Assembly (NCBI GenBank): GCA_945867815.1 | Contig: CAMBIX010000001.1 | Location: 124,001-188,000, forward strand | DNA from: an uncultured Veillonellaceae bacterium | GTDB lineage: Bacteria > Bacillota > Negativicutes > Veillonellales > Veillonellaceae | Length of the DNA stretch: 64,000 nt | Direction: 5' to 3' | Part shown: positions 1 to 64,000 of the stretch, one piece after another | Layout of the letters: the number at the start of each line of letters is the position of its first letter | Position numbering within the stretch: the first letter of the stretch is position 1 | Made by a program: the position numbers and the translations under genes | The notes under the pieces: generated by a model | The model's input: the letters and a program-made list of their open reading frames with translations, nothing else | Database searches by the model: none | What the model was told of the DNA's origin: nothing

Positions 1-5
1 GAGAA

Positions 6-752
6 GTGCTGATTAATGACAGCGTAAAAAGGGAAGCTATTTCCCGCAAAGATATGCGAATTTTTCTGGACTTCCTGAAAAACGATCGGCACTTCAAAAA
101 GTATTATGAAGCAGTATTTATCCTGTTTCATACGGGGTTACGCATTTCGGAACTCTGCGGACTGACGGTCGGGGATATTGATCTGGAAAAACGAACCATC
201 AACGTAGATAAGCAGCTACAACGGGATACGAAGGGAAAGCGGTACATAATTTCCACGAAAACCAAAGCCGGAGCTAGACTGCTTCCAATGACAGATGACG
301 TGTATGACTGTTTTACAGCTATCTTGAGGCGCAGGAAGCCTCCGAAAGTTGAACCAATCATTGATGGAATCGGCAACTTTCTTTTCTATGACGCCAACGG
401 GAATCCGACTGTTGCCATGCATTGGGAACATTATTTCAACCATATGGTGAAAAAATATAATGACATATACAAATATCAGTTACCCAAAATTACACCTCAT
501 GTCTGCCGGCATACGTACTGTACCAATATGGCTCTGTCTGGAGTCAGTGCTAAAACTCTCCAGTACCTGATGGGTCACAGCGATATATCCATCACCCTCA
601 ATGTGTACACGCATATCAAATTCGATGATGCTCAGAAAGAAGTGGAGCTGGTCCAGGAACAGCAGCAAAAAGAAATGGAAAACGTTTGGAAAGAACTGGA
701 ACAGGTAGGAGAAATACAGCCTAAAATCATTCCGTTCCGTAACAAGGCGTAA
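6..752 (+). CDS. Tyrosine recombinase / integrase, C-terminal part (probably truncated by window start)
   Basis: Site-specific recombinase of the phage/Tn916-type tyrosine integrase family. The catalytic domain is complete: box I Arg in HTGLRISELCGL (about residue 46), HVCRHT with His165 and Arg168, LMGHSD His, and the nucleophile in VYTHI (Tyr201). The sequence around box II closely resembles integrases of Tn916-like elements. At 248 residues it lacks the arm-binding and core-binding N-terminal domains (family members are about 380-400 residues), and the frame is open to the window edge, so the GTG at 6 is probably internal and the gene begins upstream. Codon choice is more GC-rich than in the core genes further right, which fits acquisition by transfer. 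A terminator follows directly. Confidence 0.88.
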   Translation: MLINDSVKREAISRKDMRIFLDFLKNDRHFKKYYEAVFILFHTGLRISELCGLTVGDIDLEKRTINVDKQLQRDTKGKRYIISTKTKAGARLLPMTDDVYDCFTAILRRRKPPKVEPIIDGIGNFLFYDANGNPTVAMHWEHYFNHMVKKYNDIYKYQLPKITPHVCRHTYCTNMALSGVSAKTLQYLMGHSDISITLNVYTHIKFDDAQKEVELVQEQQQKEMENVWKELEQVGEIQPKIIPFRNKA

Positions 753-764
753 TCCATGAAACAT

Positions 765-803
765 AAAAAGACTCACGATTATAACGATTGTGAGTCTTTT
801 TTT
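765..803 (+). terminator. Rho-independent terminator after integrase
   Basis: The arms AAAAAGACTCAC and GTGAGTC plus a T tract form a strong hairpin 13 bases after the integrase stop codon. Confidence 0.85.
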
Positions 804-906
804 ATGCTCAATTTTCGATTTATCCTTGTGGTATAATGAAAACAATAAAAAACAGAAAGAGCGATAGAGGAATTTTATAGAATAGAAAGCTGGTGGCAAA
901 ACTGAA

Positions 907-1377
907 ATGAAATTTGAAAGTATAAATAAAAGCAACCCAATTTATTATTCCAGATTTCAGTTCTGCGCCGATGGAGAGATTTATGAACGAGTTGTCTGTA
1001 ATATCTCTTATAAGGAACTGAGTTATTTGCGTTTTAAAATGGTATCGCGGCCAATATCCCTCACTGAAGTGACGTGGGAAGAAAAAGTTACTGAGAAGAT
1101 CGTTCATGTTTTGACGGCGGCGGAAATTGCGGAAATGAAGCCTTATATAAACGCCTGGGATTTTGAGCCTTATAGAAATCGGGAAATGGAAATGTTTAAC
1201 CCTGGATTTGTCGGGTACCTGGACGGAATACGCAGAGAATTTGAGGGGATTACCGATTCTTATCTGCCGTATATAAAACTTTCCATGGACTATTGCTATG
1301 AACCCATGTTGCCACCGGAAGCATTATACAGCTATATCATGGATAAGTATTTTCCTCAAGTATGTGGGAAGCAATGA
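907..1377 (+). CDS. Hypothetical protein of the integrative element
   Basis: I do not recognise this 156-residue protein. It has no signal peptide, membrane segment or clear catalytic motif; it is rich in aromatic and acidic residues (runs such as YLPYIKLSMDYCYEP near the C-terminus). It lies between the integrase terminator and a repeat array, and its GC-richer codons match the integrase, so it is probably cargo of the same element. The ATG at 907 lacks a strong Shine-Dalgarno (a weak GGTGG lies 12 bases upstream), so the start and even expression are less certain. Confidence 0.6.
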   Translation: MKFESINKSNPIYYSRFQFCADGEIYERVVCNISYKELSYLRFKMVSRPISLTEVTWEEKVTEKIVHVLTAAEIAEMKPYINAWDFEPYRNREMEMFNPGFVGYLDGIRREFEGITDSYLPYIKLSMDYCYEPMLPPEALYSYIMDKYFPQVCGKQ

Positions 1378-1471
1378 TGAAAATAAAGAAAATAAATGCA
1401 TGTAGGCAAAGGTATGGGAGAACTATTGTCGCAACTATTCTTTCTCTGTTACAATAAAATGAAAAAATCGC

Positions 1472-1621
1472 GGTAGTACGAATGGCTCGTTTTACTACCA
1501 ATTTTACTACTTAAGGCGGCCGAGTTATGCCATGTTATGCCGGATTATGGATGATTCGGCATAAATACCTCTGATTGAGAAAACCGCCGTAAATCGGCAT
1601 TTTACGGCATAATTTGGCATA
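1472..1621. repeat. Helically phased TTATGCC / GGCATAA repeat array at element edge
   Basis: TTATGCC starts at 1525 and 1535, with a related TTATGG at 1545: a 10-base period. The opposite orientation follows: CGGCATAA at 1557, CGGCAT at 1595, CGGCATAA at 1605 and TGGCAT at 1615, the last three again 10 bases apart. Also present are a direct repeat TTTTACTAC (1490 and 1502), an inverted repeat GGTAGTA/TACTACC (1472-1499) and GCCGTAAA/TTTACGGC (1586-1608). Protein-binding arm sites of an integrase or excisionase are a likely role, by inference from position. Confidence 0.55.
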
Positions 1622-1649
1622 GAAAAGGAGTTTCACATTTATGATAAAG

Positions 1650-2173
1650 ATACTTTTTATTTGCCACTAGTTATTATGACTTATATTAATCCTGTTTTTG
1701 TTTATGGCTATGATTCTTTCTTTAAATAGTGTCAAGAAGTAGGGATTACAGGCTTAATTGTGCCAGATGTGCCTTACGAAGAATCAGAAGAGATGATACA
1801 AGCAGCTAAGCCCTATGGTGTAACTATTATTTCCTTAATTGCTCCTACGTCTAAGCAACGTATACAGATGATTGCCCAAGGGGCAGAAGGTTTTATTTAT
1901 TGTGTATCTTCTTTGGGCACAACAGGTGTACGTAAAGAATTAGGAGCAGATATTAAAGGTTTGGTGAGAGCTATAAAAGAAAAGGCGAACGTTCCTGTCG
2001 CTGTCGGCTTTGGTATTGGACGGCCTGACTAGGCTAAGAAGGTAGCCCAAGTGGCTGATGGTGTTATTGTGGGTTCGGCAATCGTTCGCTTAATAGGAGA
2101 GTATGGAAGTCAGGCTGATGAGGCACTAGCTCAATATGTAAGAGAAATGGAGGCGGCTATGGCTCAGGAGTAA
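1650..2173 (+). pseudogene. trpA: trpA remnant (tryptophan synthase alpha chain), 5'-truncated with two in-frame stops
   Basis: The translation matches the C-terminal two thirds of tryptophan synthase alpha: MTYINPVF, GLIVPDVPYEE, SLIAPTS, YCVSSLGTTGVR, VPVAVGFGI, DGVIVGSAIVRLI. One reading frame holds throughout, but it is broken by TAG at 1727-1729 and TAG at 2030-2032, the second where the family usually has a Gln or similar before AKKVA. The first 90 or so residues of the family are missing; the left edge blends into sequence next to the integrative-element repeats. No other trp gene is in the window. A functional alpha subunit cannot be made from this copy. The left boundary is approximate. 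Confidence 0.85.
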
Positions 2174-2300
2174 GAGACAGAGCTATTACTGCTATTTATA
2201 AAAATAATAAGGTGTCTTTAAATACCTTAGGAAAACTGTTTGACTGTTAGGGACATTTATGTAGACGTGTATAAATTGACTTTATTTATATAATTGATAA

Positions 2301-2339
2301 ATAAAACGCTTTTACTTAGATAAAAGCGTTTTATTTTTT
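2301..2339 (+). terminator. Terminator between trpA remnant and MBL hydrolase
   Basis: AAAACGCTTTT and AAAAGCGTTTT flank a short loop and are followed by a T-rich tract. Confidence 0.8.
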
Positions 2340-2381
2340 GTCTTGAAATCGTTATAATACAAATAGGAAGGAGGAAAGATT

Positions 2382-3020
2382 GTGGAAATTTATAAACAAG
2401 CCTTAGGTATTTACAAGGCTAATTGCTACGTGTTAAAAGAAGAGGGACAGTGTCTTATTATTGATCCGGGACTTTATGCTGATAAGGTGGAATTAATGAT
2501 TGGTACAGCTAAACCCTTGGCTATCTTGTTGACTCATTGTCATGTAGATCATTGCTGTGCGGTTAATGATTTATTAAAAATATATGATATTCCTGTCTAT
2601 ATGAATCCTAAGGATGAAGAACTTTTGCAGTGGCATAGGCGTGTTTTATCTATTTATAGGCCATTCTTATTTAGAGGCCCTTATGAGCCCATTACTGAAG
2701 GTACTTTGCAGATAGGTCCCTTTACGGTTCGTACTTATGAAATGCCAGGTCATACGCAAGGCAGTGTTATGTATCAAATTGAAAACCACTTATTTACTGG
2801 TGATACGCTTTTTAAGGGGAAGGTTGGTATTACCCATAAGGATAATGGTAATCATGATGATTTAAGGCGGTCAGCAGAACGATTAAAGGACTTAGATCCT
2901 GATTTAATTGTTAATCCAGGTCATGCAGAGGATACGACAGTAGGGGAAGAATTAGCTCATAATGAACGTCTGCAAAAACTTTTTGAAGAAAATGAAAAAT
3001 TAGGCTTGACTTTAGACTGA
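2382..3020 (+). CDS. MBL-fold metallo-hydrolase, glyoxalase II-like (YqgX/YcbL type)
   Basis: A 212-residue single-domain metallo-beta-lactamase-fold hydrolase. The metal site is complete: H52-C-H54-V-D56-H57, the His of MPGHTQGS, the Asp of FTGDTLF and the His of VNPGHAEDT. Its size and motifs match the short glyoxalase II-like hydrolases that act on thioesters such as hydroxyacyl-thiols, although the physiological substrate is often unproven. Probably cytoplasmic, with no signal peptide. The GTG start at 2382 has a strong AGGAAGGAGG Shine-Dalgarno; a TATAAT-like -10 (2352) lies just upstream. It is monocistronic: a terminator precedes it and tRNA genes follow. Confidence 0.88.
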   Translation: MEIYKQALGIYKANCYVLKEEGQCLIIDPGLYADKVELMIGTAKPLAILLTHCHVDHCCAVNDLLKIYDIPVYMNPKDEELLQWHRRVLSIYRPFLFRGPYEPITEGTLQIGPFTVRTYEMPGHTQGSVMYQIENHLFTGDTLFKGKVGITHKDNGNHDDLRRSAERLKDLDPDLIVNPGHAEDTTVGEELAHNERLQKLFEENEKLGLTLD

Positions 3021-3075
3021 AAAATCTATATACTAACGAAGTACCTTGTGAGACGTACTCATGAGAGTGCTAAGT

Positions 3076-3152
3076 GGCCCCGTGGTGTAGCGGTTTAACA
3101 TGTCGCCCTGTCACGGCGAAGATCGTCAGTTCAAATCTGATCGGGGTCGCCA
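3076..3152 (+). tRNA. tRNA-Asp (GTC)
   Basis: Full cloverleaf with acceptor GGCCCCG paired to CGGGGTC, anticodon loop CTGTCAC giving GTC, T loop TTCAAAT, discriminator G and an encoded CCA. It is first of five tandem tRNA genes. Confidence 0.95.
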
Positions 3153-3155
3153 AAT

Positions 3156-3231
3156 GCCTCGGTAGCTCAGTCGGTAGAGCAAAGGACTGAAAATCCTTGT
3201 GTCGACAGTTCGATCCTGTCCTGAGGCACCA
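3156..3231 (+). tRNA. tRNA-Phe (GAA)
   Basis: Acceptor GCCTCGG pairs with CTGAGGC; anticodon loop CTGAAAA gives GAA; T loop TTCGATC; CCA is encoded. It begins four bases after the Asp tRNA, so co-transcription is very likely. Confidence 0.95.
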
Positions 3232-3236
3232 TTGAT

Positions 3237-3311
3237 GCGGAAATAGCTCAGCGGTAGAGCACTGCCTTGCCAAGGCAGGGGTCGCGAGTTCGAATCTCGT
3301 TTTCCGCTCCA
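3237..3311 (+). tRNA. tRNA-Gly (GCC)
   Basis: Acceptor GCGGAAA pairs with TTTCCGC; anticodon stem CTGCC/GGCAG encloses TTGCCAA, giving GCC; CCA is encoded. Confidence 0.95.
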
Positions 3312-3318
3312 CCATTTT

Positions 3319-3393
<75 letters not shown>

Positions 3394-3407
3394 TAAATTC
3401 CACCCAT

Positions 3408-3496
3408 GCCGGGGTGGCGGAACAGGCAGACGCAACGGACTTAAAATCCGTCGGTTAGAGATAACCGTACCGGTTCGATTCCGGTCCTCGGCACCA
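3408..3496 (+). tRNA. tRNA-Leu (TAA)
   Basis: Long class II tRNA of 89 bases with an extra arm (GGTTAGAGATAACC region). Acceptor GCCGGGG pairs with CCTCGGC; anticodon loop CTTAAAA gives TAA for the UUA codon, common in this AT-rich genome. Discriminator A and encoded CCA match the T-box acceptor sequence upstream of leuA. Confidence 0.95.
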
Positions 3497-3498
3497 TA

Positions 3499-3525
3499 TA
3501 GATCAGCATAGCTGGTCTATTTTTT
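3499..3525 (+). terminator. Terminator of the tRNA cluster
   Basis: TAGATCAGC and GCTGGTCTA form a 9-bp stem with a 3-base loop, followed by a T run, immediately after tRNA-Leu. A second inverted repeat (AAAGACTCT/AGAGTCTTT, about 3532-3564) follows and could back it up. Confidence 0.85.
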
Positions 3526-3692
3526 GTTTAAAAAGACTCTTAGGCAGATAGCTTGAGAGTCTTTATTTTATATCTATTATAATTGCGATTAGCTTTCTTT
3601 CTTCATGGAGAGATACAATTTATTACTAGCTTGTTAAGGTCAGATTGAAATTTTCATAGACGGGAAAATTTATAGCAGTAGACAAATATCTA

Positions 3693-3721
3693 TTGACAAG
3701 ATACTTCGATGTGAGTATAGT
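3693..3721 (+). promoter_or_regulatory. Consensus housekeeping promoter for metQ
   Basis: TTGACA (3693-3698) and TATAGT (3716-3721) are separated by 17 bases. This is the clearest vegetative promoter in the window. No SAM-riboswitch-like sequence is apparent in the short leader, so methionine control is not visible here. Confidence 0.75.
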
Positions 3722-3781
3722 ATATTCAATATCTATAAAAAAGATATGAATTAAGAGGGAAGAAAGAGAGAGGTGTATACT

Positions 3782-4591
3782 ATGAGAAAATTTTTATTAG
3801 GTTTAGTAACCGTTTTAGGGGCTGTTTTACTATTAGCTGGTTGCGGCAGCTCTTCTTCTACAAGTGGATCAAAAGAGATTACTTTAGGCGTAACAGCTGG
3901 ACCACATGCTGCTATTGCTGATAAGGTGGCAGAAGAAGCTAAGAAAGAAGGCTTAAATGTTAAAGTTGTTGAGTTTTCAGACTATTTAACGCCTGACCAA
4001 GCCTTGGCTGACGGTAGTTTAGATATGAATAATTACCAGCATGAACCCTTTTTATTGAATTTCGACAAACAGAAAGGGACTCATTTAGTGGCTCTAGGTA
4101 AAACAGTTATACAGCCAATGGGTTTATATAGTAATAGTTTCCATTCCGTAGCGGCTATTACATCTGGGACAAAGGTGGCCATCCCTAACGATCCAACAAA
4201 TGGGGGACGCGCTTTACAATTATTAGCACAGGCCGGACTTATTACGTTAAAAACGGATGTAGGAGTTAAAGCTACTTTATCGGATATTACATCTAATCCT
4301 AAAGACTTAAAAATTGTAGAATTAGATGCAGCCCAATTGCCTCGCAGCCTAAGTGATATAGGCGTAGCCGCAATTCCTATGAATTATGCTATTAGTGGTA
4401 ATTTAGATGTAGAAAAACAAGGCTTTTTCTTTGAAAGTAAAACGAATCCGCTGGCTACGATTGTCTTAGCAGTACGAGAACAAGATAAGGATAATCCAAC
4501 GTATAAAAAGGTGTTGGCTATTTATCATTCGCAGGCAGTTAAAGATTTTATTAATGAAAAATTCAAAGGTGAAGTGATTCCAGCAGAATAA
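3782..4591 (+). CDS. metQ: MetQ-family methionine-binding lipoprotein (NlpA family)
   Basis: Substrate-binding component of a D/L-methionine ABC importer, NlpA/MetQ family. A type II signal peptide ends in LLLAGC (lipidated Cys at about residue 21), followed by a Ser-rich linker. The mature part shows family hallmarks: ITLGVTAGPHA, DYLTPDQALADGSLDMNNYQHEPFL, VAIPNDPTNGGRALQLL. I chose the ATG at 3782, preceded by GAGAGAGG at good spacing; an in-frame GTG at 3773 would add three residues. No metN or metI neighbour is present, so it must work with a permease encoded elsewhere or be an orphan. The aminotransferase gene starts 27 bases downstream, probably in the same transcript. Confidence 0.9.
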   Translation: MRKFLLGLVTVLGAVLLLAGCGSSSSTSGSKEITLGVTAGPHAAIADKVAEEAKKEGLNVKVVEFSDYLTPDQALADGSLDMNNYQHEPFLLNFDKQKGTHLVALGKTVIQPMGLYSNSFHSVAAITSGTKVAIPNDPTNGGRALQLLAQAGLITLKTDVGVKATLSDITSNPKDLKIVELDAAQLPRSLSDIGVAAIPMNYAISGNLDVEKQGFFFESKTNPLATIVLAVREQDKDNPTYKKVLAIYHSQAVKDFINEKFKGEVIPAE

Positions 4592-4618
4592 GGTAAAGAG
4601 AGTAAGGAATAGATAATA

Positions 4619-5803
4619 ATGCAGGCACTAAGTAGACGAACAGATACATTTACTGATTCCGTTATTCGGCGGATGACACGGATTGTTAATGAATATGGCG
4701 GTGTTAACTTATCTCAGGGGTTTCCTGATTTTGCCCCGCCTAAGGAAATTACGGATCGCTTAGCACAAGTGGCTCATGAAGGACCTCACCAGTATGCGGT
4801 GACTTGGGGTGCCCAAAATTTTAGGGACGCCTTAGCTCGTAAGCAGAAGCATTTTTCAGGTATGGATGTAGACCCGAATCGTGAAATCGTGGTTACTTGT
4901 GGCGGGACGGAAGCTATGATTGCAGCCATGTTGACCTTGGTGAATCCAGGGGATAAGGTAGCTGTATTTTCTCCTTTTTATGAAAATTATGGGGCGGATG
5001 CTATCTTATCGGGAGCAGAGCCTATCTACATCCCCTTAGAGCCACCTGCCTTTACCTTTGACGCCAATCGGTTAGAAGAGGCCTTTAAAGAGGGGGCTAA
5101 GGTGCTTATCCTTTGCAATCCATCCAATCCTTGTGGGAAGGTATTTACTAAAGATGAATTAGAAACCATTGCATCTATTGTAAAAAAATATGATGCCTAT
5201 GTCATTACCGATGAAGTATATGAGCATATTGTGTATAAACCACATAAGCATGTATATATGGCAACCCTGCCAGGCATGAGAGAACGAACGATTATTTGTA
5301 GTTCTTTGTCTAAGACTTACTCGATTACAGGCTGGCGCCTAGGTTATGTGATAGCTTCACCACGGATTATTGATCGAGTAAAAAAAGTACATGATTTTTT
5401 AACCGTAGGAGCTGCGGCGCCATTAATGGAAGCGGCCGTCGTCGGTCTTACTTTTGATGATTCCTATTATGAAAAATTGCAAGCCCATTACACGCATATG
5501 AAAGATCTTTTTGTTGGGGGGATGAAAGAGCTAGGTCTGTCGGTTGCTGAACCAGAAGGAGCTTATTACGTTTTGCTGGATGTATCTGAATTTGGCGTAA
5601 AGAATGACCTAGCTTTTGCTGAATGGATGATACGGGAAGTGGGGGTAGCGACAGTACCAGGTTCGAGTTTCTTTCATGAGCCTATCAATCATTTGGTACG
5701 TTTTCATTTCGCTAAGGAAGATGCGACTTTACTTGATGCCTTAAATCGCTTAGAGTCCTTACGGAAAAAGGCACAAGAGGCAGTGCAGGTAGATTGGAAA
5801 TAA
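4619..5803 (+). CDS. PLP-dependent class I/II aminotransferase (methionine/kynurenine aminotransferase-like)
   Basis: A 394-residue fold-type I aminotransferase. Visible motifs: the substrate-entry segment VNLSQGFPDF, CGGTEAMIAA, ILCNPSNPCGKV, VITDEVYEH, the PLP lysine in SLSKTYSITGWRLGY, and VRFHFAK with the carboxylate-binding Arg. It most resembles the YbdL/kynurenine aminotransferase branch, several members of which prefer methionine or other bulky amino acids. Lying right behind a methionine-binding lipoprotein, a role in methionine transamination or methylthio recycling is reasonable but inferred; substrate cannot be read from sequence. It ends at a strong terminator. Confidence 0.88.
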   Translation: MQALSRRTDTFTDSVIRRMTRIVNEYGGVNLSQGFPDFAPPKEITDRLAQVAHEGPHQYAVTWGAQNFRDALARKQKHFSGMDVDPNREIVVTCGGTEAMIAAMLTLVNPGDKVAVFSPFYENYGADAILSGAEPIYIPLEPPAFTFDANRLEEAFKEGAKVLILCNPSNPCGKVFTKDELETIASIVKKYDAYVITDEVYEHIVYKPHKHVYMATLPGMRERTIICSSLSKTYSITGWRLGYVIASPRIIDRVKKVHDFLTVGAAAPLMEAAVVGLTFDDSYYEKLQAHYTHMKDLFVGGMKELGLSVAEPEGAYYVLLDVSEFGVKNDLAFAEWMIREVGVATVPGSSFFHEPINHLVRFHFAKEDATLLDALNRLESLRKKAQEAVQVDWK

Positions 5804-5820
5804 TAGAATAAGTTACCTAT

Positions 5821-5871
5821 AAGACGGTAAGCAGAGGTAGTAATGAATGCCTTTTGCTTGCCGTCTTTTTG
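5821..5871 (+). terminator. Terminator after the aminotransferase
   Basis: AAGACGGTAAGCA and TGCTTGCCGTCTT form a 13-bp stem with one G-T pair, followed by a T run. Confidence 0.85.
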
Positions 5872-6334
5872 CGTGTGGAATTGATGGTTTGCGATTGTGG
5901 TGATAGGGGTAATAAGTCTGGTTGCATTTTTGTTTACTAATTAACTAGGAAGTGGGCACATTTGCTTTCTCGTTTGAAATTAGAGTTGCAAATACGGATA
6001 AAAAATACAAAATACAAAATAAAATATTGTATGCGTTCAACGAATATTGTCATGCAAAATAAAATACAAAGATAGTAATAGCTTTTAATTGATTATCATA
6101 TAGTGAGAATAGATTATCGATATAGCAAAGAAGGTGATTTTTAAATTTTAAGGAAAAATAGTTAATTGAGAAGGTGAAATACTATATAAATAAGGAATAG
6201 ATAAAGATATTGACAGAATAAAATAAGTTGTAGTAAAGTAGCACACAGAAATTATTTGTTAATAATTATCAATAAAATATAAATAAATGAGAAATATTAT
6301 AAATACCAAGAAGTAAAGAAGGAGACTATTGTAT
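5872..6334 (+). promoter_or_regulatory. AT-rich regulatory gap upstream of the uptake region, with Fur-like sites
   Basis: This 460-base gap holds no convincing gene. It includes AT-rich direct repeats (AAAATACAAAATACAAAATAA-like units at about 6000-6070), a GATTATC-rich stretch at 6090-6118, a candidate promoter TTGACA (6210-6215) with TAAAGT (6234-6239, spacer 18), and TTAATAATTATCAATAA at 6259-6275 just past the -10. The latter two AT-rich motifs partly match the Fur consensus GATAATGATTATCATTATC. Iron control of the downstream genes is an inference. Confidence 0.45.
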
Positions 6335-7381
6335 ATGACTAAGGCATCGAAACAATCGAAACAAGATGGATGGTGGATACTACTCATGTCTTCTTTACTA
6401 TTACTTTTGGTCATATGGATAAGTATTATGTTTGGATCAGTTAACTTACAAGCTAGTTTAATTTTTTCTGTTCTTAAAGCTAAGATTTTAGGCTTAGCGA
6501 CTATAGTACCGTTGGCACAACAAGATATTATATGGGAATTACGCCTGCCTAGGGTTTTATTAGCCGCTGTTGTAGGTGCTGGGTTAGCTTTGTCTGGTAC
6601 AGTCATGCAGTCAGCTGTACAGAATCCCTTAGCAGAACCTTTTATTTTAGGTATTGCTTCAGGTGCTTCTGTAGGTGCCGTTACAGGTATTTTATTAGAA
6701 GACCTTTTTTTACCGAGCCAGGGGATAGCTGTTTGTGCTTTTATAGGAGCCATAGTGGCTACTGCTATTGTTCTCCTGTTAGGTGGATTAGGTCATACCA
6801 TATCAACGGTTAAGTTGATTTTAGCTGGCGCTGTTGTCAGTGCCCTTGGTACAGCGATAGCTAATTTTATTGTGTATATGGCGGCAGATACACCGGGTAT
6901 ACAAAATGCTATTTTTTGGATGATGGGATCATTAGCTGATGCGAAATGGGACAATTTGTTTTTACCTGTTTTAGCTGTAATGACTCTTCTTATTTATTTT
7001 ATGTCTCAAATACGTAATTTAGATGCCCTTCTCATGGGAGATGAAGTAGCTATTACTTTGGGTATCAATACGAAGCGTAAGCGACAGCTGTATATGGGAC
7101 TGATTGCTCTTTTAACAGGTGTCTTAGTGGCCCAATGTGGGATTATTGGTTTTGTAGGATTAGTTGTTCCACATGCCATACGAACAATGGTGGGAGCGAG
7201 TCATCGCTTGTTATTACCCGTATCTGTTCTGTCGGGAGCTATTTTTCTCGTATTAGCTGATCTTTTATCTCGCATAGTATTACCATCCGGTGATTTACCA
7301 ATAGGCATCTTAACGGCTTTAATAGGAGCTCCTTTATTTATGAAATTATTGTTTGGTAATAGTCGAAATTTTGGGGGATGA
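6335..7381 (+). CDS. FecCD-family ABC transporter permease (iron-siderophore/heme/B12 type)
   Basis: Inner-membrane permease of the BtuC/FecCD family, about 348 residues with nine to ten hydrophobic segments. Family signatures are LRLPRVLLAAVVGAGLALSG, QNPLAEPFILGIASGAS, GIIGFVGLVVPHAIR (the ATPase-coupling region) and GDLPIGILTALIGAP near the end. I placed the start at ATG 6335 with GGAG ten bases upstream; an in-frame TTG lies six bases earlier. It is first in a tight permease-ATPase-binding protein operon. The substrate class is metal chelate; which chelate is not decidable from sequence, although the Fur-like upstream sites favour iron. Confidence 0.92.
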   Translation: MTKASKQSKQDGWWILLMSSLLLLLVIWISIMFGSVNLQASLIFSVLKAKILGLATIVPLAQQDIIWELRLPRVLLAAVVGAGLALSGTVMQSAVQNPLAEPFILGIASGASVGAVTGILLEDLFLPSQGIAVCAFIGAIVATAIVLLLGGLGHTISTVKLILAGAVVSALGTAIANFIVYMAADTPGIQNAIFWMMGSLADAKWDNLFLPVLAVMTLLIYFMSQIRNLDALLMGDEVAITLGINTKRKRQLYMGLIALLTGVLVAQCGIIGFVGLVVPHAIRTMVGASHRLLLPVSVLSGAIFLVLADLLSRIVLPSGDLPIGILTALIGAPLFMKLLFGNSRNFGG

Positions 7382-7382
7382 G

Positions 7383-8162
7383 ATGAGAGCAATTACTGTG
7401 GAGCATTTGTCCTTTGCGGCAGAGGGGAAAGACATTTTAAAAGATATATCTTTGCAGTTAGATGGCCATCAATTTACGGCTTTAATTGGTCCTAATGGTA
7501 GTGGTAAATCAACTTTGCTAAAACATATCTATCGATTACTACCTATACAAAGCGGACAAATTTATTTAGATAATACGCCTCTATCTTCTATAGGCTTAAA
7601 TGAATCAGCAAAACGTCTGGGGGTTATGAGTCAATTTAACCGTATTGATTTTGATTTTACTGTTTGGCAGATAGCCATGATGGGGCGTATTCCTTATAAA
7701 AAAAGTTTTGAAGGTACGACTGACTATGATGAAGAACTAGTTAGGTCATCTTTGGATAGAGTGGGCATGTTAAAAGCAGCGGATAGACGATTTAATTCTT
7801 TATCAGGTGGTGAGCAGCAACGAGTTATGCTGGCTAGAGTACTTGTGCAAGAGCCGGAGTTCTTAATTTTAGATGAGCCGACAAATCATTTGGACATAAC
7901 CTATCAGTTAAAAATTTTGGATATAGTTAAAGACTTATCTATTGGTATTGTGGCTGCTTTGCATGATTTAAATTTAGCGGCTATGTATAGTGATTTTATT
8001 TATGTCATGAAAGAGGGCCGGATAGTAGCTAGGGGGGCTCCTAAAGAAGTCATTAACGAAGCTCTTATTAATGCTATTTATGATGTGAAGAGTCACGTAG
8101 TGTTAGACGAGGCGTATCCAACAGTTACCTATCATCGCCCTAAAAGGCAGGCTCTTATATGA
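7383..8162 (+). CDS. ABC transporter ATP-binding protein for the FecCD permease
   Basis: ATPase of the FepC/BtuD type, 259 residues. Walker A GPNGSGKST, Q-loop VMSQFN, signature LSGGEQQRV, Walker B FLILDEPTNHLD and the H-loop AALHDLN are all intact, so it should be active. The ATG at 7383 begins one base after the permease stop and has GGGGGA upstream, indicating translational coupling. It would form a dimer on the cytoplasmic face with the preceding permease. Confidence 0.95.
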   Translation: MRAITVEHLSFAAEGKDILKDISLQLDGHQFTALIGPNGSGKSTLLKHIYRLLPIQSGQIYLDNTPLSSIGLNESAKRLGVMSQFNRIDFDFTVWQIAMMGRIPYKKSFEGTTDYDEELVRSSLDRVGMLKAADRRFNSLSGGEQQRVMLARVLVQEPEFLILDEPTNHLDITYQLKILDIVKDLSIGIVAALHDLNLAAMYSDFIYVMKEGRIVARGAPKEVINEALINAIYDVKSHVVLDEAYPTVTYHRPKRQALI

Positions 8163-9172
8163 TGTATAGACTTTTTTGCTTAGGCTTTATCTGCTTTTGG
8201 GGGCTTTTGGGGTTCGGTATTCTTGCTTTTAGCTATACGAATGGGGAGTCAATAAGCTTAGCTAATTCACTGGATGAAGGGTATCAACAAATAAGGCTGA
8301 AAAATTATACGAGTGAAGGAAAAGAAAAAAACTTGTCCTATCGCGTGCCCATAAAACGAGTGCTTAGTACCTATCCAGGGGCTACAGAAGTACTCATTCA
8401 ATTAGGGTTAGCCCAACACATTGTAGGTACGGTAGCTTCCTATGGTTCAGAACCTTTGGTCTATAGACAAAGATATGCGGCCCTTCCTCTAATTAGTGCT
8501 CCTTATGTGCCTACACGAGAGGAAGTGCTGGCCTTACATCCCGATTTAGTCATTGGCTGGTCCCACCACTTTAATCCGGATGCTTTAGGGAGTATAACCT
8601 ATTGGAATCATAGGGGAATTAATACGTACATAGTGCCTGCCACCGTAAGGAGAGGCCATCCTAGTTTGGAAAATACGGTATATCCCTTTATAGCTGATAT
8701 GGGCGTCTTATTTGGCGCCAAGGAGCGTGCGGAAACATACATTAGTCAGTTGAAACGTAGGGTACAGCAAGTAACCGACAAACAAGATAAGTTGGGAAAG
8801 AAGCCTAGCGTCATTATTTTGCAGTCTTATGGGCAAGGCAAGTATAGTCTCTATGGGCCAACCTATATTATTGATGATGTTGTTTCCAAGGCAGGTGGTA
8901 AAAATTTAGTAAGGAAGCAGATGTCGTCTGTGGGACCAGAACATGTTTTAGCTTTTGATCCAGATTACATTATTTATGTGTATTTAGATAAAGAAGGCAC
9001 AACAAAACTTGAGGCTATAAAGGCATTAGAAGCAGATAGAGCCTTGTCACATATGACAGCTATACAAAAGAAGCGTATCATTCCAGTTTCTTTTAGTGAT
9101 GTGAATAACGGTAATGGACGATTAGTGGATGCCTTAGAAGATATTGCTGCTGGATTTCAGGAAAATAGATAG
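8159..9172 (+). CDS. Periplasmic substrate-binding protein, FepB/BtuF (helical backbone) family
   Basis: Completes the first importer. The N-terminus has a hydrophobic segment (FWGLLGFGILAF) acting as a signal sequence or anchor; there is no clear lipobox. The body matches the periplasmic-binding family with TYPGATEVLIQLGL, PTREEVLALHPDLVIGW and VGPEHVLAFDPDYIIY. The ATG overlaps the ATPase stop (ATGA), so it is translationally coupled. It would deliver a chelate captured after outer-membrane passage through the TonB receptor encoded next. Ligand unknown. Confidence 0.9.
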   Translation: MMYRLFCLGFICFWGLLGFGILAFSYTNGESISLANSLDEGYQQIRLKNYTSEGKEKNLSYRVPIKRVLSTYPGATEVLIQLGLAQHIVGTVASYGSEPLVYRQRYAALPLISAPYVPTREEVLALHPDLVIGWSHHFNPDALGSITYWNHRGINTYIVPATVRRGHPSLENTVYPFIADMGVLFGAKERAETYISQLKRRVQQVTDKQDKLGKKPSVIILQSYGQGKYSLYGPTYIIDDVVSKAGGKNLVRKQMSSVGPEHVLAFDPDYIIYVYLDKEGTTKLEAIKALEADRALSHMTAIQKKRIIPVSFSDVNNGNGRLVDALEDIAAGFQENR

Positions 9173-9263
9173 GTTGAATAGCTGAGTATTAATGGTAAGT
9201 AGACATAATTAGTTAAATAAAATCTTGGAGTTGAAAGTGTTTGGTTAGTTAGGAGAAGAAGCG

Positions 9264-11207
9264 ATGAGAAATAAAATAGGTATAAGAAAAAAGAATTGTT
9301 TGCTTTTAGGTGCGTTACTTGCCATGAATAGTGGATTTTCGTTTTCTTATGCGGCAACACCTATGGCTGATGAAATTTATGATTTAGGTGGAAGTACGAT
9401 TATAACAAAAGTAGTAACAGCCGCTCGTACGGAACAAACAAAGGTAGACGTTCCAGCAGATGCAACGGTTATTGATACAAAACGGATTGAAGAAGGTCAT
9501 TATACAAATGTATCAGACGCCTTAAAAGCCAATCAAGTACCGGTCGTACAAAATGGCTATGCTTCTTATCCTGTATTAAATGGGGATACAAGGGTCTTAG
9601 TCATGGTAGATGGGCGGCCTATGAATTGGAATCACTTAGTAGTTAGTGGTGATGATAATGCTGTAAATATTGATCAAATCCCTATGGCTAATGTTGAACG
9701 TATAGAAGTTGTTAAAGGACCAAGTTCCTCCCTGTATGGGGAAAAGGCTGTAGCTGGGGTTATTAATATTATTACTAAAAAAGCGCAGCCAGGTAATATA
9801 ACAAAGTTGCGTGCTGAGTACGGGTCTTGGAATGAGCGGAATTTTGGATTTTCTACATCTGGTGGTGATGAAACAAATCGCTATAGTTTAACTTATACAA
9901 AAGAAAAACGAAGTGATTTTAAGTACAAAAGTCATTTCGATGGTAATCGTAGCTTTACCTTTCCTGATTCTTATTATGACCGGAATAAGGTAACCGCTCG
10001 TTTTGATCATTATTTTTCAGATGACCGTTTAAGTTTGGATTTATCGCGCTTTGAAGGTAAGGATGGCTTTGGTATTTACTTGAGTGATCCCGCTAAAAAT
10101 AAGGCCTATGGTAATGGAAGTCGAAATCATACGAATGATGGATCGTATGGAGTAACCTATACATTTGGGGCTAAGACTGATGGAGAAGGCACCTTTATTA
10201 GGGCCTATCGCAATACAGAAAAGACGGATTCGCCTTTCGCTTTAACTCCTTATAGTCATAATTTAAGTAAGGATACTTTTGAAGGGCAGAAAACATGGAA
10301 GTTAAATACGCATACTATTATAGCGGGTACGACTTATACAAATGAACATATTCGAGAAAATAATGATGGCGTAGGTTTTAATAAATCCGCTTATGTAGCA
10401 GCCGCTTATGCAGAAGATAAGTGGGATTTTTATCCTACCTGGTCAGTTAATTATGGCACAAGATATGAGCATCACAATACATTTGGTAGTGATTGGACCT
10501 CTCATGTGGGATTAAATAAGAAGTTATCGAAAGATACACATGCTTATATTTCATGGGGACAGGCTGTTAACAATCCAACCTTAAAAATGATGTATGCTGA
10601 CAGTCCCTATATGTTAGGTAATCCCGACTTAAAACAAGAAAAGTCCTATACAACGACAATAGGGATTGACAGCCAGCTTACTAATAAATTAAGTCTATCT
10701 GCTAGTGCTTTTGAAAGCCGCTTGAAAGACGCTCTTGATTGGCAGTGGAATCCAGCAACTGGTAAGACAAGTTACTTTAATGTAAATCGGGAAAAGAGAC
10801 AAGGCTTAAATTTGTCGGCTAATTATCACTTCAACGATAATTGGTCTCTTAATGCGGGTTATACCTTTATGAAGATTCGCCAACAAGGAGCTGTTGGTGG
10901 TTATGTAAATGATCCCGATAATCGACAGCCAAATTATTATCATATGAATATTCGGTGGCAGAAAAATAAATGGTCTGCGGAAATGGCCTTTATTTATGTA
11001 ACAGGGCGCTCTGTGGCTAGATATAGCAGCAACTCTTATTTAAATGTGGATGCAAATGTGAATTATCAAGTAAATAAAAATCTAAAAGCCTATATGAAGG
11101 GCTACAACTTATTAAATCGGGCCTATGAAATTACCCCTTACATGATTATTGGGGCTTATCCAATGCCAGGACGGCATGTAGTAGGCGGTGTTGAGTATAC
11201 ATTCTAA
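9264..11207 (+). CDS. TonB-dependent outer membrane receptor (CirA/BtuB-like)
   Basis: A 647-residue ligand-gated outer membrane beta-barrel. Cleavable signal peptide (about residues 1-30, SYAA), then EIYDLGGSTIIT and KVVTAARTEQ, a TonB-box-like stretch. The plug domain includes VLVMVDGRPM and IPMANVERIEVVKGPSSSLYG followed by AGVINIITKKA. The barrel has many alternating aromatic strands and ends in Phe (VGGVEYTF), the usual outer-membrane insertion signal. The start has GGAGAAGAAG upstream. It sits between the first importer and exbB, supporting joint action; ligand is probably a siderophore or heme-like chelate. Confidence 0.95.
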   Translation: MRNKIGIRKKNCLLLGALLAMNSGFSFSYAATPMADEIYDLGGSTIITKVVTAARTEQTKVDVPADATVIDTKRIEEGHYTNVSDALKANQVPVVQNGYASYPVLNGDTRVLVMVDGRPMNWNHLVVSGDDNAVNIDQIPMANVERIEVVKGPSSSLYGEKAVAGVINIITKKAQPGNITKLRAEYGSWNERNFGFSTSGGDETNRYSLTYTKEKRSDFKYKSHFDGNRSFTFPDSYYDRNKVTARFDHYFSDDRLSLDLSRFEGKDGFGIYLSDPAKNKAYGNGSRNHTNDGSYGVTYTFGAKTDGEGTFIRAYRNTEKTDSPFALTPYSHNLSKDTFEGQKTWKLNTHTIIAGTTYTNEHIRENNDGVGFNKSAYVAAAYAEDKWDFYPTWSVNYGTRYEHHNTFGSDWTSHVGLNKKLSKDTHAYISWGQAVNNPTLKMMYADSPYMLGNPDLKQEKSYTTTIGIDSQLTNKLSLSASAFESRLKDALDWQWNPATGKTSYFNVNREKRQGLNLSANYHFNDNWSLNAGYTFMKIRQQGAVGGYVNDPDNRQPNYYHMNIRWQKNKWSAEMAFIYVTGRSVARYSSNSYLNVDANVNYQVNKNLKAYMKGYNLLNRAYEITPYMIIGAYPMPGRHVVGGVEYTF

Positions 11208-11225
11208 AAGGAGTTTAAGAAAACG

Positions 11226-11843
11226 ATGGAAATTTTTGCTTTATTTCAAAAAGGCGGTCTAGTTATGTGGCCCCTACTTATTTGTTCTATTATTGCTATT
11301 TGCATTTTGATTGAACGTATTCGCACTTATCGAGCAGCCAAATCAAATGTAGAGACATTAAAAGTTGAGATTAAAGAGTCTTTAGCGAAGGGACAGATAG
11401 ATAGTTTAAGAAAAGCGGCTGAAAAGGATGGCGGTGTAGCTGGACAACTTTTATATACGGCTCTAGAAGGCAAAGGTTCTTTAGAGGAACAACAAGCTCT
11501 TATTTCTGGCACAGCAGCAACAATTGAGGGACGTTTGCGTGCTCATCTTAATTATTTAGATACGATTGTTACCTTAGCTCCTTTATTGGGCTTGTTAGGA
11601 ACGGTAACGGGCATGATTTCTGCTTTTAGTGTAATGAATATTACGGATGGACAGCCGTTTGCTATTACTGGTGGCGTAGGGGAAGCCTTAATTGCGACAG
11701 CTACAGGCCTTTGTGTAGCTATTCTGGCTCTAATCATTCATACCTATTTAGCACAGCAGCAGGATGGGTTAATTACGGATATGGAAGAGGTAGCTAATAC
11801 CTATATAAGTACCTTATCAGAAGGTGATCGTCATGCAATTTAG
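11226..11843 (+). CDS. exbB: ExbB, proton channel subunit energising TonB
   Basis: MotA/TolQ/ExbB family inner-membrane protein of 205 residues with three transmembrane segments: GLVMWPLLICSIIAICILI near the start, TLAPLLGLLGTVTGMISAF in the middle and ALIATATGLCVAILALII near the end. The conserved LGLLGTVTGMI and IATATGL helices line the proton path in the family. It starts 18 bases after the receptor with AAAGGAG upstream and overlaps exbD. Works with ExbD and TonB to power both receptors. Confidence 0.95.
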   Translation: MEIFALFQKGGLVMWPLLICSIIAICILIERIRTYRAAKSNVETLKVEIKESLAKGQIDSLRKAAEKDGGVAGQLLYTALEGKGSLEEQQALISGTAATIEGRLRAHLNYLDTIVTLAPLLGLLGTVTGMISAFSVMNITDGQPFAITGGVGEALIATATGLCVAILALIIHTYLAQQQDGLITDMEEVANTYISTLSEGDRHAI

Positions 11844-12237
11844 GAATTTACGTACTACAAGTAAACCGCGTCTGATGATTATCCCTATGATAGATATTAT
11901 TTTCTTCCTCTTGGTGTTCTTTATGATGAGTATGTTATCTATGGTGGTACAGCGGTCTATGCCTGTGCAATTACCAGCGGCGTCAGCAGGTGCTGCTGAT
12001 TTACAAAAAAAGATACCCATTACCATTACTTCTGATGGCACACTCTATATAGAAGATAAGAAATCAACTATCGATGGTATGGCTCGTTATATGCAGGCTG
12101 AACAGGCTAAAGGAGAAGATGTAACTGTTATTGTAAGAGCCGATACGCATGCGCAATATGGTATATTTGTGAATGTGTTGGACACATTGAAAAAATTAAA
12201 GATTACTAAAATTGCTGTAGCTACGGAAGCGCAGTAG
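11833..12237 (+). CDS. exbD: ExbD, biopolymer transport protein
   Basis: ExbD/TolR family: a short cytoplasmic head, one transmembrane helix beginning with the functional Asp (IPMIDIIFFLLVFFMM), then a periplasmic domain ending with a VNVLDTLKKLKITKIAV segment typical of the family. I chose ATG 11833, nine bases after AGAAGG; an in-frame GTG at 11824 lies inside that Shine-Dalgarno. Overlaps the end of exbB by 11 bases, implying coupled translation. Confidence 0.95.
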   Translation: MQFRNLRTTSKPRLMIIPMIDIIFFLLVFFMMSMLSMVVQRSMPVQLPAASAGAADLQKKIPITITSDGTLYIEDKKSTIDGMARYMQAEQAKGEDVTVIVRADTHAQYGIFVNVLDTLKKLKITKIAVATEAQ

Positions 12238-12247
12238 GGAGGGTTCT

Positions 12248-12955
12248 ATGAAAATAGAAAGACAACCTACTAAGACTAAAGAAAATCCGTTTGCTCATAT
12301 TTATAAAAAACGGTGGAAAACCGCCTTAGGCATAGCTGTCTTTGTTAGTGGCGCTTTATTTATTTCTTTTGGCCAGTGGTTAGAGGTAGGTGCCTCTAAT
12401 CAGGAACTGCCAGAGACGGTTGAAATATCTATGGCAGCGGTACCGCAAACTAATAAGGGATCTAAGGTAGAGGTACCTAAAGAATCTAAAGAAGCGATTA
12501 AGCCGTTAACGGAGAAAGAAATAGAAGCTATTCATAATGGGGTGCCTATTGAAAAAGTTATTGAAGAGCCAGCAAAAGTACAAAATAGGACTGATGCAAA
12601 TAATAAAAATAGCACGGAAGAGCAGGTAAGTGAGCAAGGTAATGCAGTACAAGGCGTGGAGAAGGCAGCAGTAGAAGCGAAGCCAGAACACGAGCCAGAA
12701 ATAACGGCACCAACGGTCTTATCTATATCGCAACCAGAAGGTGATGGCCAGCATACAGGAACGGTGCGGGTGGTTATTGATATAGATGCTAATGGCAATC
12801 CCGTAGGAGCAAGCGCTGTATCTGGGCCAGAGGCATTGTATGCTAGAAGTGAAGCGGCGGCTATGCAAGGCTCTTTCAGTCCTAAGCGAGTGGACGGACA
12901 AGGTGTACCGGCTAGAGTAGCTTGGGCTTTTCAGTATACGATTAGTAATCAATAA
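12248..12955 (+). CDS. tonB: TonB energy transducer
   Basis: A 235-residue TonB-type protein: cytoplasmic N-terminus, single transmembrane segment (WKTALGIAVFVSGALFISF, about residues 25-45), a Glu/Lys/Ala-rich periplasmic linker rather than the proline-rich spacer of enteric TonB, and a C-terminal TonB domain (TVRVVIDIDANGNP to VAWAFQYTI). The usual transmembrane SxxxH motif is not evident. Gene order receptor-exbB-exbD-tonB and ten-base spacing make the identification firm. Bridges inner-membrane ExbBD to the receptors. Confidence 0.92.
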   Translation: MKIERQPTKTKENPFAHIYKKRWKTALGIAVFVSGALFISFGQWLEVGASNQELPETVEISMAAVPQTNKGSKVEVPKESKEAIKPLTEKEIEAIHNGVPIEKVIEEPAKVQNRTDANNKNSTEEQVSEQGNAVQGVEKAAVEAKPEHEPEITAPTVLSISQPEGDGQHTGTVRVVIDIDANGNPVGASAVSGPEALYARSEAAAMQGSFSPKRVDGQGVPARVAWAFQYTISNQ

Positions 12956-13084
12956 ATCACTGTAAAAATTTTGTAGTGAGATTTCTATAAGTTAAGGTTG
13001 CTTTGAAAAGCCAGTTTAGTCCCTTAGTGGCTATATTTAAAAGAAAAGTTATAGTTTAGACGTAAAGGAGATAATGTACCTTAG

Positions 13085-15310
13085 GTGAAGACAAATATAT
13101 TGAGAAAAAGAATTGTATTAGGCTTATTAACGAGCGGCCTAGCGATATCTACGCTTGCTGGTAGTGTTATGGCGGCTGATGAAGAAATTTATGACTTAGG
13201 TAGTTCCACTATTATTACTAGTGTTCAAAAGGAGCCGGAAAGAGTTGAAGCAATAGCACCTGAGGCAGAACCGAAACATGATATTGTCTCTGGTGGGCAA
13301 GTGGCACGTAGTGGTAATTATGGTATGCTAGGAAATCGTGACTCCTTAACGACACCTTTTACAGTCACTAGTTTTACTAATCAAGCCATAGCCGATACAC
13401 AGGCTCAGACCGTTAATGAACTTATTGAAAATGATGCATCCACAAGTAATCAGACTTTATCAAGTGCCTCTCAGGCTTGGTCTATACGCGGTTTCCGTTC
13501 GACCCAGCAAGATGTTTCCTTTAATGGTCTATATGGGGTAGCCCCTCGTTTTTATTCGGGTATAGAAGGTGTTGAGCGGGTTGAGCTGTTAAAAGGACCG
13601 GCAGCCTTACTATATGGCATGGCTCCTAATGGCAGGACCTCTGGAGGTAATATTAATTATGTACCTAAACATGCACAAGGAGGTAAAAATCAAAATTCTC
13701 TGACCTTGGCTTATGGTGATGGCAAACAATTTTCACAAAATTTAGACATAAGTGAACGTTCCTTAGATAATAAGTGGGGCTTACGCTTAAATGCCTTTCA
13801 TACCAATGGTAGTGGCTATTTCCCTGATGAAATGAAAAAGGCTACATCGACGACGATAGGACTGGATAGAAAAGGAAGTCATTCTAGATTCTCATTAGAC
13901 TTAGGTTATGCCTTTCAAGATGTAGAAAATCCTCAGTACCGTGTGACGTTAAATAAGGGACAACAAAGTCTTTTGCCAAGTGCAGACCATAATAAAAACT
14001 ATGGTGGTATAGGCACTTATCGGGATATTACCGAAAAGTATGGAGTGGCTCGTTATGAATACGATTTTAATAAAAATCTAATGGGCTATGTAACAGCTGG
14101 TATGCGTATTACTGATTTAAATAGTATTACCAGTTCCTTTAAAATTATGAATACAGACTGGAATAAAACAGGTAGTGTTAACTCCCAATGGAGTCGTACC
14201 AATTCTACTGATAAGAGTAACTCTCAAGAAGTAGGCTTACGTGGTAAATTTAATACAGGCTCTTTAAAGCATGAATTGATTTTTGCTGTTAATCGTTATG
14301 ATATGAGGGTCGATCGCTTAAAGGGTGCTAATATCACTAAGAAAAATATTAGTTTTACGAGTCCTGAATGGGGGTTTGGCTATACAGGAGATGGTAAACC
14401 AGGCACTAATACCTGGAATCGAGCTCGACATACAGGAGCAGCCCTAACAGATGTGATGACAACAGCGGATGATAAATGGACCTTTATTGTTGGTGGTCGA
14501 TATCAGAAAATAAAAGAGAGTACTTATGAAGTTAATCATAATAAGGGTACTGTAACAGATACCCTATATGATACGCATGCGTGGACACCAGCCTTTGGCC
14601 TTGTATATAAGGTAAGTCCTAGCGCATCAGTCTATGCTAATTATATAGAAGGCTTGGCTGCAGGAGACATTGTTGGATCTGGCTATGCTAATGAAGGTCA
14701 AATGTTAAGTCCTTATAAGACCAAGCAGTATGAGGTAGGAGCTAAATTTGATTTTGGACGGTATTTAGCTACTCTTAGTGCCTTTGTCATTCGCCAAAAT
14801 GGGGCTATGGATGACAATGAGAATGGGCAGACATATTTAAGAAGTTCAGAAGTTCGTCACCGTGGTATTGAAGCCTCTATTATGGGTGAACCGATTAAGG
14901 GTACACGCGTAATGGCTGGTCTCATGTTTTTAGATGCGACATATATGAAGGCTACGGATAAGAATGGTGGTAATTATGCAGGCAAGAGAGAGTTCGGCAT
15001 TCCTCGTTGGACATCGGTTATTCGGGTAGAGCAGGATATTAAAGGTGTCAAAGGGTTAAGCCTTAATACACGGTTAACCTATAATGGGTCTGCCTATTAT
15101 AATTCAGCTAACAACGTTAAGGTACCACAGTGGATCCGTTGGGACTTAGGTGCTAAATATGAATTTACTGGTTGGGGGCATCCAATGATTATTCGAGCTG
15201 ATGTATACAATGTAATGAATAAGTCCTATTGGATTGCTTTGCAAGATAATAATGGTTTATTTACAGGAAAAGGACGAACGGGCGTCATTTCCTTAGAGAC
15301 TAAATTTTAA
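13085..15310 (+). CDS. TonB-dependent siderophore receptor
   Basis: A 741-residue outer membrane receptor of the siderophore class. Signal peptide ends near SVMAA; then EIYDLGSSTIIT, nearly identical to the segment in the other receptor. The plug has TPFTVTSFTNQAI, SIRGFRSTQQD and GVERVELLKGPAALLYG followed by GGNINYVPKHA, characteristic of ferrichrome/pyoverdine-type receptors; the barrel ends in ISLETKF. The codon before the GTG at 13085 is a stop, so the start is this GTG or the TTG at 13100; the best Shine-Dalgarno (AAGGAGA) is rather far (about 16 bases). A terminator follows. Confidence 0.93.
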   Translation: MKTNILRKRIVLGLLTSGLAISTLAGSVMAADEEIYDLGSSTIITSVQKEPERVEAIAPEAEPKHDIVSGGQVARSGNYGMLGNRDSLTTPFTVTSFTNQAIADTQAQTVNELIENDASTSNQTLSSASQAWSIRGFRSTQQDVSFNGLYGVAPRFYSGIEGVERVELLKGPAALLYGMAPNGRTSGGNINYVPKHAQGGKNQNSLTLAYGDGKQFSQNLDISERSLDNKWGLRLNAFHTNGSGYFPDEMKKATSTTIGLDRKGSHSRFSLDLGYAFQDVENPQYRVTLNKGQQSLLPSADHNKNYGGIGTYRDITEKYGVARYEYDFNKNLMGYVTAGMRITDLNSITSSFKIMNTDWNKTGSVNSQWSRTNSTDKSNSQEVGLRGKFNTGSLKHELIFAVNRYDMRVDRLKGANITKKNISFTSPEWGFGYTGDGKPGTNTWNRARHTGAALTDVMTTADDKWTFIVGGRYQKIKESTYEVNHNKGTVTDTLYDTHAWTPAFGLVYKVSPSASVYANYIEGLAAGDIVGSGYANEGQMLSPYKTKQYEVGAKFDFGRYLATLSAFVIRQNGAMDDNENGQTYLRSSEVRHRGIEASIMGEPIKGTRVMAGLMFLDATYMKATDKNGGNYAGKREFGIPRWTSVIRVEQDIKGVKGLSLNTRLTYNGSAYYNSANNVKVPQWIRWDLGAKYEFTGWGHPMIIRADVYNVMNKSYWIALQDNNGLFTGKGRTGVISLETKF

Positions 15311-15343
15311 TCATTTTAGTTAAATCAGTTATAGGAAAGAGCT

Positions 15344-15373
15344 ACCGGCAGATCGATTTTGCCGGTCTTTTTT
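15344..15373 (+). terminator. Terminator after the second receptor
   Basis: ACCGGCA and TGCCGGT enclose a 9-base loop and are followed by CTTTTTTT. Confidence 0.85.
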
Positions 15374-15451
15374 CCATTTTTCGGTAAGGGCTAGGGCGTA
15401 ATGAATAGGCTCTGATTAAGTTATAAAGGAAAACAGTAGGTAAGGAATTGT

Positions 15452-16483
15452 ATGGCTAATTATATGCATAAGGTAAGCAAACAAAATTTAATACAATTAA
15501 ATATAATGGGGTGGGGCCTACTTTGTTTAGTAGGCTTAGGTTTGCTTTCTTGTGTCTCTTTGTATGTAGGTGCTAAATCCATTCCTTTTGAGACGATAGG
15601 GAAAGGCCTTTTTTATTATCAAGCCAGTAATCCCTCGGAAGTTATTGTACACACCTTGCGGTGGCCTCGATTATTAGCGGCTATTATTTGTGGTGTTAGC
15701 TTTTCTGTTTCTGGTGCTTTGATGCAAGGACTAACTAATAATCCTATGGCTAGTCCCTCCATATTGGGTATTAATAGCGGAGCGGCTTTTGGCTTAGTAG
15801 TAGCTATGATATTGTATCCCATGGCAGCACTTCCCCTTTTAATTATTGCTTCTTTTTTAGGGGCAGCCTTAGCGGTGAGTTTAATTTTTTTCTTGAGTTC
15901 TCGGGTAAGGCAGAATGCTACGCCTGTCTTTTTAGCCTTAGCAGGGACAGCCGTAAGTGCTGTCTTTGTAGCTCTTACACAGATACTAGCACTCATTTTT
16001 GATGTAGCTCAAGATTTAAGCTATTGGACAGCTGGTGGTATTAGTGGTGTACGGTTAGAGCAAATAGAAGTTATTGCGCCGTTGACTTTTTGTGCCTGTT
16101 TATTGGCCCTATATTTATCTAAATCAATAACACTTCTTAGCTTTGGTCAAGAGGTAGCGGTTGGACTAGGAAGTCATTTGAAGCGTGTTCGGTGGATAAG
16201 TGGATTTACAGTTTTACTCTTAAGTGGAACTGCGGTGGCCTTGGCCGGCCCGATTGGCTTTGTTGGATTAGTTGTACCCCATATAACCAGACAGTTAGTG
16301 GGCGTTGACTATAGAAAGGTCATTCCTTTTTGTGCCTTATTAGGTAGTTTGCTTGTGATAGGGGCTGACATTGTATCCCGATTAGTCAATCCACCTTATG
16401 AAACACCGCTAGGTGCAATTACAGCTTTACTTGGTGTACCTTTTTTTATCTGGTTGGCTAATCGTAAAGGTGGTAGAGACTAA
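15452..16483 (+). CDS. FecCD-family ABC permease, first of a pair
   Basis: Second importer's first permease, 343 residues with about nine membrane segments. Motifs: LRWPRLLAAIICGVSFSVSG, NNPMASPSILGINSGAAFG, GPIGFVGLVVPHITR and TPLGAITALLGVPFF. It and the next gene form a heterodimeric permease pair of the FepD/FepG or FhuB-half type, unlike the first importer which has a single permease gene. Start ATG 15452 is preceded by GTAAGGAA. Confidence 0.92.
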   Translation: MANYMHKVSKQNLIQLNIMGWGLLCLVGLGLLSCVSLYVGAKSIPFETIGKGLFYYQASNPSEVIVHTLRWPRLLAAIICGVSFSVSGALMQGLTNNPMASPSILGINSGAAFGLVVAMILYPMAALPLLIIASFLGAALAVSLIFFLSSRVRQNATPVFLALAGTAVSAVFVALTQILALIFDVAQDLSYWTAGGISGVRLEQIEVIAPLTFCACLLALYLSKSITLLSFGQEVAVGLGSHLKRVRWISGFTVLLLSGTAVALAGPIGFVGLVVPHITRQLVGVDYRKVIPFCALLGSLLVIGADIVSRLVNPPYETPLGAITALLGVPFFIWLANRKGGRD

Positions 16484-17487
16484 TGGCAGCTTCCAATAAA
16501 TTTTATTTGTGGAGTCTAGGGCTATTTTTGTTTCTAGTGGTCCTTTTCTTTTTATCTATAAGTACGGGCATTCTTGACATCTCTTTTTTTAAGGTGCTTT
16601 ATATCCTGCTTGGACAGGGTACAGAAGGCGAACGATTAACGATTTTTGATTTTCGTCTTGTTCGTGCTTTGTTGGCTATTTTTATAGGCATGGGATTAGC
16701 CTTAGCAGGCACTGTCTTTCAGACCTTATCCCATAATGAACTAGCTAGTCCCAGCTTGTTAGGTATAAATGCAGGAGCCGGATTGGCAATCATTTTGTCT
16801 ATTTATCTTTTGCCGCTTACGTGGAGTTTGCCTATTTGGGGATTACCTATAGTGGCTATTATAGGAGCCTTAATGACGGCTTCAGGCATATTTTATTTAG
16901 CTTATGGCAGGGAGCACGCCTTATCGGCTAGACGCCTAATTTTGACAGGTATTTCTGTAGCAGCAGGCATCCATGCAATCGAACTTTTATTAATTGTTCG
17001 ATTAGATCCAAGTCAATTTCACCAGGTGAATACTTGGATTATAGGGACAATTTCAGGAAATACATGGATTCATGTGTGGTTATTAGGTCCCATTGTCTTT
17101 TTAGGCGGTCTTTTTTTATACGCCAATTATATGGATTTAAATATATTGAGTCTTGCTGATGAAACGGCTGTAGGTCTAGGCCTTTCTCTACTTAGTAAAA
17201 GGGTCATTTATTTAATAACAGCCACAGTTATAGCTGCTTCTTGTGTAGCTATAGGGGGGAGTATCGCTTTTGTTGGACTACTATGCCCTCATATAGCTAG
17301 ACGAATGGTTGGCCCTAATCATAAGTATGTCTTACTTTTGTCGGCTTTACTTGGTGGCAGTTTAGTTTTGGGAGCGGATTTTATAGCTCGCACGGTTATA
17401 GTACCAGATGAACTTTTAGTTGGTCTTATTGTATCGCTTATAGGGGCTCCTTATTTTTTATATGTGTTAGTAGAGTCAAGAGGATAA
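16483..17487 (+). CDS. FecCD-family ABC permease, second of a pair
   Basis: A 334-residue integral membrane permease with the same fold: FDFRLVRALLAIFIGMGLAL, HNELASPSLLGINAGAG, GSIAFVGLLCPHIARRMVG and LLVGLIVSLIGAPYF. The ATG overlaps the TAA of the preceding permease (TAATG), so the two are made together and likely form a heterodimer. Substrate inferred as ferric siderophore from the adjacent siderophore-type receptor. Confidence 0.92.
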   Translation: MAASNKFYLWSLGLFLFLVVLFFLSISTGILDISFFKVLYILLGQGTEGERLTIFDFRLVRALLAIFIGMGLALAGTVFQTLSHNELASPSLLGINAGAGLAIILSIYLLPLTWSLPIWGLPIVAIIGALMTASGIFYLAYGREHALSARRLILTGISVAAGIHAIELLLIVRLDPSQFHQVNTWIIGTISGNTWIHVWLLGPIVFLGGLFLYANYMDLNILSLADETAVGLGLSLLSKRVIYLITATVIAASCVAIGGSIAFVGLLCPHIARRMVGPNHKYVLLLSALLGGSLVLGADFIARTVIVPDELLVGLIVSLIGAPYFLYVLVESRG

Positions 17488-17495
17488 AATAAAAC

Positions 17496-18311
17496 ATGGT
17501 TTTGGAATTGAAAAAGTTAAGTACGGGCTATGAAAATAAAACCATTAGTCAAGACCTAAGTTTACTCATACCACAAGGAAAGATTACTGCTCTTATTGGA
17601 GCTAATGGTTGTGGAAAATCAACACTATTAAAGACAATTTGTCGAATTAATAAGCCCTTAGGTGGCGATGTTTTATTAGATGGTAAAAGTATATATCAGT
17701 GGGAGCCCCGACAACTAGCTAAGCAAGTGGCCATTTTGCCACAGAATCCAGTGGCTCCTAATGAATTAAGGGTTAGGGAATTAGTGGCTTATGGGCGCTC
17801 ACCTCATCAATCGGCCTTCTTTTCGCGTATGAGTAAAGAAGACAGAGATATTGTAGCTTGGGCCTTACGAGAAACAGATATTGAAGATTTAGCTGATAAA
17901 GCTATTGGCCGTTTATCTGGTGGCCAGCGGCAACGAGCTTGGATAGCTATGGCTATTGCCCAGCATACGCCTATTCTGTTTTTAGATGAGCCAACGAGTT
18001 TTTTAGACGTAGCTCACCAAATGGATGTATTACATTTGATTCGTAAGATGAATCAGGATTATGGAAAAACGATTGTTATGGTCATTCATGATTTAAATGA
18101 GGCGGCACGATTTGCTGACTATATATTAGCTATGAAGAAGGGGCAAATCTTATATGAGGGGCATCCGGAAGACGTATTTCATAAGGCTATGTTATTTGAT
18201 GTATTTGGCATTGATGCGGAATTATTACAAGATCCGCGAACAGGACGGCCTATGTGCATTCCTTATTCCTTACGTTATATGGATAAAGAACGAGGAGAAT
18301 CAACGATTTAG
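17496..18311 (+). CDS. ABC transporter ATP-binding protein, siderophore importer
   Basis: FepC/FecE-like ATPase of 271 residues. Walker A GANGCGKST, Q-loop ILPQNP, signature LSGGQRQRAW, Walker B ILFLDEPTSFLD and H-loop VIHDLNE are intact. It starts eight bases after the paired permeases and serves them. The C-terminal TGRPMCIPY stretch is common in siderophore ATPases. Confidence 0.95.
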   Translation: MVLELKKLSTGYENKTISQDLSLLIPQGKITALIGANGCGKSTLLKTICRINKPLGGDVLLDGKSIYQWEPRQLAKQVAILPQNPVAPNELRVRELVAYGRSPHQSAFFSRMSKEDRDIVAWALRETDIEDLADKAIGRLSGGQRQRAWIAMAIAQHTPILFLDEPTSFLDVAHQMDVLHLIRKMNQDYGKTIVMVIHDLNEAARFADYILAMKKGQILYEGHPEDVFHKAMLFDVFGIDAELLQDPRTGRPMCIPYSLRYMDKERGESTI

Positions 18312-18491
18312 CTGCTAGCGTTTGCTTGTTTATGTATTTCGTTATGAAAGGACTAAGAGGATGAAGTTATTGATTTTTTTATCGGGGAATTTAACTGGTT
18401 AATGAGTAACTAAACTAGTAACTGCTAAGTTAGACTTTGGGACATTACTTGTAGTGATGCCTTTAAAAGATGAAGAATAGGATTATATACG

Positions 18492-19631
18492 ATGCAGAAA
18501 AAATACATGTATAGTCTGATGGCCCTGCTTTTAATCTTGCTGGGAATGCTTTTTTTTTATCAGATGTTTATAGGGAAAATGATGGCTGCCAATGGAGTAA
18601 AGAGTGGGGGTAATGAAAAAGCTATTTTCTTTAATCCTTCAGAAGAACGTTTGGACACAGCAGAGGCTATTGATAAAGAATTAAATAAGCGGTTTCTTAT
18701 TAAAAAAGCAGCTGCTGCCAAGTTAGTAACCTTAGAAGGGGGTCACCGTGTGCTACGGCATAAATTTGGTCAGACCGTTCTACCTGACCATCCTAAGCGG
18801 ATTGTGGTTATTCGTATGGAAGACCCTATGCTTTCTTTAGATTTACCTATGGTGGCAGCCCATGATTTTGATGATTATTATTTACATGACCAGTTAAAGG
18901 CTTTGCCTATAAAAAATATTAGTATTAATGAAGACACGAAAACCATTAATTATGAACAGGTACAAGCGGCGCAGCCTGATTTAATTGTCATGAGAGATTC
19001 TTTTGATAAGAGTATATATACGAAATTAAGTAAAATAGCTCCGGTGGCAGCCTATCGTTTGAATGATGAGGAAGTGGCCACTATGGCCTTGGCTATGTCT
19101 TTAGGTAAGGAAGCTAAAGGGGAAGAAGCCCTGCGTACGTATTACAAGCATGTAAAAGCGGTTCGTATGGCTATACATGAGATCATAGGAAATCAAACGG
19201 TGGCTATGTTGCGCGTGCTTAATAAAGAGATTCGTCTGTATCCCTATGCAAGAAATGATATTAATCGTTTTATGTACGAATTATTGAATCTAAAGGCACC
19301 GCAAATGGTTATTGATGGTGATAAAAGTACTACCAATAATGTTATTTCTTTTGAAATGTTGCCAGACTTGCAGGCCGATTACTTACTTGTCAGTACAGGC
19401 TATGGGCCTAGTTCAAATGGTAATAATGCACAAGCAGAAGATACATTGCGGCGTATGCAAAAGGATGAGTTATGGCAAACCATACCGGCCGTTGCTGCAG
19501 GGCATGTTATACAAATTGATGCGAGTATATGGAATGCCCATGGTTTGTTAGCTAAAGAAATGGCTATGGATCAATTGCTTAAGGCTTTAGAAAAGAATAA
19601 ATATAGGATGGATAAAAGCTCTATACATTAA
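18492..19631 (+). CDS. Siderophore-type substrate-binding protein (FepB/FatB-like)
   Basis: A 379-residue periplasmic-binding family protein. A hydrophobic N-terminal segment (SLMALLLILLGMLFFYQMF) is a signal or anchor; no lipobox Cys follows. The ligand-binding fold starts at HKFGQTVLPDHPKRIVVI and includes VQAAQPDLIVMRDSFDK and FEMLPDLQADYLLV. It is 180 bases behind the ATPase and completes the second importer. That gap contains only a tiny open frame (ATG at 18361, 13 codons) and no clear terminator. Confidence 0.88.
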   Translation: MQKKYMYSLMALLLILLGMLFFYQMFIGKMMAANGVKSGGNEKAIFFNPSEERLDTAEAIDKELNKRFLIKKAAAAKLVTLEGGHRVLRHKFGQTVLPDHPKRIVVIRMEDPMLSLDLPMVAAHDFDDYYLHDQLKALPIKNISINEDTKTINYEQVQAAQPDLIVMRDSFDKSIYTKLSKIAPVAAYRLNDEEVATMALAMSLGKEAKGEEALRTYYKHVKAVRMAIHEIIGNQTVAMLRVLNKEIRLYPYARNDINRFMYELLNLKAPQMVIDGDKSTTNNVISFEMLPDLQADYLLVSTGYGPSSNGNNAQAEDTLRRMQKDELWQTIPAVAAGHVIQIDASIWNAHGLLAKEMAMDQLLKALEKNKYRMDKSSIH

Positions 19632-19709
19632 TTTAGTAAATTAGGTATACTGGTAGTGTTGAATTTTTATATAATAAATCAAATAATTTATATATATAGG
19701 AATAGTTAA

Positions 19710-21272
19710 ATGAGATTAAAAGGGATACTCTGCTTACTTGGTTTGTCGATAAGTACAGTTGTATTTATAGCTGGTTGCGGTAACGATGTACATACATTGA
19801 CAGATAAGCGGTCTTTGACTGTAGGGGTAACGAATTTTGCGGATACGCTGGAACCAACACAGAATTATTTCGCTTGGGCTGTTGTACGTTATGGTATAGG
19901 AGAAACGTTAACAAGATTTAATGATAAAATGCAGGCCGAGCCTTGGCTAGCTGAGTCGTGGGCCGTAAGTTCAGACCATTTAACTTGGACTTTTGTTATT
20001 AATAAAAAGGCTTGTTTTTCTAATGGTCGACCGGTGACGGCAGAAGCCGTTAAGGCGTCTATAGAGCGAGTATTTAAGAAAAATAAGCGAGTAGTCACTT
20101 TTTTTTCCTATGCTAAAATGACGGCACAAGGTCAGGTCTTACAGATTACGACAACAAAACCAGTATTTGATTTGCCTGGTATACTAGCGGATCCTTTATT
20201 TCTTATTGTTGATGTAGAGGCAGAAAAAGAAGGAAGGAATTTTGCAGTAGAAGGTCCTATAGCAACCGGTCCCTACAAGGTAGAGCATTTTACAAAAGAA
20301 GAGGCTGAATTAGTTAAGAATATTAAATATTGGAATGGGCAGGTACCTTTTAATAGGATAACGGTTACATCTATTGATGATCCGACAACGAGGGCCATGG
20401 CATTAAAATCTGGGGATATTCAAGTAGCCGTCAATATAGGGCCTAATGATATTGATCAGTTTAGAGATAGGGCGGATTTTGCTGTATCCGAGGTGCCGTC
20501 TATACGGACAGTATTTATATTGATGAATGAGAATACCTTGTTAAAAGATGAACGGGTAAGGACAGCTATTATCTCAGCCTGCAATCGTAAGGCGTATGCG
20601 GACATATTGCTGCGTAAGGATTTTGTTGCAGGAAAAGCGCCGTTACCACCATCTTTGCCTTATGATTTTAATTCTTTGCAAGACCCTAATAGCTATAACC
20701 CAGTGCGTGCTAATCAGTTGTTGGAAGAAGCTGGCTGGCATAGAGAGAGGAAAGGGATTAGACAAAAAGATAATAAGCCTTTACAGTTAACGCTTACAAT
20801 TTATACGATTCGGCCGGAACTGCCTATTTGTGCTGAGGCTGTACAGGCTGATTTGCGGACCGTAGGTATTGATTTGAAGATAAAAACTGTGGATTATAAT
20901 TTAATTAATAAAATTAGTAAAGCAGGTACTTATGATATGCTAATTCTTAATACCACTACCGCACCTACAGGGGATCCAAGGTCGTATTTAAAGCAATATT
21001 GGCAGTCTAAGCAGACTGGTAATTTGCGCAATGCGTCAGGTTATGCCAATGTAGTGGTAGATAATCACTTGCAGGTCTTACAGAACACTTTTGATAAAGA
21101 AAAGCAGAAATTGCTTGTGCAAGAGATAGAGCAAACCTTATTAAATACAAGTGCCTCTGTATTCTTAGGGTATCCGAGCTTAAATATGGTTAGCAGTATG
21201 GTTGTTACCGGCCTTAAGGCAATGCCATCAGATTATTATTGGATTACTACGGATATTAGGCCGGCTGAGTAG
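19710..21272 (+). CDS. Family 5 extracellular solute-binding lipoprotein (NikA/DppA-like), orphan
   Basis: A 520-residue lipoprotein with signal peptide ending in FIAGC (lipidated Cys at about 23). The body is the SBP_bac_5 fold: LTVGVTNFADTLEPT, AEPWLAESWAVSSDHLTWTF, GPIATGPYKVEHF, YWNGQVPFNRITV and the C-terminal lobe. Members bind peptides, nickel chelates or heme. No cognate permease or ATPase (DppBCDF/NikBCDE) is nearby, so it is an orphan here. Its place in the metal-uptake region and next to a methyltransferase hints at a metal chelate ligand, which is inference only. Confidence 0.85.
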   Translation: MRLKGILCLLGLSISTVVFIAGCGNDVHTLTDKRSLTVGVTNFADTLEPTQNYFAWAVVRYGIGETLTRFNDKMQAEPWLAESWAVSSDHLTWTFVINKKACFSNGRPVTAEAVKASIERVFKKNKRVVTFFSYAKMTAQGQVLQITTTKPVFDLPGILADPLFLIVDVEAEKEGRNFAVEGPIATGPYKVEHFTKEEAELVKNIKYWNGQVPFNRITVTSIDDPTTRAMALKSGDIQVAVNIGPNDIDQFRDRADFAVSEVPSIRTVFILMNENTLLKDERVRTAIISACNRKAYADILLRKDFVAGKAPLPPSLPYDFNSLQDPNSYNPVRANQLLEEAGWHRERKGIRQKDNKPLQLTLTIYTIRPELPICAEAVQADLRTVGIDLKIKTVDYNLINKISKAGTYDMLILNTTTAPTGDPRSYLKQYWQSKQTGNLRNASGYANVVVDNHLQVLQNTFDKEKQKLLVQEIEQTLLNTSASVFLGYPSLNMVSSMVVTGLKAMPSDYYWITTDIRPAE

Positions 21273-21322
21273 TTTTAGAATATCTATTAGAAATTTTTTA
21301 ATAAATAGAAATAGGAGGCACT

Positions 21323-22075
21323 ATGTCGGATATTAGTTTGGAACATCGAGAAGCAGAAAAAAAGCCTAAATCGTATATTCGTGATTATTGGGGAAATCGG
21401 GCAGATAGTTTTAAAGAACAGCGCAGGAAAGAGTTGCATAGTGATAAATTAGCTTTATGGAAAGAGGAAATTCTTGAACAACTGCCGCAAGACCGCCCGT
21501 TACGCATATTAGATATTGGATGTGGAGCCGGTTTTTTTAGTATTTTATTGGCGAAAGAAGGGCATACAGTAAGTGGTATTGATATAACTCCTAATATGAT
21601 AGAGGCAGCTAAGCAATTAGCAGAGGAAGAAGCATGTAAGGCACAGTTTGTAGTTATGGATACGGAACAGTTAGCGTATGATGATGAAAGTTTTGATGTA
21701 GTGATTGCTAGAAATGTGACTTGGAATTTAGTGCATCCGTTAGTCGCTTACGCAGAATGGCTGCGTGTACTTAAGTCAGATGGTCTATTGCTTAATTATG
21801 ATGCGGAGTATGCTGAGGGGCATCATCACCGTCCGCAAGTAGAGCATCACGCTCATGAAGATTTGCCTGAGGGATTATTAAGAAGGTGCCATCATATATA
21901 TCATATGTTAGCTATTAGTCGTTTTGATAGACCACAGTGGGATAAAGACGTATTACATGAGTTGGGGGCTTCCTGTACTATTGATGTTACAATAAGTGAT
22001 CGCTTATATAAAAAGAAAGATATTTTTTATATGCCTGTATCTATGTTTCGGGTAAAAGCCATAAAGAAAAAATAA
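21323..22075 (+). CDS. Class I SAM-dependent methyltransferase with His-rich segment
   Basis: A 250-residue Rossmann methyltransferase: motif I LRILDIGCGAGFFSILLA, acidic SGIDITPNMI, motif II VVMDTEQLAYDDESFDVV and ARNVTWNLVHP. Between residues about 165 and 180 is a His cluster (EGHHHRPQVEHHAHED) that could bind metal or sit near the active site. Starts 51 bases after the solute-binding lipoprotein with AGGAGG upstream, probably in the same transcript. The acceptor substrate is not known; involvement in metallophore or tetrapyrrole chemistry is only a guess from context. Confidence 0.85.
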   Translation: MSDISLEHREAEKKPKSYIRDYWGNRADSFKEQRRKELHSDKLALWKEEILEQLPQDRPLRILDIGCGAGFFSILLAKEGHTVSGIDITPNMIEAAKQLAEEEACKAQFVVMDTEQLAYDDESFDVVIARNVTWNLVHPLVAYAEWLRVLKSDGLLLNYDAEYAEGHHHRPQVEHHAHEDLPEGLLRRCHHIYHMLAISRFDRPQWDKDVLHELGASCTIDVTISDRLYKKKDIFYMPVSMFRVKAIKKK

Positions 22076-22170
22076 AAAAGACAAAAGTTCATCTTGACGA
22101 GAATATAAAAATATGGCAAAATACACTCAACACAAAATTAAAAGCGAAGAGCAGGACAAAAGATATAAGA

Positions 22171-22380
22171 AGTGTGAATACAGAAAGCTATTGGATGATG
22201 CGAAATAGTGAAGCCCTTATATTGAACACTCACCTGTGAGCTATGTAGATGAATGATTAGTAGTCTACATCGGTCGTTCCGTTATAGCGCAAGAGCACCA
22301 AATAGGGTGGTACCGTGTTAATTGTTATTAACGCCCCTTAGTATGTTTAAGAGAAAGCATACTAAGGGGCTTATTTTTTT
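22171..22380 (+). promoter_or_regulatory. T-box riboswitch (leucine) with terminator, upstream of leuA
   Basis: The invariant T-box AGGGTGGTACCG is at 22304-22315. Stem I is closed by AGTGT/ACACT (22171-22230) with a GAATA loop-E-like bulge and a distal GATG; a second hairpin ATGTAGA/TCTACAT is at 22243-22270. The specifier side reads CCCTTATATTG, containing CTT (22216) and TTA (22217), both Leu codons. The terminator GCCCCTTAGTATG/CATACTAAGGGGC with a T run is at 22333-22380. Uncharged tRNA-Leu would favour readthrough into leuA. The TGGT pairs with the ACCA end of tRNA-Leu. Confidence 0.92.
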
Positions 22381-22397
22381 GAGAGAGGGATAAACAT

Positions 22398-23921
22398 ATG
22401 ACAGAACAAGTTTATTTTTTTGACACCACATTACGTGATGGAGAGCAGACGCCAGGTGTATCCTTACAGACACCAGAGAAGATTCAAATTGCTAAAGCTT
22501 TAGCACAGATGGGTGTACAGGTTATTGAAGCTGGTTTTCCCGCTGCTTCACCAGGGGATTTAGAAGCGGTAGCTGCGATTGCTAGAGAAGTTAGGGGCAC
22601 AACGATTTGTGGCTTATCTCGATCAGTTATCAGTGATATTGAAAAAGCGGAAGAGGCCTTAAAAGAAGCGGAACGTAGTCGTTTACATATTTTTATTGCC
22701 ACTAGCGATATTCACTTGAAATATAAATTAAAAATGACTAGAGAAGAGGCTATTGAGCAAGTTAAAGAATGTTTAGCTTTTGCTAAAGGAAAATTCGATG
22801 AAATTGAATTTTCCGCAGAAGATGCATCTCGTACGGATCTAGATTATTTATGCCAGATTTTTGAGGTGGCCATTGAAGGCGGCGCCAGTATCTTAAATGT
22901 ACCAGATACGGTAGGTTATATGACACCGGAAGAATTTGGGAATAAGATAAAATACATTAAAGACCATGTAAAAGGTATTGATAAGGCAATCATTAGCGTG
23001 CATTGCCATGATGATTTAGGGCTAGCAAATGCGAATTCTTTGGCGGCTATAAAAAATGGGGCACGTCAGGTAGAATGCACGGTTAATGGCCTAGGTGAAC
23101 GAGCAGGTAATGCGGCCGTTGAAGAAATCACTATGGCTTTAACAATGCGGAAAGATATATATGGGGTTGATGCGCCGTTAGATACGAAACAATTTACTCG
23201 GGTCAGTAAGTTAGTAAGTAAATTGACAGGTGTTGTGGTTCCACCGAATAAGGCTATTGTTGGCTCTAATGCTTTTGCTCATGAATCAGGTATTCATCAG
23301 CATGGCATGCTTAACAATCCAGAAACGTATGAAATTATGACACCTGAAAGTGTGGGGGCGGAAAAGACGAATATTGTTTTAGGTAAGCATTCTGGACGTC
23401 ATGCTTTTGAAGATCATTTGGAACGCTTAGGCTTTACATTAGAGGCGGACAAGATAAATACCTTGTTTAAGGCTTTTAAACAGTTAGCGGACCGTAAAAA
23501 ACATATTTATGATGATGATTTAATGGCACTTGTTATGGATAACTTAGATCGTAAGCAGGCTGTATCACTGATTCACCATCATTACAAGTCAGATGAAATT
23601 GGTTTTGCTTATGCAGATGTTCGTCTAGAGACACCAGACGGTATTTTGGAAGATGCAGCTGTTGGTGATGGGCCAGTGGATGCGTCGATCAAGGCTGTAC
23701 AACGGGTGATTGATAAACCGCTTCATTTACAAGAGTATCGTATGCGGGCTATTACAGAAGGTAAAGATGCCTTAGGGGAAGCAACGGTTAAGGTTGAGTG
23801 TAATGGGCGCCTGTATCATGGACGGGGGATTAGTACCGATATTGTTACATCGAGTGTTAATGCCTATATTAATGCGGTGAATTCGATTTATTTGACGGAA
23901 GCCTTAGAGCTTAAAAAGTAA
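22398..23921 (+). CDS. leuA: 2-isopropylmalate synthase
   Basis: First committed enzyme of leucine biosynthesis: condenses acetyl-CoA with 2-ketoisovalerate. 507 residues, the long form. DTTLRDGEQTPGVSL near the N-terminus, the metal-binding HCHDDLG, NGLGERAGNAAVEE, and HQHGML in the TIM barrel; the C-terminal LeuA regulatory domain (about 390-507) should confer leucine feedback inhibition. It directly follows the T-box, so both leucine feedback and tRNA-Leu charging control it. Confidence 0.97.
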   Translation: MTEQVYFFDTTLRDGEQTPGVSLQTPEKIQIAKALAQMGVQVIEAGFPAASPGDLEAVAAIAREVRGTTICGLSRSVISDIEKAEEALKEAERSRLHIFIATSDIHLKYKLKMTREEAIEQVKECLAFAKGKFDEIEFSAEDASRTDLDYLCQIFEVAIEGGASILNVPDTVGYMTPEEFGNKIKYIKDHVKGIDKAIISVHCHDDLGLANANSLAAIKNGARQVECTVNGLGERAGNAAVEEITMALTMRKDIYGVDAPLDTKQFTRVSKLVSKLTGVVVPPNKAIVGSNAFAHESGIHQHGMLNNPETYEIMTPESVGAEKTNIVLGKHSGRHAFEDHLERLGFTLEADKINTLFKAFKQLADRKKHIYDDDLMALVMDNLDRKQAVSLIHHHYKSDEIGFAYADVRLETPDGILEDAAVGDGPVDASIKAVQRVIDKPLHLQEYRMRAITEGKDALGEATVKVECNGRLYHGRGISTDIVTSSVNAYINAVNSIYLTEALELKK

Positions 23922-23978
23922 TTACTATGTCATATCATGTCAGTGTACGGAAGTATTTAATAGGTAGGGGACGGAAGC

Positions 23979-24085
23979 GCTCCATATGCAGAGTATGGAA
24001 GCACCTAATGGTCTTACGAGACTCCATCCTTCGCTACGCTCGCAAGTCACTCGTAAGAGACATTAGGTGCTTCGTGACATGGAGC
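23979..24085. repeat. Palindromic intergenic repeat, copy A (leuA-leuC gap)
   Basis: A long imperfect hairpin: outer arms GCTCCAT (23979) and ATGGAGC (24079), inner arms AAGCACCTAATG (23999) with CATTAGGTGCTT (24061), continuing as TCTTACGAG/CTCGTAAGA. A homologous copy lies at 25927-26021 in the leuD-leuB gap, with roughly three quarters identity over about 95 bases by eye. Found only between genes. Confidence 0.75.
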
Positions 24086-24171
24086 TCAGGCTTATATAAA
24101 TAGATTTATTAATGGAATTGTAGAAGATAGCATTATATTTATAAATAAAAGAAGAAAGGGAGATAGAGTTT

Positions 24172-25434
24172 ATGGGAATGACAATAACAGAGAAAAATAT
24201 GGCGAGACATGCAGGAGTAGATCAAGTAAAGGCGGGACAGATTATTGAGTGTCAAGTGGATGCAATTTTAATGAATGATATTACCTTTCCACCAGCCTTG
24301 AAAGAGTTTAGAAAGATAGGAAAACCTGTTTTTGATAAGAATAAGATATATCTAGTGCCTGATCATTTTACACCAAATAAGGATATAAAATCAGCAGAAC
24401 AGGCTAAGGTTATGCGTGATTTTGTTAAGGAAGAGGGGATTATGCACTATTTTGAAGTCGGCCGCATGGGGATTGAGCATGTATTGTTACCAGAGCAGGG
24501 CTTAATTGCACCAGGTGAGTTAATGATTGGGGCGGATTCTCATACGTGTACATATGGAGCTCTTAATGCCTTTTCAACGGGCGTCGGTTCTACTGATGCG
24601 GGCGTAGCTATGGCTACAGGAAAGACTTGGTTTAAGGTGCCAGAAACGATTAAGGTGACCTTGAAAGGCAAGTTACCGAAATGGGTAAGTGGTAAGGATG
24701 TCATTTTAGAGTTAATCGGCCGTATTGGTGTTGATGGTGCTCGTTATAAGGCAATTGAGTTTGCTGGTGCTGGGGTAGCATCCTTAACAATGGCTGATCG
24801 ATTAACGATTTGTAATATGGCCATTGAAGCTGGTGGTAAGTGTGGCGTTTTTCCTTATGATGAAGTAACGAAAGCTTATGAAGAAGGTCGGGTAAGGCGT
24901 TCTTACACTCCTATTGAAGCGGATGCAGATGCTAGTTATTGTGAGGAAGTAACAATTGATTTGGATGCATTAAAACCTGTTGTTGCTTTTCCTCACTTAC
25001 CAGAAAACACGCATTATGTAGCCGATATAGAGGAGCCAATTGCCATTGACCAAGTTATTATTGGGTCGTGTACTAATGGGCGTTATGAAGATTTAGTAGC
25101 TGCTGCTGAGGTGTTAAAAGATCATAAAGTAGCTGATTTTGTACGTTGTATTGTTATTCCAGGTAGTCAAGATGTTTATAATAAAGCCATGCAAGATGGA
25201 TTAATTGATATCTTTCTTCAAGCTGATTGTGCCGTAAGTACGCCAACATGTGGGCCTTGTCTTGGCGGTTATATGGGGATTATGGCAGCTGGCGAACGTT
25301 GCGTATCTACAACAAATCGAAATTTTAGAGGTCGTATGGGTCATGTGGATAGTGAAGTGTATTTAGCAAGTCCTTATGTAGCGGCAGCGAGTGCGATTAT
25401 GGGACGAATTGCAGAACCAAAGGAGGTAAAATAA
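24172..25434 (+). CDS. leuC: 3-isopropylmalate dehydratase large subunit
   Basis: Aconitase-family large subunit, 420 residues (the shorter LeuC/HacA-type form). 4Fe-4S ligands are visible in [10 protein letters not shown] and [10 protein letters not shown]; the substrate loop [21 protein letters not shown] is intact. Works with LeuD to isomerise 2- to 3-isopropylmalate. The ATG at 24172 has AAAGGGAG at good spacing. It overlaps leuD by one base. Confidence 0.97.
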
Positions 25435-25919
25435 TGGATTATCAAGGAACGATTTGGAGATATGGTGATAATGTAGATACAGATGTTATTATTCCTGCTA
25501 GGTATTTGGCTATTGCTGATATGGAAGAATTAGCTACACATGCTATGGAGGATATTGATACAACATTTGCTCAAAAGGTAAAGCCTGGTCAAATTATGGT
25601 GGCTGGTAAAAATTTTGGCTGTGGATCTTCTCGAGAACATGCACCAGCTGTTATTAAGGCTAGTGGTATTTCTTGCATTGTTGCGGATAGTTTTGCTCGT
25701 ATTTTTTTCCGTAATGCTATTAATATAGGGCTTTCTGTTATTGAAATTGGAGAAGCGGTAAAGGAAATTAAGGCAGGTCATGAAGTTGGTGTTGATTTAG
25801 GAAAAGGGCTTGTCTATGATTTAACTACAGGCAAGACTTACCAAGGTACCGCGTTACCGCCGTTTATACAGGCGATTGCTAAAGCCGGTGGATTGGTTAA
25901 TTTTGCTAAGTCACGGTAA
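25434..25919 (+). CDS. leuD: 3-isopropylmalate dehydratase small subunit
   Basis: The swivel-domain partner of LeuC, 161 residues. It has DNVDTDVIIPARYL, VAGKNFGCGSSREHAP and FARIFFRNAINIGL, all hallmarks. The ATG overlaps the leuC TAA (TAATG), so the two subunits are translationally coupled. A palindromic repeat separates it from leuB. Confidence 0.97.
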   Translation: MDYQGTIWRYGDNVDTDVIIPARYLAIADMEELATHAMEDIDTTFAQKVKPGQIMVAGKNFGCGSSREHAPAVIKASGISCIVADSFARIFFRNAINIGLSVIEIGEAVKEIKAGHEVGVDLGKGLVYDLTTGKTYQGTALPPFIQAIAKAGGLVNFAKSR

Positions 25920-25926
25920 AGTGGCG

Positions 25927-26021
25927 GAGTACGGAAGCACCTAATGATCTTCCGAAACTTCGTCCTTTGCGACGCTTTAAGTCGTTTGTAAGAAACATTA
26001 GGCACTTGCTGACATAGTGCT
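25927..26021. repeat. Palindromic intergenic repeat, copy B (leuD-leuB gap)
   Basis: Aligns base for base with most of copy A: GAGTAYGGAAGCACCTAATG, CTTCGTCCTTTGCGACGC-like centre, AAGAAACATTAGG and GACAT at the end. The arms AAGCACCTAATG and CATTAGGCACTT pair less well than in copy A, so this copy looks decayed. Confidence 0.7.
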
Positions 26022-26108
26022 ATGACCTGTGTTTTTACGCAGAGTATAGAAGTTAATAGAGCTAAATAAATAATAAGCAAAATACTGAGAGAAGAAAGAG
26101 GAAGGTAT

Positions 26109-27182
26109 ATGAGTCAAGTAAAGAATATTGTAGTGATTCCTGGTGATGGTATAGGGACAGAGATTATTAGTGCCACTCGACGGGTTGTGGACGAGGCTTT
26201 TAGTCAAGTTAGTGTAGGTGCGAATTGGATAGAAAAAAGAGCCGGTGGTGCGGCCATTGATGTAGATGGTGTGCCACTGCCGCAGGATACGATTGATGCG
26301 GCTAAAAAGGCCGATGCTGTATTACTAGGTGCTGTTGGTGGGCCTAAATGGGATAAGGTAGATCCAGCGATTCGTCCTGAAAAGGCTATTTTAGGTTTAC
26401 GTAAGGAGTTAGGTCTGTTTTGTAATTTAAGGCCTATAAAGATTTTCCCATCGATGCGAGCCTATTCGCCTTTAAAAGCAGAACTTGTTGATAAGGTGGA
26501 TTTTGTTATTGTAAGAGAGTTGACGGGTGGTATTTATTTCGGCCAGCGGCAGGAAGCTAGTGGTAGCGGAGAGCAGGAAGCGGCTTGGGATAAGGAAGAG
26601 TATGCTCGTTATGAAGTTGAGCGTATTATGCAGATTGCTGTAGAGACGGCAAAAAAACGGCGAGGACAGGTGACGAGTGTAGATAAGGCTAATGTACTCG
26701 CTTCTTCTCGCTTATGGCGAAAAATTGCAGAAGAAACGGCACAAAAGAATGCCGATGTAAACTTTGATTATCTGTATGTAGATAATGCAGCTCAGCAAAT
26801 GGTTGTTAAACCAGGTCAATTTGATGTATTAGTAACAACGAATTTGTTTGGTGATATTTTAAGTGATGAAGGAGCCGTTATTTCTGGTTCCATAGGTCTT
26901 TTGCCATCGGCGTCTATTGGTCAGGGTACGGCCTTATACGAACCGATTCATGGATCGGCACCAGATATTATGGGACAAGGGATTGCTAATCCCTTAGGGA
27001 CTATTTTATCTGCGGCTATGATGTGTCGGTATTCCTTAGATTTACCACAAGTGGCTGATAAGATAGAAGCGGCTGTTGAAAGGACCTTAGAAGAGGGCTA
27101 TCGTACAGGTGATATTTATACAGAAGGCATGAAGCGAGTTGGTACAGATCAAATGGCTGATGTTGTTATTAGTTATTTATAA
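26109..27182 (+). CDS. leuB: 3-isopropylmalate dehydrogenase
   Basis: NAD-dependent oxidative decarboxylase producing 2-ketoisocaproate. 357 residues; VIPGDGIGTEII, LFCNLRPIK, VRELTGGIYFG, SVDKANVLASSRLWR, and the NAD-binding HGSAPDIMGQGIANPLGTI are intact. Preceded by GAGAGAAGAAAGAGGAAGG. It ends the leu cluster at a bidirectional terminator. Confidence 0.97.
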   Translation: MSQVKNIVVIPGDGIGTEIISATRRVVDEAFSQVSVGANWIEKRAGGAAIDVDGVPLPQDTIDAAKKADAVLLGAVGGPKWDKVDPAIRPEKAILGLRKELGLFCNLRPIKIFPSMRAYSPLKAELVDKVDFVIVRELTGGIYFGQRQEASGSGEQEAAWDKEEYARYEVERIMQIAVETAKKRRGQVTSVDKANVLASSRLWRKIAEETAQKNADVNFDYLYVDNAAQQMVVKPGQFDVLVTTNLFGDILSDEGAVISGSIGLLPSASIGQGTALYEPIHGSAPDIMGQGIANPLGTILSAAMMCRYSLDLPQVADKIEAAVERTLEEGYRTGDIYTEGMKRVGTDQMADVVISYL

Positions 27183-27248
27183 GACATATTTGAAGGCAAT
27201 AGTTTGTAATGTAGTATAAGAAGTAAGGTCGTATTACATAGACATATT

Positions 27249-27310
27249 AAAAGAGCCTACCAGTATAGGAGACTTCAAGGAAAATACTCTTATAGGTGGG
27301 TAGGCTCTTT
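27249..27310. terminator. Bidirectional terminator between leuB and lgt
   Basis: AAAGAGCCTACC (27249) and GGTAGGCTCTTT (27299) form a long stem with inner pairing and T runs on both strands; convergent genes leuB and lgt share it. Confidence 0.8.
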
Positions 27311-27339
27311 ACTATTGTTATAGAGACTAAAATTGTCTG

Positions 27340-28131
27340 TTAGTTATGTTGTTTTTCTTTTTTTTTATCCATTATGCCTAGGGTAATAAAGACAATAACA
27401 CCAATACAGATAACAATAAGACTAGTTACTTGGGCAGATTTTAGACCACCAATAACAGGATTTACATAGTCACCGCGTAAAAATTCTAGGAAAAAACGGG
27501 CGATAGAATATAAAATAGCATAAAGGACAAAGACTTGTCCTTTTGCATGCTTTTGGGTACTGAAGAAGAGTAAGAGAACGAAAATGATTACATTAATTTG
27601 TCCTTCCCAAACTTCGGCAGGCCATAAGGGTTGTGCTCCGTAAGTATGATAGGCCAAGGTAGTTGATGGGTAGATAATACCGAAATCACTGCCGGTAGGA
27701 TGGCCAAAGGCGTCTCCGTTTAAGAGATTAGCCATACGGCCAATAGATTGGCCAAGGACAATGGCTGGGGCGAAGAAGTCAGCAAAGGCCCACGTATCAA
27801 TGTGATGGTAGTAGCAAAAAGCTATGGCTGTCAGCACACCAGCAGCGACACCGCCTTGAATAGCCATGCCGCCTTGCCATACAAAAGGAATTTGTAATAG
27901 ATGATGGCTGTAATAAGCCCAGTCAAAAAAGAAAACATCCCATAGACGGGCACCAATAAGACCGGCTATGGCTGAATAGAGACCACAATCTATAATATAG
28001 ACTTCATAGCCGTTTTTTTCTTTTTTAGCGAGTGCATAGGCGGTTAAGCCACCACAGATAATGGCTAGGCAGATAATGAGGCCATAAGCCCGAATGGGGA
28101 ATTGTCCAATAAAAAATAAGTATTGATGCAT
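27340..28131 (-). CDS. lgt: Prolipoprotein diacylglyceryl transferase
   Basis: Inner-membrane enzyme adding diacylglycerol to the lipobox Cys of prolipoproteins (such as the MetQ and family 5 lipoproteins here). 263 residues, seven or so membrane helices. Motifs: PIRAYGLIICLAII at the N-terminus, IGARLWDVFFF, GGMAIQGGV, and the signature GRMANLLNGDAFGHPT with essential Arg, Asn and Gly. FFLEFLRGDY completes the family pattern. Monocistronic and convergent with leuB. Confidence 0.96.
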   Translation of the reverse strand: MHQYLFFIGQFPIRAYGLIICLAIICGGLTAYALAKKEKNGYEVYIIDCGLYSAIAGLIGARLWDVFFFDWAYYSHHLLQIPFVWQGGMAIQGGVAAGVLTAIAFCYYHHIDTWAFADFFAPAIVLGQSIGRMANLLNGDAFGHPTGSDFGIIYPSTTLAYHTYGAQPLWPAEVWEGQINVIIFVLLLFFSTQKHAKGQVFVLYAILYSIARFFLEFLRGDYVNPVIGGLKSAQVTSLIVICIGVIVFITLGIMDKKKEKQHN

Positions 28132-28266
28132 AGTTCTTTTAGGCTAGGTATAGGTAATTAAAGAATTACAAGAATACTAGCTATCCTTTCTATAAAATTC
28201 ATTACTTTCTAATCTTTCGTTACTATACTACTCGGAGAAAAAGCAGTCAACTAGTAGTCAGTATGG

Positions 28267-28272
28267 TATAAT
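28267..28272 (+). promoter_or_regulatory. Candidate -10 element for pheA
   Basis: A perfect TATAAT at 28267 lies 31 bases before the pheA ATG. The expected -35 position (CAGTCA) is a poor match, so only the -10 is offered. Confidence 0.4.
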
Positions 28273-28302
28273 TAAAAAATATGAGAAAAGAGAGGCTGCT
28301 TT

Positions 28303-29190
28303 ATGAAAATATCCTATTTAGGGCCTAAAGGGACCTTTACTGAAGAAGCCGTTCATGGCTATGCCAAGGCCTATAAGTTACAGGCTGAGTATGAAGCGTA
28401 TAGCACGATTGATGCGGCTTTGGAAGCTATGTATAAGGGCGCAGTGGATTTGGCTGTTGTTCCTATTGAAAATTCTTTGGGAGGAACGGTCTTAACGACA
28501 AGCGATTATTTAGCAGAGTTTGATGAGTGTGAGATTTTAGGTGAACTTTTATTGCCAATTGTTCATTATTTGTGGGGCAGCCAGTCGAGTATAGACATAA
28601 AAAATGTAAAAAAAGTGTATTCGCATCCGCAGGCCTTGCGTCAATGTAAGGGGTATTTAGATACTTATTTGCCAAGAGCTGAGCGAGTTGAGACCAGTTC
28701 GACAGCAGAAGCCGCTCAATTAGTGAGTCAGCATAAGGACTCGCAAGAGGCCCTTGTTGGTGGTTATACCTTGGGACTTACTTATGATTTGTCTTGTTTG
28801 GCTAAAGCTATTCAAGATAATCAATTAAACACAACACGGTTTATTGGTGTGAGAAGGAAAAAGGATGCTCACTATTTAGCGAATAAAAAAGCAGATAAGG
28901 TATCTGTTTGGTGTCAATTAGATGGCATGCGACCAGGCTCGCTTTGTGAAAGTTTATTGCTGTTTGCTAAGAGGCATATTAATTTGGTTCGAATCGAGTC
29001 AAGACCTGCCAAGGGCCGATTGGGTGAGTATACTTTCTTTTTTGATATAGCTATACCAGGGAATCCGCAAGTTATGACAGAGGCTTTAGAAGAATTAAAA
29101 CAATTAGCCAGTGACTATCGTTTTTTGGGGGCGTATGAGTCTAAGCAAGTAGAAAGAAAAGAGTTTAATAAAGTAAATGAAGTTGAATAA
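28303..29190 (+). CDS. pheA: Prephenate dehydratase with ACT domain
   Basis: Converts prephenate to phenylpyruvate for phenylalanine synthesis; monofunctional, 295 residues, no chorismate mutase domain. Catalytic part: YLGPKGTFTEEAV, VVPIENSLGGTV, YSHPQALRQC and NTTRFIGVRR (the Thr-Arg-Phe site). The ACT regulatory domain (about 205-285) has GSLCESLLLF and the Phe-binding ESRPAKGRLGEY, predicting feedback control. Its end overlaps the next gene by 14 bases. Confidence 0.95.
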   Translation: MKISYLGPKGTFTEEAVHGYAKAYKLQAEYEAYSTIDAALEAMYKGAVDLAVVPIENSLGGTVLTTSDYLAEFDECEILGELLLPIVHYLWGSQSSIDIKNVKKVYSHPQALRQCKGYLDTYLPRAERVETSSTAEAAQLVSQHKDSQEALVGGYTLGLTYDLSCLAKAIQDNQLNTTRFIGVRRKKDAHYLANKKADKVSVWCQLDGMRPGSLCESLLLFAKRHINLVRIESRPAKGRLGEYTFFFDIAIPGNPQVMTEALEELKQLASDYRFLGAYESKQVERKEFNKVNEVE

Positions 29191-31330
29191 GCAAATGACG
29201 ACTTGTGTGTTTGTTAAAAAACAAAGAAATCATCTGAGTAAACAAAGTCGGTTGTATAAAAAATATATAGCGGCTTTAGTGACAGCTGTCTGTATGAGTG
29301 GTTTTCCTTTTACAGGTTTGCAGGCTGCCAATACAGATGGTGTTAGTCTTGATCAAGAAGGGCCCATTCGGATTGTGCGAGTTATTCCTGATACAATACA
29401 TATTGAGATAAAACGGACATCGGATACGGCTGATAAGGAACAGGAAACCGATAAGCAAGTAAGTACTAGTAAGGATGAAGAGAAAGCAAAGGTGACGCCG
29501 ACATTTAAGGTTAATAGCTCCTTACAAGCGGTTAGTGAAACGGCTTCTATATCGGATGGAATGGATACAGCTGTTTTGACAAAAGTGGCAACTTCAGAAG
29601 TAGTACGTAATAGTAAAGTAAGTGGTGAATCAGCTACGAGCATTACTAGTAATAGTAATGAAAATGCCGAAGAAGCGATACCAAACGAGGAAATGGCACA
29701 GGCCATGGAACCTGTTCGGGTAGTACGGCGGGGGTTGCCAACAGAAAAGGTAGTAAATAAACCGAAGACAAGTGCCCAAAGTATAAAATCAGGGACGACA
29801 GCGGCTAAAACAGAAGTAGAAAACCAAACAAAGGCAGAAACGCAGGTGCCTGTTAATACAACAGAAGAAGGGCTAGCTCAGACAGCTCCTGTGACGGGAA
29901 AAGACATTATTAAGCAAGAGGGTCATGTCTTAGTTCCTGTTGATTTGTTTATAGAAGCTACACCTTATAAAGTGACGGCTAACCAATATAAATCAGCTTA
30001 TACTATTGATTTGCCTTATTTAACACTTGATGCGGCTGGTGCTATCGAACGGCAAACAGGACATGTAGTACCGGTACGTTTGCCTTTACAGGTCATTGAT
30101 GGACATAATTTTATTGATGTGTCTAATAGGGAAGACCTGTTAGGCCTATCTCTTAAGGAATCTATTAATCAGGCGGGTGTCAGCAGTTTTCAACTTACCA
30201 CAAGCAAGAAGAAATTGACATTGCCTGCTTGGCAGGAAGTCGCACAACCATTGCGTTGGGCTTTTGATCCTCTCGTGTCAGATGCCTATGAGGCGCCCTT
30301 AGGCTCAGAAGGAACGACCATTGTATCACCATCTTTGTTCCAATTGGAAACGGGAGGCAGTGTTCATGTTAGTAGCAAGGTCAAAGAAGCCTATGTAAGT
30401 GCCTATAAAGAGATGGGTGGACAGGTATGGCCTTTGGTAGCTAATCAGTTTAATGACCAAGCAGTGACTAAGGCTATCCTTGCTAATAAGGCCAATTGGC
30501 CAAGTTATGCACAGACTTTAATTAACTATGCCTATATGTATGGTTATAGTGGCTATAATTTTGACTTCGAAAATGTTAATTATGGAAGCAAAACAGCCTT
30601 AACTGAGTTTGTTACTTATTTAGCAGCTATGATGCGTAAGTATCATTTATATACGTCTATCGATGTAATAGGCTATTCTGATAGCCCTGATTGGTCTTTA
30701 GTCTACGACCGTACGACCTTGGGACAGGCTGTCGATTATGTTGTTTTAATGGCTTATGATGAAACTTGGGCTTCAAGTACTAAAGCTGGTCCAGTAGCTA
30801 GTTTCCCTTGGGTAAAGACTAATATGCTAAAATTACTGCAGGAAGTACCAGCTAATAAGTTAGTACTAGGTATTCCTTTTTATATGCGGACTTGGACACA
30901 GCCGATTGTTAATGGCATTTTAGGAAAGGCTAAGAGTAAGACCTTATCCATGACGGATAGTTTGGATGTTATTTCGCAGTATAAATCAAATATTGTTTGG
31001 AATTCAAAGTTAAAGACCAATTACTTGGCCTATGAAGTAGCTCCAAATGGGAAAGTAAGTCCATTAACAATAGTTAATGAGGTAAATAAAGAGACAACCT
31101 TAGAAAAAGGGCAGGCCGCTTATACAGTAAAAAAGCCAACTATAAAAAATGGACAGTTCGTACAAATATGGTTTGAAGATAAAAAATCTTTAGCTTATAA
31201 GTTAGCTTTAGTTCGTGTTTATCATCTAGCTGGTTTTGCTGCCTGGCGTAAGAATTTTGAACCGGTTTCTATAGATAATCAAATACGACAGACTTCATTA
31301 GTACCTAAATTGACGGTCAATGTAGAATAG
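29177..31330 (+). CDS. Secreted GH18-domain protein with stalk domain (SleL/YaaH-like)
   Basis: A 717-residue exported protein. Signal peptide around residues 28-50 (YIAALVTAVCMSG to LQA), a long Thr/Glu/Lys-rich linker (about 60-250), a copper-amine-oxidase-N-like stalk domain (about 255-350) and a C-terminal GH18 barrel (about 370-700). The catalytic stretch GYNFDFENV matches the N-x-D-x-E version in spore-cortex and peptidoglycan-acting SleL/YaaH proteins; VLMAYDETWAS and PVASFPWV agree. Likely acts on peptidoglycan-type glycans in the periplasm. The start overlaps pheA; ATG 29195 is an alternative. Confidence 0.85.
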   Translation: MKLNKQMTTCVFVKKQRNHLSKQSRLYKKYIAALVTAVCMSGFPFTGLQAANTDGVSLDQEGPIRIVRVIPDTIHIEIKRTSDTADKEQETDKQVSTSKDEEKAKVTPTFKVNSSLQAVSETASISDGMDTAVLTKVATSEVVRNSKVSGESATSITSNSNENAEEAIPNEEMAQAMEPVRVVRRGLPTEKVVNKPKTSAQSIKSGTTAAKTEVENQTKAETQVPVNTTEEGLAQTAPVTGKDIIKQEGHVLVPVDLFIEATPYKVTANQYKSAYTIDLPYLTLDAAGAIERQTGHVVPVRLPLQVIDGHNFIDVSNREDLLGLSLKESINQAGVSSFQLTTSKKKLTLPAWQEVAQPLRWAFDPLVSDAYEAPLGSEGTTIVSPSLFQLETGGSVHVSSKVKEAYVSAYKEMGGQVWPLVANQFNDQAVTKAILANKANWPSYAQTLINYAYMYGYSGYNFDFENVNYGSKTALTEFVTYLAAMMRKYHLYTSIDVIGYSDSPDWSLVYDRTTLGQAVDYVVLMAYDETWASSTKAGPVASFPWVKTNMLKLLQEVPANKLVLGIPFYMRTWTQPIVNGILGKAKSKTLSMTDSLDVISQYKSNIVWNSKLKTNYLAYEVAPNGKVSPLTIVNEVNKETTLEKGQAAYTVKKPTIKNGQFVQIWFEDKKSLAYKLALVRVYHLAGFAAWRKNFEPVSIDNQIRQTSLVPKLTVNVE

Positions 31331-31406
31331 ACCTATAATAAACCATAAGTGTTATGAGAGAGTTATGTACATTTGTACATCGTTATATTACGGGAGGTTT
31401 TCCTAG

Positions 31407-33875
31407 ATGCAGGATAAATATGTAGCACAAGATATTGAAAAGAAGTGGCAAGCTTATTGGGAGCAGAATCATACAGATAAGACCAATTATGATCCAAATA
31501 AAAAGAAATATTATGTCTTAGAAATGTTCCCTTATCCATCAGGTAATTTGCATATGGGGCATGTGCGTAATTACTCTATTGGGGATGTGGTAGCTCGCTT
31601 TAAACGTATGAAAGGCTTTAATGTCTTGCATCCAATGGGATGGGACAGCTTTGGGATGCCTGCAGAAAATGCAGCGATTCAGCGGGGAATTGCACCAAAA
31701 GATTGGACCTTATCTAACATTGATAATATGCGTCGTCAGCAAAAATCGCTAGGTTTATCCTATGATTGGGACAGAGAAGTGGCTACTTGTAAAGAAGATT
31801 ATTATAAGTGGACCCAGTGGATTTTTGAACAGTTCTACAAGAAGGGGTTAGCCTTTAAGAAAGAGGCTAAGGTTAACTGGTGTGACCATTGCCATACCGT
31901 ACTAGCGAATGAACAGGTTATTGATGGCAAGTGCTGGCGTTGTGATAATCAGGTAGAGAAAAAAGACCTTAAGCAGTGGTTTTTGAAGATTACCGCTTAC
32001 GCTGATCGTTTATTAAAAGACCTAGATACACTTGATGGATGGCCAGAACGGGTTAAGTTAATGCAAAAAAATTGGATTGGTCGTAGTGAAGGGGCTCAAT
32101 TTGCTTTTGACATTCCATCTATTAATAAAAAAATTGAAGTCTATACGACTCGTATTGATACGGTCTATGGCGTTAGTTATGTAGTCCTTGCACCAGAACA
32201 TCCTTATGTACAGGAGTTAATTAAGGATGCACCGAATAAAGCGGATTTAGATGCTTTTATTCACCGTATTCGTAATTTGAGTGAAATTGAACGTACGTCT
32301 ACGGAAGTAGAAAAAGAAGGCTTGTTTACTGGGAAGTATGCTCTTAATCCATTTACTGGCCAAGAGGTACCAATTTGGATAGCTAATTATGTGCTTGTTG
32401 ATTATGGTACTGGTGCTGTTATGGGCGTGCCGGCTGGTGATGAACGAGATTATAAGTTTGCTAAAAAATATAAGTTACCAATTAAATGGGTTATTCAAAA
32501 TCCAGACCAAACACTTGATTTTGATCAAATGGTAGGTGCCTATACGGATGCGGGTGTCTTAGTTAATTCCGGCGATTATACAGGTATGACTACAGAAGAC
32601 GCTCGGCAGGCTCTATATAAAGCCATTGAAGATAAGGGGATTGGTCATAAAAAGGTAAATTATCGCTTACGGGATTGGTTGATTTCTCGCCAGCGTTATT
32701 GGGGCGTGCCGATTCCTGTTATTTATTGTGACAAATGTGGTGAACAGTTAGTACCAGAAGATCAGTTGCCCGTTAAGTTGCCGGAAGACGTTGTTTTTGA
32801 TGGGGGAGCTATTTCACCATTAGCTACGTCCAAGACTTTTATGCATACGACTTGTCCAAAATGTGGTGGTCCAGCTACACGAGAAATCGATACGATTGAC
32901 ACCTTTATTGATTCGTCTTGGTATTTCTTACGTTATACAGATGCACATAATGATAAGGAAGCCTTTAATAAACAAATCGCTGATTATTGGATGAATGTAG
33001 ACCAGTATATTGGCGGTATTGAACATGCTATTTTGCATCTTTTATATTCCCGTTTTGTCGTTAAGGTTCTTCATGATTTAGATTTGGTTAGTGTTGATGA
33101 ACCGTTCCGTGGTCTATTGACGCAAGGCATGGTTTTAAAAGATGGCAGTAAGATGTCTAAGTCTAAGGGTAACGTTGTATCGCCAGAAGAAATCGTTACT
33201 AAGTATGGCGCAGATACAGCCCGTTTATTTATTTTATTTGCTGCACCCGTTGATCGTGATCTTGATTGGAGCGATAAAGGCGTTGAAGGGTCCTATCGAT
33301 TCTTAAATCGTGTATGGCGCATTATAAATACTTATCATGAATTCGCGCAAGAAGCTAAAAGAAATCAGTTGACTAAGGAAGAGACAGCCTTACGTCGTGA
33401 ACTGCATAGGGTACTTAAAAAAGTAACAGAAGACCTAGATGGTAAATTTAATTTTAATACAGCCATTAGTACCATTATGGAACTTGTTAATGCGATGTAT
33501 CAATTTACTGATCAAGGTAAGACCGTTGAAGCGGGCCTCGCTGACGAAATTGTACGTGACTTACTCTTATTATTAGCTCCATTTACACCACATATTACAG
33601 AAGAATTGTGGCATGAATGTGGGTATGAAGGTAGTGTTCATCAGCAGGATTGGCCAGATTATGAAGAAAAGGCTTTAGCTGTTGATGAAGTGGAAATTGC
33701 TGTACAAGTCAATGGTAAGGTACGCGGGAAGATGACTGTATCCGTGTCTGCTTCTAAAGAAGATATGCAGGAGCAGGCCTTGGCTTTGCCAAAAGTGGCT
33801 GAATACGTAGCTGGCAAACAGATTATTAAGGCTATCATTATTCCTAAGAAAATTGTAAATATTGTAGTTAAATAA
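31407..33875 (+). CDS. leuS: Leucyl-tRNA synthetase
   Basis: Class I aminoacyl-tRNA synthetase, 822 residues. HIGH-type motif [12 protein letters not shown] near residue 50, [14 protein letters not shown] near 580, the CP1 editing domain with [10 protein letters not shown] and [15 protein letters not shown], a Cys-rich zinc-like insertion [13 protein letters not shown], and the C-terminal [10 protein letters not shown]. No T-box precedes it; the 75-base upstream gap has AGGAGG-like GGGAGG and a small palindrome. Confidence 0.97.
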
Positions 33876-33928
33876 GACCTTCTATGGATAGACTATGTAA
33901 ATTAGATAGGACTATCCTGTGAAAAATA

Positions 33929-33968
33929 AAAATAGCAGTGATAGCTGAAGAGCTGTCACTGCTATTTA
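33929..33968 (+). terminator. Hairpin between leuS and the deaminase
   Basis: AAATAGCAGTGA and TCACTGCTATTT pair, extended by TAGC/GCT around a short loop, directly upstream of the deaminase Shine-Dalgarno. The T tract is short, so termination is plausible rather than certain. Confidence 0.6.
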
Positions 33969-33992
33969 CTGTAGAAAGCAAAGGTGGTTATT

Positions 33993-34472
33993 ATGGCTAA
34001 ACGAAGTAATTATATTAGTTGGGATGAATATTTTATGGGTGTAGCCATGTTGGCTAGTGAACGGTCAAAAGATCCTAACACCCAAGTTGGCGCCTGTATT
34101 GTTAGTGAAGATAATAAAATTTTATCTATTGGCTATAATGGAATGCCTCTAGGCTGTAGTGATGATGAATTTTCATGGGAACGCGATGGTCAAGAGGATA
34201 CTAAATATTTTTATACGGTTCATAGCGAGTTAAACGCCATTTTGAATTACCGTGGAGGCTCCCTAGAAGGCAGTAAAATTTATGTTACCTTGTTTCCTTG
34301 CAATGAATGCGCTAAGGCCATTATTCAAAGTGGAATTAAGGAAGTTATCTATTGGAAAGACTTCTATAAGGATACACCAGAAGTTAAGTCTTCTAAACGG
34401 ATGCTTACTACGGCTGGCGTTGAACTTACCCTTTACCGCCCTACTAATCGGACTATCACTTTAACTGTATAA
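33993..34472 (+). CDS. Deoxycytidylate deaminase family protein (ComEB-like)
   Basis: Zinc-dependent deaminase of 159 residues, likely dCMP to dUMP for thymidylate supply. HSELNAIL supplies the His and catalytic Glu; FPCNECAKAI supplies the two Cys zinc ligands; NTQVGACIV and GYNGMPLGCSD fit the dCMP branch. ATG 33993 follows AAAGGTGG at good spacing; an in-frame GTG at 33984 lies inside that site. In other Firmicutes a relative (comEB) sits between comEA and comEC; here it is 1.6 kb before comEA with a divergent gene between. Confidence 0.9.
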   Translation: MAKRSNYISWDEYFMGVAMLASERSKDPNTQVGACIVSEDNKILSIGYNGMPLGCSDDEFSWERDGQEDTKYFYTVHSELNAILNYRGGSLEGSKIYVTLFPCNECAKAIIQSGIKEVIYWKDFYKDTPEVKSSKRMLTTAGVELTLYRPTNRTITLTV

Positions 34473-34496
34473 GTACTTATAGTGAAAAAATATTAT

Positions 34497-34563
34497 AAAA
34501 AGCCCTATCTCCTGCGATGAGCCTTTACTGAATGTGACTAGTTCTGAGGAGATAGGGCTTTTT
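34497..34563. repeat. Structured stem-loop element, copy 1 (possible bidirectional terminator)
   Basis: Perfect 16-bp outer arms AAAAAGCCCTATCTCC (34497-34512) and GGAGATAGGGCTTTTT (34548-34563) enclose a core that is closely shared with copy 2 at 34665-34730. The T and A tracts on both sides suit termination of both convergent genes. Confidence 0.75.
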
Positions 34564-34664
34564 GTATCAGCTCGTGAGGAAACATGTGTTTTTTGTGTCA
34601 GTTTTAAGGAAGATAGATTTTGCTGGTAGTTTGTAGGGACAATGAGTTTTTTATAGTATTTGAG

Positions 34665-34730
34665 CAAACAAGTATCTCCCGCAAGGAGCCTTTGCCGAAG
34701 GTGACCAGCTCCGAGGGAGATACCTGTTTG
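34665..34730. repeat. Structured stem-loop element, copy 2
   Basis: Arms CAAACAAGTATCTCCC (34665-34680) and GGGAGATACCTGTTTG (34715-34730) pair with one mismatch. The enclosed core GAGCCTTTGCCGAAGGTGAC through CCAGCTCCGAG matches copy 1 with a few, mostly transition, differences; inner helices GGAGC/GCTCC and CCTT/AAGG are predicted. There is no T run, so it is not an obvious terminator. Confidence 0.7.
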
Positions 34731-34746
34731 TGTACCTATTTGCATC

Positions 34747-35982
34747 TTAAAAGAGTAAATGTCCGTCTTTCATAATTGCTATTTTAGCACCATCATCCGT
34801 AAGTCCTGTGATAGACAAGCTTTCACTACCTACCATAAAGTCTACATGACTCATAGATTGATTTAAACCACGAGCTTCCAATTCCTCTTTAGATAAGCCA
34901 TCACTTTCGGCTAGGCAAGTTGGATATGCTGCTCCAAAGGCTAGATGGCAGGAGGCATTTTCATCAAAAAGTGTTTCATAGAAAATATGCCCACTTTGAC
35001 TAATGGGGGAATAATGATCAACCAAAGCGACTTCTCCTAGATAGGAGGATCCTTCATCTATGTCAAATAGACTGGTTAAAAAGTCGCGGCCTTCTTTAGC
35101 TTGATAATCTACTACCTTTCCGTCTTTAAAAGTGATAGTGAAGTTATCAATACGATTACCTTGGTAGATAAGCGGTTTACTACTATGAATGATACCGTTA
35201 ACACCAAGACGGTCAGGAGCGGTAAAGACTTCTTCTGATGGAATATTCGCATTGAAGAGGATGCCTTCCTTATTGGCTTCCGTGCCACCTTCCCAGACAT
35301 GATTTTTGGGCAGTTTAATGTGTAAATCACTGCCCTTTGCGTCTGTATAATGAAGTTCGATAAAATGTACGGCGTTTAGGGCGCGGGTCCGTTTTTCCAA
35401 GCGCTTTAGATGAGAGGACATGTCTTGTCCTGGTTCTGTATGATCAATACGACATAAGGTAAAGATGGTCTGCCAGAGGCTATTTAGTTTTTCTTCATCA
35501 CTGCCTGTATAACCTAATAAGTTAGCCCAAGTCAGGCTGGCAACGGCAGCGATACACCAAGTGACGGCTGATTCCATAATGGCTTTGTGGTAGAAAGGAA
35601 TGGCCGTATTTATAGCACTCGATTGCAGGGTTACCCGTTTGCTATCAACGCCTTGTAAGGCCTTAGGGTCGGCACTGATTAAAGAGAGAAAGGCCGCCTT
35701 TTTATCTATGTAGGTTTTGTAGTAGGCAGGTACCCAAGGATCTACTTCTTTTAGTGTTGATTCTGGTGCATGAAGCAGGCGTTCTTTACTGATAGGCGTA
35801 TGACGCCAATTAATAATAACGTTAGCCGCTTGAAGTTTATAGGCTTCTTTGGTAACTAGTTCGGCAAAGGTATAATTTTCTACGTCAACATTGATAACAA
35901 GGGTTTGTCCTTTTTGTAGATTCACACCTTCTTGTAAAAGTAGACGTGCATAGTTTGTTAATTGTTCCTTTATTGATGACAT
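34747..35982 (-). CDS. M29-family aminopeptidase (AmpS/PepS-like)
   Basis: Metalloaminopeptidase of 411 residues, thermophilic-aminopeptidase family M29. Recognisable pieces: NIPSEEVFTAPDRLGVNG with the conserved Glu and Asp, EVALVDHYSPIS, FYETLFDENASCHLAFG with Glu and His, and MSHVDFMVGS with His and Asp ligands. Cytoplasmic, expected to trim N-terminal residues from peptides. Start preceded by AAAGGAG on the minus strand. Transcribed divergently from comEA. Confidence 0.92.
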   Translation of the reverse strand: MSSIKEQLTNYARLLLQEGVNLQKGQTLVINVDVENYTFAELVTKEAYKLQAANVIINWRHTPISKERLLHAPESTLKEVDPWVPAYYKTYIDKKAAFLSLISADPKALQGVDSKRVTLQSSAINTAIPFYHKAIMESAVTWCIAAVASLTWANLLGYTGSDEEKLNSLWQTIFTLCRIDHTEPGQDMSSHLKRLEKRTRALNAVHFIELHYTDAKGSDLHIKLPKNHVWEGGTEANKEGILFNANIPSEEVFTAPDRLGVNGIIHSSKPLIYQGNRIDNFTITFKDGKVVDYQAKEGRDFLTSLFDIDEGSSYLGEVALVDHYSPISQSGHIFYETLFDENASCHLAFGAAYPTCLAESDGLSKEELEARGLNQSMSHVDFMVGSESLSITGLTDDGAKIAIMKDGHLLF

Positions 35983-36104
35983 GGTTAAAACTCCTTTGTT
36001 TTTGCCCCCTTTTCCTTATTAGGAAGATGACTAGGATTCACTAACTTATTGGTTGAAGTGTTCTATTGTCATTACTTTGTAAGGAGAAAGGGGCTATATA
36101 GTAT

Positions 36105-36797
36105 ATGGAGAGAAAGAAAAAAATTATTGTGTTTATTTTAGGACTTGTCCTGTTTCTAACACTTTGTTTTATTATAACAAATTTTGCCAGTTCTGCTGAG
36201 ACTAGTCAGTCCGCATCACATATAGAAAAAAATGGGTGGCCAAGAGATAATGGTAAGAAGGAAAAAGAGCTCGCTGATACGGCGCAGATAGGTCAGGTAG
36301 ATACGAAGCCTATGGCATCGAAACAAAGAATAAAAAATGGACCAGATGAGATAGATAAGGAAGGCAGCAGTGAAACAAGCATGGATAATAACATGTATGC
36401 CTATATTACAGGGGCGGTTATGAATCCTGGTTTATATGAAATACATGAGGGTATGACCTTAGGGCAGTTGGTAAAATCAGCTGGAGGTCTTTTGCCCTAT
36501 GCAGGGACTAATGAAGTTAATTTAGCCAGCCTTCTTGAAGCCGGTAAGCATGTGCACATTCCTTTTTCTTTTACTGGCTCGCCAGAGGAACTTCTTCGCA
36601 GTCAGAAGGTAAATGTAAATACAGCAACAGAAAAGGAGTTAGAGGCTTTGCCTGGTATTGGGCCGGCCATGGCTAAACGAATGATTGAATATAGGGAAAG
36701 TAATGGTAAGTTTACTGATATAGGTGATTTAAAGAAGGTAAAGGGTATTGGTCCAGCTTTACTTACCAAGATAAAGGATCAAGTTCGTGTCGATTAA
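36105..36797 (+). CDS. comEA: ComEA competence DNA-binding protein
   Basis: Membrane-anchored DNA receptor of the uptake machinery, 230 residues. N-terminal transmembrane anchor (KIIVFILGLVLFLTLCFII), charged linker, SLBB domain (YAYITGAVMNPGLYEIHEG, about 100-160), then a tandem helix-hairpin-helix module (VNVNTATEKELEALPGIGP and VKGIGPALLTKIKDQ) that binds double-stranded DNA. Overlaps comEC by 11 bases. Confidence 0.95.
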   Translation: MERKKKIIVFILGLVLFLTLCFIITNFASSAETSQSASHIEKNGWPRDNGKKEKELADTAQIGQVDTKPMASKQRIKNGPDEIDKEGSSETSMDNNMYAYITGAVMNPGLYEIHEGMTLGQLVKSAGGLLPYAGTNEVNLASLLEAGKHVHIPFSFTGSPEELLRSQKVNVNTATEKELEALPGIGPAMAKRMIEYRESNGKFTDIGDLKKVKGIGPALLTKIKDQVRVD

Positions 36798-39147
36798 GTC
36801 TATGTCTATAGCAATGAATATGAAGGTAGGAATAGAGCCTTTTACTGAAAAGGGAGATAAAGGGCTAGATAAAAAATCACATGCTGATTGGTATGAGAAA
36901 AAGTATGCGTCATCTAAGCCCCATATTTTTACTAAACAGGTAGATTGGCAGGAATGGACTTCTTATATTTTGCTTCTTCAGGTAACAGGGGGAGGTTTAT
37001 ATTATGCTTTATTAGAGCCTATACGAATGCCTGTTTTTTTATGTATAAGCTTTGGGTTGGCTTATAGCATTTTGCTCCTTTATCAAGTATATAAACGGAT
37101 AGAAGTAAGAAAGATATATTTTATTTGGCTTATAAGTCTTATTTGTGTGGGGAGTCTTTTGACTGGTTTGGGTGGTTGGCAGGTAAAGCATTCTTTTGAT
37201 ACCTATCAAGGTGATACTGTCTATTTTTATAGAACGCCAGGCATTTATAGTTTAGTTGTGACAAGTGTACCACAGGTAATCGAGCGAGATGGCCGTTTAT
37301 ATTATCATCTGACAGGACAATTAAAAGCTTTGCAGCCAGATAAGGAAGCAGACCTATGGCTGCCTGCCTTTGGATGTATTACCGTAGATATGCTCTATCA
37401 AGGACAAGAGCTGCAAATTGGTGATAATCTTTATGTAAAAGGAGTCCTTAATCCACTTTCTCTTTATAAGGAAGAAGGAGAAATAGATAGACAGGCACGA
37501 GCTGTTAGCAGCCAACTTATTGGACGTATGTATGATGCGAGTCTAGTCTCTAATCAAGGGCTAATGGAAACGGATTGGTTAGAAATAGCGGCTTATAAGT
37601 GGCAGCGTTTTTTTGCTAATAGGAGAGCGGATTGCCAAGAGATACTTTTTAGTAACTTGCCCAGTGAAGAAGCACCTTTAGCACAGAGTTTATTATTAGG
37701 TGCGGATTATAATGATTTAGAAGGTGATATGGTAGACCGTTTTTCTACAACGGGTCTAATACATATTTTATCTGTGTCCGGTTCACATATTTCTTTGTTA
37801 TTGGGTGGTTTTCTTTTACTGGGGCGCTCCCTTGGTCTTTCTAAGAAAAAAGCGATTTTAATAGCCTTAACTGGTCTTGGATTTTATTGCGCCTTAGTTG
37901 GATTTTCACCGCCTGTGATAAGAGCCTCTCTTATGGGGTTATTAGGGGGGATAGGCCTTTTTACATCGCGAACCTATGCCATTCGACAGGCTTTAGTTAT
38001 TAGTGCCCTAATTAGTTTCTGGATAAATCCCTTAGCTATTTTTGATATTAGTTTTCAGCTGTCTTTCTTAGCGACGTTAGGTATTGTCTTATTCGGACAG
38101 ATTTTTTATCAACGATTACCTTTACGTTGGAGCTGGTTAAAAGGGCTGGTGGCCTTGAGCTTAAGTGCGCAAGTATTGTTGCTACCTTTGCAACTTTATT
38201 ATTTTCATATGTGGGGCCTAGGGACCTTGTTGACGTCTATTTTTGTGGCACCTTTGTTGGATATGGCTATTATATTGCTGGCTGGTGCTCTTTTTTTAAC
38301 CTTTTTTGGTTTTCCGTGGGCAGGATGGTTTTTTATTACCTGGATTTTAGAAGTTGCTTTGTTTATGCTTTATAGCATTTCTTCTTTGCCATATATGACT
38401 TTATGGTTACCAGCCTTGCCATTAGGGGCTATCGTAGCTTACTATATGGGTTGTTTTTCTTGGCCTTTTATGGTTAAAAAAGTAAGAAACCAATGGTCCT
38501 TCTTTTTGACATGTGTATTTTGTTTCACTTGTTTAGTAGGTGGCTGCCTATGGCAGTTATATAGGAGTACCTCTTTTTTGCATGTTATTCCTATACAATC
38601 GACACCTGTATTTTTTATAAGAGAAGCAGGCTTCGTAGGTAAGACTCTTTTGTACTTGCCAGCGGACACAAAAAGGGTAAGAGATGTGGATATAAAGCGA
38701 ATTGTATCTAGTCTACGTTCTTATGGATTGGTTTCAGTTGATGAGTATAGACTAGGAAAAGCGGATGAGGCAATCCTTTTGACAGCTCATAAAATTCAAG
38801 AGGCCCTAGCATCTGGTTGGGACGCATCAAGTCAACGGCAACGTTTCTATAAGGCGGATACCATAGTTAAGGAAGCAGGAAAAAATAAAAAAGGAGATGT
38901 AGGAGGAAAGGAAATGGCGTTAGCGATTCCCTATCGTTTAATAAAAAGTAAAATAATATATAGGGACGAATCCATTTGCTTGTCATGGTATAATAAGAAA
39001 AGTAAACAGGGCTGGCTCCAGATAGAGATTGGGGATAATCATTCCTTTGTATATTGGCCGTCTATAGGGCAGACGAATGAACTTGATCCAGCTGATGATA
39101 ATAGGTTTTTAGTCGGTAAAAGTAATCTTCCAGGCCTTACTTGGTAG
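36787..39147 (+). CDS. comEC: ComEC/Rec2 DNA-uptake channel with degenerate C-terminal domain
   Basis: Polytopic channel passing single-stranded DNA across the inner membrane, 786 residues. N-terminal OB-like region (about 110-240), then the competence domain with LLLGADYNDL, TGLIHILSVSGSHISLL and GFSPPVIRASLMG, many membrane helices. The C-terminal third, where relatives carry a metallo-beta-lactamase fold starting DVGQGD and containing HxDxDH, reads FLHVIPIQSTPVFFI and shows no such metal ligands. The GTG start has AAAGGA eight bases upstream inside comEA; ATG 36802 is an alternative. Confidence 0.92.
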   Translation: MSIKSMSIAMNMKVGIEPFTEKGDKGLDKKSHADWYEKKYASSKPHIFTKQVDWQEWTSYILLLQVTGGGLYYALLEPIRMPVFLCISFGLAYSILLLYQVYKRIEVRKIYFIWLISLICVGSLLTGLGGWQVKHSFDTYQGDTVYFYRTPGIYSLVVTSVPQVIERDGRLYYHLTGQLKALQPDKEADLWLPAFGCITVDMLYQGQELQIGDNLYVKGVLNPLSLYKEEGEIDRQARAVSSQLIGRMYDASLVSNQGLMETDWLEIAAYKWQRFFANRRADCQEILFSNLPSEEAPLAQSLLLGADYNDLEGDMVDRFSTTGLIHILSVSGSHISLLLGGFLLLGRSLGLSKKKAILIALTGLGFYCALVGFSPPVIRASLMGLLGGIGLFTSRTYAIRQALVISALISFWINPLAIFDISFQLSFLATLGIVLFGQIFYQRLPLRWSWLKGLVALSLSAQVLLLPLQLYYFHMWGLGTLLTSIFVAPLLDMAIILLAGALFLTFFGFPWAGWFFITWILEVALFMLYSISSLPYMTLWLPALPLGAIVAYYMGCFSWPFMVKKVRNQWSFFLTCVFCFTCLVGGCLWQLYRSTSFLHVIPIQSTPVFFIREAGFVGKTLLYLPADTKRVRDVDIKRIVSSLRSYGLVSVDEYRLGKADEAILLTAHKIQEALASGWDASSQRQRFYKADTIVKEAGKNKKGDVGGKEMALAIPYRLIKSKIIYRDESICLSWYNKKSKQGWLQIEIGDNHSFVYWPSIGQTNELDPADDNRFLVGKSNLPGLTW

Positions 39148-39160
39148 ACAAGGAGTTCTT

Positions 39161-40159
39161 GTGGCAGAGGTAACATTAATTTATGGTGATGAATCACAGT
39201 TAGTAACGGAAGCGCGGGATAAGAAAATAGCTTCTTGGGGTTCATTAGAGGTAGAGACAATTAGAGAAGAAGCTGGTTTGCCTGCCATGATGTCTGCCTT
39301 ATGTGAGGACTCTTTATTTGGTGGGGTTAAGGGACTAGTCCTTCTTAATCCTCCGATTTTTCAAAGGGCTAATCGCAAGGTGAGCCCTGAAGCAGATGAG
39401 TTAAGAACATTGCTTTTAAATTATAAAGGAGATAATCCGGTCCTTATTATTTATATGGATACGATTGATAAGCGCTTGTCTCTTAATAAGAAGTTTTTAG
39501 GGGCTGTTCCGAATGAATCTTGTAAGCGCTTGGAAGGGGCGGCTCTTATTCAATGGCTTACTCAATATTGTAAAAAGAATGGTTATCAGTTGACTCTTGA
39601 CGGTATAGAATATATGGAACACCTACTTGAAGTGTGGCAGGATGTGTCGGTTACTTTTTTGCGGACAGAATTTGATCGTTTCTTTTTGCAATTAGGTGAT
39701 ACAAAGGAAATTGATAAAAATTTTTTATTAGCCAATAGCAGTTCTTACAGTGCTAAAAATATTTTTCTCTTTAAGGAAGCTTTACTTCATGGTGATGCAC
39801 ACACCTTAGAAGAGTTATTTCCCTATATGTTATCATATAAAGAGATTAATCGGGCTATGTCGTATATAGAAGGGCAGTTACGTTTGCAGCTTTTAGTTAG
39901 TGAGTGTCAAGCAGCAGGGTATAGTCAACGGCAAATAGAATCTTTAGTGAAAGAGTATGATTCTAAGATAAAGACTTATCCAATAAGATTAGCTTTTAGA
40001 GAGACGCGATTTGTATCTGTTGATGGATTAAAGAGATTACTTTATGACTTATATGAGATTGTTTATAAGAACCGAACGGAACAATTAGATATGTGGCGGT
40101 TTCGAGATGCTTGTTTAGCTTATTGTTATAAGATACAAGAGGTTCGACACCAGAGATAA
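39161..40159 (+). CDS. holA: DNA polymerase III delta subunit
   Basis: Clamp-loader subunit that opens the beta clamp. 332 residues; YGDESQLVTEARDKKI at the start, GGVKGLVLLNPP, a central FEGAALIQWL-like segment (RLEGAALIQWL) and the helical collar domain including FLFKEALLHGDAHTLEELFPYML. The GTG start at 39161 has AAGGAG upstream. It lies 13 bases after comEC, an arrangement also common in other Firmicutes. Confidence 0.93.
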   Translation: MAEVTLIYGDESQLVTEARDKKIASWGSLEVETIREEAGLPAMMSALCEDSLFGGVKGLVLLNPPIFQRANRKVSPEADELRTLLLNYKGDNPVLIIYMDTIDKRLSLNKKFLGAVPNESCKRLEGAALIQWLTQYCKKNGYQLTLDGIEYMEHLLEVWQDVSVTFLRTEFDRFFLQLGDTKEIDKNFLLANSSSYSAKNIFLFKEALLHGDAHTLEELFPYMLSYKEINRAMSYIEGQLRLQLLVSECQAAGYSQRQIESLVKEYDSKIKTYPIRLAFRETRFVSVDGLKRLLYDLYEIVYKNRTEQLDMWRFRDACLAYCYKIQEVRHQR

Positions 40160-40191
40160 GTAGTAGGAAAGTGGAAGTGCGGAGACATAAA

Positions 40192-43100
40192 ATGAAAGTT
40201 AGATATCATGTTGTATCTAAACAAGGACATAAGCCAGCTTTTTATATTGATGCGGATAAAGAAGCTGTCGCTATAAAAGCAGTAACACATTCTTTTACTG
40301 CTTTAGAAAAATTACAGGCACGTATGGATGCGTGGTATAAGACTAGGGGGATAGAGGTAAAAAAGGATAGCTTGGCAGATTCTGATCTTTTCTATCGTTG
40401 GAGTGGTGATAAGGATTATGATGAACTTCTTCATGCTTGCTATTCGTCAGGTGGTTGTGGTGTCGATGAACTTATTGAAGAAATAGAACGCTGTCAAAAG
40501 GAGAAATTAATGGCGCAAGGGCTTTCGGAAGAGGAAGCAGAGAAAGAAATTAATCCTTCACCAGATTTTGATACCTATGGCTTTGTAGAAGATGATGTAG
40601 AGGATAATCCAGCAAATACCTTTGATGATGGGGATTTTGCGCCCTTTGCGGATAGTACGGCTACGGCATTGCCTATTTATGATGTAAAACCAGTGACTGT
40701 AAATTATGTGGCAACAAAGCCGGTAAAGGCGGCTGCTTCGTCAGATTCAGCTTATGGTAAAGGCGGTGGAGGTAAGTATCGCCGCAAGAAGAATGTAACG
40801 GATCCAGGTATGCTCTTAGGACGAAATTTCTCAGGGGATCCGGTTTCTATTATTAACCAAATGGATACGGGGCGGAATATTATTTTCCGAGGCATTGTTA
40901 ATGGTATCGAAATTCGTCCGTTAAAGAGTGGCACGGCTCTTTTACAGGGACATATTGTTGATAAGACCAATAGTATTCATTTTACCAAGTTCATGGATTC
41001 AGAAGATGAGGCTAAGGTGTTAGCCAGTGCTTTAACAGGGTTTGGCAAGTTTACTTTTGATAAAAATATATGGACATTTAAAGATGCGGCAGCAGCTAAA
41101 GCTAAACATCTCCTGGTACAGGGTAATGTGATTTATGATGATCGTTTTGAACATGACTATGTATTTGACTTACGTAGTGCCAAGGACATAAAAGCAGAAA
41201 ATGTAAGAACAGAAGATAGAGAAGATTCTCGTGTTGAACTGCATTTACATACGCGTATGAGCGATAAGGACGCCTTAGTTGATGTAAAAGAATTAATTTC
41301 TCGCGTTAAGGAATGGGGGCATCCGGCGGTAGCTATTACAGACCATGGTGTGGTGCAGACCTTTCCTTTAGCCCAAGCGTTGGCAGCGGAAAAGGGCGTT
41401 AAGATTATTTATGGTATGGAAGGCTATTTAGTTGACGATGATAATATGAGTAAACGCTACCATATTATTTTATTAGCTAAGAACATGGTTGGATTGCGTA
41501 ACTTGTATAAACTGACGACTATGTCTCATTTGTGCTATTATAAGCGGCGTCCTTGTCTGCCCCGGTCTGTTATTGAAGATTATAGGGAAGGTTTGCTTTT
41601 AGGATCAGCTTGTGTTTTGGGCGAATTGATGCAAAATATCATAGCTGGTGCTTCTAAGGAACGTCTGTTAGAGATAGCTTCTTTTTATGATTATTTGGAA
41701 ATTCAGCCTTTATGTAATAATGAATTCTTAGTGCGCAGTCAGAAAGTGCCTGACGAAGAAGCCCTTATTGATATGGATAAGACTATTATTGAATTAGGGG
41801 ATGCTTTGCAGAAACCAGTTGTTGCGACTTGTGACGTTCATTTTTTAGACCCAGAAGATAAGGTGTATCGAGAAATTATGCTGACTGCTGTGGGTATGAA
41901 GGATGCTAAGTATCAGCCTGATTTGTATTTACGTACAACCGATGAGATGTTAAAAGAATTTTCCTATTTAGGAGAAGAAAAGGCCTATGAAGTGGTTGTT
42001 ACTAATTCACGTCGTATCAATGACAGCATTGAAGATATAAAGCCTTTACCAGATGGTACCTATTCACCTAAAATTGAAGGGGCCGAAGAAGCCTTGAGTG
42101 ATATGTGTTATAAAAAGGCAAAGCGAATTTATGGTGATCCTTTGCCTAAGGTTGTGCAGGACCGGTTAGACTACGAATTGTCTAACATTATTGGTCATGG
42201 GTTTGCCGTTTTGTACTATATTGCGCATAAACTAGTAAAGAAGTCTCTAGATGATGGGTATTTGGTAGGGTCTCGTGGATCTGTTGGCTCTTCTTTTGTT
42301 GCTACTATGGCGGATATTACAGAAGTAAATCCTTTGCCGCCTCACTATATCTGCCCTAAGTGTAAACATAGCGAATTTTTCTTAAAAGGAGAATATGCAG
42401 GCGGTTTTGATTTGCCACGTAAAAAATGTCCTGACTGTGGCACCGAAATGGATATGAATGGTCATGACATTCCCTTTGCTATTTTTATGGGTTTTAATGG
42501 GGATAAGGTGCCAGATATTGATTTAAATTTCTCTGGTGATTATCAGCCACGAGCTCATAAGTACACAGAAGAATTGTTTGGTCGTGATAATGTATTTAGG
42601 GCTGGTACAATTGGTACGATTGCACAAAAAACAGCGGTTGGGTATGCCCGTAAGTATGCAGAAGTCAATGGTCTTCAAGTACGAAAGGGATTTTTAGAGC
42701 GTTTAGCTGAAGGGGTAGCTGGCGTAAAAAATACGACGGGCCAACATCCGGGCGGTATCGTTGTATGTCCAAGGGATATGGATATTCATGAATTTACTCC
42801 TGTCCAGTATCCAGCTAATAAGAAAGATAGTGGCATTATTACGACTCACTTTGATTTCCATTCTTTTGAAGGACGTATTACTAAGCTGGATATCCTGGGA
42901 CATGATGATCCTACCATTATTCGTATGTTAGAAGATATTACTGGTGTTGATGCAAAGACTATACCTTTTGATGATAAAAAAGTATTAAGTTTATTTTCTT
43001 CGACGGAAGCCATTGGGTTAACGCCAGAACAACTGCAAGGAGATAAGGTAGCCTCCTTAGCGGTACCTGAATGTGGGACGAGTTTTGTACGGCGTATGCT

Positions 43101-43971
43101 GGAAGATTCTAAACCGCAATGTTTTTCTGATATTGTTCGTATATCTGGCTTTTCTCATGGGACTAATGTATGGCTTGATAATGCGCAAACTTTGATTAAG
43201 GATGGCACGTGTAAGTTGAATGAAGCGATTTCAACGCGTGATGATGTGATGAACTATTTGCTGCATCGAGATATTACACCACTCACTTGTTTCTCTGTTA
43301 TGGAAAATGTTCGTAAAGGGCGGGGCATTGAAAAGAAGAACAAGCAAGGTGAACCAATTACTAACTACGAAGAACAAATGCGAGAAGGCGGTGTGCCAGA
43401 ATGGTTTATTACAGCTTGCAAAAAGATAGGCTATTTGTTCCCGCGGGCGCATGCCGTAGCCTATGTAATGATGGCCTTTCGTATTGCTTGGTTTAAGATT
43501 AATTATCCTCTGGCTTTTTATGCAGCTTATTTCTCTATTCGTGCTAAGGCCTTTGATGTGCGGGTTATGCAGGGAACGATTGAAGAACAATTAGCTGAGT
43601 TCAAGCGCCTGCGTCGCTTAGAAGATGAACATAAGGCGGGACCACGGGATAAGGACATGATTAGTGCCCTTGAAGTATCCATGGAAATGGTACAACGTGG
43701 CTATCAGTTTAGTAATGTTAGTCTTTTACATTCTGAGGCTAAGCGTTTTCAGATACGAGACGGTAAATTATTGCCGCCTTTATTGGCTGTTGACAGCTTA
43801 GGGGAAAAGGTGGCTTTATCTATTATCAGTGAACGAGAAAAACGACCTTTTGTATCGATAAAAGAATTACAGCAGCGATGCAAGGTGTCGCAAACGATTA
43901 TTGAAACTATGCGCGAACTGGATTGTTTGGATGGCTTGCCAGAAGATGCACAGATGAGTCTTTTTGGTTAA
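40192..43971 (+). CDS. polC: PolC-type DNA polymerase III alpha subunit lacking a visible exonuclease insert
   Basis: Replicative polymerase, about 1259 residues. Domains: N-terminal region (1-200), OB fold (about 215-325), PHP (VELHLHTRMSDKDA near 347, AITDHG), zinc module CPKCK and CPDCG (about 720-750), active site PDIDLNFSGDYQ (about 773), HPGGIVVCP, HFDFHSFEG and LDILGHDDPT. Standard PolC carries a 3'-5' exonuclease inserted in PHP after YGMEGYLVDD; here the sequence continues directly with MSKRYHIILLAKN, and the protein is about 170 residues shorter than Bacillus PolC. ATG 40192 has CGGAG at good spacing; GTG 40171 is an alternative. Confidence 0.95.
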   Translation: MKVRYHVVSKQGHKPAFYIDADKEAVAIKAVTHSFTALEKLQARMDAWYKTRGIEVKKDSLADSDLFYRWSGDKDYDELLHACYSSGGCGVDELIEEIERCQKEKLMAQGLSEEEAEKEINPSPDFDTYGFVEDDVEDNPANTFDDGDFAPFADSTATALPIYDVKPVTVNYVATKPVKAAASSDSAYGKGGGGKYRRKKNVTDPGMLLGRNFSGDPVSIINQMDTGRNIIFRGIVNGIEIRPLKSGTALLQGHIVDKTNSIHFTKFMDSEDEAKVLASALTGFGKFTFDKNIWTFKDAAAAKAKHLLVQGNVIYDDRFEHDYVFDLRSAKDIKAENVRTEDREDSRVELHLHTRMSDKDALVDVKELISRVKEWGHPAVAITDHGVVQTFPLAQALAAEKGVKIIYGMEGYLVDDDNMSKRYHIILLAKNMVGLRNLYKLTTMSHLCYYKRRPCLPRSVIEDYREGLLLGSACVLGELMQNIIAGASKERLLEIASFYDYLEIQPLCNNEFLVRSQKVPDEEALIDMDKTIIELGDALQKPVVATCDVHFLDPEDKVYREIMLTAVGMKDAKYQPDLYLRTTDEMLKEFSYLGEEKAYEVVVTNSRRINDSIEDIKPLPDGTYSPKIEGAEEALSDMCYKKAKRIYGDPLPKVVQDRLDYELSNIIGHGFAVLYYIAHKLVKKSLDDGYLVGSRGSVGSSFVATMADITEVNPLPPHYICPKCKHSEFFLKGEYAGGFDLPRKKCPDCGTEMDMNGHDIPFAIFMGFNGDKVPDIDLNFSGDYQPRAHKYTEELFGRDNVFRAGTIGTIAQKTAVGYARKYAEVNGLQVRKGFLERLAEGVAGVKNTTGQHPGGIVVCPRDMDIHEFTPVQYPANKKDSGIITTHFDFHSFEGRITKLDILGHDDPTIIRMLEDITGVDAKTIPFDDKKVLSLFSSTEAIGLTPEQLQGDKVASLAVPECGTSFVRRMLEDSKPQCFSDIVRISGFSHGTNVWLDNAQTLIKDGTCKLNEAISTRDDVMNYLLHRDITPLTCFSVMENVRKGRGIEKKNKQGEPITNYEEQMREGGVPEWFITACKKIGYLFPRAHAVAYVMMAFRIAWFKINYPLAFYAAYFSIRAKAFDVRVMQGTIEEQLAEFKRLRRLEDEHKAGPRDKDMISALEVSMEMVQRGYQFSNVSLLHSEAKRFQIRDGKLLPPLLAVDSLGEKVALSIISEREKRPFVSIKELQQRCKVSQTIIETMRELDCLDGLPEDAQMSLFG

Positions 43972-43976
43972 ATGGC

Positions 43977-44006
43977 TTGCATAGAAAAATAAATTTGTGC
44001 TATACT
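43977..44006 (+). promoter_or_regulatory. Promoter of the rpsB operon
   Basis: TTGCAT (43977-43982) and TATACT (44001-44006) are 18 bases apart, placing the transcript start about 150 bases before rpsB. Confidence 0.65.
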
Positions 44007-44037
44007 CATTAAGTATGATATGACATACATATAGTAG

Positions 44038-44150
44038 CGTATTTTGTCGAGTCATCTTAGAAGGACTTGATGAAATACGAGTACACACGCATACGGATTA
44101 TGGAACTGTTTCCACTTTTGGATATCCCATAATATGAAGATGCGGCGGAT
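44038..44150 (+). promoter_or_regulatory. Structured 5' leader of rpsB (candidate S2 autoregulatory leader)
   Basis: Two hairpins fill the leader. The first has CGTATTT/AAATACG (44038-44079) with inner CGAGTC/GACTTG. The second has GATTATGG/CCATAAT (44096-44133) framed by GCAT/ATGC (44089-44143). Ribosomal-protein leaders upstream of rpsB are known in several bacteria; matching this one to a known family was not possible by eye. Confidence 0.5.
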
Positions 44151-44170
44151 TAAAAACAGGAGGTGCCCTC

Positions 44171-44929
44171 ATGGCAGTAGTAGCAATGAAACAATTATTA
44201 GAAGCAGGTGTTCATTTCGGACATCAGACTCGTCGTTGGAATCCTAAAATGGCTAAGTTCATTTTTACGGAACGCAACGGTATTTATATTATCGACTTAC
44301 AGAAAACAGTTCAGAAGTTAGATGAAGCTTATGAATTCTTACGTGAAACAGCGCAAGCTGGTAAAGTTATCTTGTTTGTTGGTACAAAGAAACAAGCACA
44401 AGAAGCAATTAAAGAAGAAGCAGAACGCGCTAACATGTTCTATGTAAATGAACGTTGGTTAGGCGGTATGATGACTAACTATAAAACAATTGAAACACGT
44501 GTAAAACGGTTAAAACAATTGGAAAAAATGGCTGAAGATGGCACTTTTGAAGTATTACCAAAGAAAGAAGTTATCGGTCTTCGTCATGAAATGGAAAAAT
44601 TAGAAAAATACTTAGGCGGTATTAAGGATATGCCAGAAATGCCAGGCGCTTTATTCGTTATCGATCCTAAGAAAGAACGTATTGCTATTGCAGAAGCTAA
44701 AAAATTAGGTATTCCTGTTGTAGCTACTGTTGATACGAACTGCGATCCAGACGAAATTGATTACCCAATTCCAGCTAATGATGACGCTATTCGTGCCGTT
44801 AAGTTGTTAGCTCATAGCATGGCTGATGCTATTCTTGAAGGCCGTCAGGGTCAGCAGGTAGCAGCTGATGATAGAGAAGAAGCAAGTGATGAAGATTCTC
44901 GTGAAATGTTAAAGAATAGCCGCGGCTAA
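44171..44929 (+). CDS. rpsB: 30S ribosomal protein S2
   Basis: 252 residues; [19 protein letters not shown] at the start, [36 protein letters not shown] and [27 protein letters not shown] are diagnostic. AGGAGGTG precedes the ATG. Heads the rpsB-tsf pair. Confidence 0.99.
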
Positions 44930-45011
44930 TCGGATTTGATTCATCGATACAAGTTATGGATAAATACAGCGAGACTTTCTGCCTCGTTGTCACATATGGG
45001 AGGACATTATA

Positions 45012-45689
45012 ATGGCAATTACTGCTGCTCAGGTAAAGGAATTACGTGAATTGACAGGCGCAGGTATGATGGACTGCAAAAAGGTGTTAACAGAAACTGA
45101 TGGAGACATTCAAAAAGCAGTTGATTTACTTCGTGAAAAAGGCTTAGCTGCTGCGGCTAAAAAAGCAGGCCGTGTAGCTGCTGAAGGTGTAGTAACATCT
45201 TATATTCATGGTGGTGGACGTATTGGTGTTTTAGTTGAAGTTAACTGTGAAACAGACTTCGTTGCTAAGACAGATGCATTCCAGGCATTGGCAAAGGATA
45301 TTGCTATGCAGATTGCTGCTGTTAATCCATTATACTTAAAACGTGAAGACGTGCCTGAAAGCGTTATCGCGCATGAAAAAGAAGTATTGTTACAGCAGGC
45401 AAAACAAGAAGCTGAAGAAGATGCTAAAGCAGGCCGTAAGCCAAAACCAGATGCTGTTATTGAAAAAATGGTTAATGGCCGTATTGAAAAATACTATAAA
45501 GAAAATTGCTTGTTAGAACAAGTATTCATTAAAGACAGCAATATGACAGTAACAGATGTTATCAATGAAAATATTGCTAAGATTGGTGAAAACATCAATG
45601 TTCGTCGGTATGTTCGTTATCAGTTAGGCGAAGGTCTTGAAAAACGTAATGATGACTTCGTTGCTGAAGTTATGGCATCCATTAAATAA
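45012..45689 (+). CDS. tsf: Elongation factor Ts (short form)
   Basis: Nucleotide exchange factor for EF-Tu, 225 residues; the E. coli protein has about 283. UBA-like N-terminus with [16 protein letters not shown], core [14 protein letters not shown] with the Asp-Phe that contacts EF-Tu, then a shortened second half ending [16 protein letters not shown]. Short EF-Ts forms are known in other bacteria. GGGAGGA precedes the ATG. Confidence 0.98.
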
Positions 45690-45699
45690 GTAAGACTGA

Positions 45700-45733
45700 A
45701 ATAAGAGAACGCAACTTGTGTTCTCTTATTTTT
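45700..45733 (+). terminator. Terminator or attenuator after tsf
   Basis: AATAAGAGAAC and GTTCTCTTATT form an 11-bp stem followed by TTT, immediately before the pyrH Shine-Dalgarno (AGGAGGAG). Some readthrough into pyrH is likely as no separate promoter is evident. Confidence 0.75.
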
Positions 45734-45735
45734 AA

Positions 45736-46490
<755 letters not shown>

Positions 46491-46491
<1 letters not shown>

Positions 46492-47051
46492 TGGATATTC
46501 AGGCATTAGTTACTCGTGAAGAAGAACGTATGGACAAGTCGATTGCGTCCTTACGTCATGAATATGCATCAATTCGGACGGGGCGAGCTAGTACGGCTTT
46601 ACTTGATTCGATTCAGGTGGATTACTATGGTACACCAACGCCTATCAATCAGGTGGCTAATATTTCAGTGCCAGAACCACGCATGTTGTTGATTACACCG
46701 TGGGAAAAATCTATGATTGGACCTATTGGTAAGGCTATTATGCAGTCTGACTTAGGTTTAAATCCTAATAATGATGGCGCAGCTATTCGCCTTGTTATTC
46801 CTCAATTGACAGAAGAACGACGTAAAGAAATTGTTAAAGTCGTATCTAAACAAGCCGAAGAAGCAAAAGTAGCTATTCGCAATATTCGTCGTGATGCGAA
46901 TGATGCGATTAAAAAAGAAGAAAAAGCAAAGACGATTACGACCGATGAATCGAAAGATGGGCAAGATCGTATTCAAAAGTTGACAGATAAAAAGATTAAG
47001 GCCATTGATCAATTGAAGGCAGCTAAGGAAGAGGATGTATTAAAGGTCTAA
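46491..47051 (+). CDS. frr: Ribosome recycling factor
   Basis: 186 residues with the family pattern: SLRHEYASIRTGRAST, VDYYGTPTPINQVANI, PWEKSMIGPIGKAI, NDGAAIRLVIPQLTEERRK and RNIRRDANDAIKK. Splits post-termination ribosomes with EF-G. TAATG overlap with pyrH upstream and with the small gene downstream. Confidence 0.98.
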
Positions 47052-47335
47052 TGAAGATTACGGATACAGTTGGGCTTCCTTGGTTACTTGTAAAAAAAGA
47101 ATTAGATGCAAGAGGAATACCTTATAAGACAGAAGAGGGAAAAGCGTTTAATCGCTTTTTCCCTATTTCTCTAGTCGGCTACTATATAGGCCGGGTACAA
47201 AAGAAAGAGTCGGGGTATACATTCTTGCTCTACAGACCGATGGTTTATAGTGAATTTGAGACCTGTAAAGAGGTTACATATGTTAACAAAATTATTTGGG
47301 ACGAAGTCGACAGCAAGTCAGATTTTAGATCCTAA
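47051..47335 (+). CDS. Small hypothetical protein between frr and uppS
   Basis: A 94-residue protein I do not recognise. Its ATG overlaps the frr stop (TAATG) and its 3' end overlaps the uppS start region by about 56 bases in another frame, both signs of genuine coupled translation. It has no signal peptide or membrane span; a short hydrophobic stretch (RFFPISLVGYYIGRV) and several aromatic residues stand out. Its place in the usually invariant frr-uppS gap suggests a lineage-specific accessory. Confidence 0.7.
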   Translation: MKITDTVGLPWLLVKKELDARGIPYKTEEGKAFNRFFPISLVGYYIGRVQKKESGYTFLLYRPMVYSEFETCKEVTYVNKIIWDEVDSKSDFRS

Positions 47336-48044
47336 TAATATACCCCACCATGTGGCTATCATTATGGATGGTAATGGGCGCTGGGCTAAGCGAAGAGGTC
47401 TGCCTAGGGCCATGGGGCATAGAGCTGGTGCCGATGTGTTAAAGAAAATCGCAAGAGCAGCAGATAAAATAGGTATTAAGGTATTAACTGTATATGGTTT
47501 TTCTACAGAAAATTGGAAACGGCCAGAAACAGAAGTATCTTTTTTAATGAATTTAATTGGTGAATATTTACGAAAGAACGTACAAGAAATGCACGCTAAT
47601 GGTGTACGTATTCGTTTTATAGGAGATATAGCTGGTCTGAACGAAGGATTACAGACCATTATTCGTGATGCAGAAGCCTTAACAGCTGATAACAAGGGGC
47701 TAATTTTACAATTAGCCATTAATTATGGTGGCCGAGATGAAATTGTGCGTGCGGCTAAAAGCTTGGCTAGAGCTGTTGCGAAGGGACAAATGCAGGTTGA
47801 TGATATTGATGAATCTGTTTTTGCAGAAAATTTGTATACTTATGACTGCAGTAATGTAGATTTATTGATTCGACCTAGCGATGATTATCGGATTAGTAAT
47901 TTCTTGTTATGGCAGTTAGCTTATGCTGAATTTTGGTTTACCCCTCTGCATTGGCCAGATTTTGATGAGAGTACATTAGTGGAAGCCGTAGCGGCTTATC
48001 AAAAACGAGAACGTCGTTTTGGGGGCTTGGTTTCGGAGGAATAG
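47280..48044 (+). CDS. uppS: Undecaprenyl diphosphate synthase (isoprenyl transferase)
   Basis: cis-Prenyltransferase making the C55 lipid carrier for peptidoglycan and LPS. HVAIIMDGNGRWAKRRGLPR holds the catalytic Asp; LTVYGFSTENWKRP and LLWQLAYAEFWFTP follow. The metal-site motif usually written RxSGExRxSNF reads RPSDDYRISNF, with Asp in place of the Glu. I chose ATG 47280 with AAAGAGG upstream; an in-frame GTG at 47250 would add ten residues not expected in the family. Overlaps the preceding small gene. Confidence 0.95.
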   Translation: MLTKLFGTKSTASQILDPNNIPHHVAIIMDGNGRWAKRRGLPRAMGHRAGADVLKKIARAADKIGIKVLTVYGFSTENWKRPETEVSFLMNLIGEYLRKNVQEMHANGVRIRFIGDIAGLNEGLQTIIRDAEALTADNKGLILQLAINYGGRDEIVRAAKSLARAVAKGQMQVDDIDESVFAENLYTYDCSNVDLLIRPSDDYRISNFLLWQLAYAEFWFTPLHWPDFDESTLVEAVAAYQKRERRFGGLVSEE

Positions 48045-48045
48045 T

Positions 48046-48873
48046 ATGTTACGGACAAGGGTAATAACGGCAATTATAGGATTTATTGTTGCTTTTATAT
48101 TTATCATGGCTGGTGGCTATTATTATGATGTAGGTATCCTACTGCTAGCCTTAGGTGCTTGGCGCGAGTATGGCAAGATGACCCATCATTCTTCTTATAT
48201 GAGGCTGACTGATTGGTGGGGGCTTCTATCGATAGTAGCTACTATGGTTTGTTTAGCCCTTCATAAGTATGTTCCTTACGCTTGGTCTTTTACTGTTATT
48301 GTATGGGCTGTCATTGTGTTAGGACTTTTATTTATCGCTAGTCGAACAATTACGCTTAAGGAAATGGCAACGAGTTTATTTGGCTATTTTTATATTATGA
48401 GCGGCTTTTCCGCCCTTATGATGGTAAGAGATAATTCGCTCTATCCCTTGTTTCATGTGCAGGCTGATGTAGTACAACCAGGACTTTATATGGTATGGTT
48501 GCTTTTATTTTCTACTTGGGCAAGTGATACGTTTGCTTATTTTGTAGGTCGGGCGATAGGAAAGCATCATATTGTGCCACATATTAGTCCCAATAAGACG
48601 TCAGAAGGTTTTATTGGTGGTTTTATAGGCTGCTTGGTTATTAGTGCTATTTATGCGTATGTGACTGGTTATTCCATGCAGATAGCCTTGGCTATTGGTT
48701 TAATTACAGGTATATTTGCGCCTTTAGGTGATTTGTTTGAATCTAAGATTAAACGAATTTGTGAGGTAAAGGATTCGGGCATGTTGTTACCTGGGCATGG
48801 TGGCATTTTGGATCGCTTTGATAGTTTACTATTTACCGCAACAATTACAATGATTTATTTATTACATATGTAA
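48046..48873 (+). CDS. cdsA: Phosphatidate cytidylyltransferase
   Basis: Integral membrane enzyme forming CDP-diacylglycerol, 275 residues, about eight membrane helices. Signature SDTFAYFVGRAIGKHH, then SPNKTSEGFIGGF, PLGDLFESKIKR and KDSGMLLPGHGGILDRFDS. The ATG at 48046 follows GGAGGA and begins one base past the uppS stop. Confidence 0.97.
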   Translation: MLRTRVITAIIGFIVAFIFIMAGGYYYDVGILLLALGAWREYGKMTHHSSYMRLTDWWGLLSIVATMVCLALHKYVPYAWSFTVIVWAVIVLGLLFIASRTITLKEMATSLFGYFYIMSGFSALMMVRDNSLYPLFHVQADVVQPGLYMVWLLLFSTWASDTFAYFVGRAIGKHHIVPHISPNKTSEGFIGGFIGCLVISAIYAYVTGYSMQIALAIGLITGIFAPLGDLFESKIKRICEVKDSGMLLPGHGGILDRFDSLLFTATITMIYLLHM

Positions 48874-48887
48874 TGAAAGTAGGGCAT

Positions 48888-50033
48888 ATGAAACGGCTTA
48901 GTTTATTAGGTAGCACAGGTTCTATTGGTAAGCAGACCCTAGATGTGGTTCGGCAACATCCAGATATGTTTTCTGTAGCCGCCCTAGTTGTGAATACAAG
49001 TATTGATACACTAGAAGAACAAATAGAAGAATTTCATCCACTTTTGGCTGGTGTAGTTGATGAAAAGGCATATAGACTTTTAAAAGATAGATATAAAGGA
49101 CAAACTAAGTTAGTTGGTGGAAAAGAGGCTTTGCGTCAGGCAGCTGTACTTGAAGAGGCTGATATGGTTGTTACAGCTATTGTTGGGGCCGCTGGCATAG
49201 AACCAACGGTTCATGCCATAGAGGCAGGAAAAACAATTGGCTTGGCTAATAAAGAGACATTGGTAGCTGGTGGTCCTCTCATTACACGATTATGTGAGGA
49301 AGAACACGTAGATTTATTACCTATTGATAGTGAACATAGCGCTATTTTTCAGTGCTTAGAAAAACAGGAACGATCTAATGTGGATTCTTTGTTGATCACT
49401 GCTTCGGGTGGGCCTCTTAGAACTTGGCCATCTGAAAAAATAGCCAAGGCTACGGTAGATGATTGTTTAAATCATCCTACGTGGAGTATGGGAAATAAGA
49501 TTACTATTGATTCAGCTACTTTATTTAACAAAGGCTTAGAAGTTATGGAAGCTCACTGGCTCTTTGGTTTTGATTATGACCATATTAAGGTTGTAGTACA
49601 TCCCCAGAGCATTGTTCATTCTATGATACAGATGAAGGATGGAGCTGTACTTGCTCAGCTTGGTATGCCGGATATGAGGGAACCTATACAGTATGCTTTG
49701 ACCTATCCACAAAGGGTTGAGTTAGCAATGAAGAAATTGGATTTTCTTGAAGCCCTACAATTGGATTTTATGCCTCCTCGTTATGATGACTTTCCTGCCT
49801 TACGATTAGCCTTTGAAGTCGGACGAGCTGGTGGCTTTAAACCAGCCATATTTAATGCGGCGAATGAAATAGCTGTCTATGCCTTTTTAGATAGGAAAAT
49901 TGCTTTTGGAGATATTTATAAGACGGTTTGTAAGGTGCTCGAACAAGCAGAGACAGAACCGGAGTTTACCTTGGATAATTTGTTGGCTATGGATGCATGG
50001 GCTAGAGATAAGGCTCGTGCTGTATTAGGATAG
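48888..50033 (+). CDS. dxr: 1-deoxy-D-xylulose 5-phosphate reductoisomerase
   Basis: Second enzyme of the MEP isoprenoid pathway, about 381 residues. NADPH-binding LLGSTGSIGKQTLDVV at the N-terminus, LANKETLVAGG, metal-binding PIDSEHSAIFQCL, TASGGPLR, and NHPTWSMGNKITIDSATLFNKG are all present. I chose ATG 48888 (AGTAGGG just upstream); ATG 48873, in the cdsA stop, would add five residues. Confidence 0.97.
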   Translation: MKRLSLLGSTGSIGKQTLDVVRQHPDMFSVAALVVNTSIDTLEEQIEEFHPLLAGVVDEKAYRLLKDRYKGQTKLVGGKEALRQAAVLEEADMVVTAIVGAAGIEPTVHAIEAGKTIGLANKETLVAGGPLITRLCEEEHVDLLPIDSEHSAIFQCLEKQERSNVDSLLITASGGPLRTWPSEKIAKATVDDCLNHPTWSMGNKITIDSATLFNKGLEVMEAHWLFGFDYDHIKVVVHPQSIVHSMIQMKDGAVLAQLGMPDMREPIQYALTYPQRVELAMKKLDFLEALQLDFMPPRYDDFPALRLAFEVGRAGGFKPAIFNAANEIAVYAFLDRKIAFGDIYKTVCKVLEQAETEPEFTLDNLLAMDAWARDKARAVLG

Positions 50034-50041
50034 GTGTAATA

Positions 50042-51070
50042 ATGATTATTACCATAATAGCAGCTATTTTTGTGTTTGGAGTTATTGTCGCTTTTCATGA
50101 ATTTGGTCATTTTATTATGGCTAAGGCGATGGATATGCGAGTTGATGAATTTTCTATTGGTTTTGGTCCTGCCTTATGGTCTAAACGTAAGGGCGAAACT
50201 TTATATGCGGTTCGATGTGTGCCCTTAGGTGGTTATAATCGCATTGCTGGGATGGAGCCAGATGCACCGACAGATGATCCTCGTCTTTTTAGTGCTAAAC
50301 CAGTTTGGAAGCGTTTTCTGGTTATTGCTGCGGGCGCTATTTTTAATTTTATTTTAGCGATTGTTTTTTACTTTTTTATTTTAGCTTCTTATGGACTTCC
50401 ACAGGCCTTGCCAGGAACAACGATTGGGAAGGTCTTGCCAGATTCGCCAGCAGCTATGGCTCATATGGAAGTTAATGATCGTATTTTAACAATTGCTGGG
50501 AAGCCAGTAAAGGAATGGAAAGAGATCAGCCCAGCTTTAAAAGGTCAGACAGGGCATATTGTTCCTATTACGGTTGAACGGAATGGCCAGGTAGAGACTT
50601 TAACATTAGTGCCTAAAGAAGAAGACGGGCGTACGGTTATTGGTATTTTAGAAGCCTTCACGCATGAGCCTAGACCGATAGGTCAGGCCGTTATTCAATC
50701 GTTGACTATGACTTGGCGCATTCTTGAAGAAATGGGGGCCGGCCTTTATATGATGGTGACTCATCATGAAAGTGGAGATGTAGCAGGGCCTTTAGGGGTT
50801 GCGCAAATGGCTGGACAAGTAGCTCAATCTGGGTGGATTAATTTACTTTTGTTTACAGCTTTACTAAGTCTTAACTTAGGCCTAATTAATTTATTACCTA
50901 TTCCTGTTTTAGATGGCGGTTATTTAGTCCTACTTATCTTGGAAGGTATTCGTCGTAAGGCTTTGCCGCCTAAGGCCTTAGCTTATATTCAAATGACGGG
51001 TATGACGCTTTTAATTTTGTTATTTATTTATGCAACATCCAATGATATTACCCGTATATGGGCACAATAG
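50042..51070 (+). CDS. rseP: RseP-type site-2 protease (M50)
   Basis: Intramembrane zinc metalloprotease, 342 residues. Zinc motif HEFGH in the first helix, a second ligand in LLPIPVLDGGYL, one periplasmic PDZ domain (GKVLPDSPAAMAHMEVNDR, about 110-190), and four membrane segments. Expected to release membrane-bound anti-sigma factors or clear signal peptides; its target here is unknown. Nine bases after dxr. Confidence 0.95.
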   Translation: MIITIIAAIFVFGVIVAFHEFGHFIMAKAMDMRVDEFSIGFGPALWSKRKGETLYAVRCVPLGGYNRIAGMEPDAPTDDPRLFSAKPVWKRFLVIAAGAIFNFILAIVFYFFILASYGLPQALPGTTIGKVLPDSPAAMAHMEVNDRILTIAGKPVKEWKEISPALKGQTGHIVPITVERNGQVETLTLVPKEEDGRTVIGILEAFTHEPRPIGQAVIQSLTMTWRILEEMGAGLYMMVTHHESGDVAGPLGVAQMAGQVAQSGWINLLLFTALLSLNLGLINLLPIPVLDGGYLVLLILEGIRRKALPPKALAYIQMTGMTLLILLFIYATSNDITRIWAQ

Positions 51071-51081
51071 GAGGCACATAT

Positions 51082-52152
51082 ATGATTAAAAGAAGAAAAA
51101 CAAGACCGATACAGGTGGGTTCTGTCCAAGTGGGTGGAGATGCGCCGATTAGTGTCCAGTCTATGATTACTATTAATCCAGTAGAGTCGGAGCGTGCTAT
51201 TACAGAGATTAATCGTTTAGCAGAGGCAGGATGTGAACTTATCCGCGTGGCTGTACCGGACATAGCCGCTGCTAAGGCCTTAAAAAAGGTAAAGGCAGGC
51301 ATTTCTATTCCCTTGATTGCAGATATTCATTTTGATTATCGTTTGGCTTTAGAAGCTATTGATAGTGGGGTCGATGCCCTTCGTATTAACCCCGGTAATA
51401 TTGGCGGAACCGATAAGGTTGAGGCAGTTATTAGGAAGGCTAAACCCAAAAAGATACCCATTCGTATTGGGGTGAACGCAGGTTCTTTGCCAATACATAT
51501 TTTAAAAGCCTATGGTGGGCATCCAACAGCTGATGGTATGGTAGAGGCAGCACTGGAACATGTACGTATCTTAGAAGCTTTAGATTATAGGGAAATGAAA
51601 ATCTCTATAAAATCTACGGATGTGCCTTTAATGATTGAAGCCTATCGTAAATTAGCTGATAAGGTTGACTACCCTCTCCATTTAGGAGTAACAGAAGCGG
51701 GTACTATTCGACAGGGGACGGTTAAGTCTGCTATTGGTATCGGCACCTTGTTAGCCGATGGTATTGGGGATACGTTGCGCGTGTCCTTAACGGGTGATCC
51801 TATTAATGAAGTTGAAGTGGGACGGATGATACTAAGTGCCTTGGAATTACGTTCCTTTGGGGCAACAATGATATCTTGTCCAACTTGTGGTCGTTGTCGT
51901 GTTAATTTATTTTCTATGGCAGAGCAAGTAGAAAAGCGCTTGAAGACGATTAAAGAACCTATTCGAGTTGCGGTTATGGGCTGTGTAGTTAATGGTCCAG
52001 GTGAAGCGAGAGAGGCTGACTTTGGCATTGCTGGTGGTGATGGACAGGGAATTGTCTTTAAAAAAGGTGAAATTCTTCGTACCGTATCAGAAGACCAATT
52101 GGTAGATGCTCTTTTCCATGAAATTGATGAATATATAAAGAAGGAGTCTTAA
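51082..52152 (+). CDS. ispG: 4-hydroxy-3-methylbut-2-enyl diphosphate synthase (flavodoxin/ferredoxin)
   Basis: MEP-pathway 4Fe-4S enzyme, about 356 residues. VGGDAPISVQSM, PLIADIHFDYRLALEA, LRINPGNIG, and the cluster Cys in ISCPTCGRCRVN and VMGCVVNGPGEA are intact. ATG 51082 follows an AGGAGG that covers the rseP stop. Completes a dxr-rseP-ispG order usual in the phylum. Confidence 0.97.
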   Translation: MIKRRKTRPIQVGSVQVGGDAPISVQSMITINPVESERAITEINRLAEAGCELIRVAVPDIAAAKALKKVKAGISIPLIADIHFDYRLALEAIDSGVDALRINPGNIGGTDKVEAVIRKAKPKKIPIRIGVNAGSLPIHILKAYGGHPTADGMVEAALEHVRILEALDYREMKISIKSTDVPLMIEAYRKLADKVDYPLHLGVTEAGTIRQGTVKSAIGIGTLLADGIGDTLRVSLTGDPINEVEVGRMILSALELRSFGATMISCPTCGRCRVNLFSMAEQVEKRLKTIKEPIRVAVMGCVVNGPGEAREADFGIAGGDGQGIVFKKGEILRTVSEDQLVDALFHEIDEYIKKES

Positions 52153-52156
52153 AAGT

Positions 52157-53875
52157 ATGCTCGCTAGTAAATTATATGCGCCTACATTGCGTGAAATACC
52201 AGCTGATGCTGATGTAGTTAGTCAAAAATATATGTTAAAGGCTGGATTAATTCGTAAAATGGCTGGAGGGATTTATACCTATTTGCCATTAGCTTGGCGG
52301 AGTATTCGTAAGATTGAAGCCATTATTCATGAAGAAATGGAAAAATCTGGTGCACAAGAGATTATGATGCCTATTATTCAGCCCTCTGAATTATGGCTAG
52401 AATCAGGTCGTTGGAATGTGTATGGCGCTGAAATGATTCGTCTAAAAGATAGACATAATCGAGAATATTGCTTAGGACCAACCCATGAAGAAATGGTTAC
52501 TTCTATTGTACGTAATGAAGTAAAATCCTATAAGCAGTTGCCTTTATGTTTATATCAGATTCAAAATAAATATCGCGATGAACGGCGTCCTCGTTTTGGT
52601 CTTATGCGATCTCGTGAATTTATTATGAAGGACGGCTATTCTTTTGACCAAGATGAAGCAGGATTAGATGCGTCTTATCATACTATGTATGATGCTTATA
52701 GTCGTATTTTTGATCGATGTGGTCTTAAAGTGCGGCCGGTTGAAGCCGATTCTGGTGCTATTGGGGGCTCTAATAGTCACGAATTTATGGCCTTGGCTGA
52801 ATCGGGAGAAGCGGATGTAATTCATTGCACAAAGTGTGATTATGCGGCTAATATTGAAATCGGCCGACCAGCGGCTTTGACGGAAGCAGATGAAGAAGCC
52901 TTGCCTCTTGAAGAAGTGGTTACACCGAATTGCAAGACCATTGAAGCTGTGGCTGAATACTTACATCTGCCAATTGAAAAGACCATAAAAGCCGTTGTTT
53001 ATAATGTGGATGGTCTTGTTGTATTGGCCATGGTTCGTGGTGATCATGATGTGAATGAAATCGCTTTGCAGCATGCGGTAAATGGAGCTGTTGAACCAGA
53101 AATGGCTAGTGAAGAGGATTTGAAGAAAGTGGGTCTAACAGCAGGATTTATTAGTCCTGTAGGGCTGCATAAGAGCGATGATTTTTCCATGGTTGTTGAT
53201 GAAACCATTATGAATATGCACAATGTATGTGGTGGTGCAAATAAGGTAGACGCTCATTATATTCATATAAATCCAACGCGTGATTTTTCAGCAGATGATA
53301 TTATTGTAGCACCGATTCGCTTAATTACGGATACGGATGTATGTCCGCATTGTGGGTCACCACTAGCAATTGCTAAGGGTATTGAAGTGGGACAGGTCTT
53401 TAAATTAGGAACTAAGTACAGCCAATCAATGGGGGCTATGTTCCTAGATCAAAATGGTAAATCAAAACCTTTAATCATGGGATGTTATGGTATTGGTGTG
53501 TCGCGTACCTTGGCAGCAGCTATTGAACAGTTCCACGATGAAGATGGGATTATTTGGCCGAGAGCGATTGCTCCTTATGAAGTGGCTATTGTACCCGTTA
53601 ATGCGAAAGATGAAGCACTTATGAATATGAGTCAGTCTTTATATGATGAACTCCAGAAAGAGGGCGTAGAAGTTCTTTTAGATGATAGGAAAGAACGAGC
53701 TGGTGTTAAATTTAAGGATGCCGACTTGATAGGGTATCCTTTACGTATTACTATTAGTAAGAAATCTATAGAAACAAGCGAAATAGAAATTAAAGTTCGT
53801 AAAGATGGGCAGATTGTTATGACGCCAATCGATGAAGCTGTAGCTGTCATTAGGAACTTGTTAAAAACCTTATAA
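52157..53875 (+). CDS. proS: Prolyl-tRNA synthetase, bacterial type
   Basis: Class II synthetase of 572 residues with motif 2 QIQNKYRDERRPRFGLMRSR, motif 3 MGCYGIGVSRTLAA, the YbaK-like editing insertion (about 230-380), and the C-terminal anticodon domain. Begins four bases after ispG and ends at a terminator, closing the operon. Confidence 0.97.
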   Translation: MLASKLYAPTLREIPADADVVSQKYMLKAGLIRKMAGGIYTYLPLAWRSIRKIEAIIHEEMEKSGAQEIMMPIIQPSELWLESGRWNVYGAEMIRLKDRHNREYCLGPTHEEMVTSIVRNEVKSYKQLPLCLYQIQNKYRDERRPRFGLMRSREFIMKDGYSFDQDEAGLDASYHTMYDAYSRIFDRCGLKVRPVEADSGAIGGSNSHEFMALAESGEADVIHCTKCDYAANIEIGRPAALTEADEEALPLEEVVTPNCKTIEAVAEYLHLPIEKTIKAVVYNVDGLVVLAMVRGDHDVNEIALQHAVNGAVEPEMASEEDLKKVGLTAGFISPVGLHKSDDFSMVVDETIMNMHNVCGGANKVDAHYIHINPTRDFSADDIIVAPIRLITDTDVCPHCGSPLAIAKGIEVGQVFKLGTKYSQSMGAMFLDQNGKSKPLIMGCYGIGVSRTLAAAIEQFHDEDGIIWPRAIAPYEVAIVPVNAKDEALMNMSQSLYDELQKEGVEVLLDDRKERAGVKFKDADLIGYPLRITISKKSIETSEIEIKVRKDGQIVMTPIDEAVAVIRNLLKTL

Positions 53876-53880
53876 GCCTA

Positions 53881-53913
53881 AAAAAGCTGTGTGAATTTGT
53901 CGCACAGCTTTTT
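53881..53913 (+). terminator. Terminator after proS
   Basis: AAAAAGCTGTG and CACAGCTTTTT pair around a short loop, with T residues 3'. Confidence 0.85.
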
Positions 53914-53983
53914 GCTCTTGTGCATTTAAGTGATATCAGTCATAATAGATTAAATAGATATTGTAAGGAAGGGAGGTGGACTT

Positions 53984-54835
53984 ATGATTGTAGATTTACA
54001 TGTGCATACAACTTGTTCCGATGGTTCCTATACACCAGAGCAAATAGTAGCCTTAGCTCATAAACAAGGGTTATCTTTAGTTGCTTTGACAGATCATGAT
54101 GAGTATTGTGCTTATGATCAAGTTAAGGAGATTCCTAAGGATTTAGTCTTACTTAGGGGGGCTGAATTTAGTTCTACCTATAAGCATAGAGATGTGCATA
54201 TTTTAGCTTATGGGTATGATATAGGCTGTGAAAAACTAGTTAATTATGTACAGTTCTATAAGACGGAACGGCGGAGCCGTATTAAGAAAATGACAGAACG
54301 TTGTGCGGCTAATGGCTATAAGGTTTCTTATGAGGAATTAGTTCAGCAATTTGGAGAAACAACTTCTTTAGGACGACCTCACTTATCTCGCCTTCTCATT
54401 CAAAAAGGCTATGTAAAAACGATTAGTCAGGCCTTTGAGACTATATTAAGTCCACAAAGCCCTTGTTATGTGCCAAAGTTCTCTGCGTCGCCAGCAGATG
54501 TAGTCACCTTAATTCATGATGCTGGTGGTTTCGCTGTGTTAGCTCATCCGGTATTAATTAGAAATGATACTTATGTCAAGGAATTATTGGACTTACCTTT
54601 TGATGGAGTAGAAGTTTATCATCCAAAACAGCAAGGACAATTAGAAAAAAAATATTTAGCTATGGCACAAGAAAGAGGTCTCTTAGTTAGTGGTGGTTCT
54701 GATTTTCATGGTGTACCAGACAGATATCCACAGACGCTAGGCGAGTTTAAGATACCGCTAAAGCCCTTATTACCTTTATTACAGGCGTTAGCTTTACCAG
54801 AAGATATACTGGATTGGGCACAGGAGGCTAGGTAA
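53984..54835 (+). CDS. PHP-domain phosphoesterase (TrpH/RNase AM-like)
   Basis: A 283-residue PHP metallophosphoesterase: DLHVHTTCSDGSYTPEQIV, ALTDHDEYCAYDQ, GAEFSSTYKHRDVHIL, FAVLAHPVLI and SGGSDFHG supply the metal ligands in family order. Members include YciV/TrpH, which acts on 3',5'-bisphosphate nucleosides and RNA 5' ends. GGGAGGTG precedes the ATG. Its stop abuts the next gene. Confidence 0.9.
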   Translation: MIVDLHVHTTCSDGSYTPEQIVALAHKQGLSLVALTDHDEYCAYDQVKEIPKDLVLLRGAEFSSTYKHRDVHILAYGYDIGCEKLVNYVQFYKTERRSRIKKMTERCAANGYKVSYEELVQQFGETTSLGRPHLSRLLIQKGYVKTISQAFETILSPQSPCYVPKFSASPADVVTLIHDAGGFAVLAHPVLIRNDTYVKELLDLPFDGVEVYHPKQQGQLEKKYLAMAQERGLLVSGGSDFHGVPDRYPQTLGEFKIPLKPLLPLLQALALPEDILDWAQEAR

Positions 54836-55720
54836 ATGGAAGTCATTGCTTTTGTAGGCCCTAGTGGGACAGGTAAGAGTTATCGGGCGCTAAAGGTGGC
54901 CCTTGATAATGATGTGCAGTGTATTATTGATGATGGCATACTAATTTATAATAATCGCTTAGTAGCTGGTTCGTCAGCGAAAAAAGAAAGTAGTCGCTTA
55001 AAGGCGGTACGGCGGGCTATTTTCCAGGATAAAAAACAGGTAGAGTCTGTTCGTAATAAATTAGAGGCTATTCAACCTAAGCGCCTAATGATTTTAGGTA
55101 CTTCAGAAAATATGGTGAAGAAGATTACTAAGGCCTTAGGTCTTTCAGATCCGGCTCGGTATATACATATTGAAGATGTGGCTACTACTAAGGAAATCGA
55201 ACGGGCGCAGTATGCCCGTCTAAAGGAAGGTAAGCATATTATTCCTGTACCAACGATGGAATTAAAACCTCATTTTAAAGGCTATATTATTGATCCTTTA
55301 AAGAGCATTTTTCGCCGGCGTGGTAGTCAGACACACATAGCACAGATTGGTGATGCTGATTTTGAAAATTCTGTCGTGCGACCTGCCTTTAGCTTTTATG
55401 GGCGTTTGACCTTCTCAGACGCTGTTATTTTGTCTTTAATTCGTAATGGTCTAGAAAAGGTGCCAGGCGTAGCGAGTGGGGCTGATATACACTTTAGAAA
55501 AAGTAAAAGTGGCCCTAATTCGTTGCAGATTCAAGTGGAGGTAAATCTCTATAAAGGGTATAATCCACGGGAAATCATGCCTAAAGCACAAAAGGCTATT
55601 AAGTTTGAAGTGGAATATATGACAGGCATGACAGTCGAACGGATGACCTTGGAACCCAATATGACAGGATTGCAGGATCCAAAAGGAAATCGTCGGATGG
55701 TGCGTCGAATTTTACAGTAA
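54836..55720 (+). CDS. P-loop NTPase with C-terminal Asp23/Gls24-like domain
   Basis: A 294-residue two-part protein. Residues 1-190 hold a P-loop FVGPSGTGKSY at the N-terminus and a Lys/Arg-rich stretch; residues about 195-290 resemble the Asp23/Gls24 (alkaline shock) fold: YGRLTFSDAVILSLIRNGLE, LQIQVEVNLYKGYN, FEVEYMTGMTVERM. Asp23-type domains are otherwise mostly membrane-stress or envelope-associated in Firmicutes. It starts at the base after the PHP gene stop and is 11 bases before miaB. Function unknown. Confidence 0.8.
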   Translation: MEVIAFVGPSGTGKSYRALKVALDNDVQCIIDDGILIYNNRLVAGSSAKKESSRLKAVRRAIFQDKKQVESVRNKLEAIQPKRLMILGTSENMVKKITKALGLSDPARYIHIEDVATTKEIERAQYARLKEGKHIIPVPTMELKPHFKGYIIDPLKSIFRRRGSQTHIAQIGDADFENSVVRPAFSFYGRLTFSDAVILSLIRNGLEKVPGVASGADIHFRKSKSGPNSLQIQVEVNLYKGYNPREIMPKAQKAIKFEVEYMTGMTVERMTLEPNMTGLQDPKGNRRMVRRILQ

Positions 55721-55731
55721 TAGGAGTAAAG

Positions 55732-57045
55732 ATGAAGTTTTATTATATATATACATATGGCTGCCAAATGAATGAAAGCGATTCAGAACGCTTAGCTAAG
55801 CAATTAGAAGATAGTGGCTATAAGGCAACAGATGACGTCAATCAGGCGGATTTGATTATTTTAAATACCTGTTGTGTACGCGAAACGGCAGAAAATAAAA
55901 TATATGGCCGTATTGGGGAACTAAAGCACCTAAAAGAGAAAAATAAAAATCTAATTATTGCTATTACTGGTTGCATGGCTCAAAAAAACCAAGCAGACAT
56001 GTTTAAGCGGGCTCCTCATATAGATATTGTATTAGGCACACATAATATTCAGCATATTAATGAAATGATTGCTGAAGTGCAGCGAACCCATAAGCATCAA
56101 ATGAATATTGCTATGGATAATAGCGTCTTACCAGAATTAGAAGCTAAGCCTGGTGGGTCTTTTTTTGCTTGGGTACCTATTAATAATGGCTGCAATAAAT
56201 TCTGTACCTATTGCATCGTACCGCATGTGCGCGGCCGTGAAATTAGCCGTCCTATTTCAGCTATTGTAGAGGATGTACGTAGGTTAGGGACGCAAGGTTA
56301 TAAGGAAATCACTTTATTAGGGCAAAATGTTAATTCCTATGGGCTAGATTTTAAGAATGGTACCGATTTTGGTACGTTAGTTGATGCTTTAGAAGGTATT
56401 CCTGGTATTGAACGCATCCGTTATATGACCAGCCACCCGCAGGATATGACTAAGTCTATGATTGATGCTTTAGCTCGTTCATCGGTTGTTGTACCCCAAT
56501 TGCATTTGCCGGTACAGTCAGGATCTAATCGGATTTTAAAGAAGATGAATCGGCATTATACAGTAGAACATTATTTAGATTTACTTTCTTATGCTCGCCA
56601 GCATATACCTGATTTGACGGTGACGACAGATATTATTGTAGGTTTTCCGGGTGAAACAGATGAAGATTTTAAGGGCACCTTAGACCTCTTGCACAAGGCT
56701 GATTATGATATGGCCTATACTTTTATTTATTCTAAGCGGTCAGGAACACCGGCTGCTACTATGGATGAACAGGTGCCAGATGAGATAAAGAAGGTACGTC
56801 TGCAGCAATTAATGGATGTACAAAATGAGATTTCCTTGCGTAAAAATAAGGCTATGGAAGGTAAAACCTATTCTCTCATTGTAGAAGGCCCTAGCCGGAC
56901 CGATGAACATATGTGGTTTGGACGTACGCCGGGAAATAAAATGGTTTTATTTCCACAAGATGAAGAACTACATATAGGAGATACTATAAAAGCTCGCATA
57001 GTAAAAGGACAGACTTGGGTCTTATACGGAACACCTATTAAATAA
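55732..57045 (+). CDS. miaB: tRNA-2-methylthio-N6-dimethylallyladenosine synthase
   Basis: Radical SAM methylthiotransferase, 437 residues. N-terminal cluster Cys in YGCQMNESD, NTCCVRETAENK and TGCMAQK; radical SAM CNKFCTYCIVPHVRG; TRAM domain at the C-terminus (about 375-437). Modifies A37 of tRNAs reading U-starting codons after MiaA, whose gene begins at 63954. ATG follows AGGAG. Confidence 0.96.
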   Translation: MKFYYIYTYGCQMNESDSERLAKQLEDSGYKATDDVNQADLIILNTCCVRETAENKIYGRIGELKHLKEKNKNLIIAITGCMAQKNQADMFKRAPHIDIVLGTHNIQHINEMIAEVQRTHKHQMNIAMDNSVLPELEAKPGGSFFAWVPINNGCNKFCTYCIVPHVRGREISRPISAIVEDVRRLGTQGYKEITLLGQNVNSYGLDFKNGTDFGTLVDALEGIPGIERIRYMTSHPQDMTKSMIDALARSSVVVPQLHLPVQSGSNRILKKMNRHYTVEHYLDLLSYARQHIPDLTVTTDIIVGFPGETDEDFKGTLDLLHKADYDMAYTFIYSKRSGTPAATMDEQVPDEIKKVRLQQLMDVQNEISLRKNKAMEGKTYSLIVEGPSRTDEHMWFGRTPGNKMVLFPQDEELHIGDTIKARIVKGQTWVLYGTPIK

Positions 57046-57054
57046 ATTAGTAAC

Positions 57055-57090
57055 AAAAACACCTACTGATACAGGCTGTAGGTGTTTTTG
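57055..57090 (+). terminator. Terminator after miaB
   Basis: AAAAACACCTAC and GTAGGTGTTTTT flank an 11-base loop, ending in a T run. Confidence 0.88.
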
Positions 57091-57220
57091 TTTATGTGTT
57101 TACTGTATTATTTTCTGATTATAAATTTTTAAGAAAAGTCTGACTAAATAAATGCATATAACGTTCTACTTTTCAAATGGATGTATTTAAGGCAGGTTTG
57201 TTGCATATAAATTTTAACTA

Positions 57221-57276
57221 TTGATAAAAATACTTCTATATAGCATAATATCATTATATTCTATATAGAAGTATTT
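57221..57276 (+). promoter_or_regulatory. MarR promoter overlaid by a 16-bp perfect inverted repeat (operator)
   Basis: TTGATA (57221-57226) and CATAAT (57244-57249) are 17 bases apart. AAATACTTCTATATAG (57228-57243) fills the spacer and its perfect complement CTATATAGAAGTATTT lies at 57261-57276, just past the start site. Binding by a dimeric regulator would block the promoter; autoregulation by the MarR protein is the simple reading. Confidence 0.7.
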
Positions 57277-57290
57277 GAGAGGAGGGGTGT

Positions 57291-57716
57291 ATGGATAAAG
57301 AAGGTGGTTATTTAATAGGCCGTATCCATTTAGAAGGAAATCGTTTACTTAATAAATTATTACAAAATCATCATGTTAATTCTTTTACGTCTGAACAAGG
57401 TAAAATTTTATATCAACTTTGGAAGGAAGATGGGCTAACACTTACAGAGTTAGCCAGTCGTACCGGCTTAGCTTTAAATACCTTGTCTAAGATGGTACAA
57501 ACTATGGAGAGACAGGGATTAATTGAAAAACAGGCTATACTTGGTGATAAACGGCGTAAGCAAATTATTTTAGCAGAGCTTGGACGGCAAGCCAAAGAGG
57601 ATTCTCAAGAAATTAGTAAGATTATGATTAATCAAATGTATAAAGGATTTTCTTCTAAAGAAATTGAAGTGTTTGAAAATCAATTGCGGCGTATTTTAAA
57701 GAATTTTAAAAAGTAA
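57291..57716 (+). CDS. MarR-family transcriptional regulator
   Basis: A 141-residue winged-helix regulator. LTLTELASRTGLALNTLSKMV forms the recognition helix-turn-helix; MERQGLIEKQAILGDKRRKQI is the wing with the MarR Asp-x-Arg pattern. GAGGAGGGG precedes the ATG. The gene heads a two-gene unit with a Cys-rich protein and has a palindromic operator over its own promoter. The effector is unknown. Confidence 0.92.
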   Translation: MDKEGGYLIGRIHLEGNRLLNKLLQNHHVNSFTSEQGKILYQLWKEDGLTLTELASRTGLALNTLSKMVQTMERQGLIEKQAILGDKRRKQIILAELGRQAKEDSQEISKIMINQMYKGFSSKEIEVFENQLRRILKNFKK

Positions 57717-57744
57717 TTGTTAGTTAAGGAAAGAAGGATTTTAA

Positions 57745-58077
57745 ATGACAAAAGAAGAAATTAAAGAAACAGTACAAGCTATTATGAAAGCACCATCTTG
57801 CTGCAGTGAAATGAAAGATGCCTGTCAAGCTTGGTTAGATGCAGAAGGTACAGATAAGGAAGCTGCGGCTATGAATTTTTTGTTGAAAGAAGCAAAATTA
57901 GATATTACACCTATTGATAGTTTGATTGCTTTTTCTGGCTCTCCAGCCGGGGTTGAAACATTTGGTCAAGAGTTAGCTAAACATCTTCATGACCATGCCA
58001 TTGAAATTAAGGGACAAGGTGCTCAATATTGTGACTGCCCGGCTTGTGCAGGTTGTTTAAAACTCATTAATGGTTAA
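57745..58077 (+). CDS. Small Cys-rich protein with CC-x5-C and CDCPAC motifs
   Basis: A 110-residue cytoplasmic protein with seven Cys: PSCCSEMKDAC near the start and YCDCPACAGC at the end. Helical, acidic middle (TDKEAAAMNFLLKEAKLD). Similar proteins in anaerobic Firmicutes are sometimes labelled heat-shock or Hsp90-like, a name I cannot support from the sequence. The Cys pairs suggest metal, cluster or persulfide binding. Starts 28 bases after the MarR gene with AAAGAAGGA upstream and ends at a terminator, so the two form an operon. Confidence 0.82.
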   Translation: MTKEEIKETVQAIMKAPSCCSEMKDACQAWLDAEGTDKEAAAMNFLLKEAKLDITPIDSLIAFSGSPAGVETFGQELAKHLHDHAIEIKGQGAQYCDCPACAGCLKLING

Positions 58078-58102
58078 TGAATGGATTAGTCAATAGTAAA
58101 TA

Positions 58103-58170
58103 AAAAAAGCCTCAAGGCGAATGATAGGAGTAGAAGTAGTTGAATCTATCAATCGCTTTGGGGCTTTTAT
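58103..58170 (+). terminator. Terminator after the MarR operon
   Basis: AAAAAGCCTCAAGGCGAATGATAG and CTATCAATCGCTTTGGGGCT pair over most of their length, with T residues 3'. Confidence 0.8.
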
Positions 58171-58455
58171 TTATAGACGCTTATTTTTTATGAGTATGAT
58201 ACAATAATATATATAGTATAATGTCAATCTTGAGTCTTCAGTTTTTACATTAAAATAAAGTAGTATCTATTTGAATGTAATTAAGAAATTTTATAGCGGT
58301 AATGACTAGTATGCCGTTAAATGAAAATAATTAATGTAAAATTTACCCAATATAGAAATCAAATATATAATATATTTATAGCTATAGCATTTTTATAGTA
58401 TTGCATAAATTGGATTTTATAGAGTACTATTTGCTAAATAATAGAAGGAGTTAGC
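58171..58455 (+). promoter_or_regulatory. AT-rich gap with mutS promoter
   Basis: No gene is visible. TTGCAT (58401-58406) and TACTAT (58425-58430), 18 bases apart, form a plausible mutS promoter; AGAAGGAG precedes the start codon. Other TATAAT-like tracts (about 58195-58225) are not clearly paired with -35 elements. Confidence 0.5.
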
Positions 58456-61092
58456 ATGGCAGTGAAGCAAACACCAATGATGGATCAATATAGGCGCATA
58501 AAAGCGGCACATCCTGATGAATTATTATTCTTTAGGTTAGGAGACTTTTATGAACTCTTTTATGATGATGCATTGGTGGCTTCCAAAGAATTAAATTTAA
58601 CCTTAACCGGACGAGGCGGTCATAAGGAAGAAGGACGGGCACCTATGTGCGGCGTACCTCATCATGCAGCAGAAAGCTATATAGAAACGCTTATAAAAAA
58701 AGGCTATAAGGTGGCTATTTGTGAGCAATTAGAAGATCCTAAGCTTGTTAAAGGCCTTGTTAAGCGGGATGTTATCCGTGTGATAACACCTGGTACGGTA
58801 ATGACAGAAAATGGAACCAATGCGAAGGAAAATAATTTTCTAGGCATGCTTTATCAGTCGAATGACGATATGGTTTTAATTTTTTGCGATATTACGACAG
58901 GTGAAGTGGTGTGGGATTTAGTTAGCGGCACTGATCGCGATTCTAGTATTTGTAATATTTTATCTATGTATAGACCGTCTGAGCTTGTTCTTTGTGGTTC
59001 GCTTGTTTTACCAGCCCTTGTAAAAGACTATATAGATCAGCAACTTGGCCAGACAGTGGAGTCTCCTTATCAGGTAGAGTCGGAGTCTAGTCAAGATTTA
59101 CAGGCCTTGGCTTTAGCCCAATTTGGTGATACGTCTCTTATGGAAGAGTCTGTTTTAGAGGGGTTAGGTTATTTAGTTAGTTATTTTACTCATGTAATTA
59201 AGATGGATATATCTCACCTTAATTATATTCATCGCCTTAGTGTAGGCGATCGGATGGTCTTGGACGCCTCTGCCTTACATCACTTGGAAGTGACCCGTAA
59301 TTTACGAGATGGCTCTTCCAAGGGGACGGTGCTTAGTGTCCTAGACAGGACACGGACGCCGATGGGGGCTCGCCTATTAAAGCAGTGGTTAGAAAGTCCC
59401 TTAATGAATGTAGCTCATATTAATCGACGGCAAATGGCTGTTGAAGAGTTAGTATCGCAACCGGTATTACGTAAGCAGCTGCAAGACCGTTTGGATATGA
59501 TTTTTGATTTTGAACGAATCTTGAGTCGGGTAGAAACAGGCTCTGTATCGCCACGAGATTTTACGTCCTTACGAGAATCTTTGCGAGAGTTGCCAGGCAT
59601 TAAATCCTTAGGGACTCAGTTAAGCAGTCAAGCTTTGGTAAGTGCTATGAATGCGATGAAAACACATGAAGATATTTGCACTTTATTAACTAAGGCTATT
59701 GCAGAGCAGCCAGCCCTAACCTTAAAAGAGGGGCATGTTATTAATGATGGCTATAATGAAGGATTAGATACCTTGCGTTCTTTGGCGACAAATAGTCAAA
59801 AATGGCTGCAAGAGTTAGAAAATGATGTACGGGAAAAGACAGGGATTCGCCTTAAAACCGGTTATAATAAGGTGTTTGGTTATTATTTTGAAGTTACGAA
59901 GGCAACAGCTGCTAATGTGCCAGAATATTTTATTCGTAAACAAACTTTAGCTAATGCAGAGCGGTATATTACGCCAGAGTTAAAGGAATTTGAAATTAAA
60001 ATTTTAAATGCTAAGGATAAAATGATAGCTTTAGAGCATCAGCTCTATCAAGAGGTACGAGAAAATGTTCGCCAGGCAGTTAAATCTATTCAGAAAACAG
60101 CACGCCAGTTAGCGGTTATTGATGTATTAGCTTCGTTTGCAGAAGTAGCTTATGAAAAACACTACATTCGACCAACTATGACTATGAATGGACAAATTCA
60201 TATCAAGGATGGACGGCATCCAATTATAGAGAATTATTTAAAGCAGGAATTATTCGTTCCTAATGATGCTGATTTAAATCATAGTGACCAAGAGTTTTTG
60301 TTGATTACAGGGCCTAATATGGCTGGTAAATCGACCTATATGCGACAAGTGGCTGTATTGATGATTATGGCTCAAGTAGGTGCCTTTATACCCGCTGTAG
60401 AAGCGACCATTTCACCAGTCGATAGAATTTTTACCCGTGTGGGGGCTAGCGATGATATATCAACGGGACAAAGTACCTTTATGGTAGAAATGAAGGAAGT
60501 TGCCTATATCTTAAGTCATGCCACTAAAAACAGTCTTCTTATCTTAGATGAGATAGGTCGTGGTACAAGTACATTTGATGGCCTCAGCATTGCCCAGGCT
60601 GTTGTCGAATATATTTGTAAGCATTTACATAGTAAGACTTTATTTGCTACCCATTATCATGAATTAATTCCTTTAGAAGATGTGTATCCTAAGCTTAAAA
60701 ATTTTACCGTAGCGGTTAAAGAAAAAGGGAAGGATGTCGTCTTTTTGCGGCGTATTATTCGCGGTGGAGCCGATCGCAGTTATGGGATTCATGTAGCTCG
60801 TTTAGCGGGGTTGCCAGAAAGTGTTTTGAAGCGGGCGGATGTTATTTTAGCTAAATTAGAAGCTGATGATACCTTTGAAATAAGTCAATCTAAATTAACT
60901 AACAAACAAGTAAGCCCATCTGATATAGAATCGGCACGGGGGCAAGAAGTTAGTGTTAATAGTGCTAATTTATTTACATCGTCTGTAGTGGATCAATTAT
61001 TAGCTATTGATGTTATGAGTATGACGCCTATTGAAGCCTTAAGTGCTTTATATAAATTACAAGAAGAGGCACGTAAAGGAGGTGGTCAATAG
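58456..61092 (+). CDS. mutS: DNA mismatch repair protein MutS
   Basis: Mismatch-recognition ATPase, 878 residues. N-terminal FRLGDFYELFYDDA carries the Phe-x-Glu mismatch-probing motif; lever and clamp regions follow; Walker A GPNMAGKSTYMRQ, signature DDISTGQSTF, Walker B LLILDEIGRGTSTFDG, and THYHEL. The C-terminal 80 residues are linker and dimerisation helices. Its TAG overlaps the GTG of mutL. Confidence 0.98.
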   Translation: MAVKQTPMMDQYRRIKAAHPDELLFFRLGDFYELFYDDALVASKELNLTLTGRGGHKEEGRAPMCGVPHHAAESYIETLIKKGYKVAICEQLEDPKLVKGLVKRDVIRVITPGTVMTENGTNAKENNFLGMLYQSNDDMVLIFCDITTGEVVWDLVSGTDRDSSICNILSMYRPSELVLCGSLVLPALVKDYIDQQLGQTVESPYQVESESSQDLQALALAQFGDTSLMEESVLEGLGYLVSYFTHVIKMDISHLNYIHRLSVGDRMVLDASALHHLEVTRNLRDGSSKGTVLSVLDRTRTPMGARLLKQWLESPLMNVAHINRRQMAVEELVSQPVLRKQLQDRLDMIFDFERILSRVETGSVSPRDFTSLRESLRELPGIKSLGTQLSSQALVSAMNAMKTHEDICTLLTKAIAEQPALTLKEGHVINDGYNEGLDTLRSLATNSQKWLQELENDVREKTGIRLKTGYNKVFGYYFEVTKATAANVPEYFIRKQTLANAERYITPELKEFEIKILNAKDKMIALEHQLYQEVRENVRQAVKSIQKTARQLAVIDVLASFAEVAYEKHYIRPTMTMNGQIHIKDGRHPIIENYLKQELFVPNDADLNHSDQEFLLITGPNMAGKSTYMRQVAVLMIMAQVGAFIPAVEATISPVDRIFTRVGASDDISTGQSTFMVEMKEVAYILSHATKNSLLILDEIGRGTSTFDGLSIAQAVVEYICKHLHSKTLFATHYHELIPLEDVYPKLKNFTVAVKEKGKDVVFLRRIIRGGADRSYGIHVARLAGLPESVLKRADVILAKLEADDTFEISQSKLTNKQVSPSDIESARGQEVSVNSANLFTSSVVDQLLAIDVMSMTPIEALSALYKLQEEARKGGGQ

Positions 61093-63164
61093 TGGCTCAG
61101 GTTCATGTACTTGATGAGAAGACCATTAATAAGATTGCTGCTGGTGAAGTGGTTGGACGCCCCTTGTCTGTAGTAAAGGAATTGGTAGAAAATTCTATTG
61201 ATGCTGGAGCTAAGACCATTGAAGTGGAAATTGCGACTGGCGGCATTGACTATATCCGTATTACAGATGATGGGATAGGCATGACTGAAGAAGATGCGCG
61301 TTTGGCTATCTTGCGGCATGCGACTAGTAAAATTTCTTCCGTAGAAGACTTGTTTTCTATTGCGTCCTTAGGCTTTCGCGGCGAAGCCTTAGCTAGTATT
61401 GCCGCCGTTTCTCATTTTTCACTCTTAACGCGAACGCATACAGCGGATATGGGAACCCGTATAACCATTGATGGGGGACAATTTGTGGACTGTTTGCCTT
61501 ATGGAGCCTCGCCGGGGACGACGATTGAGGTAAAAGAACTTTTCTATAATGTGCCAGCTCGTCGTAAGTTTTTAAAAACGCCGCGCACCGAAGGATCTAA
61601 AATACAAGATATCATTGGTAAATTAGCCCTTAGTAATTCGCATATTTCTTTCAAATTGATTCAAGATGGGCGTGTGTCTTTGATTACCCCAGGTAATGGA
61701 CAAATGGTGGATACGGTATCTGCTTTATATGGCTATAAGGTGAGTGATGAGGTATTCCCTCTTACCTATGAAGCAGAGGGAATAGCTATTACTGGTGTCG
61801 TAGGAAAGCCGACATTACTAAAAAGTACGCGCATTTGGCAGACTATTATTGTAAATAATCGGGTTGTGTCTGACAGGGTTATTACCAAGGCTATTGATAA
61901 TGCCTATCATGCCTTGCTGCCTAAGACTGGCTATCCTCTTGTTTTCTTACAATTAGTAGTGCCAGCAGAAACGGTAGATATTAATGTGCATCCCCGTAAG
62001 CAGGAAGTAAAGTTTGCTGATGATAAGCCTATTTATCGAGCTGTTTATCATGCAATTTTAGAAACTATACAGAATCCTTTGCGGGCTATGGAAACTGGTA
62101 GTGGACTCGGGAATGGCGAGAATGCAGAATCATGGTCTATGTCCTTACCAGCAAATAAAGCGGATATGAGTCCAGTTATAGAATCAAATTCTATTAATCA
62201 AGAGTCAAAATCTTTATCTGTGGCTGAGCAAATTGCAACAACTGTTAATGTCGATAAAATTTATGGACATCAGACAATTGGCTTATCTGACAAGGCTAAA
62301 GAAGAGACGCAGGCCTTTGTAGAACGCCTAAAAAATGAGGGCTATGAACGTCCAGTCATAAATCAGATGGTGCAGGAATCCTTTGAAGGACAGAGTGGCT
62401 TCATAGCTGCTAAACCATTGCCTAAAAGTTATACAGAGGAAGATAAGAAGCGCTTTTTTGCAGATGCCTATCATAAGACCATGAATAGACAAGAAGCACC
62501 AACTGGCGGTCTTCCTATTAAAGATAAGCAGGTAGTTAATCACGAAGAAGATAAAAATCCTTTTATAGGAAAACAGGAAGAGGCCCATTTGAAAGGGTCT
62601 GGTCTCTTGCCTATGGGGCAAGTGGCGTCTTGCTTCATCCTAGCTAAAAAGGGGGATGACTTATATATTATTGATCAGCATGCAGCGCATGAACGCGTTC
62701 GCTATGATGCTTTGTGTAAATCAGCAGAAGCTATTCCTATGCAGAATTTATTGTTGCCCATTTACTTAGAAGCGGATGATCAAGAGATGGCTTTGGTAGA
62801 AGATAATCAGGATTATTTTCAAGATATAGGCTTTGCTATTAGCTTAGGGGGACCAACACAAATTAAGATTGAAGGTATTCCTGTTGATATTGTCGAATCT
62901 AAGGCAGAGGATATGGTACGTTATGTTTTGACCTATTTAGCTGATAATAAAGAACCGACAAAGGCTCAGCTGCGGCATAGTATGCTAGCTTATGCATCTT
63001 GCCGAGGGGCCATTAAGGCTGGGCATAATTTGAATATCTATCAAATGTCTGTGCTTATAGAAGATTTATTTCATACGGATAAACCTTATGTGTGTCCTCA
63101 TGGGCGTCCAACGATTATTAAATTTACACCCGATGAATTAGGCAAATTATTCTTAAGGAGTTAA
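61092..63164 (+). CDS. mutL: DNA mismatch repair protein MutL (endonuclease-type)
   Basis: 690 residues with the GHKL ATPase: NKIAAGEVVGRPLSVVKELV, DDGIGM, ATSKI, GFRGEAL. The variable linker is about 330-510. The C-terminal domain has DQHAAHERVRYD, SCRGAIKAG and CPHGRPT, placing it among MutLs with latent nickase activity; the usual last Glu of DQHAxxExxxxE is Asp here. GTG start overlaps the mutS stop (TAGTG). Confidence 0.97.
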   Translation: MAQVHVLDEKTINKIAAGEVVGRPLSVVKELVENSIDAGAKTIEVEIATGGIDYIRITDDGIGMTEEDARLAILRHATSKISSVEDLFSIASLGFRGEALASIAAVSHFSLLTRTHTADMGTRITIDGGQFVDCLPYGASPGTTIEVKELFYNVPARRKFLKTPRTEGSKIQDIIGKLALSNSHISFKLIQDGRVSLITPGNGQMVDTVSALYGYKVSDEVFPLTYEAEGIAITGVVGKPTLLKSTRIWQTIIVNNRVVSDRVITKAIDNAYHALLPKTGYPLVFLQLVVPAETVDINVHPRKQEVKFADDKPIYRAVYHAILETIQNPLRAMETGSGLGNGENAESWSMSLPANKADMSPVIESNSINQESKSLSVAEQIATTVNVDKIYGHQTIGLSDKAKEETQAFVERLKNEGYERPVINQMVQESFEGQSGFIAAKPLPKSYTEEDKKRFFADAYHKTMNRQEAPTGGLPIKDKQVVNHEEDKNPFIGKQEEAHLKGSGLLPMGQVASCFILAKKGDDLYIIDQHAAHERVRYDALCKSAEAIPMQNLLLPIYLEADDQEMALVEDNQDYFQDIGFAISLGGPTQIKIEGIPVDIVESKAEDMVRYVLTYLADNKEPTKAQLRHSMLAYASCRGAIKAGHNLNIYQMSVLIEDLFHTDKPYVCPHGRPTIIKFTPDELGKLFLRS

Positions 63165-63165
63165 T

Positions 63166-63948
63166 GTGTTATATGTGACAACCTCGCAGAAGGGGGCAGC
63201 TGCCTTTGACCAGGAGGCATTACGAATCGGTCAATTATTGGAGTCACCAGTCATAGATAGAAATGGTGCTTCTTTGTTGGAAGTTTTTACTGAGACTCAG
63301 GCTGATAAGCTTTTAGTTGTTGGTAGTAAAGGTCCTGTTCTGTATACATCTCCTAAGGCTAAACACCAATTTCATATATCTATGGCGCAACTTCGTTTAC
63401 TGGCTTTAAAGCGGGGACAGAGAGATCATTTGTTAGAGGCGGTCGGTTCGATTAAACTTACGTCTTTTTTAGATTGTACAGCTGGCCTTTGCAGTGATAG
63501 TTTGGTTGTCTCCTATGCACATTCTACTTGTCAGCGCCTTTATGCAGTAGAAGGATTAGCTGCTTTGGCTTATATTTCTAATTGGGGCTGTCGACATTTT
63601 AGGCATGAGGATGAAAAGGTAACAGCTGCTTTGCGGCGGATTCAGGTAGTAGCGATGTATTATGAAGACTTACTTCCAAGGTTAAGGAATAATTCCTTTG
63701 ATGTTGTTTATCTGGATCCCATGTTTGAAGTGCCCGTTATGGCTAGTCCCCAGTTTTTATCCTTGCGTGGACAGTTAGTAGAAACAGTTATTAGCCGACC
63801 TATGATTGAGGAGGCTTTACGGGTAGCAAAGTATCGGGTTATTATAAAAGAGCGACCTCATTCCCATCTTTTTAAGACCTATAGGCCGACGCAGCTAGTT
63901 GGTGGTAAATATAGTCGAATTGCCTATGGCATTTATGAGAAAGGTTGA
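63166..63948 (+). CDS. RsmJ-like class I SAM-dependent methyltransferase
   Basis: A 260-residue protein with LTSFLDCTAGLCSDSLVVSY (SAM motif I in the RsmJ pattern) and VVYLDPMFEVP (catalytic DPMF-type motif). RsmJ of proteobacteria methylates G1516 of 16S rRNA; target here is inferred. The N-terminal 90 residues (LYVTTSQKGAAAFDQEA) match Firmicute homologues with a non-RsmJ extension. GTG 63166 follows AAGGAG, one base past mutL; six bases separate it from miaA. Confidence 0.85.
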   Translation: MLYVTTSQKGAAAFDQEALRIGQLLESPVIDRNGASLLEVFTETQADKLLVVGSKGPVLYTSPKAKHQFHISMAQLRLLALKRGQRDHLLEAVGSIKLTSFLDCTAGLCSDSLVVSYAHSTCQRLYAVEGLAALAYISNWGCRHFRHEDEKVTAALRRIQVVAMYYEDLLPRLRNNSFDVVYLDPMFEVPVMASPQFLSLRGQLVETVISRPMIEEALRVAKYRVIIKERPHSHLFKTYRPTQLVGGKYSRIAYGIYEKG

Positions 63949-63953
63949 TAGGT

Positions 63954-64000
63954 ATGGAGCATTTGCTTACTATTGTTGGGCCTACGGCAGTAGGTAAGAC
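63954..64000 (+). CDS. miaA: tRNA dimethylallyltransferase MiaA, 5' fragment (cut by window end)
   Basis: Only 15 codons plus two bases are inside the window: MEHLLTIVGPTAVGK, the P-loop and start typical of MiaA, which prenylates A37 of tRNA before MiaB acts. The mutS-mutL-miaA order is common in Firmicutes and supports the call. Confidence 0.88.
   Translation, partial: MEHLLTIVGPTAVGK

Follow-up and report, generated by a model that had tools for sequence, protein, structure and literature searches.

An exonuclease-less PolC from a Veillonellaceae genome, with its PHP domain as the candidate proofreader

The PolC-type DNA polymerase III alpha subunit encoded in the DNA analysed here (the window, a stretch of 64,000 nucleotides from an uncultured Veillonellaceae bacterium) lacks the DEDDh exonuclease insert (Exo), and the remainder of PolC is intact. 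PolC usually has this proofreading exonuclease built in, inserted in the PHP domain. Sequence comparison leads us to favour, with moderate confidence, an ancient loss of Exo, with the PHP domain of the window PolC as its most likely proofreader.

The protein, whose length is counted from an ATG with an alternative in-frame GTG at 40171 (Table 1), clearly belongs to the PolC family. It exceeds the cut-offs of both NCBIfam PolC equivalogs (NF001688, 1415 bits against 873; TIGR01405, 1302 bits against 1043), each of which matches in two stretches, the main one from residue 420, past the Exo site. The catalytic Asp pair, the zinc-binding cysteines, a clamp motif close to the published consensus QL[S/D]LF (PMC3919608) and an OB fold N-terminal to PHP are all present. 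With the polymerase, OB, zinc and clamp-binding parts retained, the protein would still act as a clamp-bound replicative polymerase. Pfam places DNA_pol3_alpha, finger and HHH_6 domains beside PHP and finds weak NI/NII matches in the N-terminal region of other Negativicutes PolCs. PolC and DnaE1 are each present once in the window's genome, which has no further C-family polymerase; a second, Exo+ PolC was looked for there and ruled out, as none was found.

Table 1. Features of polC and its upstream neighbour, in window positions; residue numbers are those of the window PolC
Feature	Position	Strand	Basis
holA-like clamp-loader delta subunit, directly upstream of polC	39161..40159	+	PF21694
polC, 1259-aa Exo-less PolC-type DNA polymerase III alpha	40192..43971	+	NCBIfam NF001688, TIGR01405
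N-terminal region, residues 1-205, divergent	40192..40806	+	no Pfam NI/NII match in the window PolC
OB-fold region preceding PHP, the PolC order; residues about 225-340	40864..41211	+	3f2b alignment; AlphaFold2 strands
PHP first part (347-415), ligands H351, H353, D360, H385, E410	41230..41436	+	Pfam, PolC alignment
Exo insertion site, reduced to a 13-residue beta-turn (411-423); ~200-aa DEDDh exonuclease in other PolCs	41422..41460	+	alignments, AlphaFold2
PHP second part (424-560), ligands H424, C474, D548, H550	41461..41871	+	Pfam, PolC alignment
Zinc motif Cys 721/724/746/749	42352..42438	+	sequence, 3f2b alignment
Catalytic Asp 775 and 777 (PDIDLNFS)	42514..42522	+	invariant across 90 aligned PolCs
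C-terminal clamp-binding pentapeptide QMSLF	43951..43965	+	sequence; resemblance to published consensus

The absence of Exo is confirmed by several comparisons. Around the insertion site the protein reads ...KIIYGMEGYLVDDDNMSKRYHIILLAKN..., so that YGMEGYLVDDD passes directly into NMSKRYHIILLAKN. The sequence-only reading had described just this passage from YGMEGYLVDD into the second half of PHP, with no exonuclease insert and with the OB, zinc and polymerase motifs intact, and the follow-up agrees: PHP is a single continuous Pfam domain (349-505), the four cysteines and both aspartates are in place, and the OB region aligns with that of the Geobacillus kaustophilus PolC structure 3f2b. A Pfam scan found no RNase_T domain anywhere in the chain, even at E<=1. 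Two Exo+ PolCs of the same phylum, run as positive controls, gave RNase_T matches nested in PHP (E 1e-37 and 1e-42), which indicates that the same scan would have detected Exo if it were present. Aligned to the Enterococcus faecium PolC (9qpc, 1474 aa), the window protein matches through 9qpc residue 432 and again from 635; the Exo domain of that enzyme comprises 211 residues between PHP strands 3 and 4 (PMC12592400). Residues 200-1259 were modelled with AlphaFold2 (pLDDT 77, pTM 0.59; PHP mostly 80-95): at the Exo site, a tight turn connects two strands, and the top PDB match of the model in Foldseek is 3f2b, from which Exo had been deleted for crystallisation (PMC12592400). The canonical Exo+ architecture, with a DEDDh domain of about 200 residues inside PHP, is thus not that of the window PolC. 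It is highly improbable that an exonuclease is nevertheless present, diverged beyond recognition or located elsewhere in the chain. Residues 1-205, which have no Pfam match, would be the place to look for it, but this N-terminal region is common to Exo+ and Exo-less PolCs, and its relatives match NI/NII. At the insertion site, 13 residues leave no space for such a domain, and distant DEDDh proteins of the same genome match RNase_T at 2e-14 or better. The Pfam scan, the model and its Exo-deleted best match all led us to reject a hidden Exo.

The short junction was found in every Negativicutes PolC examined, ruling out a chance effect or an assembly artefact. Exo is absent from all of the roughly 90 PolCs that we surveyed in this class. 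Queried with the window PolC, 299 of 300 class genomes gave a match, a few at DnaE level only, and among the PolC-level matches listed, complete frames are about 1200-1350 aa long and none has an Exo+ layout. Two longer frames (1553-1555 aa, in G221 and G284) were considered as Exo+ PolCs and rejected, as they have the short junction and carry their surplus length at the N terminus. The segment from YGxE to LAKN spans 17-49 residues in 90 aligned Negativicutes PolCs, a few of them fragmentary, and no RNase_T match fell within a PolC-sized frame in 38 representative genomes of the class. In the genus g2, a Lys/Glu-rich linker lies at the Exo site, with segments of 39-41 aa. Beyond the class, we read 60 PolCs from about 55 families of the phylum, of which 37 are Exo-less and 23 Exo+. 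Their junctions form two length classes, 16-31 and 214-220 aa, plus a single linker of 88 residues, low in complexity and rich in Ala, Pro, Asp and Glu (Exo-less PolC L188 of family f92). One family, f85, contains both Exo+ and Exo-less PolCs. About 33 of 139 phylum genomes gave DnaE-level matches only and apparently lack PolC. Two genomes of family f14 each hold a stand-alone frame of about 420 aa with 48-49% identity to PolC residues 335-623, the PHP region (G062:C1:258299-259177 and G011:C26:53459-54334). The Exo-less architecture itself is not new: it was reported in 2013 in Clostridia and Negativicutes, at 6% of PolCs (Timinskas et al., PMC3919608). It is much commoner than that, though the two samples differ. 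As this architecture was already published and is the rule in its class, the window PolC is less exceptional than the sequence-only reading had suggested.

How often has Exo been lost? On a tree of 86 PolCs, built without the junction columns, the Exo state changes at minimum 11 times, and at least six of these changes are forced by well-supported branches; the deep forks are uncertain, as the tree comes from a quick search under a simple model. Rooted on an Exo+ tip, it holds 13 Exo-less clades, one of which gathers 25 of the 26 Negativicutes rows alongside two other families. For the 23 Exo+ PolCs, a tree of the Exo domain agrees with a tree of the rest of the protein (Mantel r 0.65, 0 of 2000 permutations). 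One old insertion followed by vertical inheritance and repeated loss would produce such agreement. Judging from these trees, repeated loss would most simply account for the state changes, with regain at the same site the less likely course. The DEDDh domain would then have disappeared long ago, in or before the Negativicutes ancestor, leaving the short beta-turn behind. The PolC of one genome placed in the class (L039, in G019 of family f22) groups with a PolC of another class (L153), pointing to transfer, misplacement or contamination.

The sequence-only reading had left proofreading to a separate DnaQ-like protein or to PHP itself, and the window's genome holds both candidates. The nine ligands of the PHP metal site read HHDHEHCDH in the window PolC, in keeping with the pattern HHDHEH[C/H]DH of PHP-type proofreading polymerases (PMC12926913). 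The same nine are present in 83 of the 89 aligned Negativicutes PolCs whose site is complete and in each of the 37 Exo-less PolCs from other classes, and only one Exo-less lineage departs from them. Intact ligands are nearly as common in Exo+ PolCs (22 of 23 sampled), suggesting that their retention permitted the loss of Exo rather than responding to it; for the same reason, the ligands may be conserved because the metals serve the structure. What favours PHP as the general proofreader is a set of near-complete Exo-less genomes without a detectable DEDDh protein: in 14 such genomes of 92-100% completeness, among them the four Negativicutes G002, G015, G023 and G058, the RNase_T profile gave no match at E<=0.1. 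The genomes surveyed are mostly drafts, and this profile could overlook an exonuclease that has diverged or has another fold. For 13 of the 14, the PolC was read and its PHP site found intact; G023 was assessed by frame length only. In these genomes, PHP is the remaining known candidate. Taken together with the conserved ligands and the homologous activity of DnaE1 described below, this suggests that errors of the window PolC are most likely removed by a metal-dependent 3'-5' exonuclease of its own PHP domain. The papers that we read report no exonuclease activity for a PolC PHP domain. A lead comes from a 2015 evolution experiment with the Negativicute Sporomusa ovata, which yielded the PHP-domain substitution E587K in a gene called polC1, for which the authors proposed PHP proofreading (PMC4632017); polC1 may encode a PolC. 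Also counting against PHP proofreading are the free DnaQ of the window's genome and one genus that does without both Asp ligands.

This genus, g4, belongs to the window's own family, and in all six of its PolCs Asn replaces both Asp360 and Asp548. By alignment, these positions are Asn in the Thermus aquaticus structure 3e0d and Asp in 2hpi, and they are the equivalents of D23 and D226 in Mycobacterium tuberculosis DnaE1, where D23N or D226N each abolishes the exonuclease (PMC5636811). The g4 PHP domain has also diverged: its identity to outgroups is 0.514, compared with 0.600 in sister genera (a difference of -0.086; paired Wilcoxon test over columns, which are not independent of phylogeny, p 3e-4). 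With the ligand neighbourhoods removed, the values are 0.476 and 0.543 (p 0.01), and the adjoining stretch 561-640 likewise shows excess divergence (p 0.015); the same paired comparison found none in OB, palm or C terminus. As g4 is one clade, the divergence counts as a single event, and its centring on PHP indicates that this domain is under constraint elsewhere. The DnaE1 of g4 keeps its PHP ligands, and the genus retains the free DnaQ, with a QDTFF or QDAFF tail. The simplest reading of these alignments would be that function normally keeps PHP under constraint in Exo-less PolCs and that this constraint was relaxed in g4, where another proofreader was available. Two g4 genomes also encode extra DnaE-type polymerases, with the ligand strings ITDHEHCDH (L251, possibly truncated at the N terminus) and HHDHEHCDH (L252).

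The separate DnaQ-like protein was found in a search for free DEDDh proteins, which returned four in the window's genome (L001-L004, all 2e-14 or better with the RNase_T profile). Three were set aside as proofreaders, as their architecture or best family indicates other roles. L001 (L001:1108-2010, G000:C8:90315) is a 300-aa Cas2e-DEDDh fusion directly after cas1, with the type I-E model TIGR01873 over its cut-off, and L002 (L002:7-2601, G000:C7:89319) is an 864-aa UvrD/PcrA-like helicase with an inserted DEDDh domain; similar frames of 844-922 aa occur in two families of the order, f1 and f2. L004 is KapD-like. The fourth, P0002 (L003, G000:C4), is a free DnaQ-like exonuclease of 206 aa with a DEDDh active site and an RNase_T fold, although it does not pass the curated DnaQ/epsilon models (NF004844, 218 bits against a cut-off of 373; TIGR00573, 59.6 against 71.5). 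We consider it possible, but rather unlikely on the comparative evidence, that P0002 is the main proofreader, its C-terminal tail tethering it to the sliding clamp and so to PolC, and that it acts in trans as epsilon does. Every one of the 61 Veillonellales genomes has a homologue, g4 with its two missing PHP ligands included; the DEDDh residues are conserved in all 48 homologues aligned; and in the PDB it is related to the PolC Exo domain and to Escherichia coli epsilon. Each of the 28 homologues from the window's family ends in Q-x-x-F-F, although the linker in front differs between them; this ending resembles the clamp motif and PolC's own QMSLF. However, this tail is absent from most other Negativicutes families, and the four DEDDh-negative Negativicutes named above manage without such a protein. 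In other classes, close homologues accompany both Exo+ (G321, G367) and Exo-less PolCs (G350, G396) and do not track Exo loss, which weakens free DnaQ as a general substitute. In the window's family, P0002 may share or back up the role that we ascribe to PHP.

More doubtful still is that DnaE1, with its intact PHP and clamp motif, carries out the high-fidelity bulk synthesis, leaving PolC as something other than the main fork polymerase and free to dispense with proofreading. Timinskas et al. raised this possibility (PMC3919608), the DnaE1 PHP site keeps its ligands in each of the 12 Negativicutes genomes that we checked (the window's and 11 others, G002 and G015 among them), and the phylum genomes without a PolC-level match fit it. 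Against it, the polymerase residues of PolC are invariant and almost all Exo-less lineages retain its PHP ligands, while the Negativicutes genomes with low or no PolC match are mostly incomplete or fragmented, G125 (99%) being one exception. Proofreading by the PHP domain of PolC remains our preferred reading.

In the broadest form of this reading, which we offer as a tentative hypothesis, PolC has lost Exo repeatedly in numerous Firmicutes lineages since PHP alone proofreads, sometimes where the genome encodes no DEDDh protein at all; one Veillonellaceae genus would then have lost the PHP site as well, a clamp-tethered free DnaQ taking over. New here are the extent of the Exo-less architecture, its repeated origin by loss, the genomes without a detectable DEDDh protein and the genus in which two ligands are naturally replaced. 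PHP proofreading in PolC is hard to test where the enzyme also carries Exo; natural Exo-less PolCs in genomes without another detectable DEDDh exonuclease make it directly testable, with g4 as a natural negative control. This bears on how bacteria with PolC and DnaE1, a replication system described in 2013 as experimentally uncharacterised, hold their mutation rate low.

Finally, we would like to place this PolC beside better-known replicases. A Zn-dependent PHP 3'-5' exonuclease is a known activity of T. aquaticus and M. tuberculosis DnaE1, to which the window PolC is linked by nine identical metal ligands in the alignment; PHP proofreading has been demonstrated there and is proposed here for PolC. 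E. coli epsilon works in trans, and P0002 resembles it as a free DEDDh exonuclease (match E 1e-8) with a clamp-motif-like tail, but falls under the NCBIfam DnaQ/epsilon cut-offs. With canonical PolCs (9qpc, 3f2b), the window protein shares the OB fold before PHP, the zinc module, the polymerase core, the HhH region and the C-terminal clamp motif, but it lacks the 211-residue Exo and has Asp548 where both have Asn. Among the closest known systems is also the variant described by Timinskas et al. (PMC3919608), to which the window PolC belongs: PHP without an Exo insert, a conserved PHP metal site, a DnaE1 partner and the same bacterial class. That survey put the variant at 6% of PolCs, whereas in our data it is the normal form in Negativicutes and makes up most of the 60 PolCs sampled, with at least six state changes, and in one genus it has also shed two PHP ligands.
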